Source: an uncultured Porphyromonadaceae bacterium
Lineage (GTDB): Bacteria; Bacteroidota; Bacteroidia; Bacteroidales; Muribaculaceae
Assembly: GCA_946553045.1 (NCBI GenBank)
Contig: CAMNRO010000002.1
Coordinates: 1 to 64,000, forward strand
Length of the DNA stretch: 64,000 nucleotides
Reading direction: 5' to 3'
The position numbers and the translations under genes were made by a program. Below, one piece after another: positions 1 through 64,000 of the stretch. The stretch's first letter is position 1, and each line of letters starts with the position of its first letter. The notes beneath the pieces were generated by a model. It did not search any database. It was not told the origin of the DNA and was given only the letters and a program-made list of their open reading frames with translations.

Positions 1-24
1 TCCGAGTTCTTCAAATTTATTGCC

Positions 25-32
25 TAATTTTG
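25..32 (+). promoter_or_regulatory. Isolated -7 box, no gene behind it
   Basis: TAATTTTG fits the Bacteroidetes -7 consensus TAnnTTTG, but no plus-strand gene follows it. It is either chance in AT-rich DNA or part of a feature beyond the left edge. Confidence 0.2.
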
Positions 33-70
33 CACTTGCAGGTAGAATCTTTCAAAACCCGCTTCAGGAA

Positions 71-108
71 AACGGTTCCGGCGACATCAGCGATGCACCG
101 GAACCGTT
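71..108. terminator. Perfect 11-bp hairpin downstream of glgB
   Basis: AACGGTTCCGG (71-81) pairs exactly with CCGGAACCGTT (98-108), and the loop contains a further CATC/GATG pairing. On the minus strand it is followed by TTTTCC, so it may end glgB transcription, about 115 nt after the stop. The U-tract is short, so a structural role is also possible. Confidence 0.5.
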
Positions 109-150
109 GCTCATATAGCACAAGCAGAACAAGGGTCAACAGCCGCTTCT

Positions 151-223
151 CCCTTATTGCTTGCCACTTATTACTTATTATTTGTTACTTGTTACTTGTT
201 GCTTGTTACTTAAACCTTAACCC
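151..223. repeat. Heptamer array A
   Basis: Consecutive 7-nt units ACTTATT, ACTTATT, ATTTGTT, ACTTGTT, ACTTGTT, GCTTGTT run up to the stop codon of glgB. It is one of seven arrays in this window with the same 7-nt period. It has one orientation only, with no inverted partner arm. Confidence 0.75.
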
Positions 224-2287
224 TTATTGCTTTTTCACCCCCGGTTTGCGGCCCCGGCGCGCCGGGTGCTTGCGGAGTACGGTGGCTGTGCGTGCGGGCA
301 GATAGAGAGGCAGACGCTCAACGCCGGCGGGTGTATAAAGCGGGTCGGGCAGGGTGAAGTGCTCGACGCTGCCGTCGATGTTGCCGAAGCCTCCGAAAAC
401 GGTGTCGTCGGTGCTGAACACGACGCTGTAGACGCCACCCGGCGCGAGAATGCCGTAGTTTTCGAAACTCTTGACAGGGTTGAAGTTGAACACGAACACG
501 AGGTCGCCGCGCATGAAGGCGAGAATCTGGTCATCGTCTTTCTCCCATAGTTTTCGGATAGGTTTGGCCTGGAAATTGTGTACTTTGCTGACGAGTTCGA
601 CCATGGCGTTGTCGAAGGCGTTGAGGAAGCGGTACTGCAGGTCTTCGCGGTCAACGAGATCCCACTGACGGCGTGCATATTTATAGCTCCAGCCGTTTCC
701 TTCGCGGGGGAAGTCGATCCACTCTGGGTGACCGAACTCGTTGCCCATGAAATTGAGATAGCCGCCGTTGATTGTAGCCAGGGTTACAAGGCGTATCATC
801 TTGTGGAGCGCCATTCCCCGCACAACGTCGCTGTCGGTGTCGCCTACCATCATGTGCCAGTACATTTTCGAGTCTATGAGACGGAAAATGACCGTTTTGT
901 CGCCTACGAGGGCCTGGTCGTGGCTTTCGACGTATGAAATGGTCTTTTCGTCGGCTCGACGGTTGGTGAGTTCCCAGAATATCGAGGTCGGGTGCCAGTC
1001 TTCGTCTTTTTTCTCCTTGAGGGTCTTGATCCAGTAGTCGGGTATGCCCATCGCCATGCGGTAATCGAAGCCTATGCCGCCGTTGCGGAATGAGTTTGCC
1101 AGTCCGGGCATGCCGCTCATTTCCTCGGCTATTGTTATGGCGGTCGGTTTTACTTCGTGTATAAGCTTGTTGGCGAGGGTGAGGTAGACTATGGCGTCGG
1201 TATCCTGGCCTCCGTCGTAGTAGTCGCCATAGTTTGTGAAAGCTTTTCCGAGACCGTGGTCGTAGTAGAGCATCGATGTTACGCCGTCAAAGCGGAAACC
1301 GTCGAAGTGATACTCTTCGAGCCAGTATTTGCAGTTGGAGAGGAGGAAATGGAGCACTTCGTTCTTGCCGTAGTCGAAGCAGAGCGAATCCCAGGCTGGG
1401 TGTTCGCGGCGCGCGGGGTCGGCGTGGAAATACTGGTATGGTGTGCCGTCGAGGCGGCCGATGCCTTCATTTTCGTTCTTGACGGCGTGAGAGTGGACAA
1501 TATCCATAATCACGGCTATGCCGAGCGAGTGCGCTTCGTTGATGAGTTTTTTGAGGTCTTCGGGAGTTCCGAAGCGGCTTGAGGCAGCGAAGAAGTTCGA
1601 AACGTGGTAGCCGAAGGAGCCGTAGTAGGGGTGCTCCTGTATCGCCATAATCTGAATGGCATTGTAGCCGTCGGCGGCTATGCGGGGAAGCACTTTGCGG
1701 CGGAATTCGTCGTAGCTGCCCACGCCTTCGGTCTGCTGGGCCATGCCGATGTGGCATTCGTAGATGAGCAGTGGCTCGACATCGGGCACGAAGCTCTTGT
1801 CGGTCCAGCGGAAGGCCCTGGCCGGCATGTGTATCTGAGCGGAGAAGATAGCTGTATTTGGGTCCTGGATTACGCGGTCGGCGTATGCGGGAATACGCTC
1901 GCCTTCGCCGCCGGGCCATGTGACGCGCATTTTATAGAGCTGTCCGTCGGCCATGGCGTCGGCCGGGAATGTACCTTCCCATACACCGGCGACTCCGCCT
2001 TCGACTTTGTGGAGCGCGTATTCGGGGCGCACTTCCCAGCCCGAGAAATCGCCCACGAGGGTTATTCCGGTGGCATTCGGCGCCCATTCGCGGAAAATCC
2101 AGCTGCCGTCTTTGGCACGGTGCAGCCCGAAGTATTTATGCGCATTTGCAAAATCGACCAGAGAGGTCTGCTCGCCGAGAAGTTCGCGCTCTTTGCGGAT
2201 TACGTCGGCATGGCGTCCTTCGATGGCGGGAGCGTATGGCTCGAGCCAAGGGTCGTTTTTGAGTATGTTGAGTTTTCGTTTTGCCAT
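224..2287 (-). CDS. glgB: 1,4-alpha-glucan branching enzyme (GH13)
   Basis: Forms alpha-1,6 branches in glycogen in the cytoplasm. The 687-residue protein has an N-terminal CBM48-like domain (GDFSGW), then a GH13 barrel with DIVHSHA, the nucleophile segment GFRFDGVTS, the acid/base segment ITIAEEM and YVESHDQ, and a C-terminal beta domain ending in a basic tail. This is the eukaryote-like branching-enzyme type common in Bacteroidetes. I start it at ATG 2287 (MAKRKLN), because family members begin close to the NDPWLEPY segment. An in-frame ATG at 2323 overlaps the RNase H stop by 4 nt and would add 12 residues. It is the last gene of a five-gene minus-strand run. No other glycogen gene is adjacent. 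Confidence 0.95.
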   Translation of the reverse strand: MAKRKLNILKNDPWLEPYAPAIEGRHADVIRKERELLGEQTSLVDFANAHKYFGLHRAKDGSWIFREWAPNATGITLVGDFSGWEVRPEYALHKVEGGVAGVWEGTFPADAMADGQLYKMRVTWPGGEGERIPAYADRVIQDPNTAIFSAQIHMPARAFRWTDKSFVPDVEPLLIYECHIGMAQQTEGVGSYDEFRRKVLPRIAADGYNAIQIMAIQEHPYYGSFGYHVSNFFAASSRFGTPEDLKKLINEAHSLGIAVIMDIVHSHAVKNENEGIGRLDGTPYQYFHADPARREHPAWDSLCFDYGKNEVLHFLLSNCKYWLEEYHFDGFRFDGVTSMLYYDHGLGKAFTNYGDYYDGGQDTDAIVYLTLANKLIHEVKPTAITIAEEMSGMPGLANSFRNGGIGFDYRMAMGIPDYWIKTLKEKKDEDWHPTSIFWELTNRRADEKTISYVESHDQALVGDKTVIFRLIDSKMYWHMMVGDTDSDVVRGMALHKMIRLVTLATINGGYLNFMGNEFGHPEWIDFPREGNGWSYKYARRQWDLVDREDLQYRFLNAFDNAMVELVSKVHNFQAKPIRKLWEKDDDQILAFMRGDLVFVFNFNPVKSFENYGILAPGGVYSVVFSTDDTVFGGFGNIDGSVEHFTLPDPLYTPAGVERLPLYLPARTATVLRKHPARRGRKPGVKKQ

Positions 2288-2319
2288 AATTATTTTGTAG
2301 TAGTTTTTGTGTCGGTTTT

Positions 2320-2979
2320 TCATTTACGTCCGAAATCGGCAGGAATCTCGCCCCATTCGTCGGTGTTCCATTTAAGGATTGGGTTGACTATCTTGTTCTG
2401 GGCGAGCCATGCGTCGGCGCGTCGGAGCATTTCGAGGGTTGCCTCGGTGCGTGGTTCGCGGGCGAGGGTGGTTCGCGAGGCGCCGCGTCGCAGCCATGCG
2501 AGGGCGTTTTTCGAGTCGGTGTATATGGGCGTTGTCGTGTCGCCGGCTTTTTTAAGGAGTGCCGCCACATGTATCAACGCCAGAAACTCGGCAATGTTGT
2601 TGGTGCCCCACAGCGGAGTCTTGTCGCCGATGTGGAAAAGCTCCTCGCCGGTAGCGACGCGTACGCCTCGGTATTCCATCGGGCCGGGATTGACCGAGCA
2701 TGCACCGTCGACGGCAATGGCGTCGAGGCGTATTCCGGGGTGTGCCGGGGGCGAGTAGGAGGTCGGCTTAGCCACTATATTGCCTGAGGTATGGGAGAGA
2801 ATGCTCCTCATGATTCCGAGCTGGTCGGAGGGCTTGCCGCGGTATGCTGCCACGGCGGCTTCGGCGCTCGGGTATGATTTGTAGCGGGCGCCGGGATAGC
2901 CGTCGACCTGTTGCTGGCATTCGTCCCAGCTGTCGTAGACGCCTGGTTCGCGCCCTTCCCATACTACATAGTATTTCAT
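2320..2979 (-). CDS. rnhA: Ribonuclease H1 with N-terminal hybrid-binding domain
   Basis: Degrades the RNA strand of RNA-DNA hybrids. Residues 1-45 form the caulimovirus-VI/HBD module (KYYVVWEGREPGVYDSWDEC), which binds hybrids. The RNase H fold follows from about residue 85. Acidic catalytic positions are visible in AIAVDGAC, AEFLALIH and YTDSKNAL, with a last Asp near the C-terminus. At 219 residues it is normal for this two-domain class. The start is one base from the stop of the alanine-dehydrogenase-like gene, so the two are almost certainly co-transcribed. Confidence 0.93.
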   Translation of the reverse strand: MKYYVVWEGREPGVYDSWDECQQQVDGYPGARYKSYPSAEAAVAAYRGKPSDQLGIMRSILSHTSGNIVAKPTSYSPPAHPGIRLDAIAVDGACSVNPGPMEYRGVRVATGEELFHIGDKTPLWGTNNIAEFLALIHVAALLKKAGDTTTPIYTDSKNALAWLRRGASRTTLAREPRTEATLEMLRRADAWLAQNKIVNPILKWNTDEWGEIPADFGRK

Positions 2980-2980
2980 T

Positions 2981-4159
2981 TCAGGAAAATTGCAGAAAGA
3001 GGTTTATGTCGACGCTGCGCAGGCCTGCTATGCGGGCCACGGCCGGATTGACGCACTTGCCCAGGAAGGTGTAGGCCGCCTTGCGGAGGCCGTCCTTGAG
3101 TTTGAGGGCATTGGCTACACCGTCGCATACGGTGAGGTCGTCGAGCATGGTTACGAAGGTGTTGCTGAGGGCCATTGCGACTGTGCGGGGCACGGCGTTG
3201 CCGGCATTGATGTAGCACAGGCGCGTTGGCTCGGTCACGGAATTGTCGGAGGGCGAGGCCAGGTCGAGGTCTACCAGCGGCAGCGAGGGGAATGCCGAGC
3301 CGGGGGCCGATGTTAGGTCGAAGCATATGACGCCGCGCTTCATTGTGCCGACGAGGTCGGCGCCAACGACGCCGCAGCGTGGGGCGGTGTCGGTTGCCAC
3401 GACGATGTCGGCCGAGCGAAGGCCGTTTTCGAACACGCGGGGGTGGAGCGACGAGCATATGGCGCCCGGGCCGAGCATGGCGGCGGCTTCGCGCATGCGG
3501 TAGATGTTGTCGTCGAAGATACGGACGATTGCGCCCATGCCGATGGCGCCTTTGGCAGCGGCCACGGCGGCCATGTCGGAGCCTATGACCATGACCTCGC
3601 ACGGCACTACGCCTGCGACACCGCCGAGGAGTATGCCTTTGCCGTGTACGGCGTCGGCGAGGAGCGAGGAGGCGATGGCGATGGCGGCGCGTCCGTCGAT
3701 TTCGTGGAGAATGTCGGCGAAGGGGCGGTGTCCGGCCTCGTCGCATATGAGTTCGAGGGCGAGTGCTATCACATGGCGGTCTACGAGGGTGCGCACGGTC
3801 TCGCGGTCGGTCTCGCGGTTGTGGATGAACGACAGCAGCAGCGAGCCTTTTTTGAGGCGTCGGGCGTCGGCGACATCCATCGGTGGCAGGTAGACCACGA
3901 TGTCGGCGGCCAGGGCTTCGGCGCGCTCTACTATTTCGACTCCGCAGCGTGTGTAGGCGGCATCGCTGTAGTGTATGTATTCGGCCGCACCTTTCTCCAT
4001 CTTCACGCAGAAGCCCCGCGCTACGAGCATGCCGGCTCCTTCGGGTGTCAGCGGAAAACGGTGTTCGACGACTCCGCCCGCGGCCGGCAGGCCGATGACA
4101 ACGCTCCGCTTGCCTGTCTTGGCGCTGAGCAGTTCTTCGAGGGGTATAGGTGCGTTCAT
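2981..4159 (-). CDS. Divergent alanine dehydrogenase / transhydrogenase-alpha family protein
   Basis: The 392-residue fold is that of AlaDH/PNT: an N-terminal domain with the substrate Arg in EHRFPLTP, then a central Rossmann domain. Two signatures are altered. The lysine that contacts pyruvate in characterised alanine dehydrogenases (KVKEP-type motif) is replaced in VVYLPPM. The dinucleotide loop reads VIGSDMAAVAAA instead of the usual GGGxxG. The catalytic-type His (SFIHNR) and a later Asp (CFDLTSA) remain. The family assignment is secure, but alanine dehydrogenase activity is doubtful. Its start overlaps the aroK stop by 4 nt (ATGA). From memory, related Bacteroides proteins show the same changes. 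Confidence 0.8.
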   Translation of the reverse strand: MNAPIPLEELLSAKTGKRSVVIGLPAAGGVVEHRFPLTPEGAGMLVARGFCVKMEKGAAEYIHYSDAAYTRCGVEIVERAEALAADIVVYLPPMDVADARRLKKGSLLLSFIHNRETDRETVRTLVDRHVIALALELICDEAGHRPFADILHEIDGRAAIAIASSLLADAVHGKGILLGGVAGVVPCEVMVIGSDMAAVAAAKGAIGMGAIVRIFDDNIYRMREAAAMLGPGAICSSLHPRVFENGLRSADIVVATDTAPRCGVVGADLVGTMKRGVICFDLTSAPGSAFPSLPLVDLDLASPSDNSVTEPTRLCYINAGNAVPRTVAMALSNTFVTMLDDLTVCDGVANALKLKDGLRKAAYTFLGKCVNPAVARIAGLRSVDINLFLQFS

Positions 4160-4689
4160 AGGTATGTGTCGATGAATTTACGGGCGCTTTCTTCTATTTC
4201 GGCCTCATTGTCGAGGCGGGAGCTGTCGAAAACGGCTGTGGCGCGGCTGTAGAAAGGCTCTCGTTCGGCCATGAGGCTTTCTACACGGTCTCTGAGCGCA
4301 TCGGGGCTGTCGAGCAGAGCGTCGATGACGGGCCTCTGGCCCGGGGCGAGCCTGAGGCGGCTGACTGTGATGCCGATGTCGGCCTTGAGCCACACGACGG
4401 TTCCGGCGGCAAGCATGGCTTCCATCGCTCCGGGGCGGCAGGGTGTGCCGCCGCCACATGCCACGATGGCGTCGGAGTGGCACAGTGCGCCGAGGACGTC
4501 GCTTTCGAGGCGCCTGAAAGCTTCTTCGCCGTCTTCGGCGAATATGGTCGGAATGCTTTTGCCGGCGGTGCGCTCAATCTCGTGGTCGAGGTCTACGTAG
4601 CGGCGTCCGGGCACCCGCTCAGCCAGAGCACGCAGCAAGGTGCTTTTGCCGCATGCCATGAAGCCAATCAGAAAAAGCGGACGGGGCAT
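4156..4689 (-). CDS. aroK: Shikimate kinase
   Basis: Phosphorylates shikimate at the 3-OH in aromatic amino acid synthesis. The 177-residue P-loop kinase shows Walker A GFMACGKST, the shikimate-binding DLDHEIE, the substrate Arg region FRRLESDVL, the glycine-rich VACGGGTP and the lid region. Its length is typical. The start codon overlaps the mscL stop by one base (TAATG) and its stop overlaps the next start by 4 nt, suggesting tight translational coupling in the mscL-aroK run. No other aro gene is nearby. Confidence 0.95.
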   Translation of the reverse strand: MPRPLFLIGFMACGKSTLLRALAERVPGRRYVDLDHEIERTAGKSIPTIFAEDGEEAFRRLESDVLGALCHSDAIVACGGGTPCRPGAMEAMLAAGTVVWLKADIGITVSRLRLAPGQRPVIDALLDSPDALRDRVESLMAEREPFYSRATAVFDSSRLDNEAEIEESARKFIDTYL

Positions 4690-5123
4690 TATTTCTTCTC
4701 GATGTCCTTGCGGAGAAGGTCGCGGATTTCGGTGAGAAGTTCTTCCTGAGTGGGTCCGGCGGGAGCTGCGGGAGCGGGTTCCGGCTCTTTTTTGCGGCTA
4801 AGTTTGTTGATGAACTTGATTGCCACGAAGATACAGAACGCTATTATGAGGAAATCGACTATGGTCTGGACGAACGCGCCCCAGGTTACGGCTACTTCCG
4901 GGGTGATGATTTCGGTGCCCTGTGTGACGCCTTCTTTAATCACCCATTTATATTCAGTGAAGTTTGTGCCTCCGGTGAGCACTCCGACAACCGGCATGAT
5001 GATGTCGTTGACGAGCGATGTCACGATTTTGCCGAAAGCGGCACCGATGATTACACCGACAGCCATGTCGACAACATTGCCGCGCATAGCGAACTCCTTG
5101 AATTCGTTGAGAAATTTTTTCAT
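4689..5123 (-). CDS. mscL: Large-conductance mechanosensitive channel
   Basis: An osmotic safety valve in the inner membrane. The 144-residue protein has the N-terminal helix and TM1 signature ([19 protein letters not shown], then [15 protein letters not shown]), a periplasmic loop, TM2 ([17 protein letters not shown]) and a cytoplasmic helix rich in Pro/Ala/Glu ending in a charged bundle ([11 protein letters not shown]). It is the first gene of the minus-strand run. A -7-like box lies about 100 nt upstream. Confidence 0.97.
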
Positions 5124-5219
5124 ATCTTACATTTATTTATTGTCAGTTATAAAACCGCAACACCCGCTTTAGAGTTGAGTGTAATCGAAGAGCATTTTGG
5201 ATATTGCAGCCTCAAAGCG

Positions 5220-5227
5220 CAAATTTA
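5220..5227 (-). promoter_or_regulatory. Candidate -7 box for the mscL run
   Basis: On the minus strand the sequence reads TAAATTTG (TAnnTTTG), about 96 nt before the mscL start. I could not place a convincing -33 TTTG. Confidence 0.4.
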
Positions 5228-5285
5228 ACAAAAGTTTTGAAAATAAAAAAACAGCAACTATGTATGTAATACCGAAAATTTTCAC

Positions 5286-5293
5286 TAATTTTG
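5286..5293 (+). promoter_or_regulatory. Candidate -7 box for gap
   Basis: TAATTTTG followed by C matches the Bacteroidetes -7 box. It lies 108 nt before the gap start, giving a leader of about 100 nt. The -33 element is not clear. Confidence 0.5.
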
Positions 5294-5356
5294 CGCCCAA
5301 TAAAAGCAGGCTGTCTTTCCGATTATGCCCTACTTTGCAACAAGCTCTCCAAATAA

Positions 5357-6412
<1,056 letters not shown>

Positions 6413-6423
6413 TTGATAAAACC

Positions 6424-6466
6424 ACACAAAAAAGCGCTTGCCCTTCGGGCAGGCGCTTTTTTGTGT
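6424..6466. terminator. Bidirectional intrinsic terminator
   Basis: A 20-bp hairpin with one G-T pair: arms at 6424-6443 and 6447-6466 around TTC, with A6 before and T6 after the GC core. It separates gap (+) from the convergent transporter (-) and can work in both directions. Confidence 0.92.
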
Positions 6467-6603
6467 GTATATGTGTATATTAGCAGTGTGTCTTTCAGGT
6501 TGAAGGCGTGCTGACATTCGCCAATGCAGATGTGGAAAGCCGAATTATGACGCGCCACCGGTATGCCTGGCGCCGCCGCCGGTGAGGGTAATGCCCTCTA
6601 CAT

Positions 6604-8268
6604 TCAACTGAAGACGAGGACGAGTATCTGCGCTATGAGCACGCGCGCGAACATGCCGAGGGGATAGACAGTGGCGTAGGCAACGGCGGCGTTGTCGCCG
6701 GGTAGGGTTTCGTTGGCATAGTTCAGTGCCATGGGGTTTGCCATTGCCCCGCAGGCCATACCGCAGGCCGAGCCGAAGTCGATGCGGCTCTTTCGCACGG
6801 CCCATGCGGCCATAATCAGTACGGGTATTATGGTGATGAGAAATCCCATTCCAATCCACAGAAGTCCGTCGGCCCGCATTATTGTTTCGAAGAATCCGGC
6901 GCCGGCCTCGAGTCCGAGACAGGCAAGGTAGAGGCTCAGGCCTATTCCCCGGAGCATGAGGTTGGCCGAACTGGTGGTAAATGTTACCAGATGCAACCTC
7001 GGGCCGAAGCGTCCCAGCAGAATGCCCACTATCATCGGGCCGCCTGCCAGACCGAGCTTCACAGGCATTGAAATACCGGGAATTATGATAGGAATGGAGC
7101 CAAGGACAAGTCCGAGCACCATGCCGATGAAGATTGCGGCGAGGTTGGGGTCGCGAAGTTTGGCCTCGGTGTTGCCGAGGAGTTTTGAGACGGCGTCGAT
7201 GGCTTTCTGGTCGCCGACGATTGTCAGGCGGTCGCCGAGCTGGAGTATGAGGCCTGGTGTGGCGAGGAGGCGCACTCCCGCGCGCGTGACACGCGATATA
7301 TTGATGTCGTAGCTGTTGCGGAGGCGGAGCGAGCCGAGGCGCTTTCCGTTTATTTCGGGGCGGCTTACAACCACATGGCGGCTTACAACATTGGAGTCGA
7401 GCGCGTTCCAGTCGATGTCGTCGGCGTTGTAGTCGGTGTCTTCCTGATGTCCGAATATTATGCGGAGTTCGGGCAGTTCGTCGTCGGTGGTCACGACCAG
7501 CAGGCGGTCGCCGGCGAGCAGCACCGTGTCGCCGGCCGGAATTGTCACTTCGCCGTTGCGCCACAGACGGCTTATGACGAAGCGGCCCTTGGCGGCAGAG
7601 GCAACCTCGCGTATGGTGAGGCCGTCGATGCCGGGGTTCTCGACGCTGAATCCGGCCACAAAGGTGTGGTCGGCCTCTTCCTGCGAGCCTCCCGAGCGGA
7701 TATCGCCTGCGCGGACAAACAGCTTCCTGACAACAATCAGGGCCAGAATGACGCCGACCACGCCGAGCGGATAGGTGACCGCGCAGCCGAGCGCCGCGCC
7801 CTGGGCGCTTACGCCGAGCTGCTCGAGTGCCTGCTGGGCCGCGCCGAGAGCGGGGGTGTTTGTTGTGGCGCCGCAGAGCACGCCAATCATGTCGCTCATC
7901 GGCATCGAGAATATGTAGCAGAAGGCTATGGCCATGGCCGTGCCGAGCAGAATCACCCACAGGCCGAGCATGTTGAGCCCTATGCCACCGCTGCGGAACG
8001 AGCTGAAAAAGCCCGGGCCGACCTTGAGGCCGAGTTCATATACGAATAAGACAAGGCCGAAGCTTTCGGCATATGAAAGCATGGCCGGGTCTATGCTGAA
8101 GCCCAGATGTCCGGCCAGGATGCCCATGAAAAATACGAATGTCACACCAAGGCCTACGCCGCCGATTTTGATTTTGCCCAGGCCGAGGCCTGCGGCTATG
8201 ATTATCGACATGACGATTACTGCCTGAAGCGGTGTATGCTCGAAAAATAGACTCTCTATCCAGTTCAT
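6604..8268 (-). CDS. AspT/YidE-family membrane transporter with two TrkA-C domains
   Basis: The 554-residue membrane protein has the duplicated AspT/YidE layout. An N-terminal block of about five helices (from LQAVIVMSIIIAAGLG) is followed by two cytosolic RCK/TrkA-C regulatory domains (roughly residues 200-370, e.g. TIPAGDTVLLAGDRLLVVT and LQLGDRLTIVGD). A second helix block follows, beginning with DPNLAAIFIGMVLG. Characterised members exchange aspartate for alanine, but most YidE-like members have no known substrate, so I do not name one. It is transcribed divergently from the efflux operon, and its ATG lies only 5 nt after a -7-like box. Confidence 0.85.
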   Translation of the reverse strand: MNWIESLFFEHTPLQAVIVMSIIIAAGLGLGKIKIGGVGLGVTFVFFMGILAGHLGFSIDPAMLSYAESFGLVLFVYELGLKVGPGFFSSFRSGGIGLNMLGLWVILLGTAMAIAFCYIFSMPMSDMIGVLCGATTNTPALGAAQQALEQLGVSAQGAALGCAVTYPLGVVGVILALIVVRKLFVRAGDIRSGGSQEEADHTFVAGFSVENPGIDGLTIREVASAAKGRFVISRLWRNGEVTIPAGDTVLLAGDRLLVVTTDDELPELRIIFGHQEDTDYNADDIDWNALDSNVVSRHVVVSRPEINGKRLGSLRLRNSYDINISRVTRAGVRLLATPGLILQLGDRLTIVGDQKAIDAVSKLLGNTEAKLRDPNLAAIFIGMVLGLVLGSIPIIIPGISMPVKLGLAGGPMIVGILLGRFGPRLHLVTFTTSSANLMLRGIGLSLYLACLGLEAGAGFFETIMRADGLLWIGMGFLITIIPVLIMAAWAVRKSRIDFGSACGMACGAMANPMALNYANETLPGDNAAVAYATVYPLGMFARVLIAQILVLVFS

Positions 8269-8273
8269 GGCTG

Positions 8274-8281
8274 CAAAATTA
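8274..8281 (-). promoter_or_regulatory. -7 box abutting the transporter start
   Basis: TAATTTTG on the minus strand ends 5 nt before the ATG at 8268. If it is used, the mRNA would be leaderless or nearly so. No -33 match is visible at the right spacing. Confidence 0.4.
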
Positions 8282-8301
8282 CTACTTTTTGGCGATACCC
8301 C

Positions 8302-8338
8302 TGTATGGTTTTTAGACAGGGTGTATGTTTTTTAGACA
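8302..8338. repeat. Two 17-bp direct repeats, 20-bp period, between divergent genes
   Basis: TGTATGGTTTTTAGACA (8302-8318) and TGTATGTTTTTTAGACA (8322-8338) differ at one base. They are spaced two helical turns apart, midway between the divergent transporter and tolC starts. Each has TGT...ACA ends. This arrangement is typical of a pair of operator sites. The regulator is not identified. Confidence 0.6.
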
Positions 8339-8399
8339 ATTTGAGGGCGAAAAAAGCGGTTTGGGTCATTTAATACAATCAGTCGGGTTACTGAGGCCT

Positions 8400-8407
8400 T
8401 AACTTTG
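8400..8407 (+). promoter_or_regulatory. -7 box directly before tolC-like start
   Basis: TAACTTTG, followed by CAAC and then the ATG at 8412. This predicts a leaderless or near-leaderless transcript. No TTTG is found at 19-21 nt upstream. Confidence 0.45.
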
Positions 8408-8411
8408 CAAC

Positions 8412-9698
8412 ATGAAACGAACGATAGTCATAGTATCCCTTCTGCTGGCGGCTCTGGCCGCGAGCGCACAGATGAGTCTCAACGATTGCCTGGTCTATGC
8501 CCGCGACCATGCTCACAGGAACATCATCAACCGTCATGAGGTTGAGAAAGCCCGTATGGACAAGAGGCTTGCGGCGGCCGATATGATGCCATACGTTTCT
8601 TTCTCGTCGAGCGGAACGATGAGTTTCGGCCGAAATATCGACCCGGAGACCAACACATATGACAACAAGAAGACTTTGTCGACGGGCTTCGGGCTGCAGA
8701 TGTCGCTGCCGGTGTTCGACGGTCTTGTGAACGTAAATAATCTCAAGGCGGCGCGTGTGGCCCATCTCAGGCAGGTGAAGGCGGCCCAGGCCGAGGAAGA
8801 CCAGGTGTCGCTGGCGGTGATACGGGCGTTCTATAATGTGTCGTACTGCAAGGCCATGGTCGGGCAAATGGAGCGCCAGCTCGAGCGCGACAGCACCGAC
8901 CTCCGCGCCACCGAGCGGGGCGAGGAACTCGGCACGAAGAGCGGTGCCGACGTGGCCGAAATGCGCGCTCTTGTTGCGGCCGACGAGTACGAGCTGTCGA
9001 ACCAGCGCAATCTTCTTGCCAAGGCCTATCTGACACTGCGTGGCGAGATGGGTATGGAAATGACCGGGGAACCTCTCGAGCTTACCGAGGCTGACGACTG
9101 TCTTCCGGCCGGATTCGAGGCTGTTCATCCCCGCATTGCCGAGGCCGAGATGGCACTGAAGGAGAGCGAATACGGTTTGCGGGCCGCAAAAGGTGCTTTT
9201 TCGCCGAGAGTGTCGCTGAGCGCCGGAGTTTCGACTTCTTATTATAAGATGATAGGGGCCGACATCGTCGCACCCGATTTCGGCAGTCAGTGGCGCGACA
9301 ATATGGGGCAGTACGTCGGTTTTTCGGTGTCTATTCCTATATTTACGGGTCTGAGCAACATCAACCGCGTCAAACGCGCCCGTATCGAGGTGATGGAGAG
9401 CCGCACACGCCTCGACCAGACCCGCTACGAGATTGAAAAAGAGACTGCCGAGGCTGCACTCGACCTCAAGGCGGCTACCGACGAACACGAAGCCGCCGAG
9501 AAGCGTCTTGCTGCCGAAGAGCTGGCGTTCAAGGCTATGCGGCGCAAGTTCGAGCTCGGAAGCGCCTCGGCCATCGAGCTATATGCCTCGAGCGCCAAGC
9601 TTGCCACAGCCCGTGCCAACCTCGAAGGCAAGCGCATACAGAAGATAATAAGTGCAATAATCCTCGGATATTACCACGGCGAGAAACTAATCAGATGA
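8412..9698 (+). CDS. TolC-family outer-membrane efflux protein
   Basis: Forms the outer-membrane duct of a tripartite exporter. The 428-residue protein begins with a signal peptide (IVIVSLLLAALAASAQ, cleavage after about residue 20) and the family start MSLNDCLVYARDHA. Two long alpha-helical repeats follow, rich in Ala/Glu/Arg (for example EMRALVAADEYELSNQR and KAATDEHEAAEKRL). The second beta-strand motif is VGFSVSIPIFTGLSNINRVK. It is the first gene of an operon with the HlyD adaptor, ABC ATPase and permease. Confidence 0.92.
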   Translation: MKRTIVIVSLLLAALAASAQMSLNDCLVYARDHAHRNIINRHEVEKARMDKRLAAADMMPYVSFSSSGTMSFGRNIDPETNTYDNKKTLSTGFGLQMSLPVFDGLVNVNNLKAARVAHLRQVKAAQAEEDQVSLAVIRAFYNVSYCKAMVGQMERQLERDSTDLRATERGEELGTKSGADVAEMRALVAADEYELSNQRNLLAKAYLTLRGEMGMEMTGEPLELTEADDCLPAGFEAVHPRIAEAEMALKESEYGLRAAKGAFSPRVSLSAGVSTSYYKMIGADIVAPDFGSQWRDNMGQYVGFSVSIPIFTGLSNINRVKRARIEVMESRTRLDQTRYEIEKETAEAALDLKAATDEHEAAEKRLAAEELAFKAMRRKFELGSASAIELYASSAKLATARANLEGKRIQKIISAIILGYYHGEKLIR

Positions 9699-9700
9699 TG

Positions 9701-9810
9701 GGTTAGTGGTTAGTGGTTAGTGTGTGTGTGGGCCGCTAAATTCCGCTGAATTCCTTGTACGTTATTGACACCTCACTAACCACTCACCACTAACCCCTAA
9801 CCTCTAATCA
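9701..9810. repeat. Heptamer array B (inverted pair)
   Basis: The left arm repeats GGTTAGT (from 9701). The right arm is in the opposite sense: ACTAACC, ACTCACC, ACTAACC, CCTAACC, TCTAATC (9775-9809). About 50 nt of unrelated DNA lies between. The arms can pair into a long imperfect hairpin within the tolC-hlyD transcript. Confidence 0.8.
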
Positions 9811-9833
9811 CTCCAAACCTCAAAAAGATAAAA

Positions 9834-11081
9834 ATGGATACTGAAATCAAACATAAATACCCTTTGTTGAAAAAATATGGCTGGTGGGCGGCTGCCGGTA
9901 TGGCAGTGCTCGGAGCTGTGGTATGGGCTGTAGCGTCGGGCGGCAGTTCCTCCTATAAGGCCGATTTCGAATCAATTGTAATTGGCGATGTCACTCGCGG
10001 CTCATTCGACGACTACGTGAGGCTGAACGGACGCGTCGAGACCGGTGTCATCGTCCAGGTGTCGGCTCTCGAAACCGGCATAGTCGAGAAAAAATGGGTA
10101 GAGGAGGGCGCCATGGTGCACGAAGGCGACATTATCCTCACGCTCCGCAACCCTAATCTGCGCCAGCAGATACTCGACTCGGAATCGCAGCTCGCCGAGA
10201 AGCAGAATATGCTTCGCGACACCGAGATTGCCATGGAGAAAGAGCGCCTGCAGCTGAAACAGGACCTTCTTGCGGCCCGCGCCGAGTTAAACCGCAAGCG
10301 CCGCACGGACGAACAGCAGGCCGCCCTATATGCCGAGAGCCTGACATCGCGCGAGGAGTACCTCAAGGCCCGCGAAGACTGCGAGCTTGCTGCCGAGACC
10401 CTCGACCTGCTCCAGAGCCGTCTGCGTCAGGATTCGCTTTACCGCTCGGTGCAGGTGGCGATGATGAAGGAAAGTCTGCACAACATGCAGGAAAACTTCA
10501 CCCTTGTGCGTCAGCGGGCCGACAATCTCAACATACGGGCCTCGCACAGCGGGCAGCTCGGCAGCCTCTCGGCCGAGCTGGGGCAGAATATTGCCTCGGG
10601 CCAGCAGATTGGCCAGATAAATATACTCGACAATTACAAAATTACCGTCAATATCGACGAGCATTATATCGACCGTGTGTCGCAGGGCCTGCGGGCTACC
10701 GGGCAGAGGCAGAACCAGAAACTTGCACTTACTCTGCGAAAGGTCTATCCGGAGGTGACGCAGGGGCAGTTCCGTGCCGACCTTGCCATCGACGGCGAAT
10801 TGCCAGCCAATATCCGCGTGGGGCAGACATATCCTGTCGACCTCGAGCTTGGCGAGCCGACAGAGGCCGTGATGGTACCCCGCGGGTCGTTTTTCCAGAG
10901 CACTGGAGGCCAGTGGGTCTATGTGCTCGACAAGGAGGGCAAGAGCGCGCAGCGCCGCGACGTGCGCATTGGGCGCCAGAACTATAAATACTACGAGGTT
11001 CTCGAGGGTCTTGAGCCCGGCGAGCGCATAATCACCAGTTCATATACCACTTTCGGTGATGCCGATAAAATAATTTTCTGA
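9834..11081 (+). CDS. HlyD-family periplasmic adaptor protein
   Basis: Links the inner-membrane ABC pump to TolC. The 415-residue protein has an N-terminal membrane anchor (about residues 16-38, GWWAAAGMAVLGAVVWAVA). A first half-lipoyl segment (GRVETGVIVQVSALETGIVEKKWVEEGAMV contains it) is followed by a long coiled-coil hairpin (about 100-215). The second lipoyl half (LNIRASHSGQLGSLSAELGQ), a beta-barrel and a membrane-proximal domain complete it. It resembles MacA in layout but is a Bacteroidetes-type member. The substrate is unknown. Confidence 0.9.
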   Translation: MDTEIKHKYPLLKKYGWWAAAGMAVLGAVVWAVASGGSSSYKADFESIVIGDVTRGSFDDYVRLNGRVETGVIVQVSALETGIVEKKWVEEGAMVHEGDIILTLRNPNLRQQILDSESQLAEKQNMLRDTEIAMEKERLQLKQDLLAARAELNRKRRTDEQQAALYAESLTSREEYLKAREDCELAAETLDLLQSRLRQDSLYRSVQVAMMKESLHNMQENFTLVRQRADNLNIRASHSGQLGSLSAELGQNIASGQQIGQINILDNYKITVNIDEHYIDRVSQGLRATGQRQNQKLALTLRKVYPEVTQGQFRADLAIDGELPANIRVGQTYPVDLELGEPTEAVMVPRGSFFQSTGGQWVYVLDKEGKSAQRRDVRIGRQNYKYYEVLEGLEPGERIITSSYTTFGDADKIIF

Positions 11082-11099
11082 ACAAAAAAACTAAAAACC

Positions 11100-11783
11100 A
11101 TGGATATAGAAATCAAAGACGTGTGCAAGGTATTCCGCACCGACAGTGTACAGACTCAGGCTCTCAACAACGTATCGCTCAAGGTGAAAGACGGTGAATT
11201 TGTGGCAATCATGGGGCCTTCGGGCTGCGGCAAGTCCACGTTGCTCAATATACTCGGTCTTCTCGACAATCCGACTTCGGGCGAATATCTGCTCGACGGC
11301 GAGGAAGTGGGGCATCTGAAAGAATCGCAGCGCACAGAGTGGCGCAAGGGGCGCATAGGGTTCATATTCCAGTCGTTCAATCTGATAGAGGAAATGAACG
11401 TGCGCGACAATATAATGCTACCGCTCAACAACCTCAAACTCTCGCGTGATGAGAAAAACCGTCGGGTAGACGATGCCATGAAACGCATGGGAATATCGCA
11501 TCGCGCCAATCACTACCCCTCGCAGCTGTCGGGCGGCCAGCAGCAGCGCGTGGCCATAGCCCGAGCCATTGTCGGCAAACCGGGTCTGATACTGGCCGAC
11601 GAACCGACAGGTAATCTCGATTCACGCAACGGTGTCGAGGTGATGGACCTGCTCACTGAGCTTCACCGCGATGGTGCCACAATAGTGATGGTGACACACT
11701 CGCAGAAAGACGCCGGTTGCGCCGACTATATAATCAATCTCTTCGACGGCCGCATTGTCGAAAACCTTGCCGACCGCATGTAG
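11100..11783 (+). CDS. ABC transporter ATP-binding protein (MacB/LolD type)
   Basis: Powers the adjacent permease. The 227-residue nucleotide-binding domain has every expected motif: Walker [11 protein letters not shown]-loop FIFQSFNLI, signature LSGGQQQR, Walker [11 protein letters not shown]-loop and H-loop MVTHS. It lies 18 nt after the adaptor gene and before the FtsX-type permease. The LolD/FtsE/MacB subfamily is recognisable by the conserved [17 protein letters not shown] stretch. Confidence 0.95.
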
Positions 11784-11796
11784 GCGCAGGGTTGTT

Positions 11797-11915
11797 TAAT
11801 AGAGTTTATAGGGTTAAAAAAGTTAAAAGAGTTAAGATAATAGTACTTAGGACCCTTACTCCTTATTACTTATCCCTTATTACTTATTACTTGATTATTT
11901 GATTACTTATTACTT
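11797..11915. repeat. Heptamer array C
   Basis: The left part repeats GGTTAAA/AGTTAAA-like units (11810-11836). The right part has CCTTATT, ACTTATC, CCTTATT, ACTTATT, ACTTGAT (from about 11860). It sits between the ATPase and permease genes, so it is probably transcribed. The arms can partly pair. Confidence 0.7.
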
Positions 11916-11921
11916 GAAAAA

Positions 11922-14288
11922 ATGCGATTCTTTACTTCAGATATACGGCGCAATATCATCAAGATAGTGTGCCTTACCATAGGTCTTGCCATGGGCTTTC
12001 TTCTTGTGGCAAAAATCTACTTCGAGCAGACCTACGACAGCTTCTTTCCGGAGGCCGAAAGGATATATCGCCTCACCGAAAGTGTGACTCAGAATGGCGA
12101 GTACCGCGAGTATCTCCAGACTCCCGGAGCCATCGCACCGGGCGTGAAGCGCTATGCGCCTCAGGTTGAGGTTGCTACCCGCTGTACGTATATGCTTGGT
12201 GAGAACGATGTGCGAACCGACGACGGGCGCGTCTTCACAGCCGGTGGCGTCAAACTGGCCGACAGCTGTTTCTTCGATGTCTTTCAGACACGGATTATTG
12301 CAGGCGATCCTCACGACGCTCTGGCCGTGAAAGACGTGTGCATGATTCCGCGCTCGCTGGCCGAAAAAATCGGGGGCGATGTCGTTGGCCAAAGGCTGTG
12401 TGCGCTGTCGTTTTCCGAAGATTATAAGGTGACTGTCGGCGGTGTCTACGAAGATTTTCCGCTCAATTCCACAATCTACAACGTGATATATCTCAGTCTT
12501 CCGTCGATAGGTAGTTTTTCTTATGACGGAAGGGAAAACTGGGTGGGCAACGACCGCTACCACAGCTATGTGAGGCTCGTCGATGGCGCAAAGCCCGATG
12601 AACTGAAGCCCAATATAATGAAAATGCTCAAAGATAATGTCGACAACGAGTTTGTAGAGACATTTGCTTTCCGCATAGGATTGAAGCCCCTTATCGGAAT
12701 CTATACATCGCAGGAAAGTGTGAGGACAATGACCTGGATGCTGTCGCTGCTTGCTGTGATTCTGCTGATGAGCGCCGGGCTTAACTATCTGCTGATAGTG
12801 ATAGGGCAGATGGGGCACCGCAGCAAGGAAATGGCCGTGCGAAAGTGCTACGGCACGGGCAATGGACGTATTTTCGGCCGCGTGATGGGCGAAAGTCTGT
12901 TCTTTCTTCTTGTGTCGATAGGTCTGGCGGTGCTTCTGGTTTTCTGTTTCTCTGATTTGTGCCGCAATCTTCTCGGCTATACTCCGCAGGAGCTTTTCTC
13001 GACGGGTAAGGTATGGCTTGTTGAGGGCGCCGTGTGTGTCGGTCTTCTGCTTGTGACGGGTGCTGTTCCTGCATGGCTTTACTGCCGCACGCCTGTTGCG
13101 AGCGCTTTCCGCAGCAATGTGCGCAGCCGGCGCGGCTGGAAGCTCGCGTTGCTTGCGGTGCAGTTCTTCGCTTCGGGTATGCTCATGTGTCTGCTTGTGC
13201 TCGTCGGGCGCCAGTACTATATGATGTCGCGGCTCGATATGGGTTTCGACTATGAGAACATAGGCTATGTGTCGCTGTCGGGTGTGCCGGGCGAGTCGCG
13301 TTCGGCTCTTGTGTCGGAACTTAAGAGTCTTGGCTGCGTTGAGGGTGCGGCGGCAACATACCATAATTTCCTTTACACGGCTTCGGGCAATAACGTGTGG
13401 GTCGGCGATAATTATGCGGATAATATAAATGTGGCTGATTTCTATATTGCGAATCCCGATATTTTCGATGTGATGGGCATAGAGTTCGTGCAGGGCGGAA
13501 CATTCGACATGCTTGCCGACAGTACCGGTCGCCAGGTGATTGTAGAAGAGCGTTTTGCCGATGTGCTGAAGAAACTGACAGGCGTGGACGACCGCAATCT
13601 GGTAGGCAAGACTTTCAATATCACCGAGCACAGGCATTCCGAAGGAGGCAACGACTACACCATATGCGGCGTGATAGGCAATATGCGTCGCGGCGGCTTC
13701 GATGAGGAGAGCGCTGACATGCGTTCGGCCGTCATATTCCCGAGCCGCTATGTAAGCGACAATCTGTTTGTGCGTTTCAACCGTCTTACGGCGGAGAATC
13801 TGCACCAGGCGCAGGAAGTAATTTCGCGCGTCTATCCTGCCCGCGATATCTATATAACTCCCTATAAGGCTCAGGTGGAACAGCTTACTGCCGATGTGCG
13901 CCGCTTCGGCACGTCGGTGATAATATCGGGGATTGCCATTGTTGTCATAGCCCTGATAGGTCTCGTGGGCTATACTGCCGACGAGGTGCAGCGCCGCGCC
14001 AAGGAAATTGCCATACGCAAGGTGACGGGCACGCCGGCGTCGCGAATCGTGCGGCTGTTCTGCCTCGATATTCTTAAAATCGCCATTCCGTCGTTGCTCG
14101 CGGGCGGAGCGCTGGCTGTGGTGGCGGGGCGCGAATGGCTGTCGCAGTACACAGAGCAGGTTTCGCTCTCGCCTCTGTCGATGGTACTCTGCATAATACT
14201 GCTTCTGGCGCTGCTGCTGTCGGTCGTGGCCTTCAATAGTCTCAATGTGGCCCGTAGCAACCCTGTAGACCATCTGAGGAGCGAGTAA
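11922..14288 (+). CDS. FtsX/MacB-type ABC permease
   Basis: The 788-residue inner-membrane subunit is built as two repeats. Each has an N-terminal transmembrane helix, a large periplasmic MacB-PCD-like domain and a three-helix FtsX block. The first block is near residues 270-390 (MLSLLAVILLMSAGLNYLLIVIGQ...). The second is near 655-780 (SVIISGIAIVVIALIGLVGYTADEVQRRAKEIAIRKVTG). The KEMAVRKCYG and KEIAIRKVTG stretches are the FtsX coupling-helix hallmarks. MacB-like pumps act mechanically on a periplasmic substrate passed to TolC. The substrate here cannot be read from sequence. Confidence 0.9.
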   Translation: MRFFTSDIRRNIIKIVCLTIGLAMGFLLVAKIYFEQTYDSFFPEAERIYRLTESVTQNGEYREYLQTPGAIAPGVKRYAPQVEVATRCTYMLGENDVRTDDGRVFTAGGVKLADSCFFDVFQTRIIAGDPHDALAVKDVCMIPRSLAEKIGGDVVGQRLCALSFSEDYKVTVGGVYEDFPLNSTIYNVIYLSLPSIGSFSYDGRENWVGNDRYHSYVRLVDGAKPDELKPNIMKMLKDNVDNEFVETFAFRIGLKPLIGIYTSQESVRTMTWMLSLLAVILLMSAGLNYLLIVIGQMGHRSKEMAVRKCYGTGNGRIFGRVMGESLFFLLVSIGLAVLLVFCFSDLCRNLLGYTPQELFSTGKVWLVEGAVCVGLLLVTGAVPAWLYCRTPVASAFRSNVRSRRGWKLALLAVQFFASGMLMCLLVLVGRQYYMMSRLDMGFDYENIGYVSLSGVPGESRSALVSELKSLGCVEGAAATYHNFLYTASGNNVWVGDNYADNINVADFYIANPDIFDVMGIEFVQGGTFDMLADSTGRQVIVEERFADVLKKLTGVDDRNLVGKTFNITEHRHSEGGNDYTICGVIGNMRRGGFDEESADMRSAVIFPSRYVSDNLFVRFNRLTAENLHQAQEVISRVYPARDIYITPYKAQVEQLTADVRRFGTSVIISGIAIVVIALIGLVGYTADEVQRRAKEIAIRKVTGTPASRIVRLFCLDILKIAIPSLLAGGALAVVAGREWLSQYTEQVSLSPLSMVLCIILLLALLLSVVAFNSLNVARSNPVDHLRSE

Positions 14289-14324
14289 AGGGAACATTTG
14301 TCTGCAATGCCGTGTTTCAAATGC

Positions 14325-16280
14325 ATGAAAAAGACATCGGCATTGCAGACATCGGGCGTGCGGCGGCTGTCGGCCATGGGGCTGATAGTGGCTATGGGCA
14401 TAGTGTTCGGCGACATAGGCACGTCGCCGCTCTATGTGATGAAGGCTATCACGGGTGCCAATCCCGGTTTTGACGCCGACTATATCGTCGGGGCTATTTC
14501 GTGTATCATCTGGACGCTGACGCTTCAGACTACGGTGAAATATGTGCTGATAGCCCTGCGGGCCGACAATAAGGGCGAGGGCGGCATTCTGGCGCTGTTC
14601 GCGCTTCTGAAGCGCATGAAGCCGCACTGGCTCTATGCTGTGGCGGCGGTCGGGTCGGCGGCTCTTGTGGCCGACGGCGTCATCACGCCGGCGATTACGG
14701 TGTCGTCGGCGGTGGAGGGCCTGCTGGTTTTCGACCCGAATCTTCCGACGGTGCTTATAACGGTAGCTGTTATACTCGGCATATTCCTTCTGCAGCAGGC
14801 CGGCACGGGTACCATAGGGCGCTTTTTCGGGCCTTTCATGCTGGTGTGGTTTTTGATGCTGGGAGCGCTGGGTGTGGCAAATGTCGGCGCTTATCCGGCG
14901 GTTTTCAAGGCCTTCAGCCCGCTCTATGCGTTCAGGCTGCTGTTTTCGTCGCCTGAATGGTTTCTCATAATGGGGGCCGTGTTCCTGTGTACGACCGGCG
15001 CGGAGGCTCTTTACTCCGACCTCGGGCACTGCGGGCGGAAGAATATATCGGTGAGCTGGATTCTTGTAAAAATATGCCTGATACTTAACTATCTGGGCCA
15101 GGGCGCATGGCTTGTCGCGCACGGTCCGGCTGCCGACGGGGTCAATCCGTTTTTCGCCATCATGCCCGGGTGGTTTTCGGGTGTAGGCGTGGCTATGTCG
15201 GCGGGCGCTGCCGTCATAGCGAGCCAGGCGCTGCTCAGCGGCTCGTTCACAATCTTCTCCGAGGCTATCAACCTGGGCTTCTGGCCCCGGCTCAAAATCA
15301 AGTATCCGAGCGGCGAGAAGGGTCAGCTGTATATTCCGGCTGTAAACATGGCTTTGCTTGCGGGCTGTCTTGTGACGGTTCTGATATTCCGCGATTCGTC
15401 GCATATGGAGGCTGCCTACGGGCTTGCCATAACGGTGACGATGCTCATGACGACAGTTCTGCTTGTATTCTGGATGTTGTCGCGCGGGGTGCCTCGTGCT
15501 GTCTGCGTTCTGTTCGGGCTTGTATTCGGCACGATAGAGGGTATCTTTTTTGTCGCCAATCTGTTCAAGTTCACTCATGGGGGCTGGTACAGCATTGCGG
15601 TCGCGGCCGTGCTCGCCGCCGTGATGATTCTATGGCGCAATGCCACACGGACACGGTCGTCGTATATCGAATACAGGCGGGTGGAGGAGTGTTCGCCCCT
15701 GATAACGGCCATCAGGGACGACGATACGATATCCAAGTATACGTCGAATCTGGTGTATTTCAGCCGTTCGGCCGATATGGGGCTTATAGAGAGCAAAATC
15801 GTGTATTCGATAGTGAACAAGCTTCCGAAGCGTGCCGACCATTACTGGTTTATTCATATCGAGAATACAGACGCTCCCGATACGCTCGAATACCGTGTGA
15901 GTATCCCCGAGCCTGGCGCAATCTACTTCATAACCATGCGTCTTGGCTTCAGGGTGGAGCCCAAGGTGACGGCATATCTGCGCCAGGTGGTTGAAGACCT
16001 CGTGGCGGAGGGGCGTCTTGACCTCAGGAGTACATATCCGTCGCTGCGCAGCCGCGGTATTGCGGGCGATTTCCGCTTCATGATAATACACCGCATTTTC
16101 TCGCCGTCGAGCAACTGCCGCCGCAGCGACCGCCGGCTCATGCTCGTGCACCAGTGGCTGCGGCGTCTTGGTATCAGCGACCAGAAAGCCATGGGGCTCG
16201 AAACGAGTGTGGTGACCGAGGAAACCGTTCCTCTGATTATCAACACCGGCCATGGGCGTCGTATAAAACGCGCCCGATAG
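14325..16280 (+). CDS. kup: Kup-type potassium uptake permease
   Basis: A proton-coupled K+ importer. The 651-residue protein shows the family signature GIVFGDIGTSPLYVMKAI near its N-terminus, then about 12 membrane helices and a soluble C-terminal domain (from about residue 440). I start it at ATG 14325 (MKKTSALQ). An in-frame ATG at 14307 and a TTG at 14298 would add six or nine residues that family members do not have. It begins less than 40 nt after the ABC permease, on the same strand, with no terminator between them, so read-through is likely. There is no obvious functional link to efflux. Confidence 0.93.
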   Translation: MKKTSALQTSGVRRLSAMGLIVAMGIVFGDIGTSPLYVMKAITGANPGFDADYIVGAISCIIWTLTLQTTVKYVLIALRADNKGEGGILALFALLKRMKPHWLYAVAAVGSAALVADGVITPAITVSSAVEGLLVFDPNLPTVLITVAVILGIFLLQQAGTGTIGRFFGPFMLVWFLMLGALGVANVGAYPAVFKAFSPLYAFRLLFSSPEWFLIMGAVFLCTTGAEALYSDLGHCGRKNISVSWILVKICLILNYLGQGAWLVAHGPAADGVNPFFAIMPGWFSGVGVAMSAGAAVIASQALLSGSFTIFSEAINLGFWPRLKIKYPSGEKGQLYIPAVNMALLAGCLVTVLIFRDSSHMEAAYGLAITVTMLMTTVLLVFWMLSRGVPRAVCVLFGLVFGTIEGIFFVANLFKFTHGGWYSIAVAAVLAAVMILWRNATRTRSSYIEYRRVEECSPLITAIRDDDTISKYTSNLVYFSRSADMGLIESKIVYSIVNKLPKRADHYWFIHIENTDAPDTLEYRVSIPEPGAIYFITMRLGFRVEPKVTAYLRQVVEDLVAEGRLDLRSTYPSLRSRGIAGDFRFMIIHRIFSPSSNCRRSDRRLMLVHQWLRRLGISDQKAMGLETSVVTEETVPLIINTGHGRRIKRAR

Positions 16281-16340
16281 GGTACAAATGAGTCAAAAAA
16301 TATTACAATTCGGGCAAAATGACTGTCCGGGCTTATTTAG

Positions 16341-16372
16341 TTTGTATTTTAGTTGTGGGTTTGTTAACTTTG
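16341..16372 (+). promoter_or_regulatory. Promoter of the galactose operon
   Basis: TTTG (16341-16344), 20 nt, TAACTTTG (16365-16372): an exact Bacteroidetes -33/-7 promoter, 84 nt before galK. Confidence 0.85.
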
Positions 16373-16455
16373 CAGAACGTAACCAAAATCACAGTATGCG
16401 ATTCAGGTTACTTGACCAAATGACTAAGTAAACACAAGAAAAATATTTTAACACC

Positions 16456-17607
16456 ATGGAACTCCAGAACAAAATTGACTCGACTTTCGAAGCAAAATTC
16501 GGCGGTCACGGCACTATCTATGCCTCTGCCGGACGTATCAACCTCATAGGCGAACACACCGACTATAACGGCGGTTTCGTGTTCCCGGGCGCCATTGACA
16601 AGGTCATCATGGCCGAAATCCGCGCCAACGGCACCGATAAGGTGCGTGTATATTCCATCGACATCGACGACTATGCCGAATTCGGTCTGACCGAAGCCGA
16701 CGCTCCCGGCCAGTCGTGGGCACGCTATATCTTCGGCGTATGCCGCGAAATCCTCAAACGCGGCGGCAAGGTAGAAGGCTTCGACGCAGTCTTCGCCGGC
16801 AATGTGCCTCTGGGCGCCGGTCTGAGCTCGTCGGCCGCTCTGGAATCGTGCTTCGCTTTTGCGATGAACGATATGTTCAACGGCAACTCTATCGATAAAT
16901 TCGAGCTTGCCCGCATCGGCCAGAGCACCGAGCACAATTACTGCGGCGTGAACTGCGGTATCATGGACCAGTTTGCCAGCGTATTCGGCAAGAAGGACCA
17001 TCTGATGCGTCTCGACTGCCGCTCGATGGAATATGAATATTTCCCCTTCGAGCCCAAGGGCTACAGCCTGGTGCTCGTTGACTCGGTTGTGAAGCACGAA
17101 CTCGCTGATTCGCCCTACAACAAGCGCCGCGCATCGTGCGAACGCGTTGCCAAGCGCCTCGGCATTGAGACTCTCCGCGACGCCACAATGGAAATGCTCG
17201 AAGCTGTGAAGAGCGACATCTCTGCCGAAGACTATTTCCGCGCCAAGTTCGTGATTGAAGAGAAGGAGCGTGTGCTCACAGTGTGCGACGCACTCGTTGC
17301 AGGCGACTATGCTACCGTCGGCCGTTGCATGTATGAGACACATGCAGGTCTCTCGAAGGACTACGAGGTTAGCTGCGAGGAACTCGACTACCTCAACGAC
17401 CTCGCCAAGGAATGCGGCGTGACTGGTTCGCGTATCATGGGCGGCGGTTTCGGCGGCTGCACCATCAACCTTGTGAAGGACGAGCTTCTCGCTTCCTTTA
17501 TCGAGACTGCCAAGGCCCGTTTCAACGAGAAGTATGGCCATGAGCCCAAAATATATGAAGTAATTATCAGCGACGGCGCCCGCAAGATTGCCGAAGCTGC
17601 TCATTAA
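16456..17607 (+). CDS. galK: Galactokinase
   Basis: Phosphorylates alpha-D-galactose at C1, the second step of the Leloir pathway. The 383-residue GHMP kinase shows the galactose-binding signature GRINLIGEHTDYNGGFVFP near residue 25. The ATP loop is GAGLSSSAALE near 120, NYCGVNCGIMDQFASVFG carries the catalytic Asp, and the third GHMP motif is GSRIMGGGFGGCTINLV. It is the first gene of a four-gene operon, 84 nt after a consensus promoter. Confidence 0.97.
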   Translation: MELQNKIDSTFEAKFGGHGTIYASAGRINLIGEHTDYNGGFVFPGAIDKVIMAEIRANGTDKVRVYSIDIDDYAEFGLTEADAPGQSWARYIFGVCREILKRGGKVEGFDAVFAGNVPLGAGLSSSAALESCFAFAMNDMFNGNSIDKFELARIGQSTEHNYCGVNCGIMDQFASVFGKKDHLMRLDCRSMEYEYFPFEPKGYSLVLVDSVVKHELADSPYNKRRASCERVAKRLGIETLRDATMEMLEAVKSDISAEDYFRAKFVIEEKERVLTVCDALVAGDYATVGRCMYETHAGLSKDYEVSCEELDYLNDLAKECGVTGSRIMGGGFGGCTINLVKDELLASFIETAKARFNEKYGHEPKIYEVIISDGARKIAEAAH

Positions 17608-17632
17608 TTTGGTTTTCGCACGCGGAAACATA

Positions 17633-17692
17633 GGTTAAAGGTTAGTGGTTATTCTCTCAGAGACTCTAACCTTTAACCATTAACCACTAACC
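17633..17692. repeat. Heptamer array D (inverted pair)
   Basis: Left arm: GGTTAAA, GGTTAGT, GGTTATT (17633-17653). Right arm: TCTAACC, TTTAACC, ATTAACC, ACTAACC (17665-17692). The centre CTCTCAGAG is itself a small palindrome. The array lies between galK and galE and would fold in the mRNA. Confidence 0.82.
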
Positions 17693-17722
17693 TTCGGTCT
17701 TGGACCGAATATAAACGACGAT

Positions 17723-18745
17723 ATGAAAGAAACAGTATTGGTATCCGGCGGTGCCGGATATATCGGCACCCACACTGCCGTGGCTCTCATCGAGGCCGGC
17801 TACGATGTTGTGATAATCGACAATTTCTCGAACTCTGAGCCTTCTGCGCTCGAGGGTCTTGAGAAGATTGTAGGCCGTAAGGTGACTTTCGAGGAAGTTG
17901 ACACTTGCGACAAGACTGCTCTTCGTGGCGTGTTCGAACGCCATCAGTTCAACACTGTCATTCACTTTGCTGCCTATAAGGCCGTAGGCGAGTCTATGTC
18001 TGAGCCTCTGAAGTACTATCAGAACAACCTGGTGTCGTATATGAACATTCTCGAGATGATGAAGGAGTTCAACCGACCCAATGTGCTTTTCTCATCGTCG
18101 GCTACTGTCTACGGCGATGCCGAGGTTCTTCCCGTCACCGAACAGACACCCCGCCAGCCGGCAACTTCGCCCTATGGCAATACCAAGCAGATAGCCGAGG
18201 ATATACTCCGCGACTGCTGCCGCGCCTATGAAGGCATGTATGGCATCGCTCTCCGTTATTTCAATCCTATTGGCGCCCATCCGTCGGCTCTCATCGGCGA
18301 GCTGCCCCGCGGCGTGCCCGCCAACCTCGTGCCTTTCATCACTCAGACAGCCGCCGGTATCCGCGAATGCCTGTCGGTGTTCGGCAACGACTACGACACC
18401 CCCGACGGAACATGTCTGCGCGACTATATCGACGTCAACGACCTCGCCAAGGCGCACGTGGCTGCTGTAGACCGTATGGTAGGCCACAAGATGGATGCCA
18501 AATATGAGATTTTCAACGTCGGAACCGGCAATCCTGTGTCGGTGCTCGACCTTATCACCCGCTTCGAGAAGGCTAACAATCTGAAGCTTAACTATAAGAT
18601 TGTAGGCCGCCGCGACGGCGACGTTCCGGCTGTCTGGGCCGATACCGCTCTTGCGAACGAAGTTCTCGGCTGGAAGGCCGAGCGCGACCTCGACGATACG
18701 CTGCGTTCGTCGTGGGAATGGGAGAAGCGGGTGCGCAACCTTTAA
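17723..18745 (+). CDS. galE: UDP-glucose 4-epimerase
   Basis: Interconverts UDP-galactose and UDP-glucose. The 340-residue extended SDR protein has the NAD motif SGGAGYIGTHTAVALIEAG at the N-terminus, SSSATVYG, the catalytic Tyr-x3-Lys in SPYGNTKQIAEDIL, RYFNPIGAHPS and the C-terminal RRDGDVPAVWAD. All are canonical for GalE. It is the second gene of the galactose operon, 10 nt before galM. Confidence 0.97.
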   Translation: MKETVLVSGGAGYIGTHTAVALIEAGYDVVIIDNFSNSEPSALEGLEKIVGRKVTFEEVDTCDKTALRGVFERHQFNTVIHFAAYKAVGESMSEPLKYYQNNLVSYMNILEMMKEFNRPNVLFSSSATVYGDAEVLPVTEQTPRQPATSPYGNTKQIAEDILRDCCRAYEGMYGIALRYFNPIGAHPSALIGELPRGVPANLVPFITQTAAGIRECLSVFGNDYDTPDGTCLRDYIDVNDLAKAHVAAVDRMVGHKMDAKYEIFNVGTGNPVSVLDLITRFEKANNLKLNYKIVGRRDGDVPAVWADTALANEVLGWKAERDLDDTLRSSWEWEKRVRNL

Positions 18746-18755
18746 CCGTTTTACT

Positions 18756-19799
18756 ATGATTAAGAAAGATTGTGCGGCCTCGCCTGCCGGCGAGATTACG
18801 CTGCTCACTATAGTTAATGCTTCGGGCGCTTCGGTTGTGCTTACTAATGTAGGCGCAGGCGTTGTGGCTGTGAATGTGCCCGACCGCGAGGGTAAGCTCG
18901 ACGACGTAGCCCTCGGCTATGCCGACCCCGCCGACTATATCGGCGACGGCCCCTGCTCGGGCAAGGTGCCCGGCCGCTATGCCAACCGCATAGCACGCGG
19001 CATTTTCTGCCTCGACGGTCTCGAGTATCATCTGCCGATAAACAACGGCCCCAACTGCAACCACGGCGGCCCCGAAGGCTTTAACAACCAGCTCTGGACC
19101 GTTGTGTCGGCCGAGGGCAACAAGGTGAAGTTCGAATATGTGTCGGCCGACGGCGAAGCCGGTTTCCCCGGTAAGCTTACTGCCGGCGCCGAGTATGAAT
19201 GGACCGATGAAAATGAGCTCAGACTCACCCTCACGGCCTCTACCGATGCCAAGACGGTGGTAAACCTCACCAACCATGCATACTGGAATCTGGCAGGCCA
19301 TAATTCGGGCAGCGTGCTCGGCAACAACATGCGTATTGCCGCCTCGAATTATCTGCCTACCGACGAGGTGCAGATTCCTCTTGGCCAGCCCGAGGCCGTG
19401 GCCGGAACTCCGATGGATTTCACCGAGTTCAAGGCTATCGGACGCGATATAAAAGAAGATTTCACCGCTCTGAAAATTGGCAAGGGCTATGACCATTGCT
19501 GGGTTGTTGACGACTGGAATCCGGGCTGCGTGAAGCCTGTGGCATGGCTTTCGGAGGAGACTTCGGGCCGTGTGCTCGAGGTGTCGACAGACCAGCCTGG
19601 CGTGCAGGTCTATACCGGCAACTGGCTTGCGGGCAGTCCTGCCAACAAGGCCGGCCGGAGCTATGATGACTACGACGGCGTGGCGATTGAGTGCCAGGAT
19701 TTTCCCAATTCGCCCAACACTCCGGCGTTCCCGTCGACGGTTCTTGAGCCGGGTCAGAAATATGAGCGTCATATAAATTTCAAATTCTCAGTTAAATAA
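18756..19799 (+). CDS. galM: Aldose 1-epimerase (mutarotase)
   Basis: Interconverts the alpha and beta anomers of galactose or glucose, feeding galK. The 347-residue beta-sandwich protein shows GRYANRIARG, the substrate motif NCNHGGPEGFNNQLW, the catalytic His in NLTNHAYWNLAGH and the catalytic Glu in GVAIECQDFPNSPN. I start it at ATG 18756. A longer frame reaching back to 18651 would overlap galE by almost 100 nt and adds residues unlike the family. Confidence 0.95.
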   Translation: MIKKDCAASPAGEITLLTIVNASGASVVLTNVGAGVVAVNVPDREGKLDDVALGYADPADYIGDGPCSGKVPGRYANRIARGIFCLDGLEYHLPINNGPNCNHGGPEGFNNQLWTVVSAEGNKVKFEYVSADGEAGFPGKLTAGAEYEWTDENELRLTLTASTDAKTVVNLTNHAYWNLAGHNSGSVLGNNMRIAASNYLPTDEVQIPLGQPEAVAGTPMDFTEFKAIGRDIKEDFTALKIGKGYDHCWVVDDWNPGCVKPVAWLSEETSGRVLEVSTDQPGVQVYTGNWLAGSPANKAGRSYDDYDGVAIECQDFPNSPNTPAFPSTVLEPGQKYERHINFKFSVK

Positions 19800-19889
19800 T
19801 TTTATAAGTTGAAGAAGTGCCGGGTTTGAACAGTTAAAGGGATATTCCATAGACTTATTAAACCCCAAGCTTTCTAAACTCCTGAAAAC

Positions 19890-20801
19890 ATGAAACCTAC
19901 TCTTTTCATTCTTGCAGCCGGCATGGGCAGCCGTTACGGCGGTCTCAAGCAGCTCGACGGTCTCGGCCCCAACGGCGAAACCATAATGGATTATTCTGTT
20001 TTCGACGCTATCCGCGCCGGTTTCGGTAAAATCGTGTTTGTAATCCGCAAGGATTTCGAGGCTGATTTCCGCGAAAAAATCCTTTCGAAATATGAAGGCG
20101 TAGTACCCGTAGAGGTTGTGTTCCAGAGCATCGACAAGCTTCCCGAAGGCTTCGAATGCCCGGCCGACCGCACCAAGCCCTGGGGTACCAATCATGCCGT
20201 GCTGATGGGCAAAGGCGCTATCAACGAGCCTTTCGCCGTAATCAATGCCGACGACTTCTATGGCCGCGATGCCTTCGAGGTGATTGCCAAAGACCTCATG
20301 CGTGAGCGCGAGGGTAAGGGTGATTACTGCATGGTAGGTTTCCGTGTTGGCAACACCATGACCGAGAACGGTTCTGTTGCCCGCGGCGTGTGCGAGAACA
20401 AGGACGGCTATCTGACATCGGTGGTAGAACGCACCGCTATCAGCTACGACCCCGAGCACCGCATTGTGTTTACCGACGAGAACGGCGAAGTGCAGACCCT
20501 TCAGCCCAATACTCCGGTGTCGATGAACATGTGGGGCTTCACTCCCGACTATTTCGACTTCAGCGAGCGCGAGTTCGTGAAGTTCCTCGAAAAGGACCTC
20601 AACACTCCCAAGGCTGAATTCTTCATTCCTCTCTGTATCGACACTCTCATCAACAGCGGCGAAGCCCGTGTGAAAGTGCTCGACACAGACTCGAAGTGGT
20701 TTGGTGTCACCTACAGCGCCGACCGCCCCGCCGTGGTAGCCAAATTCGCCGAACTCACCGAGAAAGGCGAATACCCCTCGCCCCTGTTCCCCAAGAACTA
20801 A
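19890..20801 (+). CDS. Nucleotidyltransferase (NTP_transferase family)
   Basis: The 303-residue protein has the sugar-nucleotidyltransferase signature FILAAGMGSRYGGLKQL at the N-terminus and the metal-binding AVINADDFYG near residue 115. The usual C-terminal extension follows. The class joins a sugar-1-phosphate to an NTP. Its place as the last gene of the galactose operon suggests a role with galactose-1-phosphate or a related hexose-1-phosphate. It could replace the GalT uridylyltransferase, which is absent from the operon. That is inference; the substrate cannot be read from sequence. Confidence 0.85.
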   Translation: MKPTLFILAAGMGSRYGGLKQLDGLGPNGETIMDYSVFDAIRAGFGKIVFVIRKDFEADFREKILSKYEGVVPVEVVFQSIDKLPEGFECPADRTKPWGTNHAVLMGKGAINEPFAVINADDFYGRDAFEVIAKDLMREREGKGDYCMVGFRVGNTMTENGSVARGVCENKDGYLTSVVERTAISYDPEHRIVFTDENGEVQTLQPNTPVSMNMWGFTPDYFDFSEREFVKFLEKDLNTPKAEFFIPLCIDTLINSGEARVKVLDTDSKWFGVTYSADRPAVVAKFAELTEKGEYPSPLFPKN

Positions 20802-20825
20802 GGATTTGTTTTACATAATTTAACG

Positions 20826-20863
20826 CTGCGGGCCGCATGGAAACAAATGCGGCCCGCAGTTTT
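20826..20863 (+). terminator. Terminator of the galactose operon
   Basis: CTGCGGGCCGCAT (20826-20838) pairs perfectly over 13 bp with ATGCGGCCCGCAG (20847-20859), followed by TTTTCTT. It lies 24 nt after the last stop. Confidence 0.9.
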
Positions 20864-20998
20864 CTTGAAAATATGTTTTTAAACATATTTTCGTGTAAGT
20901 AGTAGTGCAATAGGGTTTTATGCGGTGGTTTTGGGCTGGTCTCGGGGCTGTTAAAGATTTTTAAACTTGCAAGGCTTCGGAAAAAGGCTGAAAATCGC

Positions 20999-21006
20999 TA
21001 TCTTTG
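20999..21006 (+). promoter_or_regulatory. -7 box of ndk
   Basis: TATCTTTG fits the Bacteroidetes -7 box, 42 nt before ATG 21049. The -33 is poor. Confidence 0.55.
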
Positions 21007-21048
21007 GAGAACGATAATACTAACACTTAAAGAACCTTAATGCCCGTC

Positions 21049-21510
21049 ATGGAGCAAACTTTCATAATTCTCAAACCTTCCACTATATCCCGCGGCCTTG
21101 TAGGTGACGTTCTTATGCGCTTCCAGCGCAAGGGATTGCAAATCACGGGCATGAAGATGATTAATCTCGACGAAGCTATTCTTCGCGAACACTACGCACA
21201 TCTGGTTGACCGTCCGTTTTTCCCCTGGATTCTTGATTCGATGATGGCTACTCCTGTCATCGTGATGGTTCTGAAGGGTAAGGACGCTGTAAACGTGGTG
21301 CGTACTATGGTCGGCGCCACCAACAGCCGTGTTGCTGCCCCCGGCACTATCCGCGGCGATTTCGGCATGAGCGGCCAGGAGAATATCGTTCATGCCTCCG
21401 ACAGCCATGAGAACGCCGAAATCGAAATCAAGCGTTTCTTCAAGCCTGAGGAAATTTTCGACTATGAGCTTTCGGTTATAGATTCGCTCTACGCTCCCGA
21501 CGAAAAATAA
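21049..21510 (+). CDS. ndk: Nucleoside diphosphate kinase
   Basis: Balances NTP pools by transferring the gamma phosphate through a phospho-histidine. The 153-residue protein shows EQTFIILKPSTISRGLVGD at the start, GATNSRVAAPGTIRGDFG and the active-site His in ENIVHASDSHENA. An upstream in-frame ATG at 21040 would add three residues. MEQTF at 21049 matches the family start. It is preceded by its own -7 box and probably monocistronic. Confidence 0.96.
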   Translation: MEQTFIILKPSTISRGLVGDVLMRFQRKGLQITGMKMINLDEAILREHYAHLVDRPFFPWILDSMMATPVIVMVLKGKDAVNVVRTMVGATNSRVAAPGTIRGDFGMSGQENIVHASDSHENAEIEIKRFFKPEEIFDYELSVIDSLYAPDEK

Positions 21511-21581
21511 TTTCGCACAAATCATCACAACATAAATTACCAAAGTCAGACCGCATATAAAGCCAATCGCTAATATAGATA

Positions 21582-22571
21582 ATGCTCTCCTGCCTGAATA
21601 AAACCATTATAGCAACAGCAGCCGTTGTGCTCTGTGGCTTCGGCGCTATGGCCGAAGACCTGGAGTTCCGTCTGCCGGCAAGTCATGCCGCAAGCCACGA
21701 CAATCTTCTCGCCAACCAGGGCAATGCCGGTATTTCGGTTGAAAACACCTCGAAATACCTCGAAGAGCTCTTCAGCGAAGAGGAAGAACCCGAATTAGAC
21801 ATATATACCGAAGGCTGGGACAGCCAGGCCGTGAACTGCTACAACGCTTCGCAGGTGCCCAACAGCGCCGTAATCGACGTTACCAACTTCGCCATGCCTC
21901 ACCCCGGCTATATCACCTCGCCCTATGGCTATCGCCGCCGTTTCCGCCGCATGCATAAAGGCGTTGACCTCAAGCTCAACATCGGCGATACTGTCCGCGC
22001 CGCTTTCGACGGCAAGGTGCGCATAGTCCGCAATCAGGGCGCTCGCAAGGGCTACGGAAAATATATAGTAATCCGCCACACGAATAATCTCGAAACCGTC
22101 TACGGTCATCTTTCGGAATGGCTTGTCGAGCCCGACCAGTATGTGAAGGCCGGTGACCCGATCGCTCTCGGCGGCAACACAGGCCGCTCCACCGGTCCTC
22201 ACCTCCATTTCGAGACGCGCTACATGGGATATGCCATCAATCCCTGCGCAATATTCGACTTTGCCAATCAGACCACGCATACCGACACTTATACGTTCTC
22301 GAAATCGACCTATCAGAATGCCCGCAACTTCTCTCCGTCGGCCAACAGCGAGTATGCCAAGGAATATCTGAAGAAGAATCCGCCGAAGCCCTATGTGCGT
22401 AACTCGGGTTCGAAGACGGGTGCAGGCTCGTCGACATACCGCGTCAGGAAAGGCGATTCGCTGAGCAAGATTGCCTCGCGCAACGGTACGACCGTGGCTC
22501 GCCTCTGCCGTCTCAATGGCCTCAAGACAACTTCCAAGCTTCAGGTGGGCCAGAAAATCAAGCTGAGATAA
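21582..22571 (+). CDS. Secreted M23 metallopeptidase with LysM domain
   Basis: A predicted peptidoglycan endopeptidase of the envelope. The 329-residue protein has a signal peptide (residues 1-24, ending GAMA), a low-complexity acidic linker (EELFSEEEEPELD) and an M23 domain around 110-235. The zinc motifs are MHKGVDLK and HLHFETR with YGHLSEW between them, so the active site looks intact. A C-terminal LysM domain spans about 283-329 (YRVRKGDSLSKIASRNG...LQVGQKIKL). It resembles the MepM/NlpD class. With intact zinc ligands it should be enzymatic rather than an NlpD-type activator. Confidence 0.92.
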   Translation: MLSCLNKTIIATAAVVLCGFGAMAEDLEFRLPASHAASHDNLLANQGNAGISVENTSKYLEELFSEEEEPELDIYTEGWDSQAVNCYNASQVPNSAVIDVTNFAMPHPGYITSPYGYRRRFRRMHKGVDLKLNIGDTVRAAFDGKVRIVRNQGARKGYGKYIVIRHTNNLETVYGHLSEWLVEPDQYVKAGDPIALGGNTGRSTGPHLHFETRYMGYAINPCAIFDFANQTTHTDTYTFSKSTYQNARNFSPSANSEYAKEYLKKNPPKPYVRNSGSKTGAGSSTYRVRKGDSLSKIASRNGTTVARLCRLNGLKTTSKLQVGQKIKLR

Positions 22572-22650
22572 AAGTTTTTTTGAACATTTAAGAGTATAAA
22601 AAGTCAAGATAATAGTGCCGGTTCTCGTTGAACCGGCATTTTTACAACCT

Positions 22651-23493
22651 ATGGAAACTATAAGCAATAAGGAATTCGGAGGGGAACGCCCTCTTTTTGC
22701 TGCCCGCGACCTGCGGCTTGAGCATGTGACGGTCCATGCCGGTGAGTCGGCTCTCAAGTGCACGCGCAATATCGAGGCCGTCGACTGCCGTTTTGAAGGC
22801 AAATATCCGTTCTGGCACACCGACGGCTTCCGGGTGGAGAATTGTGTATTCACGCCTGGGGCACGCGCCGCGCTGTGGTATTCGCGCGGGTGTGTGATGC
22901 GCGATACGCTTGTGGAGGCACCAAAGATGTTCCGCGAAATGCACGGTGTCGACCTCAGGGGGGTGAAGATTCCCGACGCGCAGGAGACTCTCTGGCACTG
23001 CAGCGACATAAAGCTGCGCGATGTGGAGCTTGCCAATGCCGACTATCTTTTCATGCATTGCCGCGGTATCGACATCGACGGCTACCGCCAGCAGGGCAAT
23101 TATTCGTTTCAGTATTGCAGCGATGTGGTGATTCGCAACGCGCGCATAGACTCGAAAGATGCTTTCTGGAACACCGACAATGTGACCGTGTATGATTCGG
23201 AGCTTACGGGCGAGTATCTTGGCTGGCACTCGCGCAATCTGCGCCTTGTGAACTGCCGCATTTCGGGCACTCAGCCTCTGTGCTATGCCGAGGGGCTCAT
23301 TCTCGAGAATTGTACTTTCGCGCCCGACTGCGACCTCGCTTTCGAGGACAGCGAGCTGCGTGCCGACATCAGAGGCAACATAACTTCGGTGAAGAATCCG
23401 CGCTCCGGTTCTGTCGTGGCCGATGGAATAGGCGAGATTATAATCGACGAGCATGTGCTTGCTCCGGCCGACTGTAAAATATCTGTGCGATGA
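22651..23493 (+). CDS. DUF3737 right-handed beta-helix protein
   Basis: The 280-residue cytoplasmic protein has no signal peptide. It consists of short repeating strands with recurrent Cys, Trp and Asp (FWHTDGFRVENC, LWYSRGCVMRD, LWHCSDIKLRD, FMHCRGIDIDG, FQYCSDVVIRN, FWNTDNVTVYD). This is typical of DUF3737, predicted to form a right-handed beta helix. Its function is unknown. Its stop overlaps the start of the MalY/PatB-type aminotransferase by 4 nt, so the two are translationally coupled and may act together. Confidence 0.85.
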   Translation: METISNKEFGGERPLFAARDLRLEHVTVHAGESALKCTRNIEAVDCRFEGKYPFWHTDGFRVENCVFTPGARAALWYSRGCVMRDTLVEAPKMFREMHGVDLRGVKIPDAQETLWHCSDIKLRDVELANADYLFMHCRGIDIDGYRQQGNYSFQYCSDVVIRNARIDSKDAFWNTDNVTVYDSELTGEYLGWHSRNLRLVNCRISGTQPLCYAEGLILENCTFAPDCDLAFEDSELRADIRGNITSVKNPRSGSVVADGIGEIIIDEHVLAPADCKISVR

Positions 23494-24650
23494 GATATAG
23501 TTTCGACGAAGCGCCCGACCGACGCGGCAGCGGGTCGTATAAATGGGATACGGCGCGCGACCCCGAGGTGATACCGATGTGGGTGGCCGATATGGATTTT
23601 TACACGGCTCCGGCTATAATCGATGCTCTGTCGCGCCGAGTGGAGCACGGGGTGTTCGGTTATACCAAGGTGCCGGCGGAGTACTACAGCGCATGCACGG
23701 GCTGGTTCAGGCGCCGTCATGGCTGGTCGTTCGATGCCGATTGGGTGATATATACCTCGGGCGTGGTTCCGGCTGTGTCGGCCATCATAAAGGCCATGAC
23801 GCGGCCCGGCGACAAGGTGATACTGCAGACGCCGGCCTATAATTGTTTCTACTCGTCGATTCGCAACAATGGCTGCGAGCTGTCGGCCAACATGCTTCTG
23901 CGCGACGCCGACGGCCGCTACAGCATAGACTTCGACGACCTTGAGCGGCGTGCGGCCGACCCGTCGGCGAAGGTTCTGGTGCTGTGCAATCCGCACAATC
24001 CGTCGGGGCGTGTATGGCGCCGCGACGAGCTGGAGCGGGTGGCGGCTATCTGTCTCCAGCACGATGTGTTCGTGATTTCCGACGAGATTCACTGCGAGCT
24101 GACTTTCGACGGCCACGACTATACGCCCTACGGCACTCTTGGCGATGATTTTCTGCGTCGTGCGGCCATATGTGTGTCGCCAAGCAAGGCATTCAACATA
24201 GCCGGACTGCAGATTGCCAATATCGTTGCCGCCGACGAGGGTGTGCGTGCGAAAATAGACCGGGCCATCAACGATAACGAGGTGTGCGACGTCAATCCCT
24301 TCGGAGTAGCAGCCACCATAGCCGCTTATAATAGCGGAGAGGAATGGCTCGACAGCCTGCGGGGCTATCTGTGGGATAACTATTGCTTTGCAAGGCGCTT
24401 TTTTGCCGAGAATATGCCGCAGTGCCGTGTTACGCCCCTGGAGGGCACATATCTGCTGTGGGCCGACGTGTCGGCCTGTGGCATAGCGACCACCGAGCTG
24501 TGCCGTTGCCTCGAAGAGGTGCACAAGGTGAAGGTAAGCCCGGGGCCGGATTACGGTCCGGGAGGCGAGGGCTTTATCCGCATAAATCTGGCATGCCCGA
24601 GAGCCCGGCTTGAAGAGGGGCTTTCGCGGATTGCCAAGGCTCTGAGGTAG
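23490..24650 (+). CDS. MalY/PatB-type PLP aminotransferase (cystathionine beta-lyase-like)
   Basis: The 386-residue fold-type I PLP enzyme shows WVADMDF near the N-terminus and the PLP-binding NPHNPSGRVW. ISDEIHCEL carries the cofactor Asp, and SPSKAFNIAGLQIAN holds the Schiff-base Lys. These are the signature of the MalY/PatB class, which cleaves cystathionine or cysteine C-S bonds. Its start overlaps the DUF3737 stop by 4 nt. It is followed by a terminator. Confidence 0.93.
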   Translation: MRYSFDEAPDRRGSGSYKWDTARDPEVIPMWVADMDFYTAPAIIDALSRRVEHGVFGYTKVPAEYYSACTGWFRRRHGWSFDADWVIYTSGVVPAVSAIIKAMTRPGDKVILQTPAYNCFYSSIRNNGCELSANMLLRDADGRYSIDFDDLERRAADPSAKVLVLCNPHNPSGRVWRRDELERVAAICLQHDVFVISDEIHCELTFDGHDYTPYGTLGDDFLRRAAICVSPSKAFNIAGLQIANIVAADEGVRAKIDRAINDNEVCDVNPFGVAATIAAYNSGEEWLDSLRGYLWDNYCFARRFFAENMPQCRVTPLEGTYLLWADVSACGIATTELCRCLEEVHKVKVSPGPDYGPGGEGFIRINLACPRARLEEGLSRIAKALR

Positions 24651-24660
24651 ATTTATTATA

Positions 24661-24690
24661 GGCTCTGCGGTTTCCGCAGGGCTTTTTTTG
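24661..24690 (+). terminator. Intrinsic terminator after the PatB-like gene
   Basis: A CTGCGG/CCGCAG stem with a TTT loop, extended by outer pairs, followed by T7. It lies 11 nt after the stop. Confidence 0.9.
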
Positions 24691-24724
24691 CGGGTTTTCG
24701 GAGAGGGGCGTGACGGGAGGGAAT

Positions 24725-24742
24725 GGCGAACTGAAGTTCGCC
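24725..24742. other. Tight 8-bp hairpin upstream of the sigma gene
   Basis: GGCGAACT-GA-AGTTCGCC is a perfect palindrome with a 2-base loop and no U-tract. It lies upstream of the first candidate sigma-factor promoter. Confidence 0.45.
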
Positions 24743-24785
24743 GCTTAAAACAAATTTTCGGTTACATTGATGTGACAAAATAGCG

Positions 24786-24818
24786 TTGTAACAATTGTGT
24801 AACAAAATTGTATCTTTG
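24786..24818 (+). promoter_or_regulatory. Distal promoter candidate of the ECF sigma gene
   Basis: TTG (24786), 22 nt, TATCTTTG (24811-24818). It would give a leader of about 155 nt. The spacing is slightly long. Confidence 0.55.
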
Positions 24819-24895
24819 CAATCGGTTTAATATCAATGATTAAGAGGGTGTTGGTGGGTGGATTTTGAAATTAACATATTTTTTACATTGAAAAT

Positions 24896-24926
24896 CTTGC
24901 AGGCGGTGATTTTGGATATAATTTTG
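24896..24926 (+). promoter_or_regulatory. Proximal promoter candidate of the ECF sigma gene
   Basis: CTTG (24896-24899), 19 nt, TAATTTTG (24919-24926), 52 nt before the start. Together with the distal box this suggests two alternative starts. The 328-nt gap 24651-24978 otherwise holds only the terminator and hairpin listed. Confidence 0.45.
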
Positions 24927-24978
24927 AATCGTCAAACAAAACAAAGACGAAAAATCTAACTCCAAAATCATCATAATT

Positions 24979-25488
24979 ATGGCTACCACGACAACTTTTC
25001 AGACAAACCTGATGAACCTTCAGTCGAATCTTCTCAATTTCGCGTTCATGCTCACATCTAACCGCGACGACGCTTACGACCTCCTTCAGGATACGACCCT
25101 CAAGGCTCTCGACAATCAGGACAAATATGCCGAGAATACCAATTTCAAGGCATGGGTGATGACGATAATGCGCAATATCTTCATCAACAACTATCGCCGC
25201 ACAGTGCGTGCAGCGACAGTCGTGGATACCACCGACAACCTCTATCACCTCAACCTCAGCCAGGAGAGCGGCTTCGAGTCGCCCGAGGAATCCTATGGCG
25301 CAAGCGAGATTACAGAGGCTATCAGCGAGTTTTCCGACGAGTACCGCATTCCTTTCTCGATGCATGTTGCAGGCTACAAGTACAATGAAATCGCCGAGAA
25401 GATGAATCTTCCGCTCGGCACCGTAAAGAGCCGCATTTTCTTCGCCCGCAAGAAACTGCAGGAGCGCTTTGCTGACTACCGCTATTGA
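24979..25488 (+). CDS. ECF-type RNA polymerase sigma factor
   Basis: The 169-residue protein has sigma region 2 (about 12-85) with the -10-binding and core-binding segments NRDDAYDLLQDTTLKAL and FKAWVMTIMRNIFINNYRR. Region 4 (about 110-165) has the HTH YKYNEIAEKMNLPLGTVKSRIFFARKKL. It is a general ECF factor of the sigma-70 family. No anti-sigma gene is adjacent, unlike the SusCD-linked sigma/anti-sigma pairs of Bacteroidetes. Two -7 boxes precede it. The first 25 residues are rich in Thr, Gln and Asn. Confidence 0.94.
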   Translation: MATTTTFQTNLMNLQSNLLNFAFMLTSNRDDAYDLLQDTTLKALDNQDKYAENTNFKAWVMTIMRNIFINNYRRTVRAATVVDTTDNLYHLNLSQESGFESPEESYGASEITEAISEFSDEYRIPFSMHVAGYKYNEIAEKMNLPLGTVKSRIFFARKKLQERFADYRY

Positions 25489-25552
25489 TTAATTATGGAT
25501 TATGAATTGGCCTTCGCGCTGTGATGATTCTAAATTCTTAATTGTCAATTAT
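25489..25552. repeat. Heptamer array E (inverted pair)
   Basis: Left: ATTAATT, ATGGATT, ATGAATT. Right: GATTCTA, AATTCTT, AATTGTC, AATTATG. The spacer is about 20 nt, GC-rich. The array begins at the sigma-factor stop codon. Confidence 0.72.
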
Positions 25553-25597
25553 GAAAAATGATGTTTTGGAGCCGCCATAGCTGGCGACTTTACACGG

Positions 25598-25630
25598 CAA
25601 GGGCCCGCGGCGAGCAGCTGCGGGCCCTTG
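25598..25630. terminator. Perfect 11-bp GC-rich hairpin between convergent genes
   Basis: CAAGGGCCCGC (25598-25608) pairs with GCGGGCCCTTG (25620-25630). It lies between the sigma gene (+) and the membrane-protein gene (-). The flanking T-runs are weak, so it may terminate in either direction but is not a textbook case. Confidence 0.55.
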
Positions 25631-25652
25631 TTGCCTGAGGGGGGGGAAGACT

Positions 25653-26303
25653 TTATTTTGTGATGATGGCGCGGACGCGGGGAAGGAATGAGGAAATGGC
25701 CGTGACGAGGTAGCCGGTGGCGAGGGCAGCTACTACTGAGCCTTCGCGTACGCCTTCGATGCGGCCGGTGAAAGCGAGCGAGCAAACGACGGCGAGGCTG
25801 ACGAGGCTTACGTCGAAACAGACTTTGAGGCGGCCGAATTCGCGGCCGTAGCGGCGCGAGGCGTATTTCACGAAGCCTTCGGCACTCATTATGGCTACAT
25901 TAGGCTTAAGTTCGAGCACTACGCCGATGGCCTGGCAGAGGCAGCCGATGGCGAGTGTGGCGAGTGCCCAGAGGTAGTTGGGCGGAGCCATTGTGGCCGT
26001 CAGCGCCATGTTGAGGTCTATGAAGGCCGAAAAGATGAACGAGAAGGGTATCTGCAGCAGTATCTCGGCGCGGTCTTTGGTGGTTCCGAAGCCGCGAATG
26101 AGCCAGAACTGGCCGGCGATAAGCAGCATGTTGATGATGAAAGTCGCGGTGCCGAGGGTGAGCGGCGTGTTGAGCGACAGGACGTAGTTGATACTTGATA
26201 TTGGCGTTGTGCCGAGGGTGGAGCGGACTATGAAAACTACGCCGAGGGAGAGAAAGAATAAACCTATTACGAAAATTACATACCTGATTGCCAGTGATTT
26301 CAT
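25653..26303 (-). CDS. YczE/YitT-like (DUF6198) integral membrane protein
   Basis: The 216-residue protein has about five hydrophobic helices, beginning IRYVIFVIGLFFLSLGVVFIV. The motif TLGTTPISSINYVLS is characteristic of the YczE/YyaS/YitT-like family, as is EGFVKYASRRYGREFGRLKVCFDV. Its function is unknown. It is a single gene in minus orientation. A -7-like box (TACCTTTG on the minus strand, 26329-26336) lies 25 nt upstream. Confidence 0.8.
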   Translation of the reverse strand: MKSLAIRYVIFVIGLFFLSLGVVFIVRSTLGTTPISSINYVLSLNTPLTLGTATFIINMLLIAGQFWLIRGFGTTKDRAEILLQIPFSFIFSAFIDLNMALTATMAPPNYLWALATLAIGCLCQAIGVVLELKPNVAIMSAEGFVKYASRRYGREFGRLKVCFDVSLVSLAVVCSLAFTGRIEGVREGSVVAALATGYLVTAISSFLPRVRAIITK

Positions 26304-26328
26304 TGAAAAACCTTTCTTTTTACCACTG

Positions 26329-26336
26329 CAAAGGTA
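26329..26336 (-). promoter_or_regulatory. -7 box of the YczE-like gene
   Basis: TACCTTTG on the minus strand, 25 nt before the start. No -33 match. Confidence 0.45.
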
Positions 26337-26396
26337 CGAAATTTTTTTCAGGTGCGAGGGGCGGGGCGCGAGGGGCGAGTTTTTTTGGTGGCGGGG

Positions 26397-26969
26397 TTAT
26401 TCTGTTTTTTTGGCTTTCTTGGGGCGGCCGCCGATGACAAAGCCGAGGGTGAGGCCGACGGCATTGTAGTGTTTGCGCGAAATCTGGCACTCGAGGCTCA
26501 GACGGATATGGTGCACAAACTCTACGCCTACACGCGGTTCGATGGCAAAACCGGTCTTTCTGAAACCGTGGCTGTTCAATATGGAAACACCAGTGGCAAG
26601 ACCGAAGAATGGATTGACTTTGCGACCTTGTCGAAGATTATAGTGAGAGCACACACCGATAAGCAGGCTTTCGTTGCCGGAGGTACAGCTACACTCAGTG
26701 TCATCTAAATAACTTGCAGCCATGTACGAATATAAAACTCCTAAATCCCAAGGTGTATTCGGAAAATTAAAACGAATTTCTGCCGATGGCAGGAGGCAGA
26801 AATCAACATAGCTCTCGCTACCCTTTATAGAATTGATTGGGTGAGAAAGCCTGAACAAGCTCAGTCCGCCCTCGAAGTTCTGCACGCGGAGCGGCTCGGC
26901 GGCATTCGATGGTAAAACCGTTGCGGAGAGGATAAAAATTGCTGCGAAAATCTTAAGAAATGCTTTCAT
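26397..26969 (-). CDS. Outer-membrane beta-barrel-like protein, paralogue 2
   Basis: The 190-residue protein has a signal peptide (MKAFLKIFAAIFILSATVLPSNA) and alternating-hydrophobic strands consistent with a small outer-membrane barrel. It is a paralogue of the gene at 27464-28051. The first 37 residues (through AEPLRVQNFEGGLS) and the last 16 (GFVIGGRPKKAK...) are almost identical, while the middle is strongly diverged. It has two Cys residues in the centre (ECSC). The basic tail after the last strand is unusual for a barrel, which normally ends in an aromatic residue. It has its own consensus promoter. No function is recognised. Confidence 0.7.
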   Translation of the reverse strand: MKAFLKIFAAIFILSATVLPSNAAEPLRVQNFEGGLSLFRLSHPINSIKGSESYVDFCLLPSAEIRFNFPNTPWDLGVLYSYMAASYLDDTECSCTSGNESLLIGVCSHYNLRQGRKVNPFFGLATGVSILNSHGFRKTGFAIEPRVGVEFVHHIRLSLECQISRKHYNAVGLTLGFVIGGRPKKAKKTE

Positions 26970-26994
26970 GGTTTTATATACACTTGAATTGGCG

Positions 26995-27026
26995 CAAAAG
27001 TAATTAAAATTAGCTGATTTGGCAAA
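26995..27026 (-). promoter_or_regulatory. Promoter of beta-barrel paralogue 2
   Basis: Minus strand: TTTG (27026-27023), 20 nt, TACTTTTG (27002-26995), 25 nt before the ATG. It is an exact match. The -7 box and leader are also present upstream of paralogue 1. Confidence 0.8.
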
Positions 27027-27035
27027 TGAGGTGAG

Positions 27036-27070
27036 TCAGACCCGCGCAAATTCTGAGTTGGCGGGTCTGA
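27036..27070. terminator. Perfect 10-bp hairpin after the lipoprotein gene
   Basis: TCAGACCCGC (27036-27045) pairs with GCGGGTCTGA (27061-27070). It begins 5 nt after the lipoprotein stop. The U-tract is weak. Its downstream end adjoins the -33 box of the next gene. Confidence 0.6.
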
Positions 27071-27074
27071 TTAT

Positions 27075-27467
27075 TTATTCTCTGATTACTTTGATTTCAA
27101 AAACTATGTTTCCGGAAATAATACCTGATACTTCCAGTGTTCTTGATTCATTCTCTTTCTGGGGCGTGGCTTCAAAAACGAGTGTGTTTTCCTCCGGGAT
27201 TGAAGTTACAGTAAGCCATTCCAAAGAGGCGCTGATTTCTGGCTCGTTGGGCTCATCGCTATAGCCGGAATCAGTTCCACTTTTTATCCAGAAGATGTGT
27301 GTAGGGGCTTTTCCTTTTGCCAGCACAGTGCCTCCTTCGGCGGGAAGTGCGACAATCTTAGGATATCCTTTATTGTCGTATTCAAATTCGCATGAGGCAG
27401 TCATCAGAGAAATGACAATCAAGACTGATATCAAGCGTAAAGTTCTCAAAATATTGGGTCTTGTCAT
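27075..27467 (-). CDS. Small BACON-like lipoprotein
   Basis: The 130-residue protein has a lipoprotein signal with lipobox SLMTAS-C near residue 26. A single Ig-like domain follows, with the BACON-type features: a GGT strand near the start, SLEWLTVTS, then FEATPQKENESRTLEVSG. Its function is unknown; BACON domains often mediate surface or mucin-related binding. Its start overlaps the stop of beta-barrel paralogue 1 by 4 nt (ATGA), so the barrel and lipoprotein are coupled. Confidence 0.75.
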   Translation of the reverse strand: MTRPNILRTLRLISVLIVISLMTASCEFEYDNKGYPKIVALPAEGGTVLAKGKAPTHIFWIKSGTDSGYSDEPNEPEISASLEWLTVTSIPEENTLVFEATPQKENESRTLEVSGIISGNIVFEIKVIRE

Positions 27468-28051
27468 AATTCATTGGTTTTGGCTTTCTTGGGGCGGCCG
27501 CCGATGACGAAGCCTGCCGACAAAGCGAAGCTGTTGAAGCCGCTGCGCGACAGGTAGAAGCCGGCATTGATACGGGCATGATAGAACAATTCGATGCCTA
27601 CCGTAGGGCAGAATATTGCCCCGACGCTTGGTAGTTTGCGGTCTTTATTGTTTGAGTAGATATCGGACAAGCCGAATCCAAAACCAATATATGGATTCAA
27701 CTTTTTACCTTGAAGGAAATTATAGTGGCTTGTCACTACGAAAGCTGTATTATAGTTAAATTCCTCCTTTAAAAACTCATTATCATTGTTATATCTATCC
27801 CACATCACGTCATTTAAAATGACAGACGCTCCGATATCCCATCTGGAGTTTGGAAAATTATATCTCAAATCAAGGGCTACATTGGCGCCGATTTTTCCTG
27901 AATAAGAGTTGTTAGGCTTAAGCCCGAATGTCGGGCCGAATGAAAGGCCACCTTCGAAGTTCTGCACGCGGAGCGGCTCGGCGGCTTTCGATGGTAAAAC
28001 CGTTGTGGAGATGATTAAAAATGCGGCGAAAATCTTCAGAAATGCTTTCAT
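27464..28051 (-). CDS. Outer-membrane beta-barrel-like protein, paralogue 1
   Basis: The 195-residue protein has a signal peptide ending PSKA, followed by AEPLRVQNFEGGLSFGPTFG. It has eight or so predicted strands in the style of small OmpX/PorV-like barrels (e.g. NVALDLRYNFPNSRWDIGAS, LNPYIGFGFGLSDIYSN). The C-terminal GFVIGGRPKKAKTNEL is shared with paralogue 2. Its ends are GC-rich like the neighbouring genes, while its central part (about 27640-27940) is clearly AT-rich. It is the first gene of a three-gene minus-strand set. Function unknown. Confidence 0.75.
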   Translation of the reverse strand: MKAFLKIFAAFLIISTTVLPSKAAEPLRVQNFEGGLSFGPTFGLKPNNSYSGKIGANVALDLRYNFPNSRWDIGASVILNDVMWDRYNNDNEFLKEEFNYNTAFVVTSHYNFLQGKKLNPYIGFGFGLSDIYSNNKDRKLPSVGAIFCPTVGIELFYHARINAGFYLSRSGFNSFALSAGFVIGGRPKKAKTNEL

Positions 28052-28365
28052 GGTTTTATATACACTTGAATTGGCGCAAAAGTAATGTTAATGCCAAAGA
28101 AGATAAACAGGATAAGAGGAATTAGTTTTTGCATATGTCTTTTGATTTAGATTTGACATTGCAAAATTAGGTATTAAAAGGTGGTAATTACAAGAAATTT
28201 GCCTATAACATCTGATTACATGGCCGGTTTATGGAGTGCGCAACTGGCTGTAAATGAGGCTGTATTTTAAGCATGGAAACACAAAATCATTACATAACGC
28301 ATTTGCGGTTATAACCAGCTGGCAATCAGTAGTATAGAGTTATCATTGTGCTATGTGATTGGCTG
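28052..28365. other. AT-rich intergenic region
   Basis: This 314-nt gap holds the promoter listed at 28162-28193. It also carries a copy of the leader shared with paralogue 2, including a second TACTTTTG box at 28077-28084 with no -33 at the right spacing. From 28194 to 28365 I see no gene, repeat or hairpin of note. Confidence 0.6.
28162..28193 (-). promoter_or_regulatory. Promoter of beta-barrel paralogue 1
   Basis: Minus strand: TTG (28193-28191), 21 nt, TAATTTTG (28169-28162), 110 nt before the start. Confidence 0.65.
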
Positions 28366-30006
28366 TTAGTGAAATAGCGCCTTTATTACTTCGTCTTTGT
28401 TTTCAAGGCCGCTATCTTCGATAATTTTTTTTAGTCGATGGCGGTAGACAGCGAAGGTGCTTTTGCTTTTAGATGTAAGGAAGCATATGGAATCATAAGA
28501 CAGGCCAAGGGCTAAATATATTATTATCTGTTTGTTTTCTTTTGTTAATTTGGGGCACTCAGAGAATAGTACCTGGATTAGGTTGTTGTGATATCGATTC
28601 ACCATATTTTCAAACTGAAATAGGGAATCGTCTGAATTTATTTCAGAGAGGAGGCTCTCAATTTTACGGCTAAATATTTTTTCCGTTTTTCTGGATTCAG
28701 GCAAGAGGTACCATTCGGAGCAGATATTATTTAGTAAGTTTATGTGATTGCTTAGAATGCTTTGAGCCTCATTGTTGACTCTTTGTTCATTGGCACTAAA
28801 AGCACTTAGTTCTGTTTTAAGTTCTGTTGCGTGGCTTATTAGTAGTCTTATATGATAGTTTTTGGCTTTGTTTTCTTTTAGTATAATGACAATAACGGAA
28901 GCAGCGATAAGCAAGCATAGCAATCCTATGGTAGTTATGTAAAAGCGTTTGTTCTTTTCTGATCTCGCTTGCTCTTTATATTGCTTTTTATCATTATTCA
29001 GAGTCTGGTTGATGATATGGTAGTAAGGGTGCGTGAGTAGATTGTCGTATCGAGAGGTCAGAGTATCAGCTGCTTTTTTATATAGGTTGAACGAACTATT
29101 GATATCACCTTCAATTTTGCTAATGTCAGAGGCTACGAAATGAATATAGACGCTATCTTTCCAATCTCGACTGTATTCCTTGGCTTTTTCAAGATTTTTT
29201 CTGGCTTCAATCAAATTGTTGGAGTGAATATAGCATCTGCTTAATTTCGAATATTGACGGCTGCTGAGAGTTCTGGTGTTTGCTTTGAGCCATTCATAAT
29301 TATTGATAGCCTCAACATTGTTCATTGTCCTAAATTGGGCTTCAGCCATTGTTATATGCCATTCACATTCAAAATTATAATCTGATGTATTCCGATTGTT
29401 TTGTAAGACAGAAATTGCTGAGTCTATTTTGTTATTGTATAATAAGGCGTCGGCAACGATTAGTTCACACCATAAAGAATGATTTGGTTTATGTGCTTTG
29501 TCAAAGTTTTGTCGGGCTTTAATTGCATATTCCTCAGCTTTATTGAATACATAAACATCACTGAAGCAACTTGATGCCAGACGTTGAATCATGGCAAGAT
29601 AGAAGCTATGATTGATTTGCTCTGCTTTTTCTTCGGCTGTGAGCAGACGGGCGAGTGCTTTGTCGTGTTCGCCCCGTTCGTAAAGTCGGGCGGCGCTGTA
29701 GTAGAGGGCCTGGACTTCGAGGGAGTCGTTGTTGCCGCGGTAGTGGTCGACGGCGGTTTCGATGAGCGAGTCGGCAGAGGTGTCGATGTATGCTTTGTTT
29801 TTGGCTTTGGCTATGAGGAGTGCACGGCGTGCTTTTTCGGCACGGCCGAAGGGCTCGAATGCCTCTGCGAGGGCGAGGGCCGAGTCGGGGGCTGAGTCCA
29901 TGAGGTCTTCGACGCTTTGGAAGAAGGCGTCGTGGCGGTGGCAGCTGCCTGCCAGGAGCATGGCTGCGAGGAGGACGATGATTATATGGAGGGGGAGTCT
30001 CTGCAT
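28366..30006 (-). CDS. Membrane-anchored TPR protein with C-terminal HTH
   Basis: The 546-residue protein starts with a lipoprotein-type signal (lipobox LLAGS-C near residue 20). Tetratricopeptide-like helical repeats cover about residues 40-330. One membrane helix lies at about 348-370 (FYITTIGLLCLLIAASVIVII). A cytoplasmic coiled coil follows, and a LuxR-like HTH ends it (LTKENKQIIIYLALGLSYDSICFLTSKS). This layout is a known Bacteroidales one-component membrane sensor-regulator type without an assigned signal. I start it at ATG 30006. A longer frame runs into the aminotransferase gene and reads as shadow Arg/Pro sequence. The first 120 codons are GC-rich and the rest AT-rich. Confidence 0.8.
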   Translation of the reverse strand: MQRLPLHIIIVLLAAMLLAGSCHRHDAFFQSVEDLMDSAPDSALALAEAFEPFGRAEKARRALLIAKAKNKAYIDTSADSLIETAVDHYRGNNDSLEVQALYYSAARLYERGEHDKALARLLTAEEKAEQINHSFYLAMIQRLASSCFSDVYVFNKAEEYAIKARQNFDKAHKPNHSLWCELIVADALLYNNKIDSAISVLQNNRNTSDYNFECEWHITMAEAQFRTMNNVEAINNYEWLKANTRTLSSRQYSKLSRCYIHSNNLIEARKNLEKAKEYSRDWKDSVYIHFVASDISKIEGDINSSFNLYKKAADTLTSRYDNLLTHPYYHIINQTLNNDKKQYKEQARSEKNKRFYITTIGLLCLLIAASVIVIILKENKAKNYHIRLLISHATELKTELSAFSANEQRVNNEAQSILSNHINLLNNICSEWYLLPESRKTEKIFSRKIESLLSEINSDDSLFQFENMVNRYHNNLIQVLFSECPKLTKENKQIIIYLALGLSYDSICFLTSKSKSTFAVYRHRLKKIIEDSGLENKDEVIKALFH

Positions 30007-30021
30007 GCGAAAAATGTGAAA

Positions 30022-30051
30022 AAGGCGCGCCGCGGAGATGCGGCGCGCCTT
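30022..30051 (-). terminator. Intrinsic terminator after the aminotransferase
   Basis: AAGGCGCGCCGC (30022-30033) pairs perfectly with GCGGCGCGCCTT (30040-30051). It is followed on the minus strand by TTTTTCACATTTTT. It lies 15 nt after the stop and just upstream of the TPR gene start. Confidence 0.88.
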
Positions 30052-30065
30052 GTGTGGGGCCGGAA

Positions 30066-31262
30066 TCAGGCGAGGCGACCGAGGGCTGCTTTGATGCGGC
30101 GCATGGCTTCGACGATGTTTTCGTCGGAGGTGGCGTAGCTGAGGCGGATATAGCCCGGGGCGCAGAATGCGGCGCCGTCTACGGTGGCTACGTGGCCTTC
30201 GTTGAGGAGGTACATGGCGAGGTCGCCGGAGCTTTCGATGGCGGTGCCGTCGGGGGCTGTCTTGCCCAGATATGCGCTTACTTCGGGGAAGAGGTAGAAT
30301 GCGCCCTGGGGCTCGTTGACGCCGAGGCCGGGTATTTCGCGGGCGAGGCCGACTACGAGGTCGCGGCGGCGCTGGAAGGCGCGGCGCATTTCTTCGACGC
30401 ATTCCTGGGGGCCGTTGTAGGCTGCCTCGGCTGCTTTCTGGGCAATTGATGAGGCGCCTGAGGTGAACTGGCCCTGGAGTTTGGTGACGGCCTTTGCTAT
30501 GGCGAGGGGGGCGGCGCAGTAGCCGATACGCCAGCCTGTCATGGCGTAGGCTTTGGAGACGCCGTTGATTACGACGGTGCGGTCGGCGATTTCGGGGAAC
30601 GAGGCGAGCGACACGAAGCTGCCGCCGGTGTAGTTGATGTGTTCGTAGATTTCGTCGGCGATGACAACCACCTGCGGGTGACGCTCGAGGACGGCAACGA
30701 GGGCCTGGAGCTCAGCGCGGGTGTAGACGCTGCCGGTGGGGTTGGAGGGCGAGCAGAGTATTATGGCTTTGGTTCGCGGGGTGATGGCGGCCTCGAGCTG
30801 CTCGGGAGTCATCTTGAAGTCCTGGTCGATGCCGGTGGGCACTTCTACGGTGGTGCCTTCGGCGAGTTTTACCATCTCGACGTAGCTTACCCATGCGGGG
30901 GTGGGTATGATTACTTCGTCGCCGGGGTTTACGACGGTGAGCACGACGTTGCAGAGGGAGTGCTTGGCGCCGTTGCCAACGACAATCTGCGCGGGCTCGA
31001 AGGAGAGGCCGTTTTCGCGCGAGAGTTTGTCGGCGATTGCCTTGCGGAGGCTCATGTAGCCGGGAACGGGGCTATAGAAGCTGAAATTGTCTTCGATGGC
31101 CTTGATGGCGGCTTCCTTGATGTGGTCGGGGGTGAAGAAGTCGGGTTCGCCGACCGAAAGGTTGATTACGTCGATTCCCTGGGCCTTGAGTTCGGCGCTT
31201 TTCTGCGACATCGCCAGGGTCTGAGATGCCGCGAGGGCCTGGATTCGTTTGGAAACAGTCAT
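30066..31262 (-). CDS. Aspartate-type PLP aminotransferase (class I)
   Basis: The 398-residue fold-type I aminotransferase of the thermophile-type aspartate aminotransferase group shows LSVGEPDFFTP at the N-terminus and PTPAWVSYVEM. The PLP-contacting CSPSNPTGSVY and VIADEIYEHINY are present, with the Schiff-base Lys in INGVSKAYAMTGWRIGY. Substrate Arg is present near the C-terminus (YIRLSYATS). It probably makes or uses aspartate/glutamate; exact specificity is not determined. It is followed by a terminator and preceded by heptamer array F. Confidence 0.93.
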   Translation of the reverse strand: MTVSKRIQALAASQTLAMSQKSAELKAQGIDVINLSVGEPDFFTPDHIKEAAIKAIEDNFSFYSPVPGYMSLRKAIADKLSRENGLSFEPAQIVVGNGAKHSLCNVVLTVVNPGDEVIIPTPAWVSYVEMVKLAEGTTVEVPTGIDQDFKMTPEQLEAAITPRTKAIILCSPSNPTGSVYTRAELQALVAVLERHPQVVVIADEIYEHINYTGGSFVSLASFPEIADRTVVINGVSKAYAMTGWRIGYCAAPLAIAKAVTKLQGQFTSGASSIAQKAAEAAYNGPQECVEEMRRAFQRRRDLVVGLAREIPGLGVNEPQGAFYLFPEVSAYLGKTAPDGTAIESSGDLAMYLLNEGHVATVDGAAFCAPGYIRLSYATSDENIVEAMRRIKAALGRLA

Positions 31263-31263
31263 A

Positions 31264-31367
31264 TTTAGTTAGTAGTTAGAAGTTAGTAGTCTTTTATAGT
31301 TAAAAATTAGTAGTTAGAAGTTAGGAGTTGAGTCGTTAACTACTAACTCCTAACTTCTAATTTGTAA
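31264..31367. repeat. Heptamer array F (inverted pair)
   Basis: Left arms: TAGTTAG, TAGTTAG, AAGTTAG and, after a break, TAGTAGT, TAGAAGT, TAGGAGT. Right arm in the opposite sense: ACTACTA, ACTCCTA, ACTTCTA. It fills the gap between yidC (upstream on the minus strand) and the aminotransferase and would fold in the transcript. Confidence 0.8.
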
Positions 31368-33425
31368 TTAACGGCGTCGTTTTGCCTGCTGGCGCTGGGC
31401 AGCCTGAGCCTGGCGCTGAGCTTCTTCGAGGCGCGCCATCCAGCCGCTTTTCTTGCGGGGTTTGCGTGCGTTCTCGAGCATTTGTGCGCGCACTTTCTTT
31501 TCGTCGACGACTTTGCGGAAAATCCATGTCTGGATAATGGTGATGAGCAGCGACACGAGGTAGTAGTAGCTCAGGCCGGAGGCGTAGTCGTTGAATATGA
31601 AGAGGAACATGACGGGCATGAAGTATTGCATCGCTTTCATGCCGGGCATGCCCGAGTTGGGCTGGTTCTGCATCGAGAGGTGCATGTAGACCACGTTTAC
31701 GACTGTCATGAGAAGACAGAAGAGGCTCACGTGGTTGCCGTAGAATGGTATGGAGAAGGGCAGGGTGAGGATTGAGTCGGGCGCGGAAAGGTCGTGAGCC
31801 CAGAGGAACGACTGGCCGCGGAGCTCAATGGCCGAGGGGAAGAACGAGAACATGGCGATGAGCACGGGCATCTGGAGCAGCATTGGCAGGCAGCCCGAGA
31901 AGGGGCTGGCGCCGGCGCGGCTGTAGAGTGCCATTGTTTCCTGCTGGCGCTTCATGGCGTTTTCCTGGCCAGGGTATTTTTCGTTGATTTCCTTGATTTC
32001 GGGGGCGAGGACGCGCATCTTGGCCTGGCTCTTGAAGCTCTTGTAGGTGAAGGGGAAGATGATGAGCTTGATAAAGAGGGTGAGGAGCAGGATTATGATG
32101 CCGTAGTTGCTGATGAATTTGCTCAGGAAGTGGAATACGGGCACTACGATGATGGTGTTGATCCATCGGAAAATGCCCCAGCCCATCGGTATGATTCGAG
32201 TGAGCGAGAGGTCTTCGTCGTGGCCGAGGGTGTCGTCGAGACGTGAGAGGACCGTGTAGTCGTTGGGGCCGAAGTAGAAGTCGAATGATGCGGCGGTGCC
32301 GTCGGCGGTGGTGTAGGGCACGGTCGCTTTCATGTCCATGTCCTTGAGATAATCAGAGTCTTTGATTTTGACAGAGGCGAGCTCTGCGGCGGTGAAGGGT
32401 TCTTTGGCGATGAGTACGCTCGAGAAGAACTGGTTTTTGAATGCCACCCAGCGCAGGTGTCCGGCGAGGCTTTCGTGGTCGTCGCTGCCGGCATCGAGCT
32501 CGTCGACGCCTTCGCCGACATATTTGTATGCAATCGCGCTGTTGCGTTCTTCGAAAGTGCGGCCGAGCTCATTGCGGGCCATTTTCTGGTGCCAGTCCAT
32601 TTCCATGCTGACGGTGCTGGGGGGCACTACAGCGTCCATGCCTTTCTGCACCACGTCCATGCGCACCACGTAGCCCTCGCCGAGGGTGTAGCGTATGCCC
32701 CACACGGCGCCGGGAGCGGGAGCCATCGACAGGAATACGGCGCTGTCGCCTTCGGCGGCTACGGAGAAGTTGAAGTCGCGGGTGTCGATACGCTGGTCGC
32801 GGGTGTTGAAGCGGAAGGAGTAGCTGTCGGTTTCGTGTCCGAAGAGGACGATGTCGGCCGGTTCGGCGCCGACTTCTGTCTTATACTTTTTGAGGACCAC
32901 ACGCGATATTATTGCGCCGCGGCTGTCGATGTCGAGGCGCACGTCGTCGTTTTCGAGGGTGCTTATCTTGCTTTCACCGCCGAGGTAGCGGGCGAAACCT
33001 TCGTAGCGCACGGAGTTGTCGATGACGGTGCGTACGGCGGCAGCGGCGCGGGCGTTCTGGGCGTTGGTGAGGGCGGCACGGTTGCCGAGGAGCTCGACGA
33101 TGTCAGCGGTGGCACCGCCTGCATTGACGGTTCCCGACAGGCCGGCGATGCTGTCGACGGTCAGGGCGAGGGTGCCGTCGGTGAATACTGTGCGACCCTG
33201 GCCGTCGGGCGTACCCATTGAGCGGACGGCGGCCGCGAGGGCGGAGCTGTCGGCGGGGGTGAATACGGCTGCGGCAGGAGCGCTGTTCTGCGAGGCTTGG
33301 GCGGCGGCCGCTTCGGCACGCTCGCGTTCGGCGGCTATCTCGGCCTCCGAGGGCTTCATGAAGTAGAGGAAGCCAAACATGATTGCGGCCATCAGAAGGA
33401 GGCCGGTGACTGTGTTTTTATCCAT
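31368..33425 (-). CDS. yidC: Membrane protein insertase
   Basis: Inserts and folds inner-membrane proteins with or without Sec. The 685-residue protein has an N-terminal helix (TGLLLMAAIMFGFLYFM), a large periplasmic P1 domain (about 60-370), and the conserved insertase core. The core begins FISNYGIIILLLTLFIKLIIFPFTYKS and includes GCLPMLLQMPVLIAMF. A basic tail rich in Arg/Gln suits ribosome contact. The length is slightly above other Bacteroidetes members because of an Ala-rich linker after the first helix. Its start overlaps the pyrG stop by 8 nt. Confidence 0.97.
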   Translation of the reverse strand: MDKNTVTGLLLMAAIMFGFLYFMKPSEAEIAAERERAEAAAAQASQNSAPAAAVFTPADSSALAAAVRSMGTPDGQGRTVFTDGTLALTVDSIAGLSGTVNAGGATADIVELLGNRAALTNAQNARAAAAVRTVIDNSVRYEGFARYLGGESKISTLENDDVRLDIDSRGAIISRVVLKKYKTEVGAEPADIVLFGHETDSYSFRFNTRDQRIDTRDFNFSVAAEGDSAVFLSMAPAPGAVWGIRYTLGEGYVVRMDVVQKGMDAVVPPSTVSMEMDWHQKMARNELGRTFEERNSAIAYKYVGEGVDELDAGSDDHESLAGHLRWVAFKNQFFSSVLIAKEPFTAAELASVKIKDSDYLKDMDMKATVPYTTADGTAASFDFYFGPNDYTVLSRLDDTLGHDEDLSLTRIIPMGWGIFRWINTIIVVPVFHFLSKFISNYGIIILLLTLFIKLIIFPFTYKSFKSQAKMRVLAPEIKEINEKYPGQENAMKRQQETMALYSRAGASPFSGCLPMLLQMPVLIAMFSFFPSAIELRGQSFLWAHDLSAPDSILTLPFSIPFYGNHVSLFCLLMTVVNVVYMHLSMQNQPNSGMPGMKAMQYFMPVMFLFIFNDYASGLSYYYLVSLLITIIQTWIFRKVVDEKKVRAQMLENARKPRKKSGWMARLEEAQRQAQAAQRQQAKRRR

Positions 33426-35046
33426 TCGTAGGTTTCTGTGTTTCGTTACGGTATGTTATGGCGGCCTTGATGAAGGCTGCGAATATAGGACTTGGCGACA
33501 GCACTGTGCTGCTGTATTCGGGGTGGTACTGGGTGCCGACAAACCAACGTTTCGAGGGCATTTCGACCACTTCCACCAGGTGTGTGCCCGGGTTTTCGCC
33601 CGAGCATATCATGCCTGCTTCCTCGAAGCGGGCGCGGTATGAGTCGTTGAACTCGAAGCGGTGGCGGTGACGTTCGCGCACGAGGTCCGAGCCGTAGGCC
33701 TCGGCGGCTTTCGAGCCAGGGCGCAGGCGGCAGTCGAATGCTCCGAGGCGCATGGTGCCTCCGAGATTCGATATGTTTTTCTGCTCCTCCATGAGGTCGA
33801 TGACGTTGTGCGGGGTGTGTGGGTTCATCTCGGTCGAGTTGGCGTCTTCAAGGCCGAGGACGTCGCGGGCGAACTCGATGACCATGCACTGCATGCCGAG
33901 GCAGATGCCGAAGGTTGGCACGTCGTGCTCGCGGCACCATTTGAGGGCCACGAACTTGCCTTCGATTCCGCGCTGTCCGAAGCCAGGGGCTATGATGACG
34001 CCGTCCATGGAGCCGAGTTTCTCGTCGGCGTTGGCCGGGGTGAGCTTCTCTGAGTGGATATACACGAGGTCGAGCTTGCGGCCGGCGTAGGTGGCTGCGT
34101 GGAAAAGAGCTTCGCTGATAGACTTATAGGCATCCTGTAGTTCGACGTATTTGCCGACAAGGCCTATGCGGACGGTTTCCGTGGCGTTGTCCATCTTGTC
34201 GATGAAGTCGAACCACGGCTGCATGTGGGGCTCGCCTTCGAAGGGCACGCCCATTTTGCGGAGCACTATTTCGTCGAGGTGCTGGGCGTGCATGCGCAGG
34301 GGCACCTTGTAGATTGAATTGACATCCTGCGACTGCACCACCGAGTCGGGCGATACGTTGCAGAACAGCGCTATCTTGCGGCGCATGTCGTCGGGAATAT
34401 TCTTCTCGGTGCGCAGCACGAGCACGTCGGGCTGTATGCCGAGCTCCTGGAGCGCCTTGACGGAGTGCTGTGTGGGCTTGGTCTTGAGCTCTTTTGCGGC
34501 CGCGATGAAGGGCACGTATGTGAGGTGTACGCACAGGCAGTTTTCGCCCATTTCCCAGCGCAGCTGGCGCACGGCCTCGAGGAAGGGAAGCGACTCGATG
34601 TCGCCTATCGTACCGCCGATTTCGGTGATTATGAAGTCGTAGTTGCCTGTGTTTCCGAGGAATTTCACGCGGCGCTTTATTTCGTCGGTGATGTGCGGCA
34701 CAATCTGCACTGTCTTGCCGAGGTAGTCGCCCCGGCGCTCTTTTTCGATGACGCTCTGGAAAATACGGCCGCTTGTCACATTGTTGGCACGTGTGGTGTG
34801 CACGTTGGTGAAGCGTTCGTAGTGCCCTAAGTCGAGGTCGGCCTCGTGACCGTCTTCGGTTACATAGCATTCGCCATGTTCATAGGGGTTGAGAGTACCC
34901 GGATCGATGTTGATATACGGGTCGAATTTCTGGATTGTCACCCTGAAGCCGCGGGCTTTCAGCAGACATGCCAGCGACGAGGAAATGATTCCTTTGCCCA
35001 GCGACGACACTACGCCGCCTGTGACAAAAATGTATTTGGTGTGCAC
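33418..35046 (-). CDS. pyrG: CTP synthase
   Basis: Makes CTP from UTP with glutamine. The 542-residue protein has the N-terminal synthetase domain (KYIFVTGGVVSSLGKGI, KFDPYINIDPGTLNPYEHGE, DLDLGHYERF) and a C-terminal class I glutamine amidotransferase domain. The catalytic Cys is in FGICLGMQCMV, with the His-Glu pair in GTQYHPEYSS. Length and motifs are canonical. It is the first gene of a pyrG-yidC operon and overlaps yidC by 8 nt. Confidence 0.98.
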   Translation of the reverse strand: MHTKYIFVTGGVVSSLGKGIISSSLACLLKARGFRVTIQKFDPYINIDPGTLNPYEHGECYVTEDGHEADLDLGHYERFTNVHTTRANNVTSGRIFQSVIEKERRGDYLGKTVQIVPHITDEIKRRVKFLGNTGNYDFIITEIGGTIGDIESLPFLEAVRQLRWEMGENCLCVHLTYVPFIAAAKELKTKPTQHSVKALQELGIQPDVLVLRTEKNIPDDMRRKIALFCNVSPDSVVQSQDVNSIYKVPLRMHAQHLDEIVLRKMGVPFEGEPHMQPWFDFIDKMDNATETVRIGLVGKYVELQDAYKSISEALFHAATYAGRKLDLVYIHSEKLTPANADEKLGSMDGVIIAPGFGQRGIEGKFVALKWCREHDVPTFGICLGMQCMVIEFARDVLGLEDANSTEMNPHTPHNVIDLMEEQKNISNLGGTMRLGAFDCRLRPGSKAAEAYGSDLVRERHRHRFEFNDSYRARFEEAGMICSGENPGTHLVEVVEMPSKRWFVGTQYHPEYSSTVLSPSPIFAAFIKAAITYRNETQKPTNG

Positions 35047-35140
35047 GACTTAAATGAAATAAGTTTGTGATATTAAGCTGAGTGACTGGTGTTTTGAATC
35101 TGTCTCGGCAGTCTTGGGAGGCTGCGTCGAATCCAAGTTG

Positions 35141-35171
35141 CAAAAATAGCAAAAAATCCCGCAATCCACAA
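35141..35171 (-). promoter_or_regulatory. Promoter of pyrG-yidC
   Basis: Minus strand: TTG (35171-35169), 20 nt, TATTTTTG (35148-35141), about 95 nt before pyrG. Confidence 0.65.
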
Positions 35172-35282
35172 CACCGCGAGCCCGCTTCGGGCCTCTATGA
35201 GGCCGTATGGGCTATATTCGACAGCTTTTGCTGTTTTTCCGCCAAAAAACTGTGCCGGTATGGAAATCTTGCGATTTATGCT

Positions 35283-35290
35283 TAAATTTG
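35283..35290 (+). promoter_or_regulatory. -7 box of the rhamnosidase pair
   Basis: TAAATTTG, 44 nt before the first gene. No clear -33. Confidence 0.45.
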
Positions 35291-35334
35291 TGGGAAAATT
35301 GATAAAAGTAAACATACTCTAATGCTGTGAAAAG

Positions 35335-37065
35335 ATGAGTTTGAAAAAAATATTGTTCTGGGCACTTGCAGTGGTGCCGGTAGCAGGATTTGCATCCAAC
35401 CAGGTCGATGAACTCAAGCGGGAATTTGTAAGCCCGGTAAGGCTGGTGGAGCTCCCTGCCGGTCCGAGTGGTGGCGTTGCCAATGCAGGGGCGCTGTTGC
35501 GTCCGTTCGACGGTCAGCTGGCTGTTTCTTCGCCCGATGTGTGCGTGCTGTCGACCCGCGACGGCCGCCGCGGTGCCGTATTGCTTGATTTCGGCAAGGA
35601 ATTGTGCGGCGGCATCGAGCTTGCGGCTCCTATCCGTGGCAGTCAGAAGGCCATGAAGGTGCGAGTGTGCCTTGGCGAGTCGGTGAGCGAGGCTCTCAGC
35701 GATGTCAATGCCGAGGGTGCCACTGCCACAAACGAGCACTCGCTGCGCGATTTCACTGTCGATATGCCGTGGCTCGGTACTCTGGAGGTAGGCAATTCAG
35801 GCTTCCGCTTCGCGCTTGTCGAACTGCTCGAGCCCGAGGCCGAATTGCCTCTGCGTGCCGTGCGTGGCGTGCTGCGCTACCGCGACCTGCCTTATCTCGG
35901 CTCTTTTGTGAGCGACGACAAGCGTCTCAACGACATATGGACCACCGGGGCATATACCGTGCACCTCAACATGCAGAATTATCTGTGGGACGGCGTGAAG
36001 CGCGACCGTCTCGTGTGGGTCGGCGACCTGCATCCTGAGGTGATGACGATTGCCAACGTCTTCGGCAACTACGACGTGGTGAAGAAAAGCCTCGATTTTG
36101 CCCGCGAGACTTCTCCGCTGCCTGGCTGGATGAACGGTATCGCCGCCTACTCGATGTGGTGGGTGATAATACACCGCGATCTGTGCCTGTATTCTGGCGA
36201 TACTGACTATCTGAAGCAGCAGCTCGACTACATGGGCCGTCTCGTCGACTGTTTCGCCGACGGGCTCGACGGCGACAAGGAGAACTACGGCGGGGCGCAG
36301 CGCCTGCTCGACTGGCCCACATCGGACAAGCCCGACGTGATTCATTCGGGCTATCAGTCGCTGCTTGTGATGACGATGGAGGCCGTCGGGCAGATTGCCG
36401 AATGGACAGGCGATGCCGGGCTGAAAGCCAAAGGCGACAGACTTCTGAAAAAAATCCGCCGCCACAACCCTCCGACGTGCGGCGCCAAGCAGTCGGCGGC
36501 ACTTGCAATCCTGGCCGGCACTGCCCGCGACCGCCGTGCCGAGCGCGAGGCCATTCTGGCCGGAGGAGCGTCGGGATTCTCGACTTTTTACGGCTATTAT
36601 ATGCTTGAGGCTCTTGCGGCAGAAGGGGCGCATGCCGAGGCCACCGACATTCTGTCGGATTACTGGGGCCGTATGCTCGACCTCGGTGCCACAACCTTCT
36701 GGGAAGACCTTGACTATGAGCACGGTCTCAAGGCCGCGCGAATCGACGAGATTGTGCCCGAAGGCGCTTTCGATATTCACAAATCGTCGGGCGACTACTG
36801 CTATAAGGGCCACCGCCACAGCTTCTGCCACGGCTGGGCTTCCGGGCCAACGCCATGGCTGTCGCGCCATGTGCTTGGCGTGCGTCCGGTCAAGCCCGGT
36901 TTCGAGGAGGTGGTCGTAGAGCCGCATCTTGGTCGTCTCGGCTCTGTGGAAGGCACTGTGCCTACACCCCGAGGCCTGATTCGCGTGAAGCATACCAGAA
37001 ATGCCGACGGCAGCATAAAGACCGAGATTGAAGCACCCGAAAACGTGAAGATAGTCAGGAAATGA
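35335..37065 (+). CDS. GH78-like alpha-L-rhamnosidase
   Basis: A secreted or periplasmic glycosidase predicted to release terminal alpha-L-rhamnose. The 576-residue protein has a signal peptide (ends VAGFA), a beta-sandwich-like N-terminal domain and an (alpha/alpha)6 barrel. The general-acid region DGVKRDRLVWVGDLHPE is characteristic of GH78, and an acidic residue in TTFWEDLDYEH sits where the catalytic base is expected. The C-terminal beta domain is Bac_rhamnosid_C-like. It is short for GH78 (usually above 700 residues), lacking extra N-terminal modules. Its stop overlaps the next gene by 4 nt. Confidence 0.85.
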   Translation: MSLKKILFWALAVVPVAGFASNQVDELKREFVSPVRLVELPAGPSGGVANAGALLRPFDGQLAVSSPDVCVLSTRDGRRGAVLLDFGKELCGGIELAAPIRGSQKAMKVRVCLGESVSEALSDVNAEGATATNEHSLRDFTVDMPWLGTLEVGNSGFRFALVELLEPEAELPLRAVRGVLRYRDLPYLGSFVSDDKRLNDIWTTGAYTVHLNMQNYLWDGVKRDRLVWVGDLHPEVMTIANVFGNYDVVKKSLDFARETSPLPGWMNGIAAYSMWWVIIHRDLCLYSGDTDYLKQQLDYMGRLVDCFADGLDGDKENYGGAQRLLDWPTSDKPDVIHSGYQSLLVMTMEAVGQIAEWTGDAGLKAKGDRLLKKIRRHNPPTCGAKQSAALAILAGTARDRRAEREAILAGGASGFSTFYGYYMLEALAAEGAHAEATDILSDYWGRMLDLGATTFWEDLDYEHGLKAARIDEIVPEGAFDIHKSSGDYCYKGHRHSFCHGWASGPTPWLSRHVLGVRPVKPGFEEVVVEPHLGRLGSVEGTVPTPRGLIRVKHTRNADGSIKTEIEAPENVKIVRK

Positions 37066-40000
37066 GAAGACGACTTTTATCATTGTCGGCCATAATTCTG
37101 CTTGCCTTGCAATGTGTGGCTGCCATTGGCCTTGAAGATGGTTTCAGAACACCTCCCGACGATGCCAAAGCCCGAGTCTGGTGGCACTGGCTGAACGGAA
37201 ATGTTACCCGCGAGGGCATAACGGCCGATCTGGAAGCCATGAAAGAGGCCGGTATTAAAGACGCCCAGATATTCAGTGTCGATATGGCTTACCCCGAGGG
37301 GCCGGCCGTCTACCTTGGCGAAGAGTGGCTCGAACTCGTCCGTTTTGCGGCCTCGGAAGCCTCGCGGCTCGGTCTTGAGCTCGGATTTCACAATTCGGCA
37401 GGCTGGGCCAATTCGGGCGGCCCGTGGATAAGCCCGGAATATTCGATGCAGAAGGTGGTGCTGACAGAAACCGTCTGCACAGGAGGCGCGCCCGGCGATG
37501 TGAATCTGCCGCAGCCACGTGCCGTGCGCGGGTTCTATCGCGACATAGCAGTGATAGCCTTCCCCAAGCCCGGCGGACGGCAGCGTATCGTCAATCTGGA
37601 CTATAAGAATCTTTCGGGGCGCACAAGGAATCATCTGCTGCCCGATACATCAGCCGTATCAGATGCCGCAGTTGTCAACGGCGCCGATGTCGTAGATGTC
37701 ACTCGATTTATGAAACCCTCAGGCAGGCTTGACTGGGATATTCCCGAAGGCGAATGGGTGGTGCTCCGTATAGGCCACACCTCGACCGGCACGGAGAACC
37801 ACCCGGCAGTGGCCGGCGGCCGCGGTCTCGAATGCGACAAAATGAGCAAGGCCGCCGCCGATCTTCACTGGAAACACGGCATTGAGCCTCTTCTCGACAG
37901 GCTCGGAGACTTCGTCGGGTCAACCGTTGTCGACTGTGTGATAGATAGCTATGAAGTCGGCTCCTGCAACTGGACGGAGGGTTTCGACAGCCATTTCGAA
38001 GAATTGCGTGGCTACAGTCTGATGCCTTTTATGCCGACATTCGCCGGTTACTATGTCGACGGCACGGAGCAGACCGAGCGTTTTTTATGGGATTTCAGAC
38101 GAACCGTGGGCGACCTTATGGCTGAAAACTATTATGGCCGTTTCCGCACTCTGTGTAATGAGCGCGGGCTGAAGTTGTATGTGGAGCCATACTGGGGGCC
38201 GTTCGACAGTATGCAGGTTGGCGACCGCGCCGATATGGTGATGTGTGAGTTCTGGAGCGGTGTGCTCGGCGCGTTTGATTCGGCCAAATTTGTGTCGTCT
38301 ATTGCCCATCTCAACGGAAACACACTTGCCGGTGCCGAGGCTTTCACCAGCTACGGTGCATGGCTCGATTATCCTGCCTCAATCAAGGCTGTGGGAGACA
38401 AGGCCTGGGCCGAGGGTATAAACAGATTTACCTTTCATTCATACACGCACCAGCCATGGAACAAAGCTCCCGGACTCACCTTCGGGCATTATGGCATGGA
38501 TTTCAACCGACTCAATACGTGGTGGAATCAGGGCAAGGCGTATCTTGACTATGTGGCTCGCTCGCAGTTTATGCTGCAGCAGGGCCACTGTGTGGCCGAT
38601 GTGCTTGTCTATGTAGGCGAATCGTCGCCCAACAACGCGTCCTATATGCCGTCGATAAAACGTCTGGGATATGACTATGATTTTATCGGCACAGACAAGC
38701 TCATGACTCTGACATGCCAGAACGGGCGGATGCGCGCCGAGGCCGGCGGAGACTACCGGGTTTTATACATTCAGAATTTCGACCGTATGACGCCACGTGT
38801 GATGGCTAAGTTGGCGGAACTGGCTGCCGGCGGCGCTGTCATCGTCGGACGACGGCCAGCAAAGTCGCCGAGTTTGTCGGAGTATCCCGAATGCGATGCG
38901 GAAGTGAGCCGGCTTGCCAATAGGCTGTGGGGCTTGGGGCGAATCAAGGACGTTCCGTTGGAAAAAGCGTTGGCCGACTTCCTCCCGATACCCGATTTTC
39001 GGGTAGACGGTGATAGCGGCAATGATGTCGTATTCCTGCACAGGAGCATGGGTGAGGCCGACATCTATTTTGTTGCCGACGGTGCTTCCCGCGGGCATAC
39101 AAGGGTCTGCACTTTCAGGAATGCGGGGCGAGTTCCCGAGTTCTGGAATGCGGTCACGGGAGAAATTGCCGAGGCTGCTGTATGGCAGGTCAATGAAGAC
39201 GGAACCATCACTTTGCCGATAGATTTTGAGCCCGAGGGAGCAGTGTTTGTCGTTTTCAGAAAACCGCAGTCTAAGTCGCGTCATGTCGTTGGTGCCGACA
39301 TCAGCCTCAGCCGGGCTGAACGTCCGCTGCCTTCCGACCTCGAAATTCTCGAGGCCGAATACGGTTATTTTCTGCCGGCCGGACTCGCCGACGTGAAAGC
39401 GCGCATAGAGGAGCATTTTGAAAACGGCCGTCTCCGTTTCCATGCCGGCAATCATCTGTGCGCCGATCCGGCGCCGGGCTTCATCAAGGAACTTAGAATG
39501 GTTTATGAGCTCGACGGAAAGAGACATGAGCTGACTGCCTCCGAGCATGAACTTGTCGACCTGAACCGAGGCGGCGAGGCCGAGTTGAAAGTAATCGGAG
39601 CGGTGTATGGTAAATATGATATCGGCATACAGGGTGTTCCCGAAGCATATGCCGTGTCAGATGTCAAAGACAGCCTGATAAACCTGCTTTCAGACGGTCG
39701 GGAATGTCTGACGGTCGGCGAAGGCAATCCTGGCTTTCCTCCGACAGAAGGCCCCGACAAGAGACTGCGCATTTCGTACAGGACTGGCGGCAAGGTATGG
39801 CAGACAGAAGTTCCTGATGGAGAAATACTCCGCTTCGGTCCTGCCGGTGCGGAGTCAAAACTGCTTTCGCGCGACGGCGGTGTGTACTGGCATACGCCTG
39901 CTCCGGGGGCGATGATGTATCGCACGTCAGATGGCCGGTCTAAAAAGGTTTCGGTCAAATCGGTTCCGTCCGAGCTTGGACTTACGGGCCCGTGGAGCGT

Positions 40001-40523
40001 GCGTTCGGCGGCTTTCGACACTGTTTTCAGCAAGCTTATATCCTGGCCGCAGTCGTCGGACGACAGAGTGAAATATTTCTCGGGCACGGCTACCTATACC
40101 ACCGAATTTAATCTCGACCGCAGGCCTTTGAGCCCCGATGTGAGTCTCGAACTCGATTTGGGCGACGTGAATGTGTTTGCCGACGTGAGAATCAACGGCA
40201 AAAGTATAGCGACACTATGGAAAGCGCCATACAGAGTGAACATTGACGGTTATGTGGAAGAGGGGATTAACCGTCTTGAAGTCGATGTGACAAATCTCTG
40301 GCCCAACCGTCTGATAGGCGATGACAGTCTTCCTGAAGATTACGAAATGAACGGAAACAGAATTTCCAAGTGGCCCGACTGGCTCGGTTCAGATGTTGCG
40401 AGAGAGTCCGGACGGACAACTTTCACTACATGGAAACATTGGAGCAAGACCGACGAGCTGCTGCCGTCGGGTCTTTGCGGTCCGGTGGTAATAAGAAGCT
40501 ATGCCAAGGTGAAGCTCAAATGA
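37062..40523 (+). CDS. GH106-like alpha-L-rhamnosidase
   Basis: The 1153-residue protein has a signal peptide (LSLSAIILLALQCVAA). The GH106 N-terminus contains RVWWHWLNGNVTREGI and the segment GFHNSAGWANSGGPWI. A large catalytic barrel covers the first two-thirds. A C-terminal beta-sandwich of the GH2-sugar-binding type (FSGTATYTTEFNL...GDVNVFADVRINGKSIATLWKAPY contains it) ends the protein. GH106 enzymes remove rhamnose from rhamnogalacturonan and related glycans. It is translationally coupled to the GH78-like gene. No SusC/SusD pair or regulator lies beside them. Confidence 0.87.
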   Translation: MRRRLLSLSAIILLALQCVAAIGLEDGFRTPPDDAKARVWWHWLNGNVTREGITADLEAMKEAGIKDAQIFSVDMAYPEGPAVYLGEEWLELVRFAASEASRLGLELGFHNSAGWANSGGPWISPEYSMQKVVLTETVCTGGAPGDVNLPQPRAVRGFYRDIAVIAFPKPGGRQRIVNLDYKNLSGRTRNHLLPDTSAVSDAAVVNGADVVDVTRFMKPSGRLDWDIPEGEWVVLRIGHTSTGTENHPAVAGGRGLECDKMSKAAADLHWKHGIEPLLDRLGDFVGSTVVDCVIDSYEVGSCNWTEGFDSHFEELRGYSLMPFMPTFAGYYVDGTEQTERFLWDFRRTVGDLMAENYYGRFRTLCNERGLKLYVEPYWGPFDSMQVGDRADMVMCEFWSGVLGAFDSAKFVSSIAHLNGNTLAGAEAFTSYGAWLDYPASIKAVGDKAWAEGINRFTFHSYTHQPWNKAPGLTFGHYGMDFNRLNTWWNQGKAYLDYVARSQFMLQQGHCVADVLVYVGESSPNNASYMPSIKRLGYDYDFIGTDKLMTLTCQNGRMRAEAGGDYRVLYIQNFDRMTPRVMAKLAELAAGGAVIVGRRPAKSPSLSEYPECDAEVSRLANRLWGLGRIKDVPLEKALADFLPIPDFRVDGDSGNDVVFLHRSMGEADIYFVADGASRGHTRVCTFRNAGRVPEFWNAVTGEIAEAAVWQVNEDGTITLPIDFEPEGAVFVVFRKPQSKSRHVVGADISLSRAERPLPSDLEILEAEYGYFLPAGLADVKARIEEHFENGRLRFHAGNHLCADPAPGFIKELRMVYELDGKRHELTASEHELVDLNRGGEAELKVIGAVYGKYDIGIQGVPEAYAVSDVKDSLINLLSDGRECLTVGEGNPGFPPTEGPDKRLRISYRTGGKVWQTEVPDGEILRFGPAGAESKLLSRDGGVYWHTPAPGAMMYRTSDGRSKKVSVKSVPSELGLTGPWSVRSAAFDTVFSKLISWPQSSDDRVKYFSGTATYTTEFNLDRRPLSPDVSLELDLGDVNVFADVRINGKSIATLWKAPYRVNIDGYVEEGINRLEVDVTNLWPNRLIGDDSLPEDYEMNGNRISKWPDWLGSDVARESGRTTFTTWKHWSKTDELLPSGLCGPVVIRSYAKVKLK

Positions 40524-40526
40524 CTT

Positions 40527-40558
40527 TTTGCATACTACGGGCAAAAACGCTAACTTTG
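40527..40558 (+). promoter_or_regulatory. Promoter of tgt
   Basis: TTTG (40527-40530), 20 nt, TAACTTTG (40551-40558): an exact match. The ATG at 40567 is only 8 nt after the -7 box, so the mRNA has almost no leader. Confidence 0.85.
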
Positions 40559-40566
40559 CAGACGAT

Positions 40567-41697
40567 ATGAAATTTACTTTGCAACATACGGCACCGGGCT
40601 GTCAGGCCCGCGCCGGCGTCATAAATACCGACCACGGAGATATTGAGACTCCGATATTTATGCCCGTGGGTACTGCGGGCACCGTCAAGGGCGTGCATAT
40701 GCATGAGCTCCGCGACGACATCAAGGCTCAGATTATTCTCGGAAACACCTACCATCTGTATCTGCGCCCGGGCATGGACATAATCAGCCAGGCCGGTGGC
40801 CTTCACCGCTTCAACGGCTGGGAAAAGCCTATCCTCACCGACAGCGGCGGTTTTCAGGTGTTTTCTCTGAGCGAGAACCGCAAGCTTACCGAGGAGGGTG
40901 CTCATTTCCGCAGCCATATCGATGGTTCGAAGCACCTGTTTACGCCTGAGAATGTGGTGGATATACAGCGAACTATAGGCTCCGACATAATGATGGCTCT
41001 CGACGAGTGTGCCCCCGGCACCGCCGACCGCCATTACACCCGCCGTTCGCTCGACCTCACCAAGCGCTGGCTCGAACGCGGCTGGCGCCATTACTGCGAC
41101 ACTGAGCCGCTCTACGGCCACTACCAGTCGTATTTTCCGATAGTACAGGGCTGTACATATCCCGACCTGCGCCGCGAGGCGGCCGAGCACGCCGTGCAGT
41201 GCGGTGCCGACGGATATGCAATCGGCGGCCTTGCTGTCGGCGAGCCTGCCGAGACGATGTATGACATGATAGAGGTCGTGAACGAGATTCTGCCGACAGA
41301 CCGTCCGCGCTATCTCATGGGTGTAGGCACGCCGGTGAATATTCTCGAGGCAATAGACCGCGGTGTCGACATGATGGACTGCGTGATGCCGACACGCAAC
41401 GGCCGCAACGGCATGCTTTTCACTCCCGAAGGCACTATGAATATGCGCAACCAGAAGTGGGCCAACGATTTCTCGCCTCTGCAGCCCGACGGGCCCTCGT
41501 ATGTAGACCGTGTATATTCGAAGGCTTATGTACGTCATCTTTTTGTTGCCAACGAGCTGCTTGCCATGCAGATAGCTTCGATTCACAATCTTGCGTTCTA
41601 CCTCTGGCTCGTGGGCGAGGCCCGCAAGCACATCATTGCCGGCGATTTCCACGACTGGAAAACTGAGATGGTGCAGAAACTCAGCCGCAGGCTTTGA
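40567..41697 (+). CDS. tgt: tRNA-guanine (queuine) transglycosylase
   Basis: Exchanges guanine 34 for preQ1 in GUN-anticodon tRNAs. The 376-residue TIM barrel shows TPIFMPVGTAGTVKGV, NTYHLYLRPG, ILTDSGGFQVFSLSENRK, IVQGCTYPDLRREAA and the nucleophile Asp region GVDMMDCVMPTRNGRNG. In the C-terminal zinc site the usual CxCxxC cysteines are replaced (QPDGPSYVDRVYSKAY), while the His of IHNLAFY remains. Start at ATG 40567 is fixed by the promoter: a longer frame to 40528 would begin upstream of the -7 box. Confidence 0.96.
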   Translation: MKFTLQHTAPGCQARAGVINTDHGDIETPIFMPVGTAGTVKGVHMHELRDDIKAQIILGNTYHLYLRPGMDIISQAGGLHRFNGWEKPILTDSGGFQVFSLSENRKLTEEGAHFRSHIDGSKHLFTPENVVDIQRTIGSDIMMALDECAPGTADRHYTRRSLDLTKRWLERGWRHYCDTEPLYGHYQSYFPIVQGCTYPDLRREAAEHAVQCGADGYAIGGLAVGEPAETMYDMIEVVNEILPTDRPRYLMGVGTPVNILEAIDRGVDMMDCVMPTRNGRNGMLFTPEGTMNMRNQKWANDFSPLQPDGPSYVDRVYSKAYVRHLFVANELLAMQIASIHNLAFYLWLVGEARKHIIAGDFHDWKTEMVQKLSRRL

Positions 41698-41811
41698 TAT
41701 AATTAATAATTGAGAATTAATAATTAAGAATTATCATTGAAAGTTGCTTTCTTGTTTGGTCTTGAATTGTTAATTCTAAATTATACATTATTAATTATAA
41801 ATTGAATAAAC
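41698..41811. repeat. Heptamer array G (inverted pair)
   Basis: Left: TAATAAT, TGAGAAT, TAATAAT, TAAGAAT, TATCATT. Right: AATTGTT, AATTCTA, AATTATA, CATTATT, AATTATA, AATTGAA. About 30 nt of mixed sequence lies between. It fills the tgt-lptG gap. Confidence 0.8.
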
Positions 41812-41812
41812 G

Positions 41813-42889
41813 GTGTTTAAGATACTCGACAGATATATAATCCGCAAGTTTCTCGGAACTTATGTGTTTGCAATCGTGCTGCTTCTGGCGATTGTGGTGA
41901 TGTTCGACATCAATGAGAAGCTGGATTCCTTTGTCAAGGCGCCTCTCAAGAGCACTCTGTTCGATTATTTTCTGAACTTCCTTCCCTATTTCGCCAATCA
42001 GTTCTCGCCGCTGTTTACATTTATCGCCGTGATTTTCTTCACGTCGAAACTTGCCGGAAACAGCGAGATAATTGCCATGCTGTCGACCGGCATGAGCTTC
42101 AAGCGTCTCATGAGGCCCTATATGGTTTCGGCGGCAATCATTGCGGCGGCTTCTTTCGTGCTCAGCGCCTATGTGGTGCCGCCGGGCAATGTGAAGAAGA
42201 ACAATTACACGAACACGTATGTGAAAAACAAGCGTGTCGATTATGGCTCGAACATCATGCTGATGGTGGCTCCCGGCCAGATTGCCTATATGAGCCGCTA
42301 CGACAATATCAGCAAGACCGGCCACCGTTTCCAGCTCGAGAGTTTCGACGAGGACAAGCGCCTCGTATCGCGCCTTACAGCGCAGTCCATACGCTGGGAT
42401 ACACTCTACAGCTGGAAGCTGAGCGACTATGTGGTGCGCGATTTCGTCGATAACCGCGAAATTATCCGCAAGGGCTATTCGCTTGACACCATAATACCGT
42501 TCGAGCCCCGCGACTTCCTGATTTCTGAACTCGACCACGAGCAGATGACCTCGCCCGAGCTCGACCAGTATATCGAGCGGCAGAAGCGCCGCGGCGTGGC
42601 GAATATACAGAGTTTCGAGGTCGAACGCGAGCGTCGCTACGCCATGACGGCGGCTGCATTTATCCTCACGGTCATCGGAATGAGCCTGTCGGCCCGTAAG
42701 GTCAAGGGTGGCATGGGCGTGAATATCGGCATAGGCCTTGTGTTGAGTTTCAGTTATATCCTGTTTATGACCATCACGCAGACATTTGCCATAAACGGCA
42801 TAACGTCGGCTTTCGTGGCCATGTGGATTCCGAATTTACTCTATACCGTCATTGCCGTTGTTCTGTACTATCGGGCATCGCGGGGATAA
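41813..42889 (+). CDS. LptF/LptG-family permease
   Basis: Inner-membrane subunit of the LPS export complex LptB2FG. The 358-residue protein has three N-terminal and three C-terminal membrane helices flanking a periplasmic beta-jellyroll. N-terminal MFKILDRYIIRKFLGTYVF, the NEKLDSF elbow and FTSKLAGNSEIIAMLSTG (coupling helix) are characteristic. The start codon is GTG (41813), directly before the coding sequence that matches the family. F versus G cannot be decided from this copy alone. Confidence 0.9.
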   Translation: MFKILDRYIIRKFLGTYVFAIVLLLAIVVMFDINEKLDSFVKAPLKSTLFDYFLNFLPYFANQFSPLFTFIAVIFFTSKLAGNSEIIAMLSTGMSFKRLMRPYMVSAAIIAAASFVLSAYVVPPGNVKKNNYTNTYVKNKRVDYGSNIMLMVAPGQIAYMSRYDNISKTGHRFQLESFDEDKRLVSRLTAQSIRWDTLYSWKLSDYVVRDFVDNREIIRKGYSLDTIIPFEPRDFLISELDHEQMTSPELDQYIERQKRRGVANIQSFEVERERRYAMTAAAFILTVIGMSLSARKVKGGMGVNIGIGLVLSFSYILFMTITQTFAINGITSAFVAMWIPNLLYTVIAVVLYYRASRG

Positions 42890-42898
42890 GATGATATC

Positions 42899-42942
42899 AA
42901 AAAACAGAGGAGGCATGCAGTGGCGTGCCTCCTCTGTTTTTT
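42899..42942. terminator. Bidirectional terminator, lptG / acyltransferase
   Basis: A6-CAGAGGAGGCA (from 42899) pairs with TGCCTCCTCTG-T6 (to 42942). It lies between convergent genes and has T/A tracts on both sides. Confidence 0.92.
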
Positions 42943-42955
42943 ATGTTGTATTGTG

Positions 42956-44095
42956 TCAGTTTGCGGCCTGGCGCATTTCGCTTTTCTTTGCAGGCTGAGC
43001 CGGTTCTATACCGAGCCAGCGGGCGCCGGGAATGAAGGCGAGTATGCGTGCTGTGAGCCAGCAAGACAGGAACGTGCACAGGGCAATGGCCGGAATGGCG
43101 AGTGCCGTAGGCTGCTGCATGTCGAATTTGAGGATACCGACCCAGAAACCGAGCCAGAAGATGTGCATCAGATAGATGGCGTAGCTCAGTCGCGAGAGGT
43201 CGGTGATGGCAGCGGGTGCCTTGTCCATGCTGATGGTGCTGAACATGAGGAATGCGCCGGTGGTGAGCACGAAGACATTGAGGGTGCAGAACGACCAGCC
43301 GACTTCGAGGGTCGGGGTGTCGAGGAGGGTTTCGGGAACAGCCTGCACGTAGAACGACCATATTGTCGCGGCTGCGCCGGCAATGAGCATAGGCAGTCCG
43401 ACGGCAATGCGGCGTGCGCGGCTCCAGGTGAGGTGGGTGCGTATGTAGTGCGCGGTCACTACGTAGCCGAGATAGCCGGCGAAATACCACAGCATGTGGT
43501 AGCCGTTCCAGAAGCATTCGCCCCATATTTCGCCGAACCAGCGGTTAAGGAATGGCATACATGTGGATATGGCGAAAAGGGCTATAAAGAATTTTTCTTC
43601 CTGCGCGGTGGCCTTGCGCAGCCATGGAGAAATCATCGGAGTGAAGAGGTAGATGCTTATGAGAGGATACATGAACCAGAGATGGCCTGCCAGAGAGGGG
43701 AAGTTGAGCGGTATGCGCGAGAGGTCGTTGATTGCGGTGGCGCTGTCTATCTGGCCCCAGAGCAGGGGCAGTGTGCTGTAGAGAATCATGAAGATGATGA
43801 ACGGCGGCAGAATGCGCATGAAGCGTTTGCGGTAGAAATCCCACATAGACACCGATTCTTTCATCGGCACAAGCAGATATGCCGATACTATTATGAACAG
43901 GGGCACCGACATGCGCGAGAAGCCGTCGTAGAGCGACACCCACAGGCGGTCGGTCTCATTGGCGAGCCATGATACCGGGCCGGCCATTTCGCCGGGGTTG
44001 GGTGCGCCGTAGTAGTTTTCACTGGCATGGACCAGTATGACGAGAAAACATGCGAAAACACGCACAAAGTCAAGAAATACGATTCGTTGTTTCAT
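42956..44095 (-). CDS. Acyltransferase 3 family membrane protein
   Basis: The 379-residue integral membrane protein has about ten helices. The family motif near residues 10-25 (FVRVFACFLVILVHASENYY, with the catalytic-type His) is present. The later PLFIIVSAYLLVP and RFMRILPPFIIFM are typical of acyltransferase 3. It transfers an acyl group to an exported sugar or lipid; the acceptor is unknown. It stands alone. A -7-like box (TATTTTTG on the minus strand, 44119-44112) lies 16 nt upstream of the start. Confidence 0.88.
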   Translation of the reverse strand: MKQRIVFLDFVRVFACFLVILVHASENYYGAPNPGEMAGPVSWLANETDRLWVSLYDGFSRMSVPLFIIVSAYLLVPMKESVSMWDFYRKRFMRILPPFIIFMILYSTLPLLWGQIDSATAINDLSRIPLNFPSLAGHLWFMYPLISIYLFTPMISPWLRKATAQEEKFFIALFAISTCMPFLNRWFGEIWGECFWNGYHMLWYFAGYLGYVVTAHYIRTHLTWSRARRIAVGLPMLIAGAAATIWSFYVQAVPETLLDTPTLEVGWSFCTLNVFVLTTGAFLMFSTISMDKAPAAITDLSRLSYAIYLMHIFWLGFWVGILKFDMQQPTALAIPAIALCTFLSCWLTARILAFIPGARWLGIEPAQPAKKSEMRQAAN

Positions 44096-44171
44096 TTTTG
44101 CTTATTTTTTGCAAAAATAATAAAAATAGGAGCGGCAGAAGTTTTCGCGTTTGCCAAATCTGTAAAAAGAA

Positions 44172-44202
44172 CCGGCCCGGAGTCACGAGGACTTCGGGCC
44201 GG
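44172..44202 (-). terminator. Terminator of the B12-locus transcript
   Basis: CCGGCCCG (44172-44179) pairs with CGGGCCGG (44195-44202), with inner pairs. On the minus strand it is followed by TTCTTTTT. It lies 24 nt after the DUF5074 gene. Confidence 0.85.
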
Positions 44203-44226
44203 CAGAGGAAACAGACACTCTCTAAG

Positions 44227-45591
44227 CTATTTTATCATTATCTTGCGTGTGGATTTGCCTGTTCGTTCGATATAGATGCCGGGCGCGGCTGTCTGCCTGT
44301 CGATGCGTCGGCCCTGGAGGTCGAAGTATTCTGTAATACCGCCAGTGTTGTCGACAGTGGGCAGTCTCACCGCCGTGGTCTTGCTTTGCGGGAATACCGG
44401 CAGGGAGGGAAACCAGTAGTTCGATATCATCGGGTATTCAGCGATGAGGGTGCCCGTGTTGCCGTAGCGGCGCAAAGCGTAGGTCGGGTCCTGGAAATCG
44501 TGGTAGACCGACATGTATATCTCGTCGGTCTCGGGGTGCAGACGCATGGAGCAGCCGTATATCTTCCAGTTGTCGGGGTCTTCGCCGAGGTCGATTATAC
44601 GGGTGCATTCGTCGGTGTCGATATCGTAGCGGAACACATATTTGCCGTCGAACCATGTGTTGGCTCCGCCTTTCCAGTAGAGTGTGTTTTCGATTTCGGA
44701 GGCGCAGAAGGCGTCGGGCGTCCATGCATACCATGAGTTCGAGGGGCCGTAAACACCTTCGGGCAGCGGCACCACGCTGTAGTCGAGCGAAACGGGGTCT
44801 ATCCGCAGCAGATATGGCAGTGCGGAGCCACGGCCGTCGGTTCCTCCGGCGATGCTTGTCCACAGGTTTCCGTCGGCGCCGAGCACAACCGAGCCTATTC
44901 CGGCGCCTTTCTCGACCACATCCATGCTTATGACATCGGTGACCTCATCGGTGGCGGTGTCTATCACCAGCAGGCCTTCCGACTGATGGGCCGCGAATAC
45001 ACGGCCTGCGGCAAGAACCATTGTGCCGCACTGGCCGCTGTAGAGCGAGCCGCTCGAATCGATGTTGGGCTTGCCGTCGCTGCCGTTGGGATTTTCGGAT
45101 CCTTTCACCTTTTCGGTGATTTCGATTCTGTCGAGGTCGAGGACCCAGATACCGTTGGAGGTCGACACATAGCCTTTGGAGGCCGAAATGCCGACGAAGC
45201 CGCGTCCGTCGCACTGCGAGCCGTCGGTGCTTATGTTTTCGAGCTGCTTTATAATCTTCATCGTAGAGGCGTCGGCCACTGTTATGCGTCCGCCTGCTAT
45301 GGAAGCGCCTCCGTCTTTAGCCTGTTTTGCAATGAAATAGAAGCGGCCGTTCCAGATGGCTCCGAACTGGTTGGTGCAGCCCAGTTCCTTTCCAGGATTT
45401 TCGGTCTGAATCACTCGGTAGTGCCAGCAATCGCCGTCGGGAGCGTCGGGCAGTATATAGTTCACGGTCGAGTTCTGGTGTCCGTACCAGTCCTCGTTTA
45501 CAATAAATACGCCTTGCGTATAATCAATTCCCGCCGCCTGCACGGCCAAAGCCGCACAGGAAGCGAGAACGAACGAAAAGAGTTTCTTCAT
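44227..45591 (-). CDS. DUF5074-type beta-propeller with sorting-type C-terminus
   Basis: The 454-residue secreted protein has a signal peptide (KLFSFVLASCAALAVQA) and a propeller of repeated blades. The blade start GVFIVNEDWYGHQNSTVNY, QCGTMVLAAGRVFAAHQSEG and LLVIDTATDEV are DUF5074-like. The C-terminal tail (YFDLQGRRIDR...PGIYIERTGKSTRKIMIK) resembles type IX secretion/gliding sorting domains. I start it at ATG 45591, which overlaps the LRR-protein stop by 4 nt. No lipobox. It is the last gene of the cobalamin locus. DUF5074 proteins and BtuG are both propellers, but cobalamin binding by this one is not shown by sequence. Confidence 0.8.
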   Translation of the reverse strand: MKKLFSFVLASCAALAVQAAGIDYTQGVFIVNEDWYGHQNSTVNYILPDAPDGDCWHYRVIQTENPGKELGCTNQFGAIWNGRFYFIAKQAKDGGASIAGGRITVADASTMKIIKQLENISTDGSQCDGRGFVGISASKGYVSTSNGIWVLDLDRIEITEKVKGSENPNGSDGKPNIDSSGSLYSGQCGTMVLAAGRVFAAHQSEGLLVIDTATDEVTDVISMDVVEKGAGIGSVVLGADGNLWTSIAGGTDGRGSALPYLLRIDPVSLDYSVVPLPEGVYGPSNSWYAWTPDAFCASEIENTLYWKGGANTWFDGKYVFRYDIDTDECTRIIDLGEDPDNWKIYGCSMRLHPETDEIYMSVYHDFQDPTYALRRYGNTGTLIAEYPMISNYWFPSLPVFPQSKTTAVRLPTVDNTGGITEYFDLQGRRIDRQTAAPGIYIERTGKSTRKIMIK

Positions 45592-48500
45592 CGTATAATG
45601 ATTTTGCATGTTTTGCCCTCGGCACGGAACAGATATATGCCTGCCGGGAGAGAAGCACGGGCATCGGCGAGAGATATGCCGGAGGCCATGCGCAGGCCGC
45701 TCGTGCTGTAGATGTCGCCGGTTGTGTCGGCTGAAAGCTCAGGAGCTGAAATACCGGTCGAGACGGGGGTGTTGAAAGCTACCGGGGCAGCGTTGAAATC
45801 GTTGCCGTTGTGGGTGGTCTTCAGCGACATGCTGTATTCGCTGTTGTCGCTCAGACCTTCTACTTCGACGCTGAATGTGCCGTCGGCATTCGGCTTTATG
45901 TCGCCGGAAGCGGTGCTGCGCGATATACCGTCGATTGTAAAGGTGATTTCAGAGTTTTTGAGCACATAGGCTGTGTTTGCGCTTTCGAAGCGGGCCGGAA
46001 GTGCCTCCATGTCGTAGCCAATATTCACGCGGCCGGTGATAATGTGACTGTCGCCACTGTGTTCTACGCCGGTAATGACGGCATTTACCACTGTGATTGC
46101 CGGCGCGGTGATGGCCGATTTCTTCCAGTAGCTGCTTTTTGCCATGTATGCTTCGGAAGTTCCGGTCGGCACCACTACAGGAAGGTAAGGACCGTTGTAG
46201 CCGCTAGAAGAGAATGTCGTGCCGGATATATTTATAGGTTCGGGATTGCACATGTAGAATGTGGCATTGGCGTTTTTCTGTGCCAGATAGATTCCGAGAG
46301 TGCTTACCGAAGCCGGAATCACTATTTCGTTTATTATCGTATTAGCAAATGCATATTGCTGGATTGCAGTGACGCTCTCGGGTATATCGATATCGCTGAT
46401 TGCTGTCTGGTATAGAGAATATCCGCCAAGAGTCTTCAGTCCTTGAGGCAAAATGATTTGCTTGAGATTAGGGCAACCGGTGATGGTATAGTTCTGAAGA
46501 GTGACTGTGTTTGACGGCACCTTGAATACACCCGGCTGTGCGCTATCTTCTTCGCCGATGAAGGCTATGGTTTCGAGTGCGGCGCAGTTGCGGAAAATCT
46601 GTGTTCCGTTCAGGTTGACGTCCGGGCTCATGGTCACTTTCCTGAGGGCAGAGCAGCCATAGAAAAGTGAGCCGCTGATGGTCTTTACGGCTTCGGGAAG
46701 ACGGATTTCAGAAAGACCTGTGCAACCGCTGAATGCCGACGAGCCTATGGTCGATACCGATTCGGGAATATTGATTTCGGTGAGTTTCTGGCATGAAGCG
46801 AAGGCGTTGTTGCCAATAGAAGTCACATTGGCGGGTATGCTTATCGCGGTGAGCGAAGTGCATTTGTTGAAAGTATAGTTGGGTATGCTCTTGAGCTGCG
46901 ATGGCAGTTTCACGCTCTTGAGTGCCGCGCAATTGTCGAAGACATATGCGCCTATTGAGGTGACGCTTTCCGGGATTTCTATGCATTCAAGCGATTTGGC
47001 GTAGCAGAACAGATTGTTGGGCAGCGAAGTAAGTCCGGCCGGAAGATTTATGCTTCTGAGGGCGCTGTTGTAGTAGAAAGCGCGCTCGCCAAGCGACTTG
47101 AGGCCTTCGGGGAGAACGATGCTTTCGAGCGACCCGATATTTGCGAATGCATAATTGCCGATAGACTCTACGGTTGACGGTATGGTGACAGCGGCAAGCG
47201 CAGTGCAGTTGTCGAATGAGTTCTTGGGAATAGATGTGATTCCCTCGGGCAGCACGACGGCGGTGAGGGCGGAGGCCCCGAAGAATGTGCTGTCGTTCAT
47301 CGCTGTTACATTGAATGTCAGATTCTGATACTGTACGGTCGGAGCGACAGATACAGCACCTATGTAGCCTGCTTTGTTGGCTGCCATTATAGATGTGCGG
47401 TCTGCCTTGCCCTCGACGCGTTTATAGGTGAGAACAACTTCGTTTTTGTCGCCGGTAGCGGTGACGCGGAACGATGCGCCGTTCATGTCGAAGAGGTCGC
47501 CCACATGTACGGCCATTGTGTATTCGGCCATGTTGCTGAAATTTTTCCAGCCGTTTGCCCGGGCATAGGTGTCGGTATAGCCAACGGGGACGGTCAGAGT
47601 GGCCGAGGCGTAGGTGTCTGCGTCGAAGCAGTCGTCGGTAATGGCAGGGCATATTGTTGTTTCAACTTTGACACTGCTCAGGGCGGGGCATTCGGCAAAT
47701 GCGCCTGAGGCTATTGTCTTTACCGAGGCAGGGATTGTTACATCGGTGAGGGCTTCGTTGGCGGCGAAGCACATTTCTCCGATTTCAGTGACCCATTCGG
47801 GCACGGAGACCTCGCTGATAGCTGTGCCCGAGAATGTGGCTGCCCCCAGCACGCTTATCTGCTTTGAGAAAAGCGGCTCAGAGATGGCTGTGTAGCAGAA
47901 GGCGCGTTCGCCTATTTTCTTGAGCTGGTCGGCTGAGCCTTTGTCTGCGAATTTCAGTGTCGACAGGCCTGTGGCCGAGAATGCGTCGTCGCCGATTTCG
48001 GTTACGGTCTCGGGCAGGGTGATTTCTGTAATGCCCGAGGCGGCGAAGGCGGCATCGGCAATGCCGACAACGGTATATTCGATGTCTTCGAATGTGAATT
48101 TAGCCGGAATGGTGATGTTGCCGGCGTATTCTTCGAGGGTCTCGCCTTCCATCTCTACGGGCGCGCATACCAAGACAGTCTTGGAGTTGTAGCTCTTAAG
48201 AGAGTAGTATATGCCGTCGTGCTTGAACAGAGTTCTGGCACCTTCGGGGATTGTTGAGGGAGCGGCTACGAAAGTCTTCCAGTTGCCATATACCATGTTT
48301 CGGGAGAAGTTCCAGCCGTCCCATGAGTTGTTGTTCAGTACACGGCCCGAAACTCCTATATTGGAATAGCTGAAAGACTTGTCTTCGCTTTCTTTGGTCC
48401 AGTACGACCAATAGCTTTGATACCAGCCGGAGCCCCAGAAATCGTCGCTGTCAAGAGCTGTCCAGTCGTCATAATCATACGAAGGGCTTCCTCCCTGTCC

Positions 48501-49049
48501 GGGCTTGTAGCCGTCGGGGTGTTCGACGAATCCTGTCTCGGTGGTGAATGTCTGCGAGCCGTTGGAAAGGCGTATGTCACCGTCGTCATCGGCATCCCAG
48601 CCCAGGCCGCCGACCACATAGCCGCCGTTGGGGTCAGTAGGCGATGAGACGTTGGTGTATTCCAGGAGCGCATACAGGCGCGGATTGGCTTCAACTATGG
48701 CTTTGACCATGTCTACGCCCGTAGCCTTGCCATCCCAGCGGTAGCCGAATACGAGGGCGTTTTTCTCGCGTTCGTCGTTGAACTGTATTACGAGTGCGGC
48801 GCGGTTTTCTCCTTCGCCGGCCCACGATTCAATCATGTCGAATGTGAAATTTCCGTCGGGAACGCCGAGGTCTCCGGGGTCGGAGGCCGGTGCGATGGCG
48901 GGTGCCTTGGCTTGCTTTGCGGCCGGCAGTGTAGAGGCGTAGTCTATGCCCTGCACCGTGCGCGGAAGGCTTTTCGGAGCTGTGCCGTCGGCATAGGCGA
49001 GAGAGCCTATGGAAGCTGCCGCGGCAAGGGTCAGTAAGGTCTTTTTCAT
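45588..49049 (-). CDS. Giant BspA-type leucine-rich-repeat surface protein
   Basis: The 1153-residue secreted protein has a signal peptide (residues 1-20) and an N-terminal domain of about 250 residues, rich in Trp, Tyr and Asp, with ALVFGYRWDG and DADDDGDIRLSNG. Two blocks of LRR_5/BspA repeats (at least 15 units of the form xxIxIPxSVTSIGxxAFxxC) follow. A region of about 200 residues and a C-terminal sorting-like tail (LPAGIYLFRAEGKTCKIIIR) end it. It lies 136 nt after the third lipoprotein gene. I start it at ATG 49049. No lipobox. BspA repeats mediate adhesion in other bacteria; a role in B12 capture is untested. Confidence 0.85.
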   Translation of the reverse strand: MKKTLLTLAAAASIGSLAYADGTAPKSLPRTVQGIDYASTLPAAKQAKAPAIAPASDPGDLGVPDGNFTFDMIESWAGEGENRAALVIQFNDEREKNALVFGYRWDGKATGVDMVKAIVEANPRLYALLEYTNVSSPTDPNGGYVVGGLGWDADDDGDIRLSNGSQTFTTETGFVEHPDGYKPGQGGSPSYDYDDWTALDSDDFWGSGWYQSYWSYWTKESEDKSFSYSNIGVSGRVLNNNSWDGWNFSRNMVYGNWKTFVAAPSTIPEGARTLFKHDGIYYSLKSYNSKTVLVCAPVEMEGETLEEYAGNITIPAKFTFEDIEYTVVGIADAAFAASGITEITLPETVTEIGDDAFSATGLSTLKFADKGSADQLKKIGERAFCYTAISEPLFSKQISVLGAATFSGTAISEVSVPEWVTEIGEMCFAANEALTDVTIPASVKTIASGAFAECPALSSVKVETTICPAITDDCFDADTYASATLTVPVGYTDTYARANGWKNFSNMAEYTMAVHVGDLFDMNGASFRVTATGDKNEVVLTYKRVEGKADRTSIMAANKAGYIGAVSVAPTVQYQNLTFNVTAMNDSTFFGASALTAVVLPEGITSIPKNSFDNCTALAAVTIPSTVESIGNYAFANIGSLESIVLPEGLKSLGERAFYYNSALRSINLPAGLTSLPNNLFCYAKSLECIEIPESVTSIGAYVFDNCAALKSVKLPSQLKSIPNYTFNKCTSLTAISIPANVTSIGNNAFASCQKLTEINIPESVSTIGSSAFSGCTGLSEIRLPEAVKTISGSLFYGCSALRKVTMSPDVNLNGTQIFRNCAALETIAFIGEEDSAQPGVFKVPSNTVTLQNYTITGCPNLKQIILPQGLKTLGGYSLYQTAISDIDIPESVTAIQQYAFANTIINEIVIPASVSTLGIYLAQKNANATFYMCNPEPINISGTTFSSSGYNGPYLPVVVPTGTSEAYMAKSSYWKKSAITAPAITVVNAVITGVEHSGDSHIITGRVNIGYDMEALPARFESANTAYVLKNSEITFTIDGISRSTASGDIKPNADGTFSVEVEGLSDNSEYSMSLKTTHNGNDFNAAPVAFNTPVSTGISAPELSADTTGDIYSTSGLRMASGISLADARASLPAGIYLFRAEGKTCKIIIR

Positions 49050-49119
49050 GTTCTGTGATGTGTTGGTCTGTCGTTGATAAGGGTATGACAATGGCCGTCG
49101 GAGCCGTGGCCCGGCAGTC

Positions 49120-49131
49120 TGCAGTACTGCA
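49120..49131. other. 12-nt palindrome in the gap before the LRR gene
   Basis: TGCAGTACTGCA is perfectly self-complementary. It lies in the 136-nt gap between the third lipoprotein gene and the LRR gene. No -7 box was seen in the gap, so whether the last two genes have their own promoter is open. Confidence 0.35.
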
Positions 49132-49185
49132 TGAGGCCTTGATTCCGTGGTCTTTGTGCTTTTTTATGTTTTAGAACGCTTACAT

Positions 49186-50385
49186 TTATTCTGGTATATG
49201 GAGGTCCTGGGCCCGGCATATTTCAGTCGAGGTTTCGCCAATCCAGCCGCAATACTGGTTGACGCCCGTATATACTCGCACGAAGTCTGCTCCGGGCAGC
49301 CCGACGGGATTGCCGTCGGCATCTACGGCCCATGATATGTCGAATGAATTAAGGTCGGCCTCCTCGTTGGGGTGATTGTCGGCATATCCCCACGCATAGC
49401 TGTAGAGCACATAGTAGCTGCCGTTGCCTGAAATGTCTACGGCATTAGGCGCCAGAAGAGTGCCGGTGAATGACATGCTGTTTTCGGCAATCCACCTGGG
49501 ATAATAGTCCTGCGGGTGAAATGCGTTTTTGGGCATGAAGCCCGATTCTCCGTCGTAGTCCGACCAGGCAATGTAGCACATGTCGGTCAGCATTCCGTCG
49601 GCGCCCGGCTGCGGAGTGTGGTCGGGAGCGGGGCGCTCGTAGGTAATGGTGTAGTTGTGTCTGGTTGAAGGCGAGCTGTATTCGCTTCCGGCAAGCTCAT
49701 ACCAGGGGTCATCGGGCAGACCGTTGCAATTGGCATCGTAGCTCACCATGACGATTCCCGGTTCGCACGAACCGCCTTTTTTCTCGGGCTGGAGGAGCTC
49801 GTAGAAGCAGTTGCCCCATATGCGGAAGTCGCGTTGACCGGGGATATTCACCACCGTATGGTCGAATCCGAATGTCACGTAGCCGCCGAAACCACCGAGA
49901 GATATGAGCACATCGTTTTTGCCCGAAATGGATTCTTCGGCCTTGCGGACCATGTCGGCCTCGCTGTCGCCTTCCTCGTATTTTGGCATTTCGTTGATGA
50001 ACTGGCCAGGAGCGGGGCGGTATTCATAGACCCGCGATATATAGGGGCTGTATTCCACTTCTTCGTGGAGCACGTTGACAGTGAGGTCAAAGTGATAGGG
50101 TGTTTCGGGGTCGATGATATCGAAGCTCAGGGTATAGCTTCCTTCTTCGGCCGCAATAAATACATAGTCTTTGGCCGTCGAAACTACCGACTGCGAGCCG
50201 TCGGGCATGGTGAGTGTCCAGCGGTATGATTCGCCGGTAAGCATCGGCGACAGTGGCAGCTTCTGCATGCGGGCTATGCGGTAGACGGGCTCGAGGCCGA
50301 GGCCGACGGTCGAGATTTCGTCGGTGCACGCAGAAAGTATTGCGGCAATGCCTATGAGGGCGTATTTAAGGTATCTGGCAATCAT
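49186..50385 (-). CDS. PKD-like surface lipoprotein in the B12 locus
   Basis: The 399-residue protein has lipobox AAILSA-C (residue about 20). An Ig/PKD-like domain covers about 40-110 (YRWTLTMPDGSQSVVS...GSYTLSFDIID). A C-terminal beta-rich domain follows, with acidic loops (SYDANCNGLPDDPWYELAGSE contains a calcium-like D-x-N-x-N pattern; WSDYDGESGFMPKNAF). Genes of this kind are often found beside btuB/btuG in Bacteroides. It could correspond functionally to a further B12-capture lipoprotein such as BtuH, but I did not recognise a specific match. It starts 2 nt after the BtuG-like gene stop. Confidence 0.75.
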   Translation of the reverse strand: MIARYLKYALIGIAAILSACTDEISTVGLGLEPVYRIARMQKLPLSPMLTGESYRWTLTMPDGSQSVVSTAKDYVFIAAEEGSYTLSFDIIDPETPYHFDLTVNVLHEEVEYSPYISRVYEYRPAPGQFINEMPKYEEGDSEADMVRKAEESISGKNDVLISLGGFGGYVTFGFDHTVVNIPGQRDFRIWGNCFYELLQPEKKGGSCEPGIVMVSYDANCNGLPDDPWYELAGSEYSSPSTRHNYTITYERPAPDHTPQPGADGMLTDMCYIAWSDYDGESGFMPKNAFHPQDYYPRWIAENSMSFTGTLLAPNAVDISGNGSYYVLYSYAWGYADNHPNEEADLNSFDISWAVDADGNPVGLPGADFVRVYTGVNQYCGWIGETSTEICRAQDLHIPE

Positions 50386-50387
50386 AC

Positions 50388-51536
50388 TTATTCATTCAGG
50401 AAAGCGATATGGGCCGGAATATCGCCGGTGCGGACGCTCCACTTGCGGCGTCCCTTGCGGTCGAAGCAGTAGAGTGTGCCCGATGAAACATAGTTTTTGG
50501 CGTCGGTTACAAAAATATCTCCCGTTTCGGGGTGTATTGCAATTCCGTAAGGAATGCTTATGTCTTTGTCGGAGCCGTCGGTGATGAAATTGTCGGACAC
50601 GCGCTCTTTGGTGCGGATGTCGACAATGCCATATGTGATGGTGTTCGACTGGGTGTAGTTGTTCCATTCGGTGGCATAGTAGAAGAGCGAGTCGCCGCGG
50701 AATGCCATGTTGGAGCATGCGATGTCGAGGGTGTCGCTGACAATCATGCGGTTATAGCCCCTTTTTTTTTCGAGCACATAAAGGCGCGAGGGGCGCGTAT
50801 GGTAGTCGCCGCGCGATGTCACCCACAGTTTGCCGTAGCGGTCTTTTTTTATGCGGTGCAGGTTTATGCCCACCGGAATCTGCTGGATTTGCTTGAAGTC
50901 GATCATCTCGATTACCGATACGGTGTTGTCGTAGTTGGGAGCGCGGTAGCCGCCCGAGTTGGCAACATACATATAGTCGTCTGCAATTACCATCTCTTCG
51001 GGCTGGTAGCCGACCGTAACCTTGCGTGTAACGGCGAGAGAGGCGGTGTCGACCTCATAGACGGCGCCTTTGGGAGCGTTCGGGTCTATCATCACCGGGC
51101 CGACGTAGGAGCTGACGTAAGCCTTGCCTCGGTGGAAGCGCACGTAGCGGCAGTTTGGAATGTCAATCTGGCCTATGCGGACTCCTGTGCGGGCGTCCAT
51201 CACCTCGACTTTGTGCGAGCAGTTGACGGCAACATACAGCTTGGAGCCGTAGATGCCGATGTCGTTGCCCACGTCGCCGAGTTCCTTTATTATCGACGGA
51301 TTGCGCTCGGCATAGAAATTTCGGGCGTAGAGCCCTGTCTGATAGTCGTAATAGTCGAGTGTGCATTTGTTCGAACCCATATTCCCTTCGTTGACAAGGT
51401 AAAATCCGCGCACCGACGTGGAGGCGGGAATGTCGCCGACGATGTCGTACTCCGTCGGCACCACGAGTTCGTCTTCTCGACAACTCGTGGCGACCAGCAG
51501 GAGCGGCAGAAAAATATATGTTATTGTTCGAAACAT
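50388..51536 (-). CDS. btuG: BtuG-like beta-propeller lipoprotein
   Basis: Predicted to bind cobalamin at the cell surface and pass it to BtuB. The 382-residue protein has lipobox LLLVATS-C (about residue 19). A seven-bladed YncE-like propeller follows (FYLVNEGNMGSNKCTLDYYDY, KLYVAVNCSHKVEVMD, DYMYVANSGG, ETGDIFVTDAKNYV). The placement directly after a btuB-like gene under a cobalamin riboswitch matches BtuG of Bacteroides thetaiotaomicron, which binds B12 with very high affinity. The symbol rests on fold and context, not on alignment. It starts 8 nt after the btuB stop. Confidence 0.82.
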   Translation of the reverse strand: MFRTITYIFLPLLLVATSCREDELVVPTEYDIVGDIPASTSVRGFYLVNEGNMGSNKCTLDYYDYQTGLYARNFYAERNPSIIKELGDVGNDIGIYGSKLYVAVNCSHKVEVMDARTGVRIGQIDIPNCRYVRFHRGKAYVSSYVGPVMIDPNAPKGAVYEVDTASLAVTRKVTVGYQPEEMVIADDYMYVANSGGYRAPNYDNTVSVIEMIDFKQIQQIPVGINLHRIKKDRYGKLWVTSRGDYHTRPSRLYVLEKKRGYNRMIVSDTLDIACSNMAFRGDSLFYYATEWNNYTQSNTITYGIVDIRTKERVSDNFITDGSDKDISIPYGIAIHPETGDIFVTDAKNYVSSGTLYCFDRKGRRKWSVRTGDIPAHIAFLNE

Positions 51537-51544
51537 CGTGTGTG

Positions 51545-53530
51545 TCAGATTTCTACGGTGATGGTGAAACGGTAGTTGCGTTTTGGCATCGGGTAGTTAA
51601 TGATTACGTCGTAGTCCTGATTGAGGAGGTTGTTTATTTCGGCCATTGCACGGGCTTTCACGCGTCCGAAGCGGAAGTCGCGGCTGATGGATATATCGCT
51701 CGTGTACCATGGCTGGGTATAGTTGTAGGCTATGTTTTCCTGCTGGTTATATCGCTCCCCGACATACATATAGCTGTAGTTGAGGCCCCAGCCGCGCCAT
51801 GCGGCGTTGAGCACGGCCGAGCCGGAATGATGAGGTATGTAGGGTATCTGGTGACGATAGTAGTTGTCGGCGGGATTGGTGATGTCGATGGCTTTCTGGT
51901 ATGTGTACTGGCCGCGGAAAGTCAGCTCAAGAACGTCGACAGGGTTGATGGTTACCGATGCGGTGGCGTCTATGCCTCTGATGTCTACGACTCCGAGATT
52001 GAGCATTGTCCAGCGGAACTGCTGCCCTTTGGGGTAGGCTACAATCTTGTCTTTTACCTTATTGTAGTATGCATCGAGGTTCAGGTTCACGGCCCGGACG
52101 GTGCGTGATGGTGTGAAAGCGAGCTGTGCGCCGAGGTTATATTGGGTCACGTGTTCGGGTGAGAGTTTGGAGTTGCCCATGTCGGCGTAGTAGAGGTCGT
52201 TGAAGGTCGGCATTCTGAACGATTTTTTGTAGAATGCTCTCAGATTGAGCCAGCCGGCCCGGAGTGGCTGCCCCGAGACATAGACCGCCGGTGTGAACAC
52301 GTGTTTGTCGGCCGGAGACTCCTGGCCGCGCAGATTGTCGTGTATGAATGTCATCAGGCCGCTGGCCTGCACGCGGAAGCGGCCCAGGTCGAGAGCCGTT
52401 GCCGCCGAGACAAGATTGGAAAAGCGGTCGGGCTTGGCAAAACCTGTCATGTCGGCGTTCATGGTGTTCCACTGGAAGTCGTAGCTCGCCGATGCCCACC
52501 ATTTGTCGGTGATGGTGAAGAGGTTTGCGGTAGAGAAATATAGCTCGCGCTGACGGTAGAGATTGTCGATTTTCACCTGGCGGTCGTCGTTGTTCACATA
52601 GTGCGTGCGGTAGAAGGCGTATTTGGCGTTTGCAAGCGTGCTCCATCGTCCGGCGGTGTGTGTGTAGCTGCCTTGGGCGAATGTGTTGTTGTCGCCTATG
52701 CGCTCGCCGCGGCGCCATACGTTGTTTACAATCGCTCCGGGCACGCCGCGCTCCGACGTATAGTTGTAGACTTTGAAGCGCCAGTCGCCGGTAGTGGTTG
52801 TGCCGTTGAGGTTCAGCTCGGTGCGGAGTGCGTTGATGTCGCCGTTCTGACGCACGGCCGTGGTGTCGTATGCTATTTCGCCTGCGGGGTTCACACGCCG
52901 GTAGCGGAATTTGTATTTGCCTGTCGATGTGAGGTATTCGGCACTTAGCGAGGCGCTTACTTTAGGCGATAGGCGTACTTCCACGAGGGCCGACGGGTTT
53001 ATGAGGTCGAAAGAGCCGAAGCGCACGGTGCCGCGGGCGTGGTATGTTTCGCCTTCGCTGAAACGCGGTGCTCGGGTGCGCATATATACCGTCGCTGCGC
53101 TGCCGAAGTCGCGCGCGGGCTGGAGGAGGGCGCTCCTCTGGCCGTTGTGCAGCGACAGGGCCTCGACGTTGTCGAGCGAGAACTGGCCGAGGTCTATCTG
53201 GCCGTTCTGGGCGTTGCCGAGGGCTACACCGTCGTAGACTACGCCGGTATGGTTTGTGCCCATGGAGCGGACGTTGATGGTTTTGATGCCGCCTACGCCG
53301 CCGTAGTCTTTCACCTGAACGCCGGCGAAGTATCGGAGCGCGTCTGCCACGCTGTTGCTATTGAGGCGGCGCAGGTCCTCGCCACGGAGTGTCTGTACGG
53401 GAATGGTCTGGCGAGTGGCTTTGCGCCCTTGCACGGTAACTTCCGACAGAGATATTGTGTCGGCGGTCTCTTCGGCCGTCGAATTGAGTGATATTATGGC
53501 TATAAGTGCTGTTAGGAGCGCTTTTTTCAT
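51545..53530 (-). CDS. btuB: TonB-dependent cobalamin receptor
   Basis: Outer-membrane gated porin that imports cobalamin. The 661-residue protein has a signal peptide (ends LNSTA), a TonB-box-like DTISLSEVTVQG, a plug domain (about 40-150, with RYFAGVQVKDYGGVGG and NVRSMGTNHTGVVYDG) and a 22-strand-type barrel. I start it at ATG 53530 (MKKALLT). The frame to 53563 adds residues without signal character. An AAAGGAA ribosome-binding-like site precedes it. Its leader of about 335 nt carries a cobalamin riboswitch, which is the main support for naming it btuB. Confidence 0.92.
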   Translation of the reverse strand: MKKALLTALIAIISLNSTAEETADTISLSEVTVQGRKATRQTIPVQTLRGEDLRRLNSNSVADALRYFAGVQVKDYGGVGGIKTINVRSMGTNHTGVVYDGVALGNAQNGQIDLGQFSLDNVEALSLHNGQRSALLQPARDFGSAATVYMRTRAPRFSEGETYHARGTVRFGSFDLINPSALVEVRLSPKVSASLSAEYLTSTGKYKFRYRRVNPAGEIAYDTTAVRQNGDINALRTELNLNGTTTTGDWRFKVYNYTSERGVPGAIVNNVWRRGERIGDNNTFAQGSYTHTAGRWSTLANAKYAFYRTHYVNNDDRQVKIDNLYRQRELYFSTANLFTITDKWWASASYDFQWNTMNADMTGFAKPDRFSNLVSAATALDLGRFRVQASGLMTFIHDNLRGQESPADKHVFTPAVYVSGQPLRAGWLNLRAFYKKSFRMPTFNDLYYADMGNSKLSPEHVTQYNLGAQLAFTPSRTVRAVNLNLDAYYNKVKDKIVAYPKGQQFRWTMLNLGVVDIRGIDATASVTINPVDVLELTFRGQYTYQKAIDITNPADNYYRHQIPYIPHHSGSAVLNAAWRGWGLNYSYMYVGERYNQQENIAYNYTQPWYTSDISISRDFRFGRVKARAMAEINNLLNQDYDVIINYPMPKRNYRFTITVEI

Positions 53531-53679
53531 TTTTTCCTTTACAAGAATGGTTGTATATGCCATTTGACGAGCAGGCCGTCAAGGAAAAAATGTCGGTTAT
53601 AGGCGCATGAGGCAAGCGAATACCCGCAGGGTATGGCCTCCGTTGCTGTCCGACGCTCGTCCTCGCAAGCTTTTTCGGC

Positions 53680-53868
53680 AGATGGGGTCAACGGCAGGTC
53701 TTCTGACTTGTTCCGGCTCGGAGCGGCGCCTTCCCCGGTAGAAACTAATCCGAGTGGCATGTGCCGGTAGCCTTTGTGGAACTTACAGCAGCGGGACTGT
53801 CCGGGATTTTCACCCGATTCCCTTTTAAGCAGGCGCCCTTTATGAGGCAGGACGCAAGCACCGTTTTC
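53680..53868 (-). promoter_or_regulatory. Cobalamin riboswitch
   Basis: On the minus strand the conserved aptamer elements appear in order: AAAAGGGAATCGGGTGAAAA, then CCCGGACAGTCCCGCTGCTG, TGTAAG, the J-type GCCACTCGG, GGGGAAGGC and the B12-box-like AGTCAGAAGACCTGCC. The aptamer begins at the predicted transcription start and ends about 150 nt before btuB. Between them lies GGCCATACCCTGCGGGTATT and a GACGGCC/CTCGTC-like fold that may form the expression platform. It predicts repression of the locus when cobalamin is abundant. Confidence 0.95.
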
Positions 53869-53873
53869 CGGTG

Positions 53874-53905
53874 CAAATGTACGGAGTTTGTGCCAATGCA
53901 GCAAA
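53874..53905 (-). promoter_or_regulatory. Promoter of the cobalamin-uptake locus
   Basis: Minus strand: TTTG (53905-53902), 20 nt, TACATTTG (53881-53874): an exact consensus match, placing the RNA start at the first base of the aptamer. It is divergent from the fbp -7 box at 53923-53930. Confidence 0.88.
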
Positions 53906-53922
53906 CAATATCGGAAAAATAT

Positions 53923-53930
53923 TATCTTTG
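53923..53930 (+). promoter_or_regulatory. -7 box of fbp
   Basis: TATCTTTG followed by C, 15 nt before the fbp start. The -33 is unclear. Confidence 0.5.
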
Positions 53931-53945
53931 CATTCCCAAACAACT

Positions 53946-55955
53946 ATGACTATGTCCGCAAACTCATGTGAAATAAATAAGATAGAGGCTGACCGCCGTG
54001 TTCTTGAGCTTCTTGCCCAGACTTTTCCGAATGTATCGGCTGCCAGCTCCGAAATAATGAACCTCGAGGCTATTCTCAGCCTTCCGAAAGGAACCGAGCA
54101 CTTTGTAGCCGACCTTCACGGTGAATACGAGGCTTTTCACCATATTCTGCGCAATGCTTCGGGCAATATCCGCCGCAAGGTGACCGAGGCGTTCGGCAAT
54201 GCGCTCCGTGAATCGGAGATTCGACGTCTGTGTTCGCTCATTTATTATCCGGAGCGTAAGCTCGAGCTCATCAAAAACGAGGAGTCTTCGCTTTCCGATT
54301 TCTATCGTGTGACGCTCAACCAGCTTACGACGGTGTGCCGGTCGGTGTCGTCGAAATACACGCGTTCGAAGGTGCGCAAGACTCTTCCACAGGAATACGC
54401 ATATATTATAGAGGAGTTGCTTCATGAGTCGCCTTCCGATGACAACAAGCAGGATTATTTCAACCGTATCATCGATACGATTATCACGACGGGGCAAGCC
54501 GACGCGTTTATTGTGGCGATATGCAATGTGATTCAGAAGCTGAGCATCGACCAGCTTCATATTCTGGGCGATGTCTACGACCGCGGCCCCGGCGCTCACC
54601 TTATCATGAACATGCTGTGCGGCTATGGGGCTTTCGATATCCAGTGGGGCAACCACGATGCGCTGTGGATGGGAGCTTGCGCCGGAAATGCCTGCTGCAT
54701 GGCAAATGTGCTGCGTCTGTCTCTGCGCTATGGCAATATGGCGACTCTCGAAGACGGCTACGGAATAAATCTGGTGCCTCTGGCTACTTTTGCCATGGAG
54801 ACTTATGGCGATGACCCGTGCACCGATTTCGGGCCGAAGGTAGAGGAAGGCGACGAAGCGCGATATAGCGAGAAAACGCTGCGTCTGCTTGCCCGGATGC
54901 ACAAGGCTATCAGTATAGTGCAGTTCAAGCTCGAAGGTGCGATGATCGGGCGGCACCCGGAGTGGAAGATGGACGACAGACGCCTGCTTGAGCATATCGA
55001 CACCGTGCGTGGCGTGATGGCCGTGGACGGCAGGGAATATGAGCTGAAGGATTCATTTTTCCCTACTCTCAATCCGGCCGACCCCTATGCGCTTACTGCC
55101 GAAGAGCAGGAACTTGTCGATAAGCTCATGCATTCATTCCATATGAGTACGCGGCTTCGCAAACATGTGAACTGTCTTCTGTCGAGCGGCTGTCTGTTCG
55201 GTATCTACAATAACAATCTGCTTTTCCACGCTTCGGTTCCGCTCAACGACGACGGAACTCTCAAGGAGGTTGAGCTGCTGGGCCGGCGATACAGCGGCCG
55301 CGAATTGTTTACACGCACGGGGCTGCTGATGCGCGAGGCTTTCAACGACGATACTCCCGACGATGAGCGCCGCTATGCCATCGATTATTACTGGTATCTG
55401 TGGTGTGGCCCCGATTCGCTGCTTTTCGACAAGAGCAAGATGGCTACTTTCGAGCGTTATTTCCTGACCGACCATGAGACTCACCGCGAGGAAAAGGGCA
55501 ATTACTATCGTCTGCGCGACGACGAGGCTGTGGTAGACCGCATTCTCGATGCTTTCGGCGTCGAAGGGCCACACCGTCATATCATCAACGGTCATGTGCC
55601 GGTGAAGACCGGCAAGGGAGAGTCGCCTATAAAGGCCGGGGGCAAGCTGATGGTGATAGACGGCGGTTTTTCGAAGGCTTATCACAAGACAACCGGCATT
55701 GCCGGATATACGCTCGTGTTCCACAGCCGAGGTTTTCAGCTGGTGCAGCACGAGCCTTTCACATCGGCTGAAGACGCCGTGCTGAACGGCACCGACATTG
55801 TGAGCACCACCCAGATTGTGGAACTGAGCCAGCGCCGCATGCGGGTGCGCGACACCGACAAGGGCAAGGAGCTCCAGTCGCAGATCAACGAGCTGATGGA
55901 ACTCCTCGTCGCCTTCCGCCACGGTCTCATCAAAGAGTACACTTCGCGCCGATAG
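53946..55955 (+). CDS. fbp: Fructose-1,6-bisphosphatase, class III
   Basis: Makes fructose-6-phosphate in gluconeogenesis. The 669-residue protein belongs to the Firmicutes/Bacteroidetes class III with a calcineurin-like metallophosphatase core. Metal-binding motifs VADLHGEYEAF, ILGDVYDRGPGAH and WGNHDALWMGA are visible, with HIINGHVPVKTGKGESP further on. The start is at ATG 53946, because the longer frame would begin inside the riboswitch promoter and code for poor-quality sequence. A second ATG lies at 53952. Confidence 0.96.
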   Translation: MTMSANSCEINKIEADRRVLELLAQTFPNVSAASSEIMNLEAILSLPKGTEHFVADLHGEYEAFHHILRNASGNIRRKVTEAFGNALRESEIRRLCSLIYYPERKLELIKNEESSLSDFYRVTLNQLTTVCRSVSSKYTRSKVRKTLPQEYAYIIEELLHESPSDDNKQDYFNRIIDTIITTGQADAFIVAICNVIQKLSIDQLHILGDVYDRGPGAHLIMNMLCGYGAFDIQWGNHDALWMGACAGNACCMANVLRLSLRYGNMATLEDGYGINLVPLATFAMETYGDDPCTDFGPKVEEGDEARYSEKTLRLLARMHKAISIVQFKLEGAMIGRHPEWKMDDRRLLEHIDTVRGVMAVDGREYELKDSFFPTLNPADPYALTAEEQELVDKLMHSFHMSTRLRKHVNCLLSSGCLFGIYNNNLLFHASVPLNDDGTLKEVELLGRRYSGRELFTRTGLLMREAFNDDTPDDERRYAIDYYWYLWCGPDSLLFDKSKMATFERYFLTDHETHREEKGNYYRLRDDEAVVDRILDAFGVEGPHRHIINGHVPVKTGKGESPIKAGGKLMVIDGGFSKAYHKTTGIAGYTLVFHSRGFQLVQHEPFTSAEDAVLNGTDIVSTTQIVELSQRRMRVRDTDKGKELQSQINELMELLVAFRHGLIKEYTSRR

Positions 55956-55960
55956 CCTTA

Positions 55961-56005
55961 AAAAAAAGACTGAAGCTGCCGTTCGGCTACTTCAGTCTTT
56001 TTTTT
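55961..56005. terminator. Bidirectional terminator, fbp / small lipoprotein
   Basis: GACTGAAG and CTTCAGTC arms with inner GCC/GGC pairing around GTTC, flanked by A7 and T9. It separates convergent genes. Confidence 0.9.
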
Positions 56006-56117
56006 GGTATATGAGATAGGAATTAAAAACGAAAGGGGTCATTCGCAACGGCGAACGACCTCTTCTGATTTCTTCTGATAAAGCGCCTAAGCGCTTGTTT
56101 TGTGTTGGGAGTGCTTA

Positions 56118-56330
56118 TTACTGAGCAGCTTCAACTACTTCTGCAGCTACAACAGTGTCAGCGCAGCAGCTGTCGGCAGCAGCGCAGCAAGAGTCAGCTA
56201 CAACTTCAGCAACTTCTTCAACAACTTCGGGTGCGGCAGCTTCTTCTGCTTCAACAGCAGCTTCTTTGTTGCCACATGCTACGAACGACATGCTGAATGC
56301 AACAGCGAGCATCAATACTAACTTTTTCAT
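56118..56330 (-). CDS. Small Ala/Glu/Val-rich lipoprotein with paired cysteines
   Basis: The 70-residue protein has lipobox SFVA-C (Cys 19) after KKLVLMLAVAFSM. The mature part is only about 50 residues of Ala, Glu and Val. It includes a repeat of DSCCA (ADSCCAAADSCCADT) giving two Cys-Cys pairs. I start it at ATG 56330; the longer frame to 56381 overlaps the -7 box. It has an exact consensus promoter, so strong expression is likely. Function unknown; the Cys pairs could bind metal or form disulphides in the periplasm. Confidence 0.75.
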   Translation of the reverse strand: MKKLVLMLAVAFSMSFVACGNKEAAVEAEEAAAPEVVEEVAEVVADSCCAAADSCCADTVVAAEVVEAAQ

Positions 56331-56380
56331 TTTGTGTTTTGATTTAGTAATAAAACAATTGTTTGCTTTCAAAAACGCCA

Positions 56381-56412
56381 CAAAGTTAAGCCGTTTTTTT
56401 TTTCCTCACAAA
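56381..56412 (-). promoter_or_regulatory. Promoter of the small lipoprotein
   Basis: Minus strand: TTTG (56412-56409), 20 nt, TAACTTTG (56388-56381). Exact match, 50 nt before the start. Confidence 0.87.
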
Positions 56413-56430
56413 TTTTAAGGTTCTTTTTTT

Positions 56431-56469
56431 CGGGAAACGGCCTATTATTTAACAATTGGCCGTTTCCCG
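56431..56469. other. Perfect 12-bp hairpin after the SulP gene
   Basis: CGGGAAACGGCC (56431-56442) pairs with GGCCGTTTCCCG (56458-56469). In the minus direction it is followed by A7, not T, so it lacks the U-tract of an intrinsic terminator. It lies 20 nt after the SulP stop and just upstream of the lipoprotein promoter. Confidence 0.6.
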
Positions 56470-56488
56470 CAGCTTATTAAACAAGCTT

Positions 56489-58222
56489 TTATATTTTGAG
56501 AGTATTACGGGTGTCTGTGGCTATATTGTTTGCCATAACGACGGCTTTGTCGATATGGTCGCATATATGGTCGCTGCCTATGAGGCGGTCGATTCCGGCG
56601 TGTTCGAGCACCTGACGCACATTGTCTCTGACGCCGGAGAGGACGACGTGGATTCCCTCTTTTTGCGACGATTTGATGAGTATCTCGAGGTTGTGCAGGC
56701 CGGTGGCGTCGATAAAGGATACCTTTCGCATGCGTATGATACGGACAATAGGCTTGTTGGCCATGGTGGAGCGCATCATTTCGTCGAATTTGGTGGCTAC
56801 GCCGAAGAAGAAGGGGCCGTCGATTTCGTAGACGCTCACACCGCGGGCCACATTGAGGACTTCGTGGTTGCTGAGGTCGGTTCCTTCGGCAACGTCGAGC
56901 TGCTCGGAGTAGACTTTGATTTCTGTGTTTTCGGTGACACGGCGCAGGAAAAGAACCACAGCCAGAAGGAGGCCGATTTCGATTGCGATGGTGAGGTCGA
57001 AAATCACGGTCAGCAGGAATGTGACTATCAGAACGGATATGTCGCTTTTGGGGGCGTGGAATATTCCGATGATAGTGCGCCAGCCGCTCATGTTATATGC
57101 TACCACCATGAGGACGGCGGCAAGGCAAGCCATCGGCACATAGTTGATAAGGGGCATGGCGAACAGGAATATGAGGAGCAGCACAAGGGCGTGCACGATA
57201 CCGGCAACGGGGGTGCGGCCGCCGTTGGTGATGTTTGTCATGGTGCGGGCAATGGCGCCTGTCACGGGTATGCCGCCGAAGAAAGGCACGGTGATGTTGG
57301 CTATGCCCTGGCCGATGAGCTCGGTGTTGCTGTTGGTGCGCGAACCGGTGACACCGTCGGCTACGGTTGCCGACAGAAGGCTCTCGATGGCGCCGAGCAC
57401 GGCGATGGTGAAGGCCGAGGGGAGCAGCATGTTGATGGTTGCCATGTTGATGGCGAAACCGTGGGGCTGGGGTATGTCGGTGGGCATGGTGCCGAAGCGG
57501 TCGCCGATGGTTTCGACGTGGAACCAGTCGCAGCACATGCCGAGCACATATGTGCCGGCGGTGACGAGTATGATGGCGATGAGAGCTCCGGGGAGTTTCT
57601 TGGAGATTTTCGGCGTGAGTATTATGATAAGGAGAGAAACGACAGAAGTAGCTAAGGCCGACAGAGAGATTGAGCCGAAGTTACGCAGATACATGCCCCA
57701 TTTGGGTATGAACTGTCCGGGAATGTCGCGCAGACCCATGCCGAAGAAGTCGTTGATTTGTGTGGAGAAGATTGTCAGTGCGATACCGGCGGTAAATCCG
57801 ACCACGATAGGGTAGGGTATGAACTTGATGACGGTGCCGAGACGGAAGAGGCCCATGAGCACGAGAATGACGCCGGCCATGAATGTGGCGATGGCGAGGC
57901 CGTGTAGGCCGAACTGTGCTATGATGTTATATACAATGACGATGAATGCACCCGTGGGGCCGCCAATCTGCACGGTGCTGCCTCCGAGAAACGATACGAT
58001 GAAGCCGCCTATGATAGCTGTTATCAGGCCGATGGACGGATTGACACCGGAGGCGATACCGAATGCGATGGCAAGAGGCAGTGCAACGATGCCCACTACG
58101 ATGCCGGCGATGATGTCGGCTTTGAGGCGGTCTGCGCTATAGTGTCTGAGTGATGAAAATAGTTTGGGGTGGAAATCGATTGCCGCGCCGATTCTGGCTG
58201 CGGTCTTTGTGTTGGAATCCAT
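56489..58222 (-). CDS. SulP-family anion transporter with STAS domain
   Basis: The 577-residue inner-membrane protein has the SLC26/SulP N-terminus (LKADIIAGIVVGIVALPLAIAFGIASG), the GGSTVQIGGPTGAFIV core and about 12 helices. A C-terminal STAS domain covers about 445-560 (DGPFFFGVATKFDEMM, FIDATGLHNLEILI). Substrates in the family are sulfate, bicarbonate or dicarboxylates; this one is not assigned. I start it at ATG 58222. The longer frame to 58288 passes through the promoter. Confidence 0.92.
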   Translation of the reverse strand: MDSNTKTAARIGAAIDFHPKLFSSLRHYSADRLKADIIAGIVVGIVALPLAIAFGIASGVNPSIGLITAIIGGFIVSFLGGSTVQIGGPTGAFIVIVYNIIAQFGLHGLAIATFMAGVILVLMGLFRLGTVIKFIPYPIVVGFTAGIALTIFSTQINDFFGMGLRDIPGQFIPKWGMYLRNFGSISLSALATSVVSLLIIILTPKISKKLPGALIAIILVTAGTYVLGMCCDWFHVETIGDRFGTMPTDIPQPHGFAINMATINMLLPSAFTIAVLGAIESLLSATVADGVTGSRTNSNTELIGQGIANITVPFFGGIPVTGAIARTMTNITNGGRTPVAGIVHALVLLLIFLFAMPLINYVPMACLAAVLMVVAYNMSGWRTIIGIFHAPKSDISVLIVTFLLTVIFDLTIAIEIGLLLAVVLFLRRVTENTEIKVYSEQLDVAEGTDLSNHEVLNVARGVSVYEIDGPFFFGVATKFDEMMRSTMANKPIVRIIRMRKVSFIDATGLHNLEILIKSSQKEGIHVVLSGVRDNVRQVLEHAGIDRLIGSDHICDHIDKAVVMANNIATDTRNTLKI

Positions 58223-58275
58223 AATGATTTGGATACGTACCTGATATATAAATATTAAAAACCTAAAAAACGCTG

Positions 58276-58307
58276 CAAAGGTACGCATTAAATCTTAAAA
58301 AAACAAA
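58276..58307 (-). promoter_or_regulatory. Promoter of the SulP gene
   Basis: Minus strand: TTTG (58307-58304), 20 nt, TACCTTTG (58283-58276). Exact match. The -33 box lies inside the U-tract of the preceding terminator. Confidence 0.87.
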
Positions 58308-58336
58308 AAAAGAGCGCCTGCCGAGTGGCAGGCGCC
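58305..58336 (-). terminator. Terminator of the fumarate reductase operon
   Basis: GCGCCTGCC and GGCAGGCGC (58314-58336) around GAGT. On the minus strand it is followed by TCTTTTTTTGTTTTTTT. It lies about 30 nt after the Fe-S subunit stop. Confidence 0.92.
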
Positions 58337-58365
58337 CGATTATAGGCTATATAGGCTTTGAGGGC

Positions 58366-59121
58366 TTATTCGGAGCATTTGGCTGCAATAAACTCGCGGT
58401 TGAGGCGGGCGATATTGCTGAGCGGAATGTTCTTGGGGCATTCGGCGGCGCAGGCTCCGGTGTTGGTGCAGTTGCCGAAGCCGAGTTCGTCCATCTTGGC
58501 AACCATGGCGCGGGCACGACGCTTGCGCTCTACCTGGCCCTGGGGCAGGAGTGCGAACTGGCTTACCTTGGCCGATACGAAGAGCATTGCGGAGCCGTTC
58601 TTGCAGGCAGCCACACATGCGCCGCAGCCGATGCATGTGGCGGAGTCCATGGCGGTGTCGGCCACTTCCTTGCTGATGGGAAGGTTGTTGGCATCCTGTG
58701 CGCCGCCGCAGTTGAACGACACGTAGCCGCCGGCCTGCTGGATTTTGTCGAATGCGTTGCGGTCTACCATGAGGTCGCGAATCACGGGGAATGCGGCCGA
58801 GCGCCAGGGCTCGATGGTGATGGTGTCGCCGTCGTTGAATTTACGCATGTGGAGCTGGCAGGTTGTGATGCCCTGCACGGGGCCGTGGGGATGGCCGTTG
58901 ATATAGAGCGAGCACATGCCGCAGATGCCTTCGCGGCAGTCGTTGTCGAATACAACGGGCTCCTCGCCTTTCTCTACGAGCTGCTGGTTGAGCATGTCGA
59001 GCATTTCGAGGAAGCTGCTGCCGGTGGAGACGTTGTCGAGGTGATAGTTGACGAACTGTCCTTTCTCTTTGGGACCACGTTGACGCCAAATTTTCAGATT
59101 TACGCTGATTGTATGTTCCAT
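58366..59121 (-). CDS. frdB: Fumarate reductase / succinate dehydrogenase Fe-S subunit
   Basis: Passes electrons between the flavoprotein and membrane cytochrome. The 251-residue protein has the N-terminal ferredoxin domain with the [2Fe-2S] motif CREGICGMC. The C-terminal domain has the [4Fe-4S] motif [11 protein letters not shown] and the [3Fe-4S] cysteines of [15 protein letters not shown]. Gut Bacteroidales use this complex mainly as a fumarate reductase in succinate production; the direction is inferred from lifestyle, not sequence. It is the last gene of the frdC-frdA-frdB operon. Confidence 0.96.
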
Positions 59122-59144
59122 TTTGATATGTAATGTATTTGGTA

Positions 59145-59181
59145 GGACCCTGCCGCCGCCGCGCTGGTGGCGGCACGGTCC
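59145..59181 (-). other. Intercistronic hairpin frdA-frdB
   Basis: GGACC-TGCCGCC (59145-59157) pairs with GGCGGCA-GGTCC (59169-59181), a 12-bp stem with one C-C mismatch and no U-tract. It lies in the 75-nt gap between the flavoprotein and Fe-S genes. Confidence 0.65.
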
Positions 59182-59196
59182 GTGCGTGGTTATCGA

Positions 59197-61224
59197 TTAG
59201 GACTTGTAGTTGCGGGTCTGCACCTGGATTGCCTCGTATTTGAGGGGTTCCTTGATGAGAATCGGTTTAGCATCGTCGCCGGTGTACTTCCAGCAAGATA
59301 CATACATGTAGAGGTCGTCGCGACGGGCGGCTTCGCCGTCGGGAGTCTGATACTCTTCGCGGAAGTGAGCGCCGCACGATTCGTTACGGTTGAGGGCGTC
59401 GATAGCCATCATCTTGGCCATAACGAGGAAGTCCTCGAGGCGGAGAGCTTTTTCGAGCTCGGTGTTGAGGTCGTCGGCGCGGCCTACGATGCGGAGGTCG
59501 GTGTAGAATTCCTTGCGAACTTCTTCGATTTCCTCAGTTGCCTTGACGAGGCTCTGGAGTGTACGGCCCATGCCGACGAGGTTCCACATTACATGGCCGA
59601 GGCGCTTGTGGATTTCGTCGGGGCTCTTTGTGCCCTTGATGTTCATGAGCTTCTCGATACGCGAGCGAACGTCGGCTTCGGCCTTGTCGAACTCGGGAGC
59701 GTCGGTGGTGAAGTGGGGCACCTTGATCTGGTCGCTCAGGTAGTTCTGCATGGTGTAGGGAAGCACGAAGTAGCCGTCGGCGAGACCCTGCATGAGGGCC
59801 GATGCGCCGAGACGGTTTGCGCCGTGGTCGGAGAAGTTACATTCGCCGATAGCGAAGAGGCCCTTGACAGAGGTCTGGAGCTCGTAGTCTACCCAGATAC
59901 CGCCCATGGTGTAGTGGCTGGCGGGGAAGATCATCATCGGAGTCTCGTAGGGGTTGTCATCGCTGATCATCTGGTACATATCGAAGAGGTTGCCGTAGCG
60001 GTCGCGGACAACGTCCTCGCCGAGGCGTTCGATAGCGTACTTGAAGTCGAGGTAAACGGCGTTGCCTGTGCCTACGCCGTAGCCTGCGTCGCAGCGTTCC
60101 TTGGCGGCACGGCTGGCGATGTCGCGGGGGCAGAGGTTACCGAAGGCAGGATAGCGGCGTTCGAGGTAGAAGTCGCGGTCTTCGTCGGGGATATCGGTGG
60201 GTTTTTTCTTGCCTGCGCGGATTGCTTCGGCGTCTTCTTTCTTTGCGGGAACCCAGATACGGCCGTCGTTACGGAGCGATTCGCTCATGAGGGTGAGCTT
60301 GCTCTGGTCTTCGCCGTGAACGGGGATACAGGTGGGGTGAATCTGAGTGAAGGCGAGGTTGGCCAGGTATGCGCCTTTCTTGAAAGCCTGGATTGCGGCA
60401 GAGCCGTTGCAGCCCATGGCGTTTGTCGAAAGGAAGAATGCACGGCCGTAGCCGCCGGTTGCGAGAACGACAGCGTGTGCGGCGTAGCGTTCGATTTCGC
60501 CTGTCACGAGGTTGCGCACGATGATACCGCGGGCGCGGCCGTCGATGATAACGACGTCGAGCATTTCGCGGCGGTTGAACGAGCGCACGGTGCCTTTCTG
60601 AATCTGACGGTTGAGCGAGCTGTAGGCGCCGAGGAGGAGCTGCTGGCCGGTCTGGCCTTTGGCGTAGAATGTACGGCTAACCTGAGCGCCGCCGAACGAA
60701 CGGTTTGCGAGGAGGCCGCCGTATTCACGGGCGAAGGGCACACCCTGCTGCACGCACTGGTCGATGATGTTGTTCGACACTTCGGCGAGACGGTAAACGT
60801 TGGCTTCGCGCGAGCGGAAGTCGCCGCCTTTCACTGTGTCGTAGAACAGACGGTAAACCGAGTCGCCGTCGTTCTGATAGTTCTTGGCAGCGTTGATACC
60901 GCCCTGCGCTGCGATAGAGTGAGCGCGGCGGGGGCTGTCCTGAATGCAGAAGTTATATACGTTGAAGCCCATTTCGCCAAGGGTCGAGGCAGCTGAAGCG
61001 CCTGCGAGGCCGGTACCGACAACGATGATGTCGAGGTTGCGCTTGTTGGCGGGGTTCACCAGGTGCTGGTGGGCTTTGTAGTTGGTCCATTTCTCAGCGA
61101 TAGGACCTTCGGGGATCTTGGAGTCGATGGTGTACTCAGGCATGTTGCCGGATTCGATGTCGGCGAAATCCTGCATGATGGGGGTTGAATCAATCATGCC
61201 CTCAATGTTGAGTTTCTGTGCCAT
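59197..61224 (-). CDS. frdA: Fumarate reductase / succinate dehydrogenase flavoprotein subunit
   Basis: Carries covalently bound FAD and the dicarboxylate site. The 675-residue protein shows the FAD-binding [19 protein letters not shown], the flavin-linked His in [15 protein letters not shown], the active-site region [10 protein letters not shown] with [20 protein letters not shown], and [14 protein letters not shown]. Length is normal for the Bacteroidetes type B subunit. It follows frdC by 12 nt. Confidence 0.97.
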
Positions 61225-61236
61225 ATCTCTGAGTTA

Positions 61237-62247
61237 TTAGTTGTTTTCGTTATTAGTGGGTTTCATGCTCTGGGCGCGCTGTGCCTGGTTGCGTATGAAC
61301 GACGCGAACTGGCCCAGCTGCTGGAGCTGGCTTGTTTTCACTGCGGGAGCCTGTACTTCGGCATATTTTGCGATAGCTTCGGCGCGTTCGGCATAGCTTT
61401 CGCCTTTTTCTACGAAGAAGTTGATCTGGTCGTCCATGTTCTGGGGGTCGAGAGCTGCAGTTTCAGCCTGGAATTCGCTGATGAGTGCTTCGGCCTTGTC
61501 GCTCCAGAATTCGGCGTACTGTTCCTGAAGAGTTTCGTCGGTGAGGAAGAACTTGTTGTTAGCCTGGATTGTGAAGAGTACAGCCTGGGCAACGAAGAGA
61601 ATTACCACGATAGAAGTCCACCAGCATGCGATGCTCTTGAGACGGCCGAGCCAGATGTTGTTATCCCAGCCTACGGTGTGGAACATCGACCAGAAACCGT
61701 GGTTCATGTGAAACCAGAGGGCTACGAAGCCGATGATATATACAACGGGAGTCCACCACTGCTCGAAAGCGAGCTGGAGGTAAAGAGTACCCATGGCGGG
61801 CGATGCGGGAGCTTCGCCTACAAGGGGAAGAGCGTCGAGGTCGTGCGAGATGAGTTCCTGAAGCTGCATTTTAGCCCAGAACTGAATCATGTGAACTGCA
61901 AGGAAAGCGAGAACTACGATACCGAGAACGAGCATGTTCTTCGAGGACCATTCTACGTGAGGAGCCTTGCCGTTGATGTCGTAACGGTCGTTACCGCGGG
62001 CACGACGGTTCTGCACGGTGAGCCACAGAGCGTAGATGATGTGAATGATGAAGAGCGCGGCAAGACCGGCCGAAGCCACCAGCGCATACCAGTTGGCACC
62101 CAGAAATTCGCAGACCACGTTGTAGGCGGCCGGCCAGAAGAGTGCGACTGAGTTCATCAAACAGTGAAAAGTTACGAATAGGACGAGACATGCGCCGGTA
62201 ATGGCCATCACGAACTTACGTCCTATAGATGAGCTTGTTAACCACAT
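61237..62247 (-). CDS. frdC: Fumarate reductase / succinate dehydrogenase cytochrome b subunit, extended
   Basis: Membrane anchor that exchanges electrons with menaquinone. The first 228 residues have five helices with haem-ligand-type His (FVTFHCLMNS, FIIHIIYALW, FLAVHMIQFW, LWFHMNHGFWSMFHTVG), matching the type B single-subunit dihaem cytochrome. Residues 229-336 are an extra soluble tail rich in Ala, Glu and Gln, predicted to form helices, that the usual family (about 220-230 residues) lacks. I start it at ATG 62247 (MWLTSSSIGRKF). The longer frame to 62298 lies within the leader. Confidence 0.92.
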   Translation of the reverse strand: MWLTSSSIGRKFVMAITGACLVLFVTFHCLMNSVALFWPAAYNVVCEFLGANWYALVASAGLAALFIIHIIYALWLTVQNRRARGNDRYDINGKAPHVEWSSKNMLVLGIVVLAFLAVHMIQFWAKMQLQELISHDLDALPLVGEAPASPAMGTLYLQLAFEQWWTPVVYIIGFVALWFHMNHGFWSMFHTVGWDNNIWLGRLKSIACWWTSIVVILFVAQAVLFTIQANNKFFLTDETLQEQYAEFWSDKAEALISEFQAETAALDPQNMDDQINFFVEKGESYAERAEAIAKYAEVQAPAVKTSQLQQLGQFASFIRNQAQRAQSMKPTNNENN

Positions 62248-62309
62248 AAGATGATTGATTTTGTTTGATTTATGAATTGTTTGTGTTTTTCCTTGCAATT
62301 TCTAAAGTG

Positions 62310-62341
62310 CAAATTTAGCAATCTTTTACAAATGCCGCAAC
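62310..62341 (-). promoter_or_regulatory. Promoter of the fumarate reductase operon
   Basis: Minus strand: GTTG (62341-62338), 20 nt, TAAATTTG (62317-62310), about 60 nt before frdC. Confidence 0.7.
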
Positions 62342-62364
62342 TTATTTGTCAAAATATCCAGCAG

Positions 62365-63453
62365 CTATTTTGCCTCAATTGCTCTGACGCGCTCCACAAG
62401 CGAGCGCACCGACGGCGGTAGCGGTGTCGCAAGCGGACTGCGTTCGAATTTTGTCGGGGGCGCTTTGTGGTGGAGCTGTTCCCGGGCTTCCTCGACGGTG
62501 AGATGCTCGAATTTCACGGGGTATATCTCGAAGAGGCCATTCATCTGCACGGGGGCGTCGGATTTGAATGCTTTTTTGATCCATTTGCCTCTGCCGGCGA
62601 TGTCGAGGGCGAAAGTGCCGTAGAGAAGGTCGGCGGGGCGGTATTGGCCTGCTTCGTTGGCGCGGTAAGCCCATGACCCGACCATGTTTTTTATATCGAT
62701 GGTGAAGCCGAGCAGCTTGAAGAATGTCGGAGACCATGAGTGGTCTTTCTTGTCGGCGAGGTAGTCGGATTTGGTTACATATACGCCGTCGGTCTTGCGT
62801 ATTAGCGACTTAAGTCCATGTTTGCCGGCCACGGAATCGGCACTGGCGCCTCCGGCTATGGCTTCGGTCTCGGTCTCTGTTTCTTTTGGAATCGTCACGA
62901 GGTCAAGCCACGATATGTCGTCGCGGCGGTAATCGGGCCTGCACACGCTGTCGGTGCCGTCTTTTGAGGCATGGCGCTCGTAGAGCAGCGATTTCAGTAT
63001 GCGCGGGCTGGTGTTGCCCTTGAACTTTTTGACTTTGGCGGTAGGTATGTAGAAATCGCCCATGTGTTCGGCAAAGGACTGAATGGTGTCGGTCGATGTG
63101 ACACCTCCGGAGTATTCGCGTATGTAGCATACAATGCGCAGGATAGGGCGGTCCTGCGGGGTCACGACAAATTCTCCGAGTTCGAAGCTGCCAGGAGTCA
63201 TATAGAGGCGGTCGGCTATTTCCACAACTGTCAGCGGCTCGTATCCGAGGCAGCGGACGGTGAGAGGGAGGTCGGCGGCGGAAATGCCGGAAATGTCGCC
63301 GTCTTTTCCTGTCATGCCTATGATATTTCCTCCCCGGCCGAACACCGATGCTGCGGCAACAGGCGAGTTGTCGTCGGCGTCGAGCACCGTAATGTTGCGT
63401 GCGCTGGCCGACAGCGCAATGCATGTCAATGCGATAAACAGCAGGAGTCTCAT
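62365..63453 (-). CDS. Secreted protein with carboxypeptidase-regulatory-like N-terminus
   Basis: The 362-residue protein has a signal peptide (LLLFIALTCIALSASA) and a beta-sandwich domain (residues about 20-95: ITVLDADDNSPVAAASVFGRGG, PLTVRCLGYEPLTVVEI) like the CarboxypepD_reg domain of Bacteroidetes surface proteins. The following 260 residues match nothing I recognise. I start it at ATG 63453, overlapping the upstream gene's stop by 4 nt. A longer frame to 63789 lies on top of that gene. Function unknown. Confidence 0.75.
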   Translation of the reverse strand: MRLLLFIALTCIALSASARNITVLDADDNSPVAAASVFGRGGNIIGMTGKDGDISGISAADLPLTVRCLGYEPLTVVEIADRLYMTPGSFELGEFVVTPQDRPILRIVCYIREYSGGVTSTDTIQSFAEHMGDFYIPTAKVKKFKGNTSPRILKSLLYERHASKDGTDSVCRPDYRRDDISWLDLVTIPKETETETEAIAGGASADSVAGKHGLKSLIRKTDGVYVTKSDYLADKKDHSWSPTFFKLLGFTIDIKNMVGSWAYRANEAGQYRPADLLYGTFALDIAGRGKWIKKAFKSDAPVQMNGLFEIYPVKFEHLTVEEAREQLHHKAPPTKFERSPLATPLPPSVRSLVERVRAIEAK

Positions 63454-63839
63454 CGTCGGGCTTTCATTGTGAATGTGATGATTATTGTCGCGATATATAC
63501 GACAATTGTCGGAATCACGATCCAAGGTCCGCATATTGCCTCGAAAAAGCCTGTCAGAATCCAGTAAACGAACAGCATGAACGATACGATGTTTATGAAG
63601 TTTCTTGGCTCGGGGTTCATCGGCTTTACAGGAATTTTTTTGAAACTGACGGTAATAACCCATATGAGCCATGCAAGAAAGACGGCTGCGTCGATAACGA
63701 TTGCGGCAAATGACACGAAGTGGAGTCCGCAATGTTCGCCTGCCGACGTGCCGGCGATGATGATGAGACAGCATATTATGGTGAGCCATGCCACAAGGCT
63801 GTACTTGCTGTCCATGATATTCGAAAAATTTCCTGCCAT
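63450..63839 (-). CDS. Small integral membrane protein of unknown function
   Basis: The 129-residue protein has four hydrophobic segments (SLVAWLTIICCLIIIAG, FVSFAAIVIDAAVFLAWL, FINIVSFMLFVYWILTG, IVIPTIVVYIATIIITFTM). The start is ATG 63839 (MAGNFSN). A TTG at 63869 would add ten residues, but a -7 box covers it, so it cannot be the start of the protein. It is translationally coupled to the secreted protein downstream. No domain recognised. Confidence 0.65.
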   Translation of the reverse strand: MAGNFSNIMDSKYSLVAWLTIICCLIIIAGTSAGEHCGLHFVSFAAIVIDAAVFLAWLIWVITVSFKKIPVKPMNPEPRNFINIVSFMLFVYWILTGFFEAICGPWIVIPTIVVYIATIIITFTMKARR

Positions 63840-63866
63840 ATACTTGATTCTATCTGATTTATCGGA

Positions 63867-63874
63867 CAAATGTA
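63867..63874 (-). promoter_or_regulatory. -7 box of the two-gene operon
   Basis: TACATTTG on the minus strand, 27 nt before ATG 63839. It overlaps the alternative TTG start and so rules it out. Confidence 0.55.
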
Positions 63875-63896
63875 CGAAATATCGGTGATATTTGCG

Positions 63897-63904
63897 TATT
63901 TTTG
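63897..63904 (+). promoter_or_regulatory. -7 box of the right-edge gene
   Basis: TATTTTTG followed by C, 24 nt before ATG 63929, divergent from the preceding box. Confidence 0.5.
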
Positions 63905-63928
63905 CGTCTCAAACCTATGATAGTTATC

Positions 63929-64000
63929 ATGAAAAAAACGCTTGCAATCATATTTTCGCTTTCATTATGGGGCTCAGTGGCTGCTGTGTCGCCTCTCGAC
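63929..64000 (+). CDS. 5' end of a secreted protein (cut by window edge)
   Basis: Twenty-four codons from ATG 63929: KKTLAIIFSLSLWGSVAAV, a typical signal peptide with basic start and hydrophobic core. The product cannot be identified from this fragment. Confidence 0.65.
   Translation, partial: MKKTLAIIFSLSLWGSVAAVSPLD

Follow-up and report, generated by a model that had tools for sequence, protein, structure and literature searches.

The locus at 44227..53905 of the window (the whole stretch of DNA analysed, 64,000 nt), with every element on the minus strand, is probably a btuB-btuG-btuH operon behind a riboswitch, with two further genes for likely T9SS-exported proteins; the first of these proteins has a predicted intrinsic-factor-like domain that would likely bind corrinoids outside the cell. 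Gene order, riboswitch, BtuH identity, conserved association and predicted fold were all obtained by computation; from the modelled fold we infer that corrinoid binding by the domain is likely. The features are as follows.

53874..53905, minus strand: Bacteroidetes-type promoter, TTTG-N20-TACATTTG (pattern search)
53676..53880, minus strand: cobalamin riboswitch aptamer RF00174 (102.7 bits, full model 1-189)
51545..53530, minus strand: btuB, TonB-dependent receptor (Plug and barrel Pfam matches above cut-offs)
50388..51536, minus strand: btuG, lipoprotein beta-propeller lid (PDB matches and lipobox)
49186..50385, minus strand: btuH, lipoprotein (weak PKD-like N-terminus, cobalamin-binding BtuH domain)
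45588..49049, minus strand: gene of the 1153-aa LRR protein (signal peptide, beta-domain-like domain, BspA LRR, sorting-type tail)
48300..48866, minus strand: beta-domain-like core, residues 62-250 of the 1153-aa protein
46536..47357, minus strand: main BspA-type LRR stretch, about residues 565-838 (PDB LRR matches)
45591..45761, minus strand: sorting-type tail of the LRR protein, residues 1097-1153 (tail profile E 1.5e-6)
44227..45591, minus strand: second DUF5074 beta-propeller, 454 aa (PF16819, 389 bits; signal peptide)
residues 403-454 of that propeller, minus strand: sorting-type tail (tail profile E 2.4e-15)
44164..44203, minus strand: intrinsic terminator 3' of the last gene (GC stem 44203-44171, then UCUUUUU; folding z -3.9)

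The first-pass annotation had described a consensus promoter, a complete cobalamin aptamer and a terminator past the last gene, and we recovered all three. The pattern TTTG-N20-TACATTTG, which we take to be the Bacteroidetes promoter consensus, has a single match across 44227-53905; the whole window holds 7 matches versus 0.69 expected. The aptamer scored far above the RF00174 gathering score of 31.5 bits. The terminator stem was absent from the list of a simple terminator scan, probably because it has a mismatch, although this is a guess. ORF coordinates reproduced the reported gaps of 8 nt (btuB/btuG), 2 nt (btuG/btuH) and 136 nt (btuH/LRR gene), and the LRR and propeller genes share a 4-nt ATGA overlap.

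The proposed BtuG-like gene was borne out by structure matches; for the proposed btuB, the Plug and barrel domains of a TonB-dependent receptor were recovered. The btuB ORF is open from 53563, and we prefer the ATG at 53530 (before MKKALL) as the start; TIGR01779 was the top NCBIfam match of the product, at 101 bits against an equivalog cut-off of 599.7. BtuG, whose lipobox reads LLVATSC, matched 8blw chain B (8.2e-41), 8ptf/8ptd (3.4e-39) and 3dsm (1.4e-14), the last being apo-BtuG2 (PMC10404256). The third product had been called a PKD-like lipoprotein. It is a lipoprotein, but the PKD-like identity did not hold: PKD_3 scored 18.9 bits, under its cut-off of 26.3, and residues 113-397 (50049-49195) resemble the C-terminal part of 8blw chain B (1.3e-74) and 7biz (1.7e-48), which is BtuH2 (PMC10404256). 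Judged by these alignments, the third gene is btuH. The last two products also kept their original descriptions, a 1153-residue BspA LRR protein (PF13306, LRR_5 repeats, 9.7e-113; 4fs7, 9.9e-56) and a DUF5074 propeller whose nearest solved relatives by sequence are chains A and C of 9s6c (4e-9 to 8e-9).

The 136-nt gap raises the question of whether the last two genes merely follow btuBGH and are transcribed as a unit of their own, from a B12-independent promoter. This gap exceeds those of all but one of the 44 btuH-bearing loci in our survey of 47 related loci. Sigma-70-like matches numbered 14 versus 7.8 expected over both strands of 43500-54500, and some on the minus strand lie inside genes, e.g., at 49439-49411 within btuH and 44621-44594 within the propeller gene. 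In 41 of the 44 loci, however, btuH either overlaps the following gene or is separated from it by no more than 70 nt, taking first possible starts (the wider gaps are 326 nt in L068, 99 nt in L078 and 82 nt in L082). The gap of the window locus itself holds no Bacteroidetes-pattern promoter and no terminator-like match on the minus strand, and its fold z is -1.3. We therefore consider a separate unit very unlikely. The first-pass annotation had named an independent promoter with B12-insensitive expression, or absence of the association in related genomes, as evidence against grouping these genes with the B12 genes; at the sequence level we found neither, since the association recurs and the gap lacks a promoter of the Bacteroidetes pattern.

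All three of btuB, btuG and btuH are present in 41 of the 47 loci, including L072, whose btuB stands last. Left out of these counts, despite strong last-gene matches, were G140 (L091, a 5.3-kb contig), G075, G070 and G134. The proposed tie of the LRR giant to the B12 locus holds for the gene but not for the LRR, which is present in 8 of the 47 loci; most relatives have the beta-domain-like module joined to a DUF5074 propeller instead. We thus rejected the LRR as a conserved B12 element; going by these sequences, it is a variable insert, and conservation lies in the N-terminal domain.

These counts also bear on the proposed role of the LRR giant in capturing corrinoid-bearing proteins or host glycoproteins that bind B12, or in tethering cells to them. 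A BspA-type LRR is indeed present, but none was found in 39 of the 47 loci, and the domain also turns up in contigs from Planctomycetota and Armatimonadota, none with an animal host in its title. Attachment to a host glycoprotein would also not be needed, because the bacterium itself encodes a domain predicted to be intrinsic-factor-like. Host-protein capture is, in our view, a most improbable reading.

The domain was present in 54 of 198 genomes sampled from the family and in 2 of 41 sampled from the B. salyersiae genus; it is missing from most genomes sampled. Bacteroides salyersiae has an LRR form (L114), and L040:8571-9554 is an example of a stand-alone relative. Planctomycetota-type loci carry the domain with no LRR or propeller match, and there a B12 riboswitch often precedes it directly or with one gene between. 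The planctomycete PEP-CTERM neighbours are at most putative BtuH relatives: direct hhalign gave E 0.082 (probability 0.7%), their PDB profile search was empty, and the two are linked only through P0120 (probabilities 76% and 93%), which had no PDB sequence match of its own.

The N-terminal domain of the LRR protein has a predicted fold resembling that of the beta-domain in human intrinsic factor and transcobalamin. The first structure model (21 rows, pLDDT 64) was poor, and the second (92 rows) was used for fold comparison. Secondary structure of the core was predicted as E21-28 E38-44 H50-60 E64-71 E82-90 ... E143-146 E152-158 E181-188, and the core was modelled as a beta-grasp whose helix is followed by an inserted beta-hairpin. 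Glycines 17, 19 and 41 are invariant in all rows, and those at 82, 87 and 89 occur in at least 91%. Aromatic residues are conserved as well, at W76, F101, Y103, W105, W205, W209, Y210, Y213, W214 and Y216 in LRR-protein numbering. Among the families put into the alignment comparison, the modelled domain aligned to B12 carriers well above every other beta-grasp protein except 3u7z. Foldseek placed streptococcal pilins on top (E 0.15) and carriers from rank 3 (probability at most 0.80), neither significant. PDB sequence searches with the domain returned nothing below E 0.5. Given the predicted fold, the LRR protein would likely help to catch B12 outside the cell.

Two known families were tried for the domain and rejected. 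DUF4430 (PF14478) matched none of the 92 rows, and hhalign against planctomycete DUF4430 domains was not significant (E 0.16). DUF4465, the family of BtuJ, likewise had no Pfam match in any of the 92 rows. Of the 120 proteins listed, 8 carry a precomputed match to the newer family PF28005, which none of the scans with local Pfam returned; a catalogue entry for the domain or its tail may thus already exist. A literature search by titles and abstracts, covering neither preprints nor most subscription journals, found no paper on the domain in B12 loci. The domain is conserved and, in these searches, unannotated.

The export route is inferred from the tails, scored with a profile built from the C-terminal tails of stand-alone domain proteins. 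No named T9SS model among the NCBIfam sorting models matched either window tail. For TIGR04183 (cut-off 23), one relative scored above the cut-off (L116, 53.4 bits) and another below it (L037, 19.6 bits), and the common tail was found at E 0.01 in only 2 of 11 LRR-labelled relatives. The genome encodes the sortase PorU (NF033707, 838 bits versus a cut-off of 420), and a second match reached 376 bits, under that cut-off. The LRR protein and the last-gene propeller are likely exported by the T9SS.

Cobalamin uptake in Bacteroides is described as using BtuB, BtuG and BtuH, with BtuJ, BtuK, BtuL and BtuX also in B. theta (PMC10404256, PMC8941943, PMC12751083). The window locus shares with those loci a riboswitch, a BtuB-type receptor, a BtuG propeller lid and a BtuH lipoprotein in one operon; unlike them, it also encodes a beta-domain-like module (with LRR or propeller), a second DUF5074 propeller and sorting-type tails. 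Judged from G291, a genome that has a short BtuH and a BtuGH fusion like that of B. theta but no match to the domain, the domain is unlikely to be BtuK, BtuL or BtuJ. DUF4465/BtuJ proteins are reported as secreted beta-jellyrolls associated in many clades with genes for B12 transport, some with C-terminal targeting motifs given as InterPro entries (PMC13398666, PMC12751083). The new domain is likewise linked to B12 loci and predicted to be secreted but is a predicted beta-grasp. The InterPro entries for the DUF4465 motifs are presumably those of T9SS and PEP-CTERM.

Closer in fold is the transcobalamin-like clade of the SLBB superfamily, described as beta-grasp proteins with a beta-hairpin after the helix, mostly secreted and found in planctomycetes (Burroughs 2007, PMC1796856). 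Our modelled domain has the same arrangement, with a helix after strand 2 and then a beta-hairpin; unlike the clade, it is not recognised by Pfam DUF4430. Two conserved glycines mark the superfamily. The same paper names low-GC Gram-positives, planctomycetes and euryarchaea as hosts of the clade, with Bacteroidetes not named there and the word riboswitch not occurring in the main text (PMC1796856). Animal carriers (intrinsic factor, transcobalamin, haptocorrin) have an alpha/alpha barrel in the chain, whereas the Pfam scan of the 1153-aa protein found LRR-type and FNIP families and no alpha/alpha toroid. Compared with the carriers' beta-domain, the bacterial one has an insert of about 50 residues (core 91-142, read from the model) and no detected sequence similarity.

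A module co-regulated with B12 uptake need not bind corrinoids. It could serve adhesion, scaffolding or vesicles, its beta-grasp holding BtuBGH or a glycan. LRR modules are typical protein-contact domains, and B. theta BtuL, from a riboswitch operon, is reported to promote vesicle release and not to bind cobalamin (PMC12751083). Moreover, similarity in a common fold such as the beta-grasp does not by itself demonstrate function. Against this stand the nearness of the modelled fold to B12 carriers and the Planctomycetota-type loci, in which the domain has no LRR or propeller match and often follows the riboswitch closely. We regard a non-binding role as unlikely.

We favor corrinoid binding, and the system could work as follows. 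Under B12 scarcity the riboswitch would permit synthesis of the entire transcript, and capture and import of B12 would then proceed through BtuB, BtuG and BtuH, as in Bacteroides. The beta-domain-like module, here on an LRR stalk, would grip the corrinoid from one side; a propeller, in the same chain or as the last-gene product, would be its clamping partner, like the alpha-barrel in animal carriers. The load would then be handed over to BtuH/BtuG/BtuB.

More broadly, and only tentatively, we propose that bacteria of many phyla may bear an "intrinsic factor" of their own: an external carrier, with the same beta-domain fold as in animals, in which a riboswitch-controlled secreted beta-domain clamps corrinoids against a partner domain (the DUF5074 propeller in Bacteroidota) and passes them to BtuH/BtuG/BtuB. 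B12 is fiercely contested in the gut, and the B. theta set (BtuB, G, H, J, K, L) serves as the study model. If the proposal is true, a further class of external B12 catchers would be encoded downstream of B12 riboswitches in lineages ranging from Planctomycetota to Bacteroidota, cobamide selectivity would be testable on a small soluble domain, and the finding would bear on the origin of the animal carriers' beta-domain.

The locus lies on the minus strand, and its coordinates in the first-pass annotation were correct. Three noncoding features frame the genes:

53905-53874, minus strand: promoter, a pattern match to the Bacteroidetes-type consensus; overlaps the riboswitch start
53880-53676, minus strand: complete cobalamin riboswitch, 102.7 bits
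44203-44164, minus strand: strong hairpin and U-rich tract, after the last propeller gene

Downstream of the riboswitch come btuB, btuG, a lipoprotein gene, and the genes for a 1153-residue leucine-rich-repeat (LRR) protein and a 454-residue DUF5074 propeller. The first three junctions are gaps (8, 2, and 136 nt), and the last two genes overlap by 4 nt (ATGA). A pattern search found no Bacteroidetes-pattern promoter inside the gene block. Sigma-70-like matches numbered 14 against 7.8 expected (both strands, 43500-54500), some of them intragenic. Across window positions 1-64000, TTTG-N17-23-TAnnTTTG occurred 7 times against 0.69 expected. Between riboswitch and btuB, in a stem at 53528-53589, UUUUUUCCUU pairs with AAGGAAAAAA just 5' of the btuB ATG; judged by this pairing, the stem is a possible expression platform acting on btuB translation, though the whole 401-nt region folds at a z of -0.8.

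Residues 113-397 of the lipoprotein matched 8blw chain B, in its C-terminal part, at 1.3e-74 and 7biz at 1.7e-48. The latter is BtuH2 according to PMC10404256. We took 8blw chain B (663 aa) for a BtuG-BtuH fusion because its N-terminal half matches the window BtuG (8.2e-41). By sequence match, then, the third gene is btuH, and genes 1 to 3 therefore most probably make up the known capture set of BtuB, BtuG, and BtuH, an operon type already known. The PKD label first attached to the third gene corresponds to a sub-threshold match (18.9 versus 26.3 bits).

With the last protein, the propeller, as query, 148 of 198 genomes from the same family matched at E 0.001, some weak ones only through the C-terminal tail. 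Sixty regions were fetched, 59 from relatives and 1 around the window genome's own second riboswitch. We counted the 47 with a last gene above 390 bits, leaving out 13 (L076, L084-L095) that came from the window's own genome, scored weakly, or sat on a short contig (L091); since loci were selected by the last gene, its presence in the 47 is no result. btuB, btuG, and btuH occurred together in 41 of the 47 (including L072), and a same-strand upstream riboswitch was likewise found in 41. Five of the six loci lacking one end at a contig edge before its expected place; the sixth, L082, contains btuB in full and gave no match. At L083 and L081, the riboswitch directly precedes the extra genes, and btuBGH were not found in the fetched stretch.

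The LRR itself occurred in 8 of the 47 loci, and the N-terminal domain of the window's LRR protein, which is modelled as the intrinsic factor/transcobalamin beta-domain fold, in 40. The middle protein, the relatives' counterpart of the LRR protein, is a mosaic: the domain stands alone (~320 aa) or is joined to a propeller (~1270 aa), to LRR (window, L044, L050), or to both (up to ~2100 aa), and 37 of the 47 loci have this extra propeller. btuH overlaps the next gene or lies within 70 nt of it in 41 of 44 relatives, and only one of the 44 exceeds the 136-nt gap of the window (L068, 326 nt). Directly 3' of the last propeller gene, L048, L071, L075, L080, and L085 encode giant proteins (1060-1254 aa) that weakly match BtuH; three of these ORFs run off the end of the stretch. 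The second cobalamin riboswitch of the window genome (contig C31:23833-24018, L076:9734-9919; 90 bits) lies directly 5' of the gene for a BtuG-like lipoprotein of 400 aa, after which come two ORFs (177 and 642 aa).

Scanning named genomes with an alignment of the domain yielded 69 domain loci, which by their titles fall in Planctomycetota, Armatimonadota, Desulfobacterota, Verrucomicrobiota, Kiritimatiellota, Fibrobacterota, and Bacteroidota, the last including Bacteroides salyersiae, Parabacteroides faecis, Flavobacterium, Barnesiella, and Tannerella. The domain is moderately prevalent, turning up in 54 of the 198 family genomes and in 2 of 41 from the B. salyersiae genus. An Rfam scan covered 44 of the 69, the other 25 being mostly Bacteroidales. 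In 41 of the 44, one or more domain copies have a B12-class riboswitch upstream on the same strand, at a distance of ≤535 nt in 17 and ≤1.5 kb in 32; at L107, the riboswitch lies ahead of the second, weak copy alone. Exceptions were L106, with a 27-bit sub-threshold match ~1 kb upstream (contig assigned by number), as well as L122 and L158, where the domain gene lies at a contig end. In 691,670 bases of loci, 48 aptamers were found versus ~0.5 expected at background density (by our own sums, 91 matches in ~137 Mb from 35 of those organisms' genomes), and the 48 are not independent events because some loci are near-copies of one another.

Five planctomycete loci (L102, L104, L109, L110, L132) run from riboswitch through a gene for a pseudopilin-like protein (Pfam DUF1559 in L102, the sole locus tested) and a beta-domain gene to a PEP-CTERM-type protein, perhaps related to BtuH. 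ORFs of 1324-1352 aa with five matched domain stretches each occur in L159, L161, and L164, Bacteroidales contigs of RUG, reindeer, and sheep-rumen assemblies. Adjoining c-di-GMP-I and cobalamin riboswitches lie near beta-domain genes at L107:11407-11823 and L142:4139-4588 (Desulfosarcina and a deltaproteobacterial contig). An aromatic stretch in L040, L053, and L114 weakly matches NF040672 (SCO2322 family), sub-threshold at E 2e-4 to 9e-4.

Read by eye, BtuG and BtuH carry lipoboxes, and the LRR protein and last propeller carry plain signal peptides instead. A C-terminal tail is common to the stand-alone domain proteins, the LRR protein (E 1.5e-6), and the last propeller (E 2.4e-15); among scanned relatives, at E 0.01, it appeared in 0 of 50 BtuG rows, 0 of 46 BtuB, 1 of 55 BtuH-labelled, and 2 of 11 LRR-labelled. 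The genome encodes a PorU-type T9SS sortase. Named sorting models matched tails in relatives, L116 scoring 53.4 bits and L037 falling below cut-off, and did not match the window's own LRR and last-propeller tails. On this evidence, T9SS export of these two proteins is likely.

In our model, scarce B12 would lead the riboswitch to permit a single five-gene transcript, and BtuB, BtuG, and BtuH would work as described for Bacteroides. In animals, the beta-domain makes up half of the clamp that surrounds cobalamin; by analogy, the beta-domain here would bind corrinoids, with a propeller as partner, and then hand them on. The best arguments for tying the domain itself, rather than LRR or propeller, to corrinoids are a riboswitch directly 5' without btuBGH nearby and P0120, a 491-aa protein in which a beta-domain-like module is fused to a region of weak BtuH similarity. 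P0120 had no match of its own in the PDB. The chief counterargument is that neither fold nor regulator is proof of binding: in B. theta, the riboswitch-operon lipoprotein BtuL did not bind cobalamin, as reported in PMC12751083.

A 2007 paper (PMC1796856) had already predicted bacterial transcobalamin-like domains, naming low-GC Gram-positives, planctomycetes, and euryarchaea. Planctomycete DUF4430 genes (PF14478; L167, 48.7 bits; L173, 36.9 bits) lie beside ORFs that by eye are TonB-receptor-like and CobN-like. Our literature searches for a paper describing the present domain family found none, and PF28005, on 8 of 120 listed proteins, may be a more recent catalogue entry that covers part of this family. 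What appears to be new is a sequence-distinct domain family, the linkage of this family to riboswitches in several phyla, and its position within the BtuBGH operons of Bacteroidota. Corrinoid binding by this domain is directly testable, hence our high interest in it.
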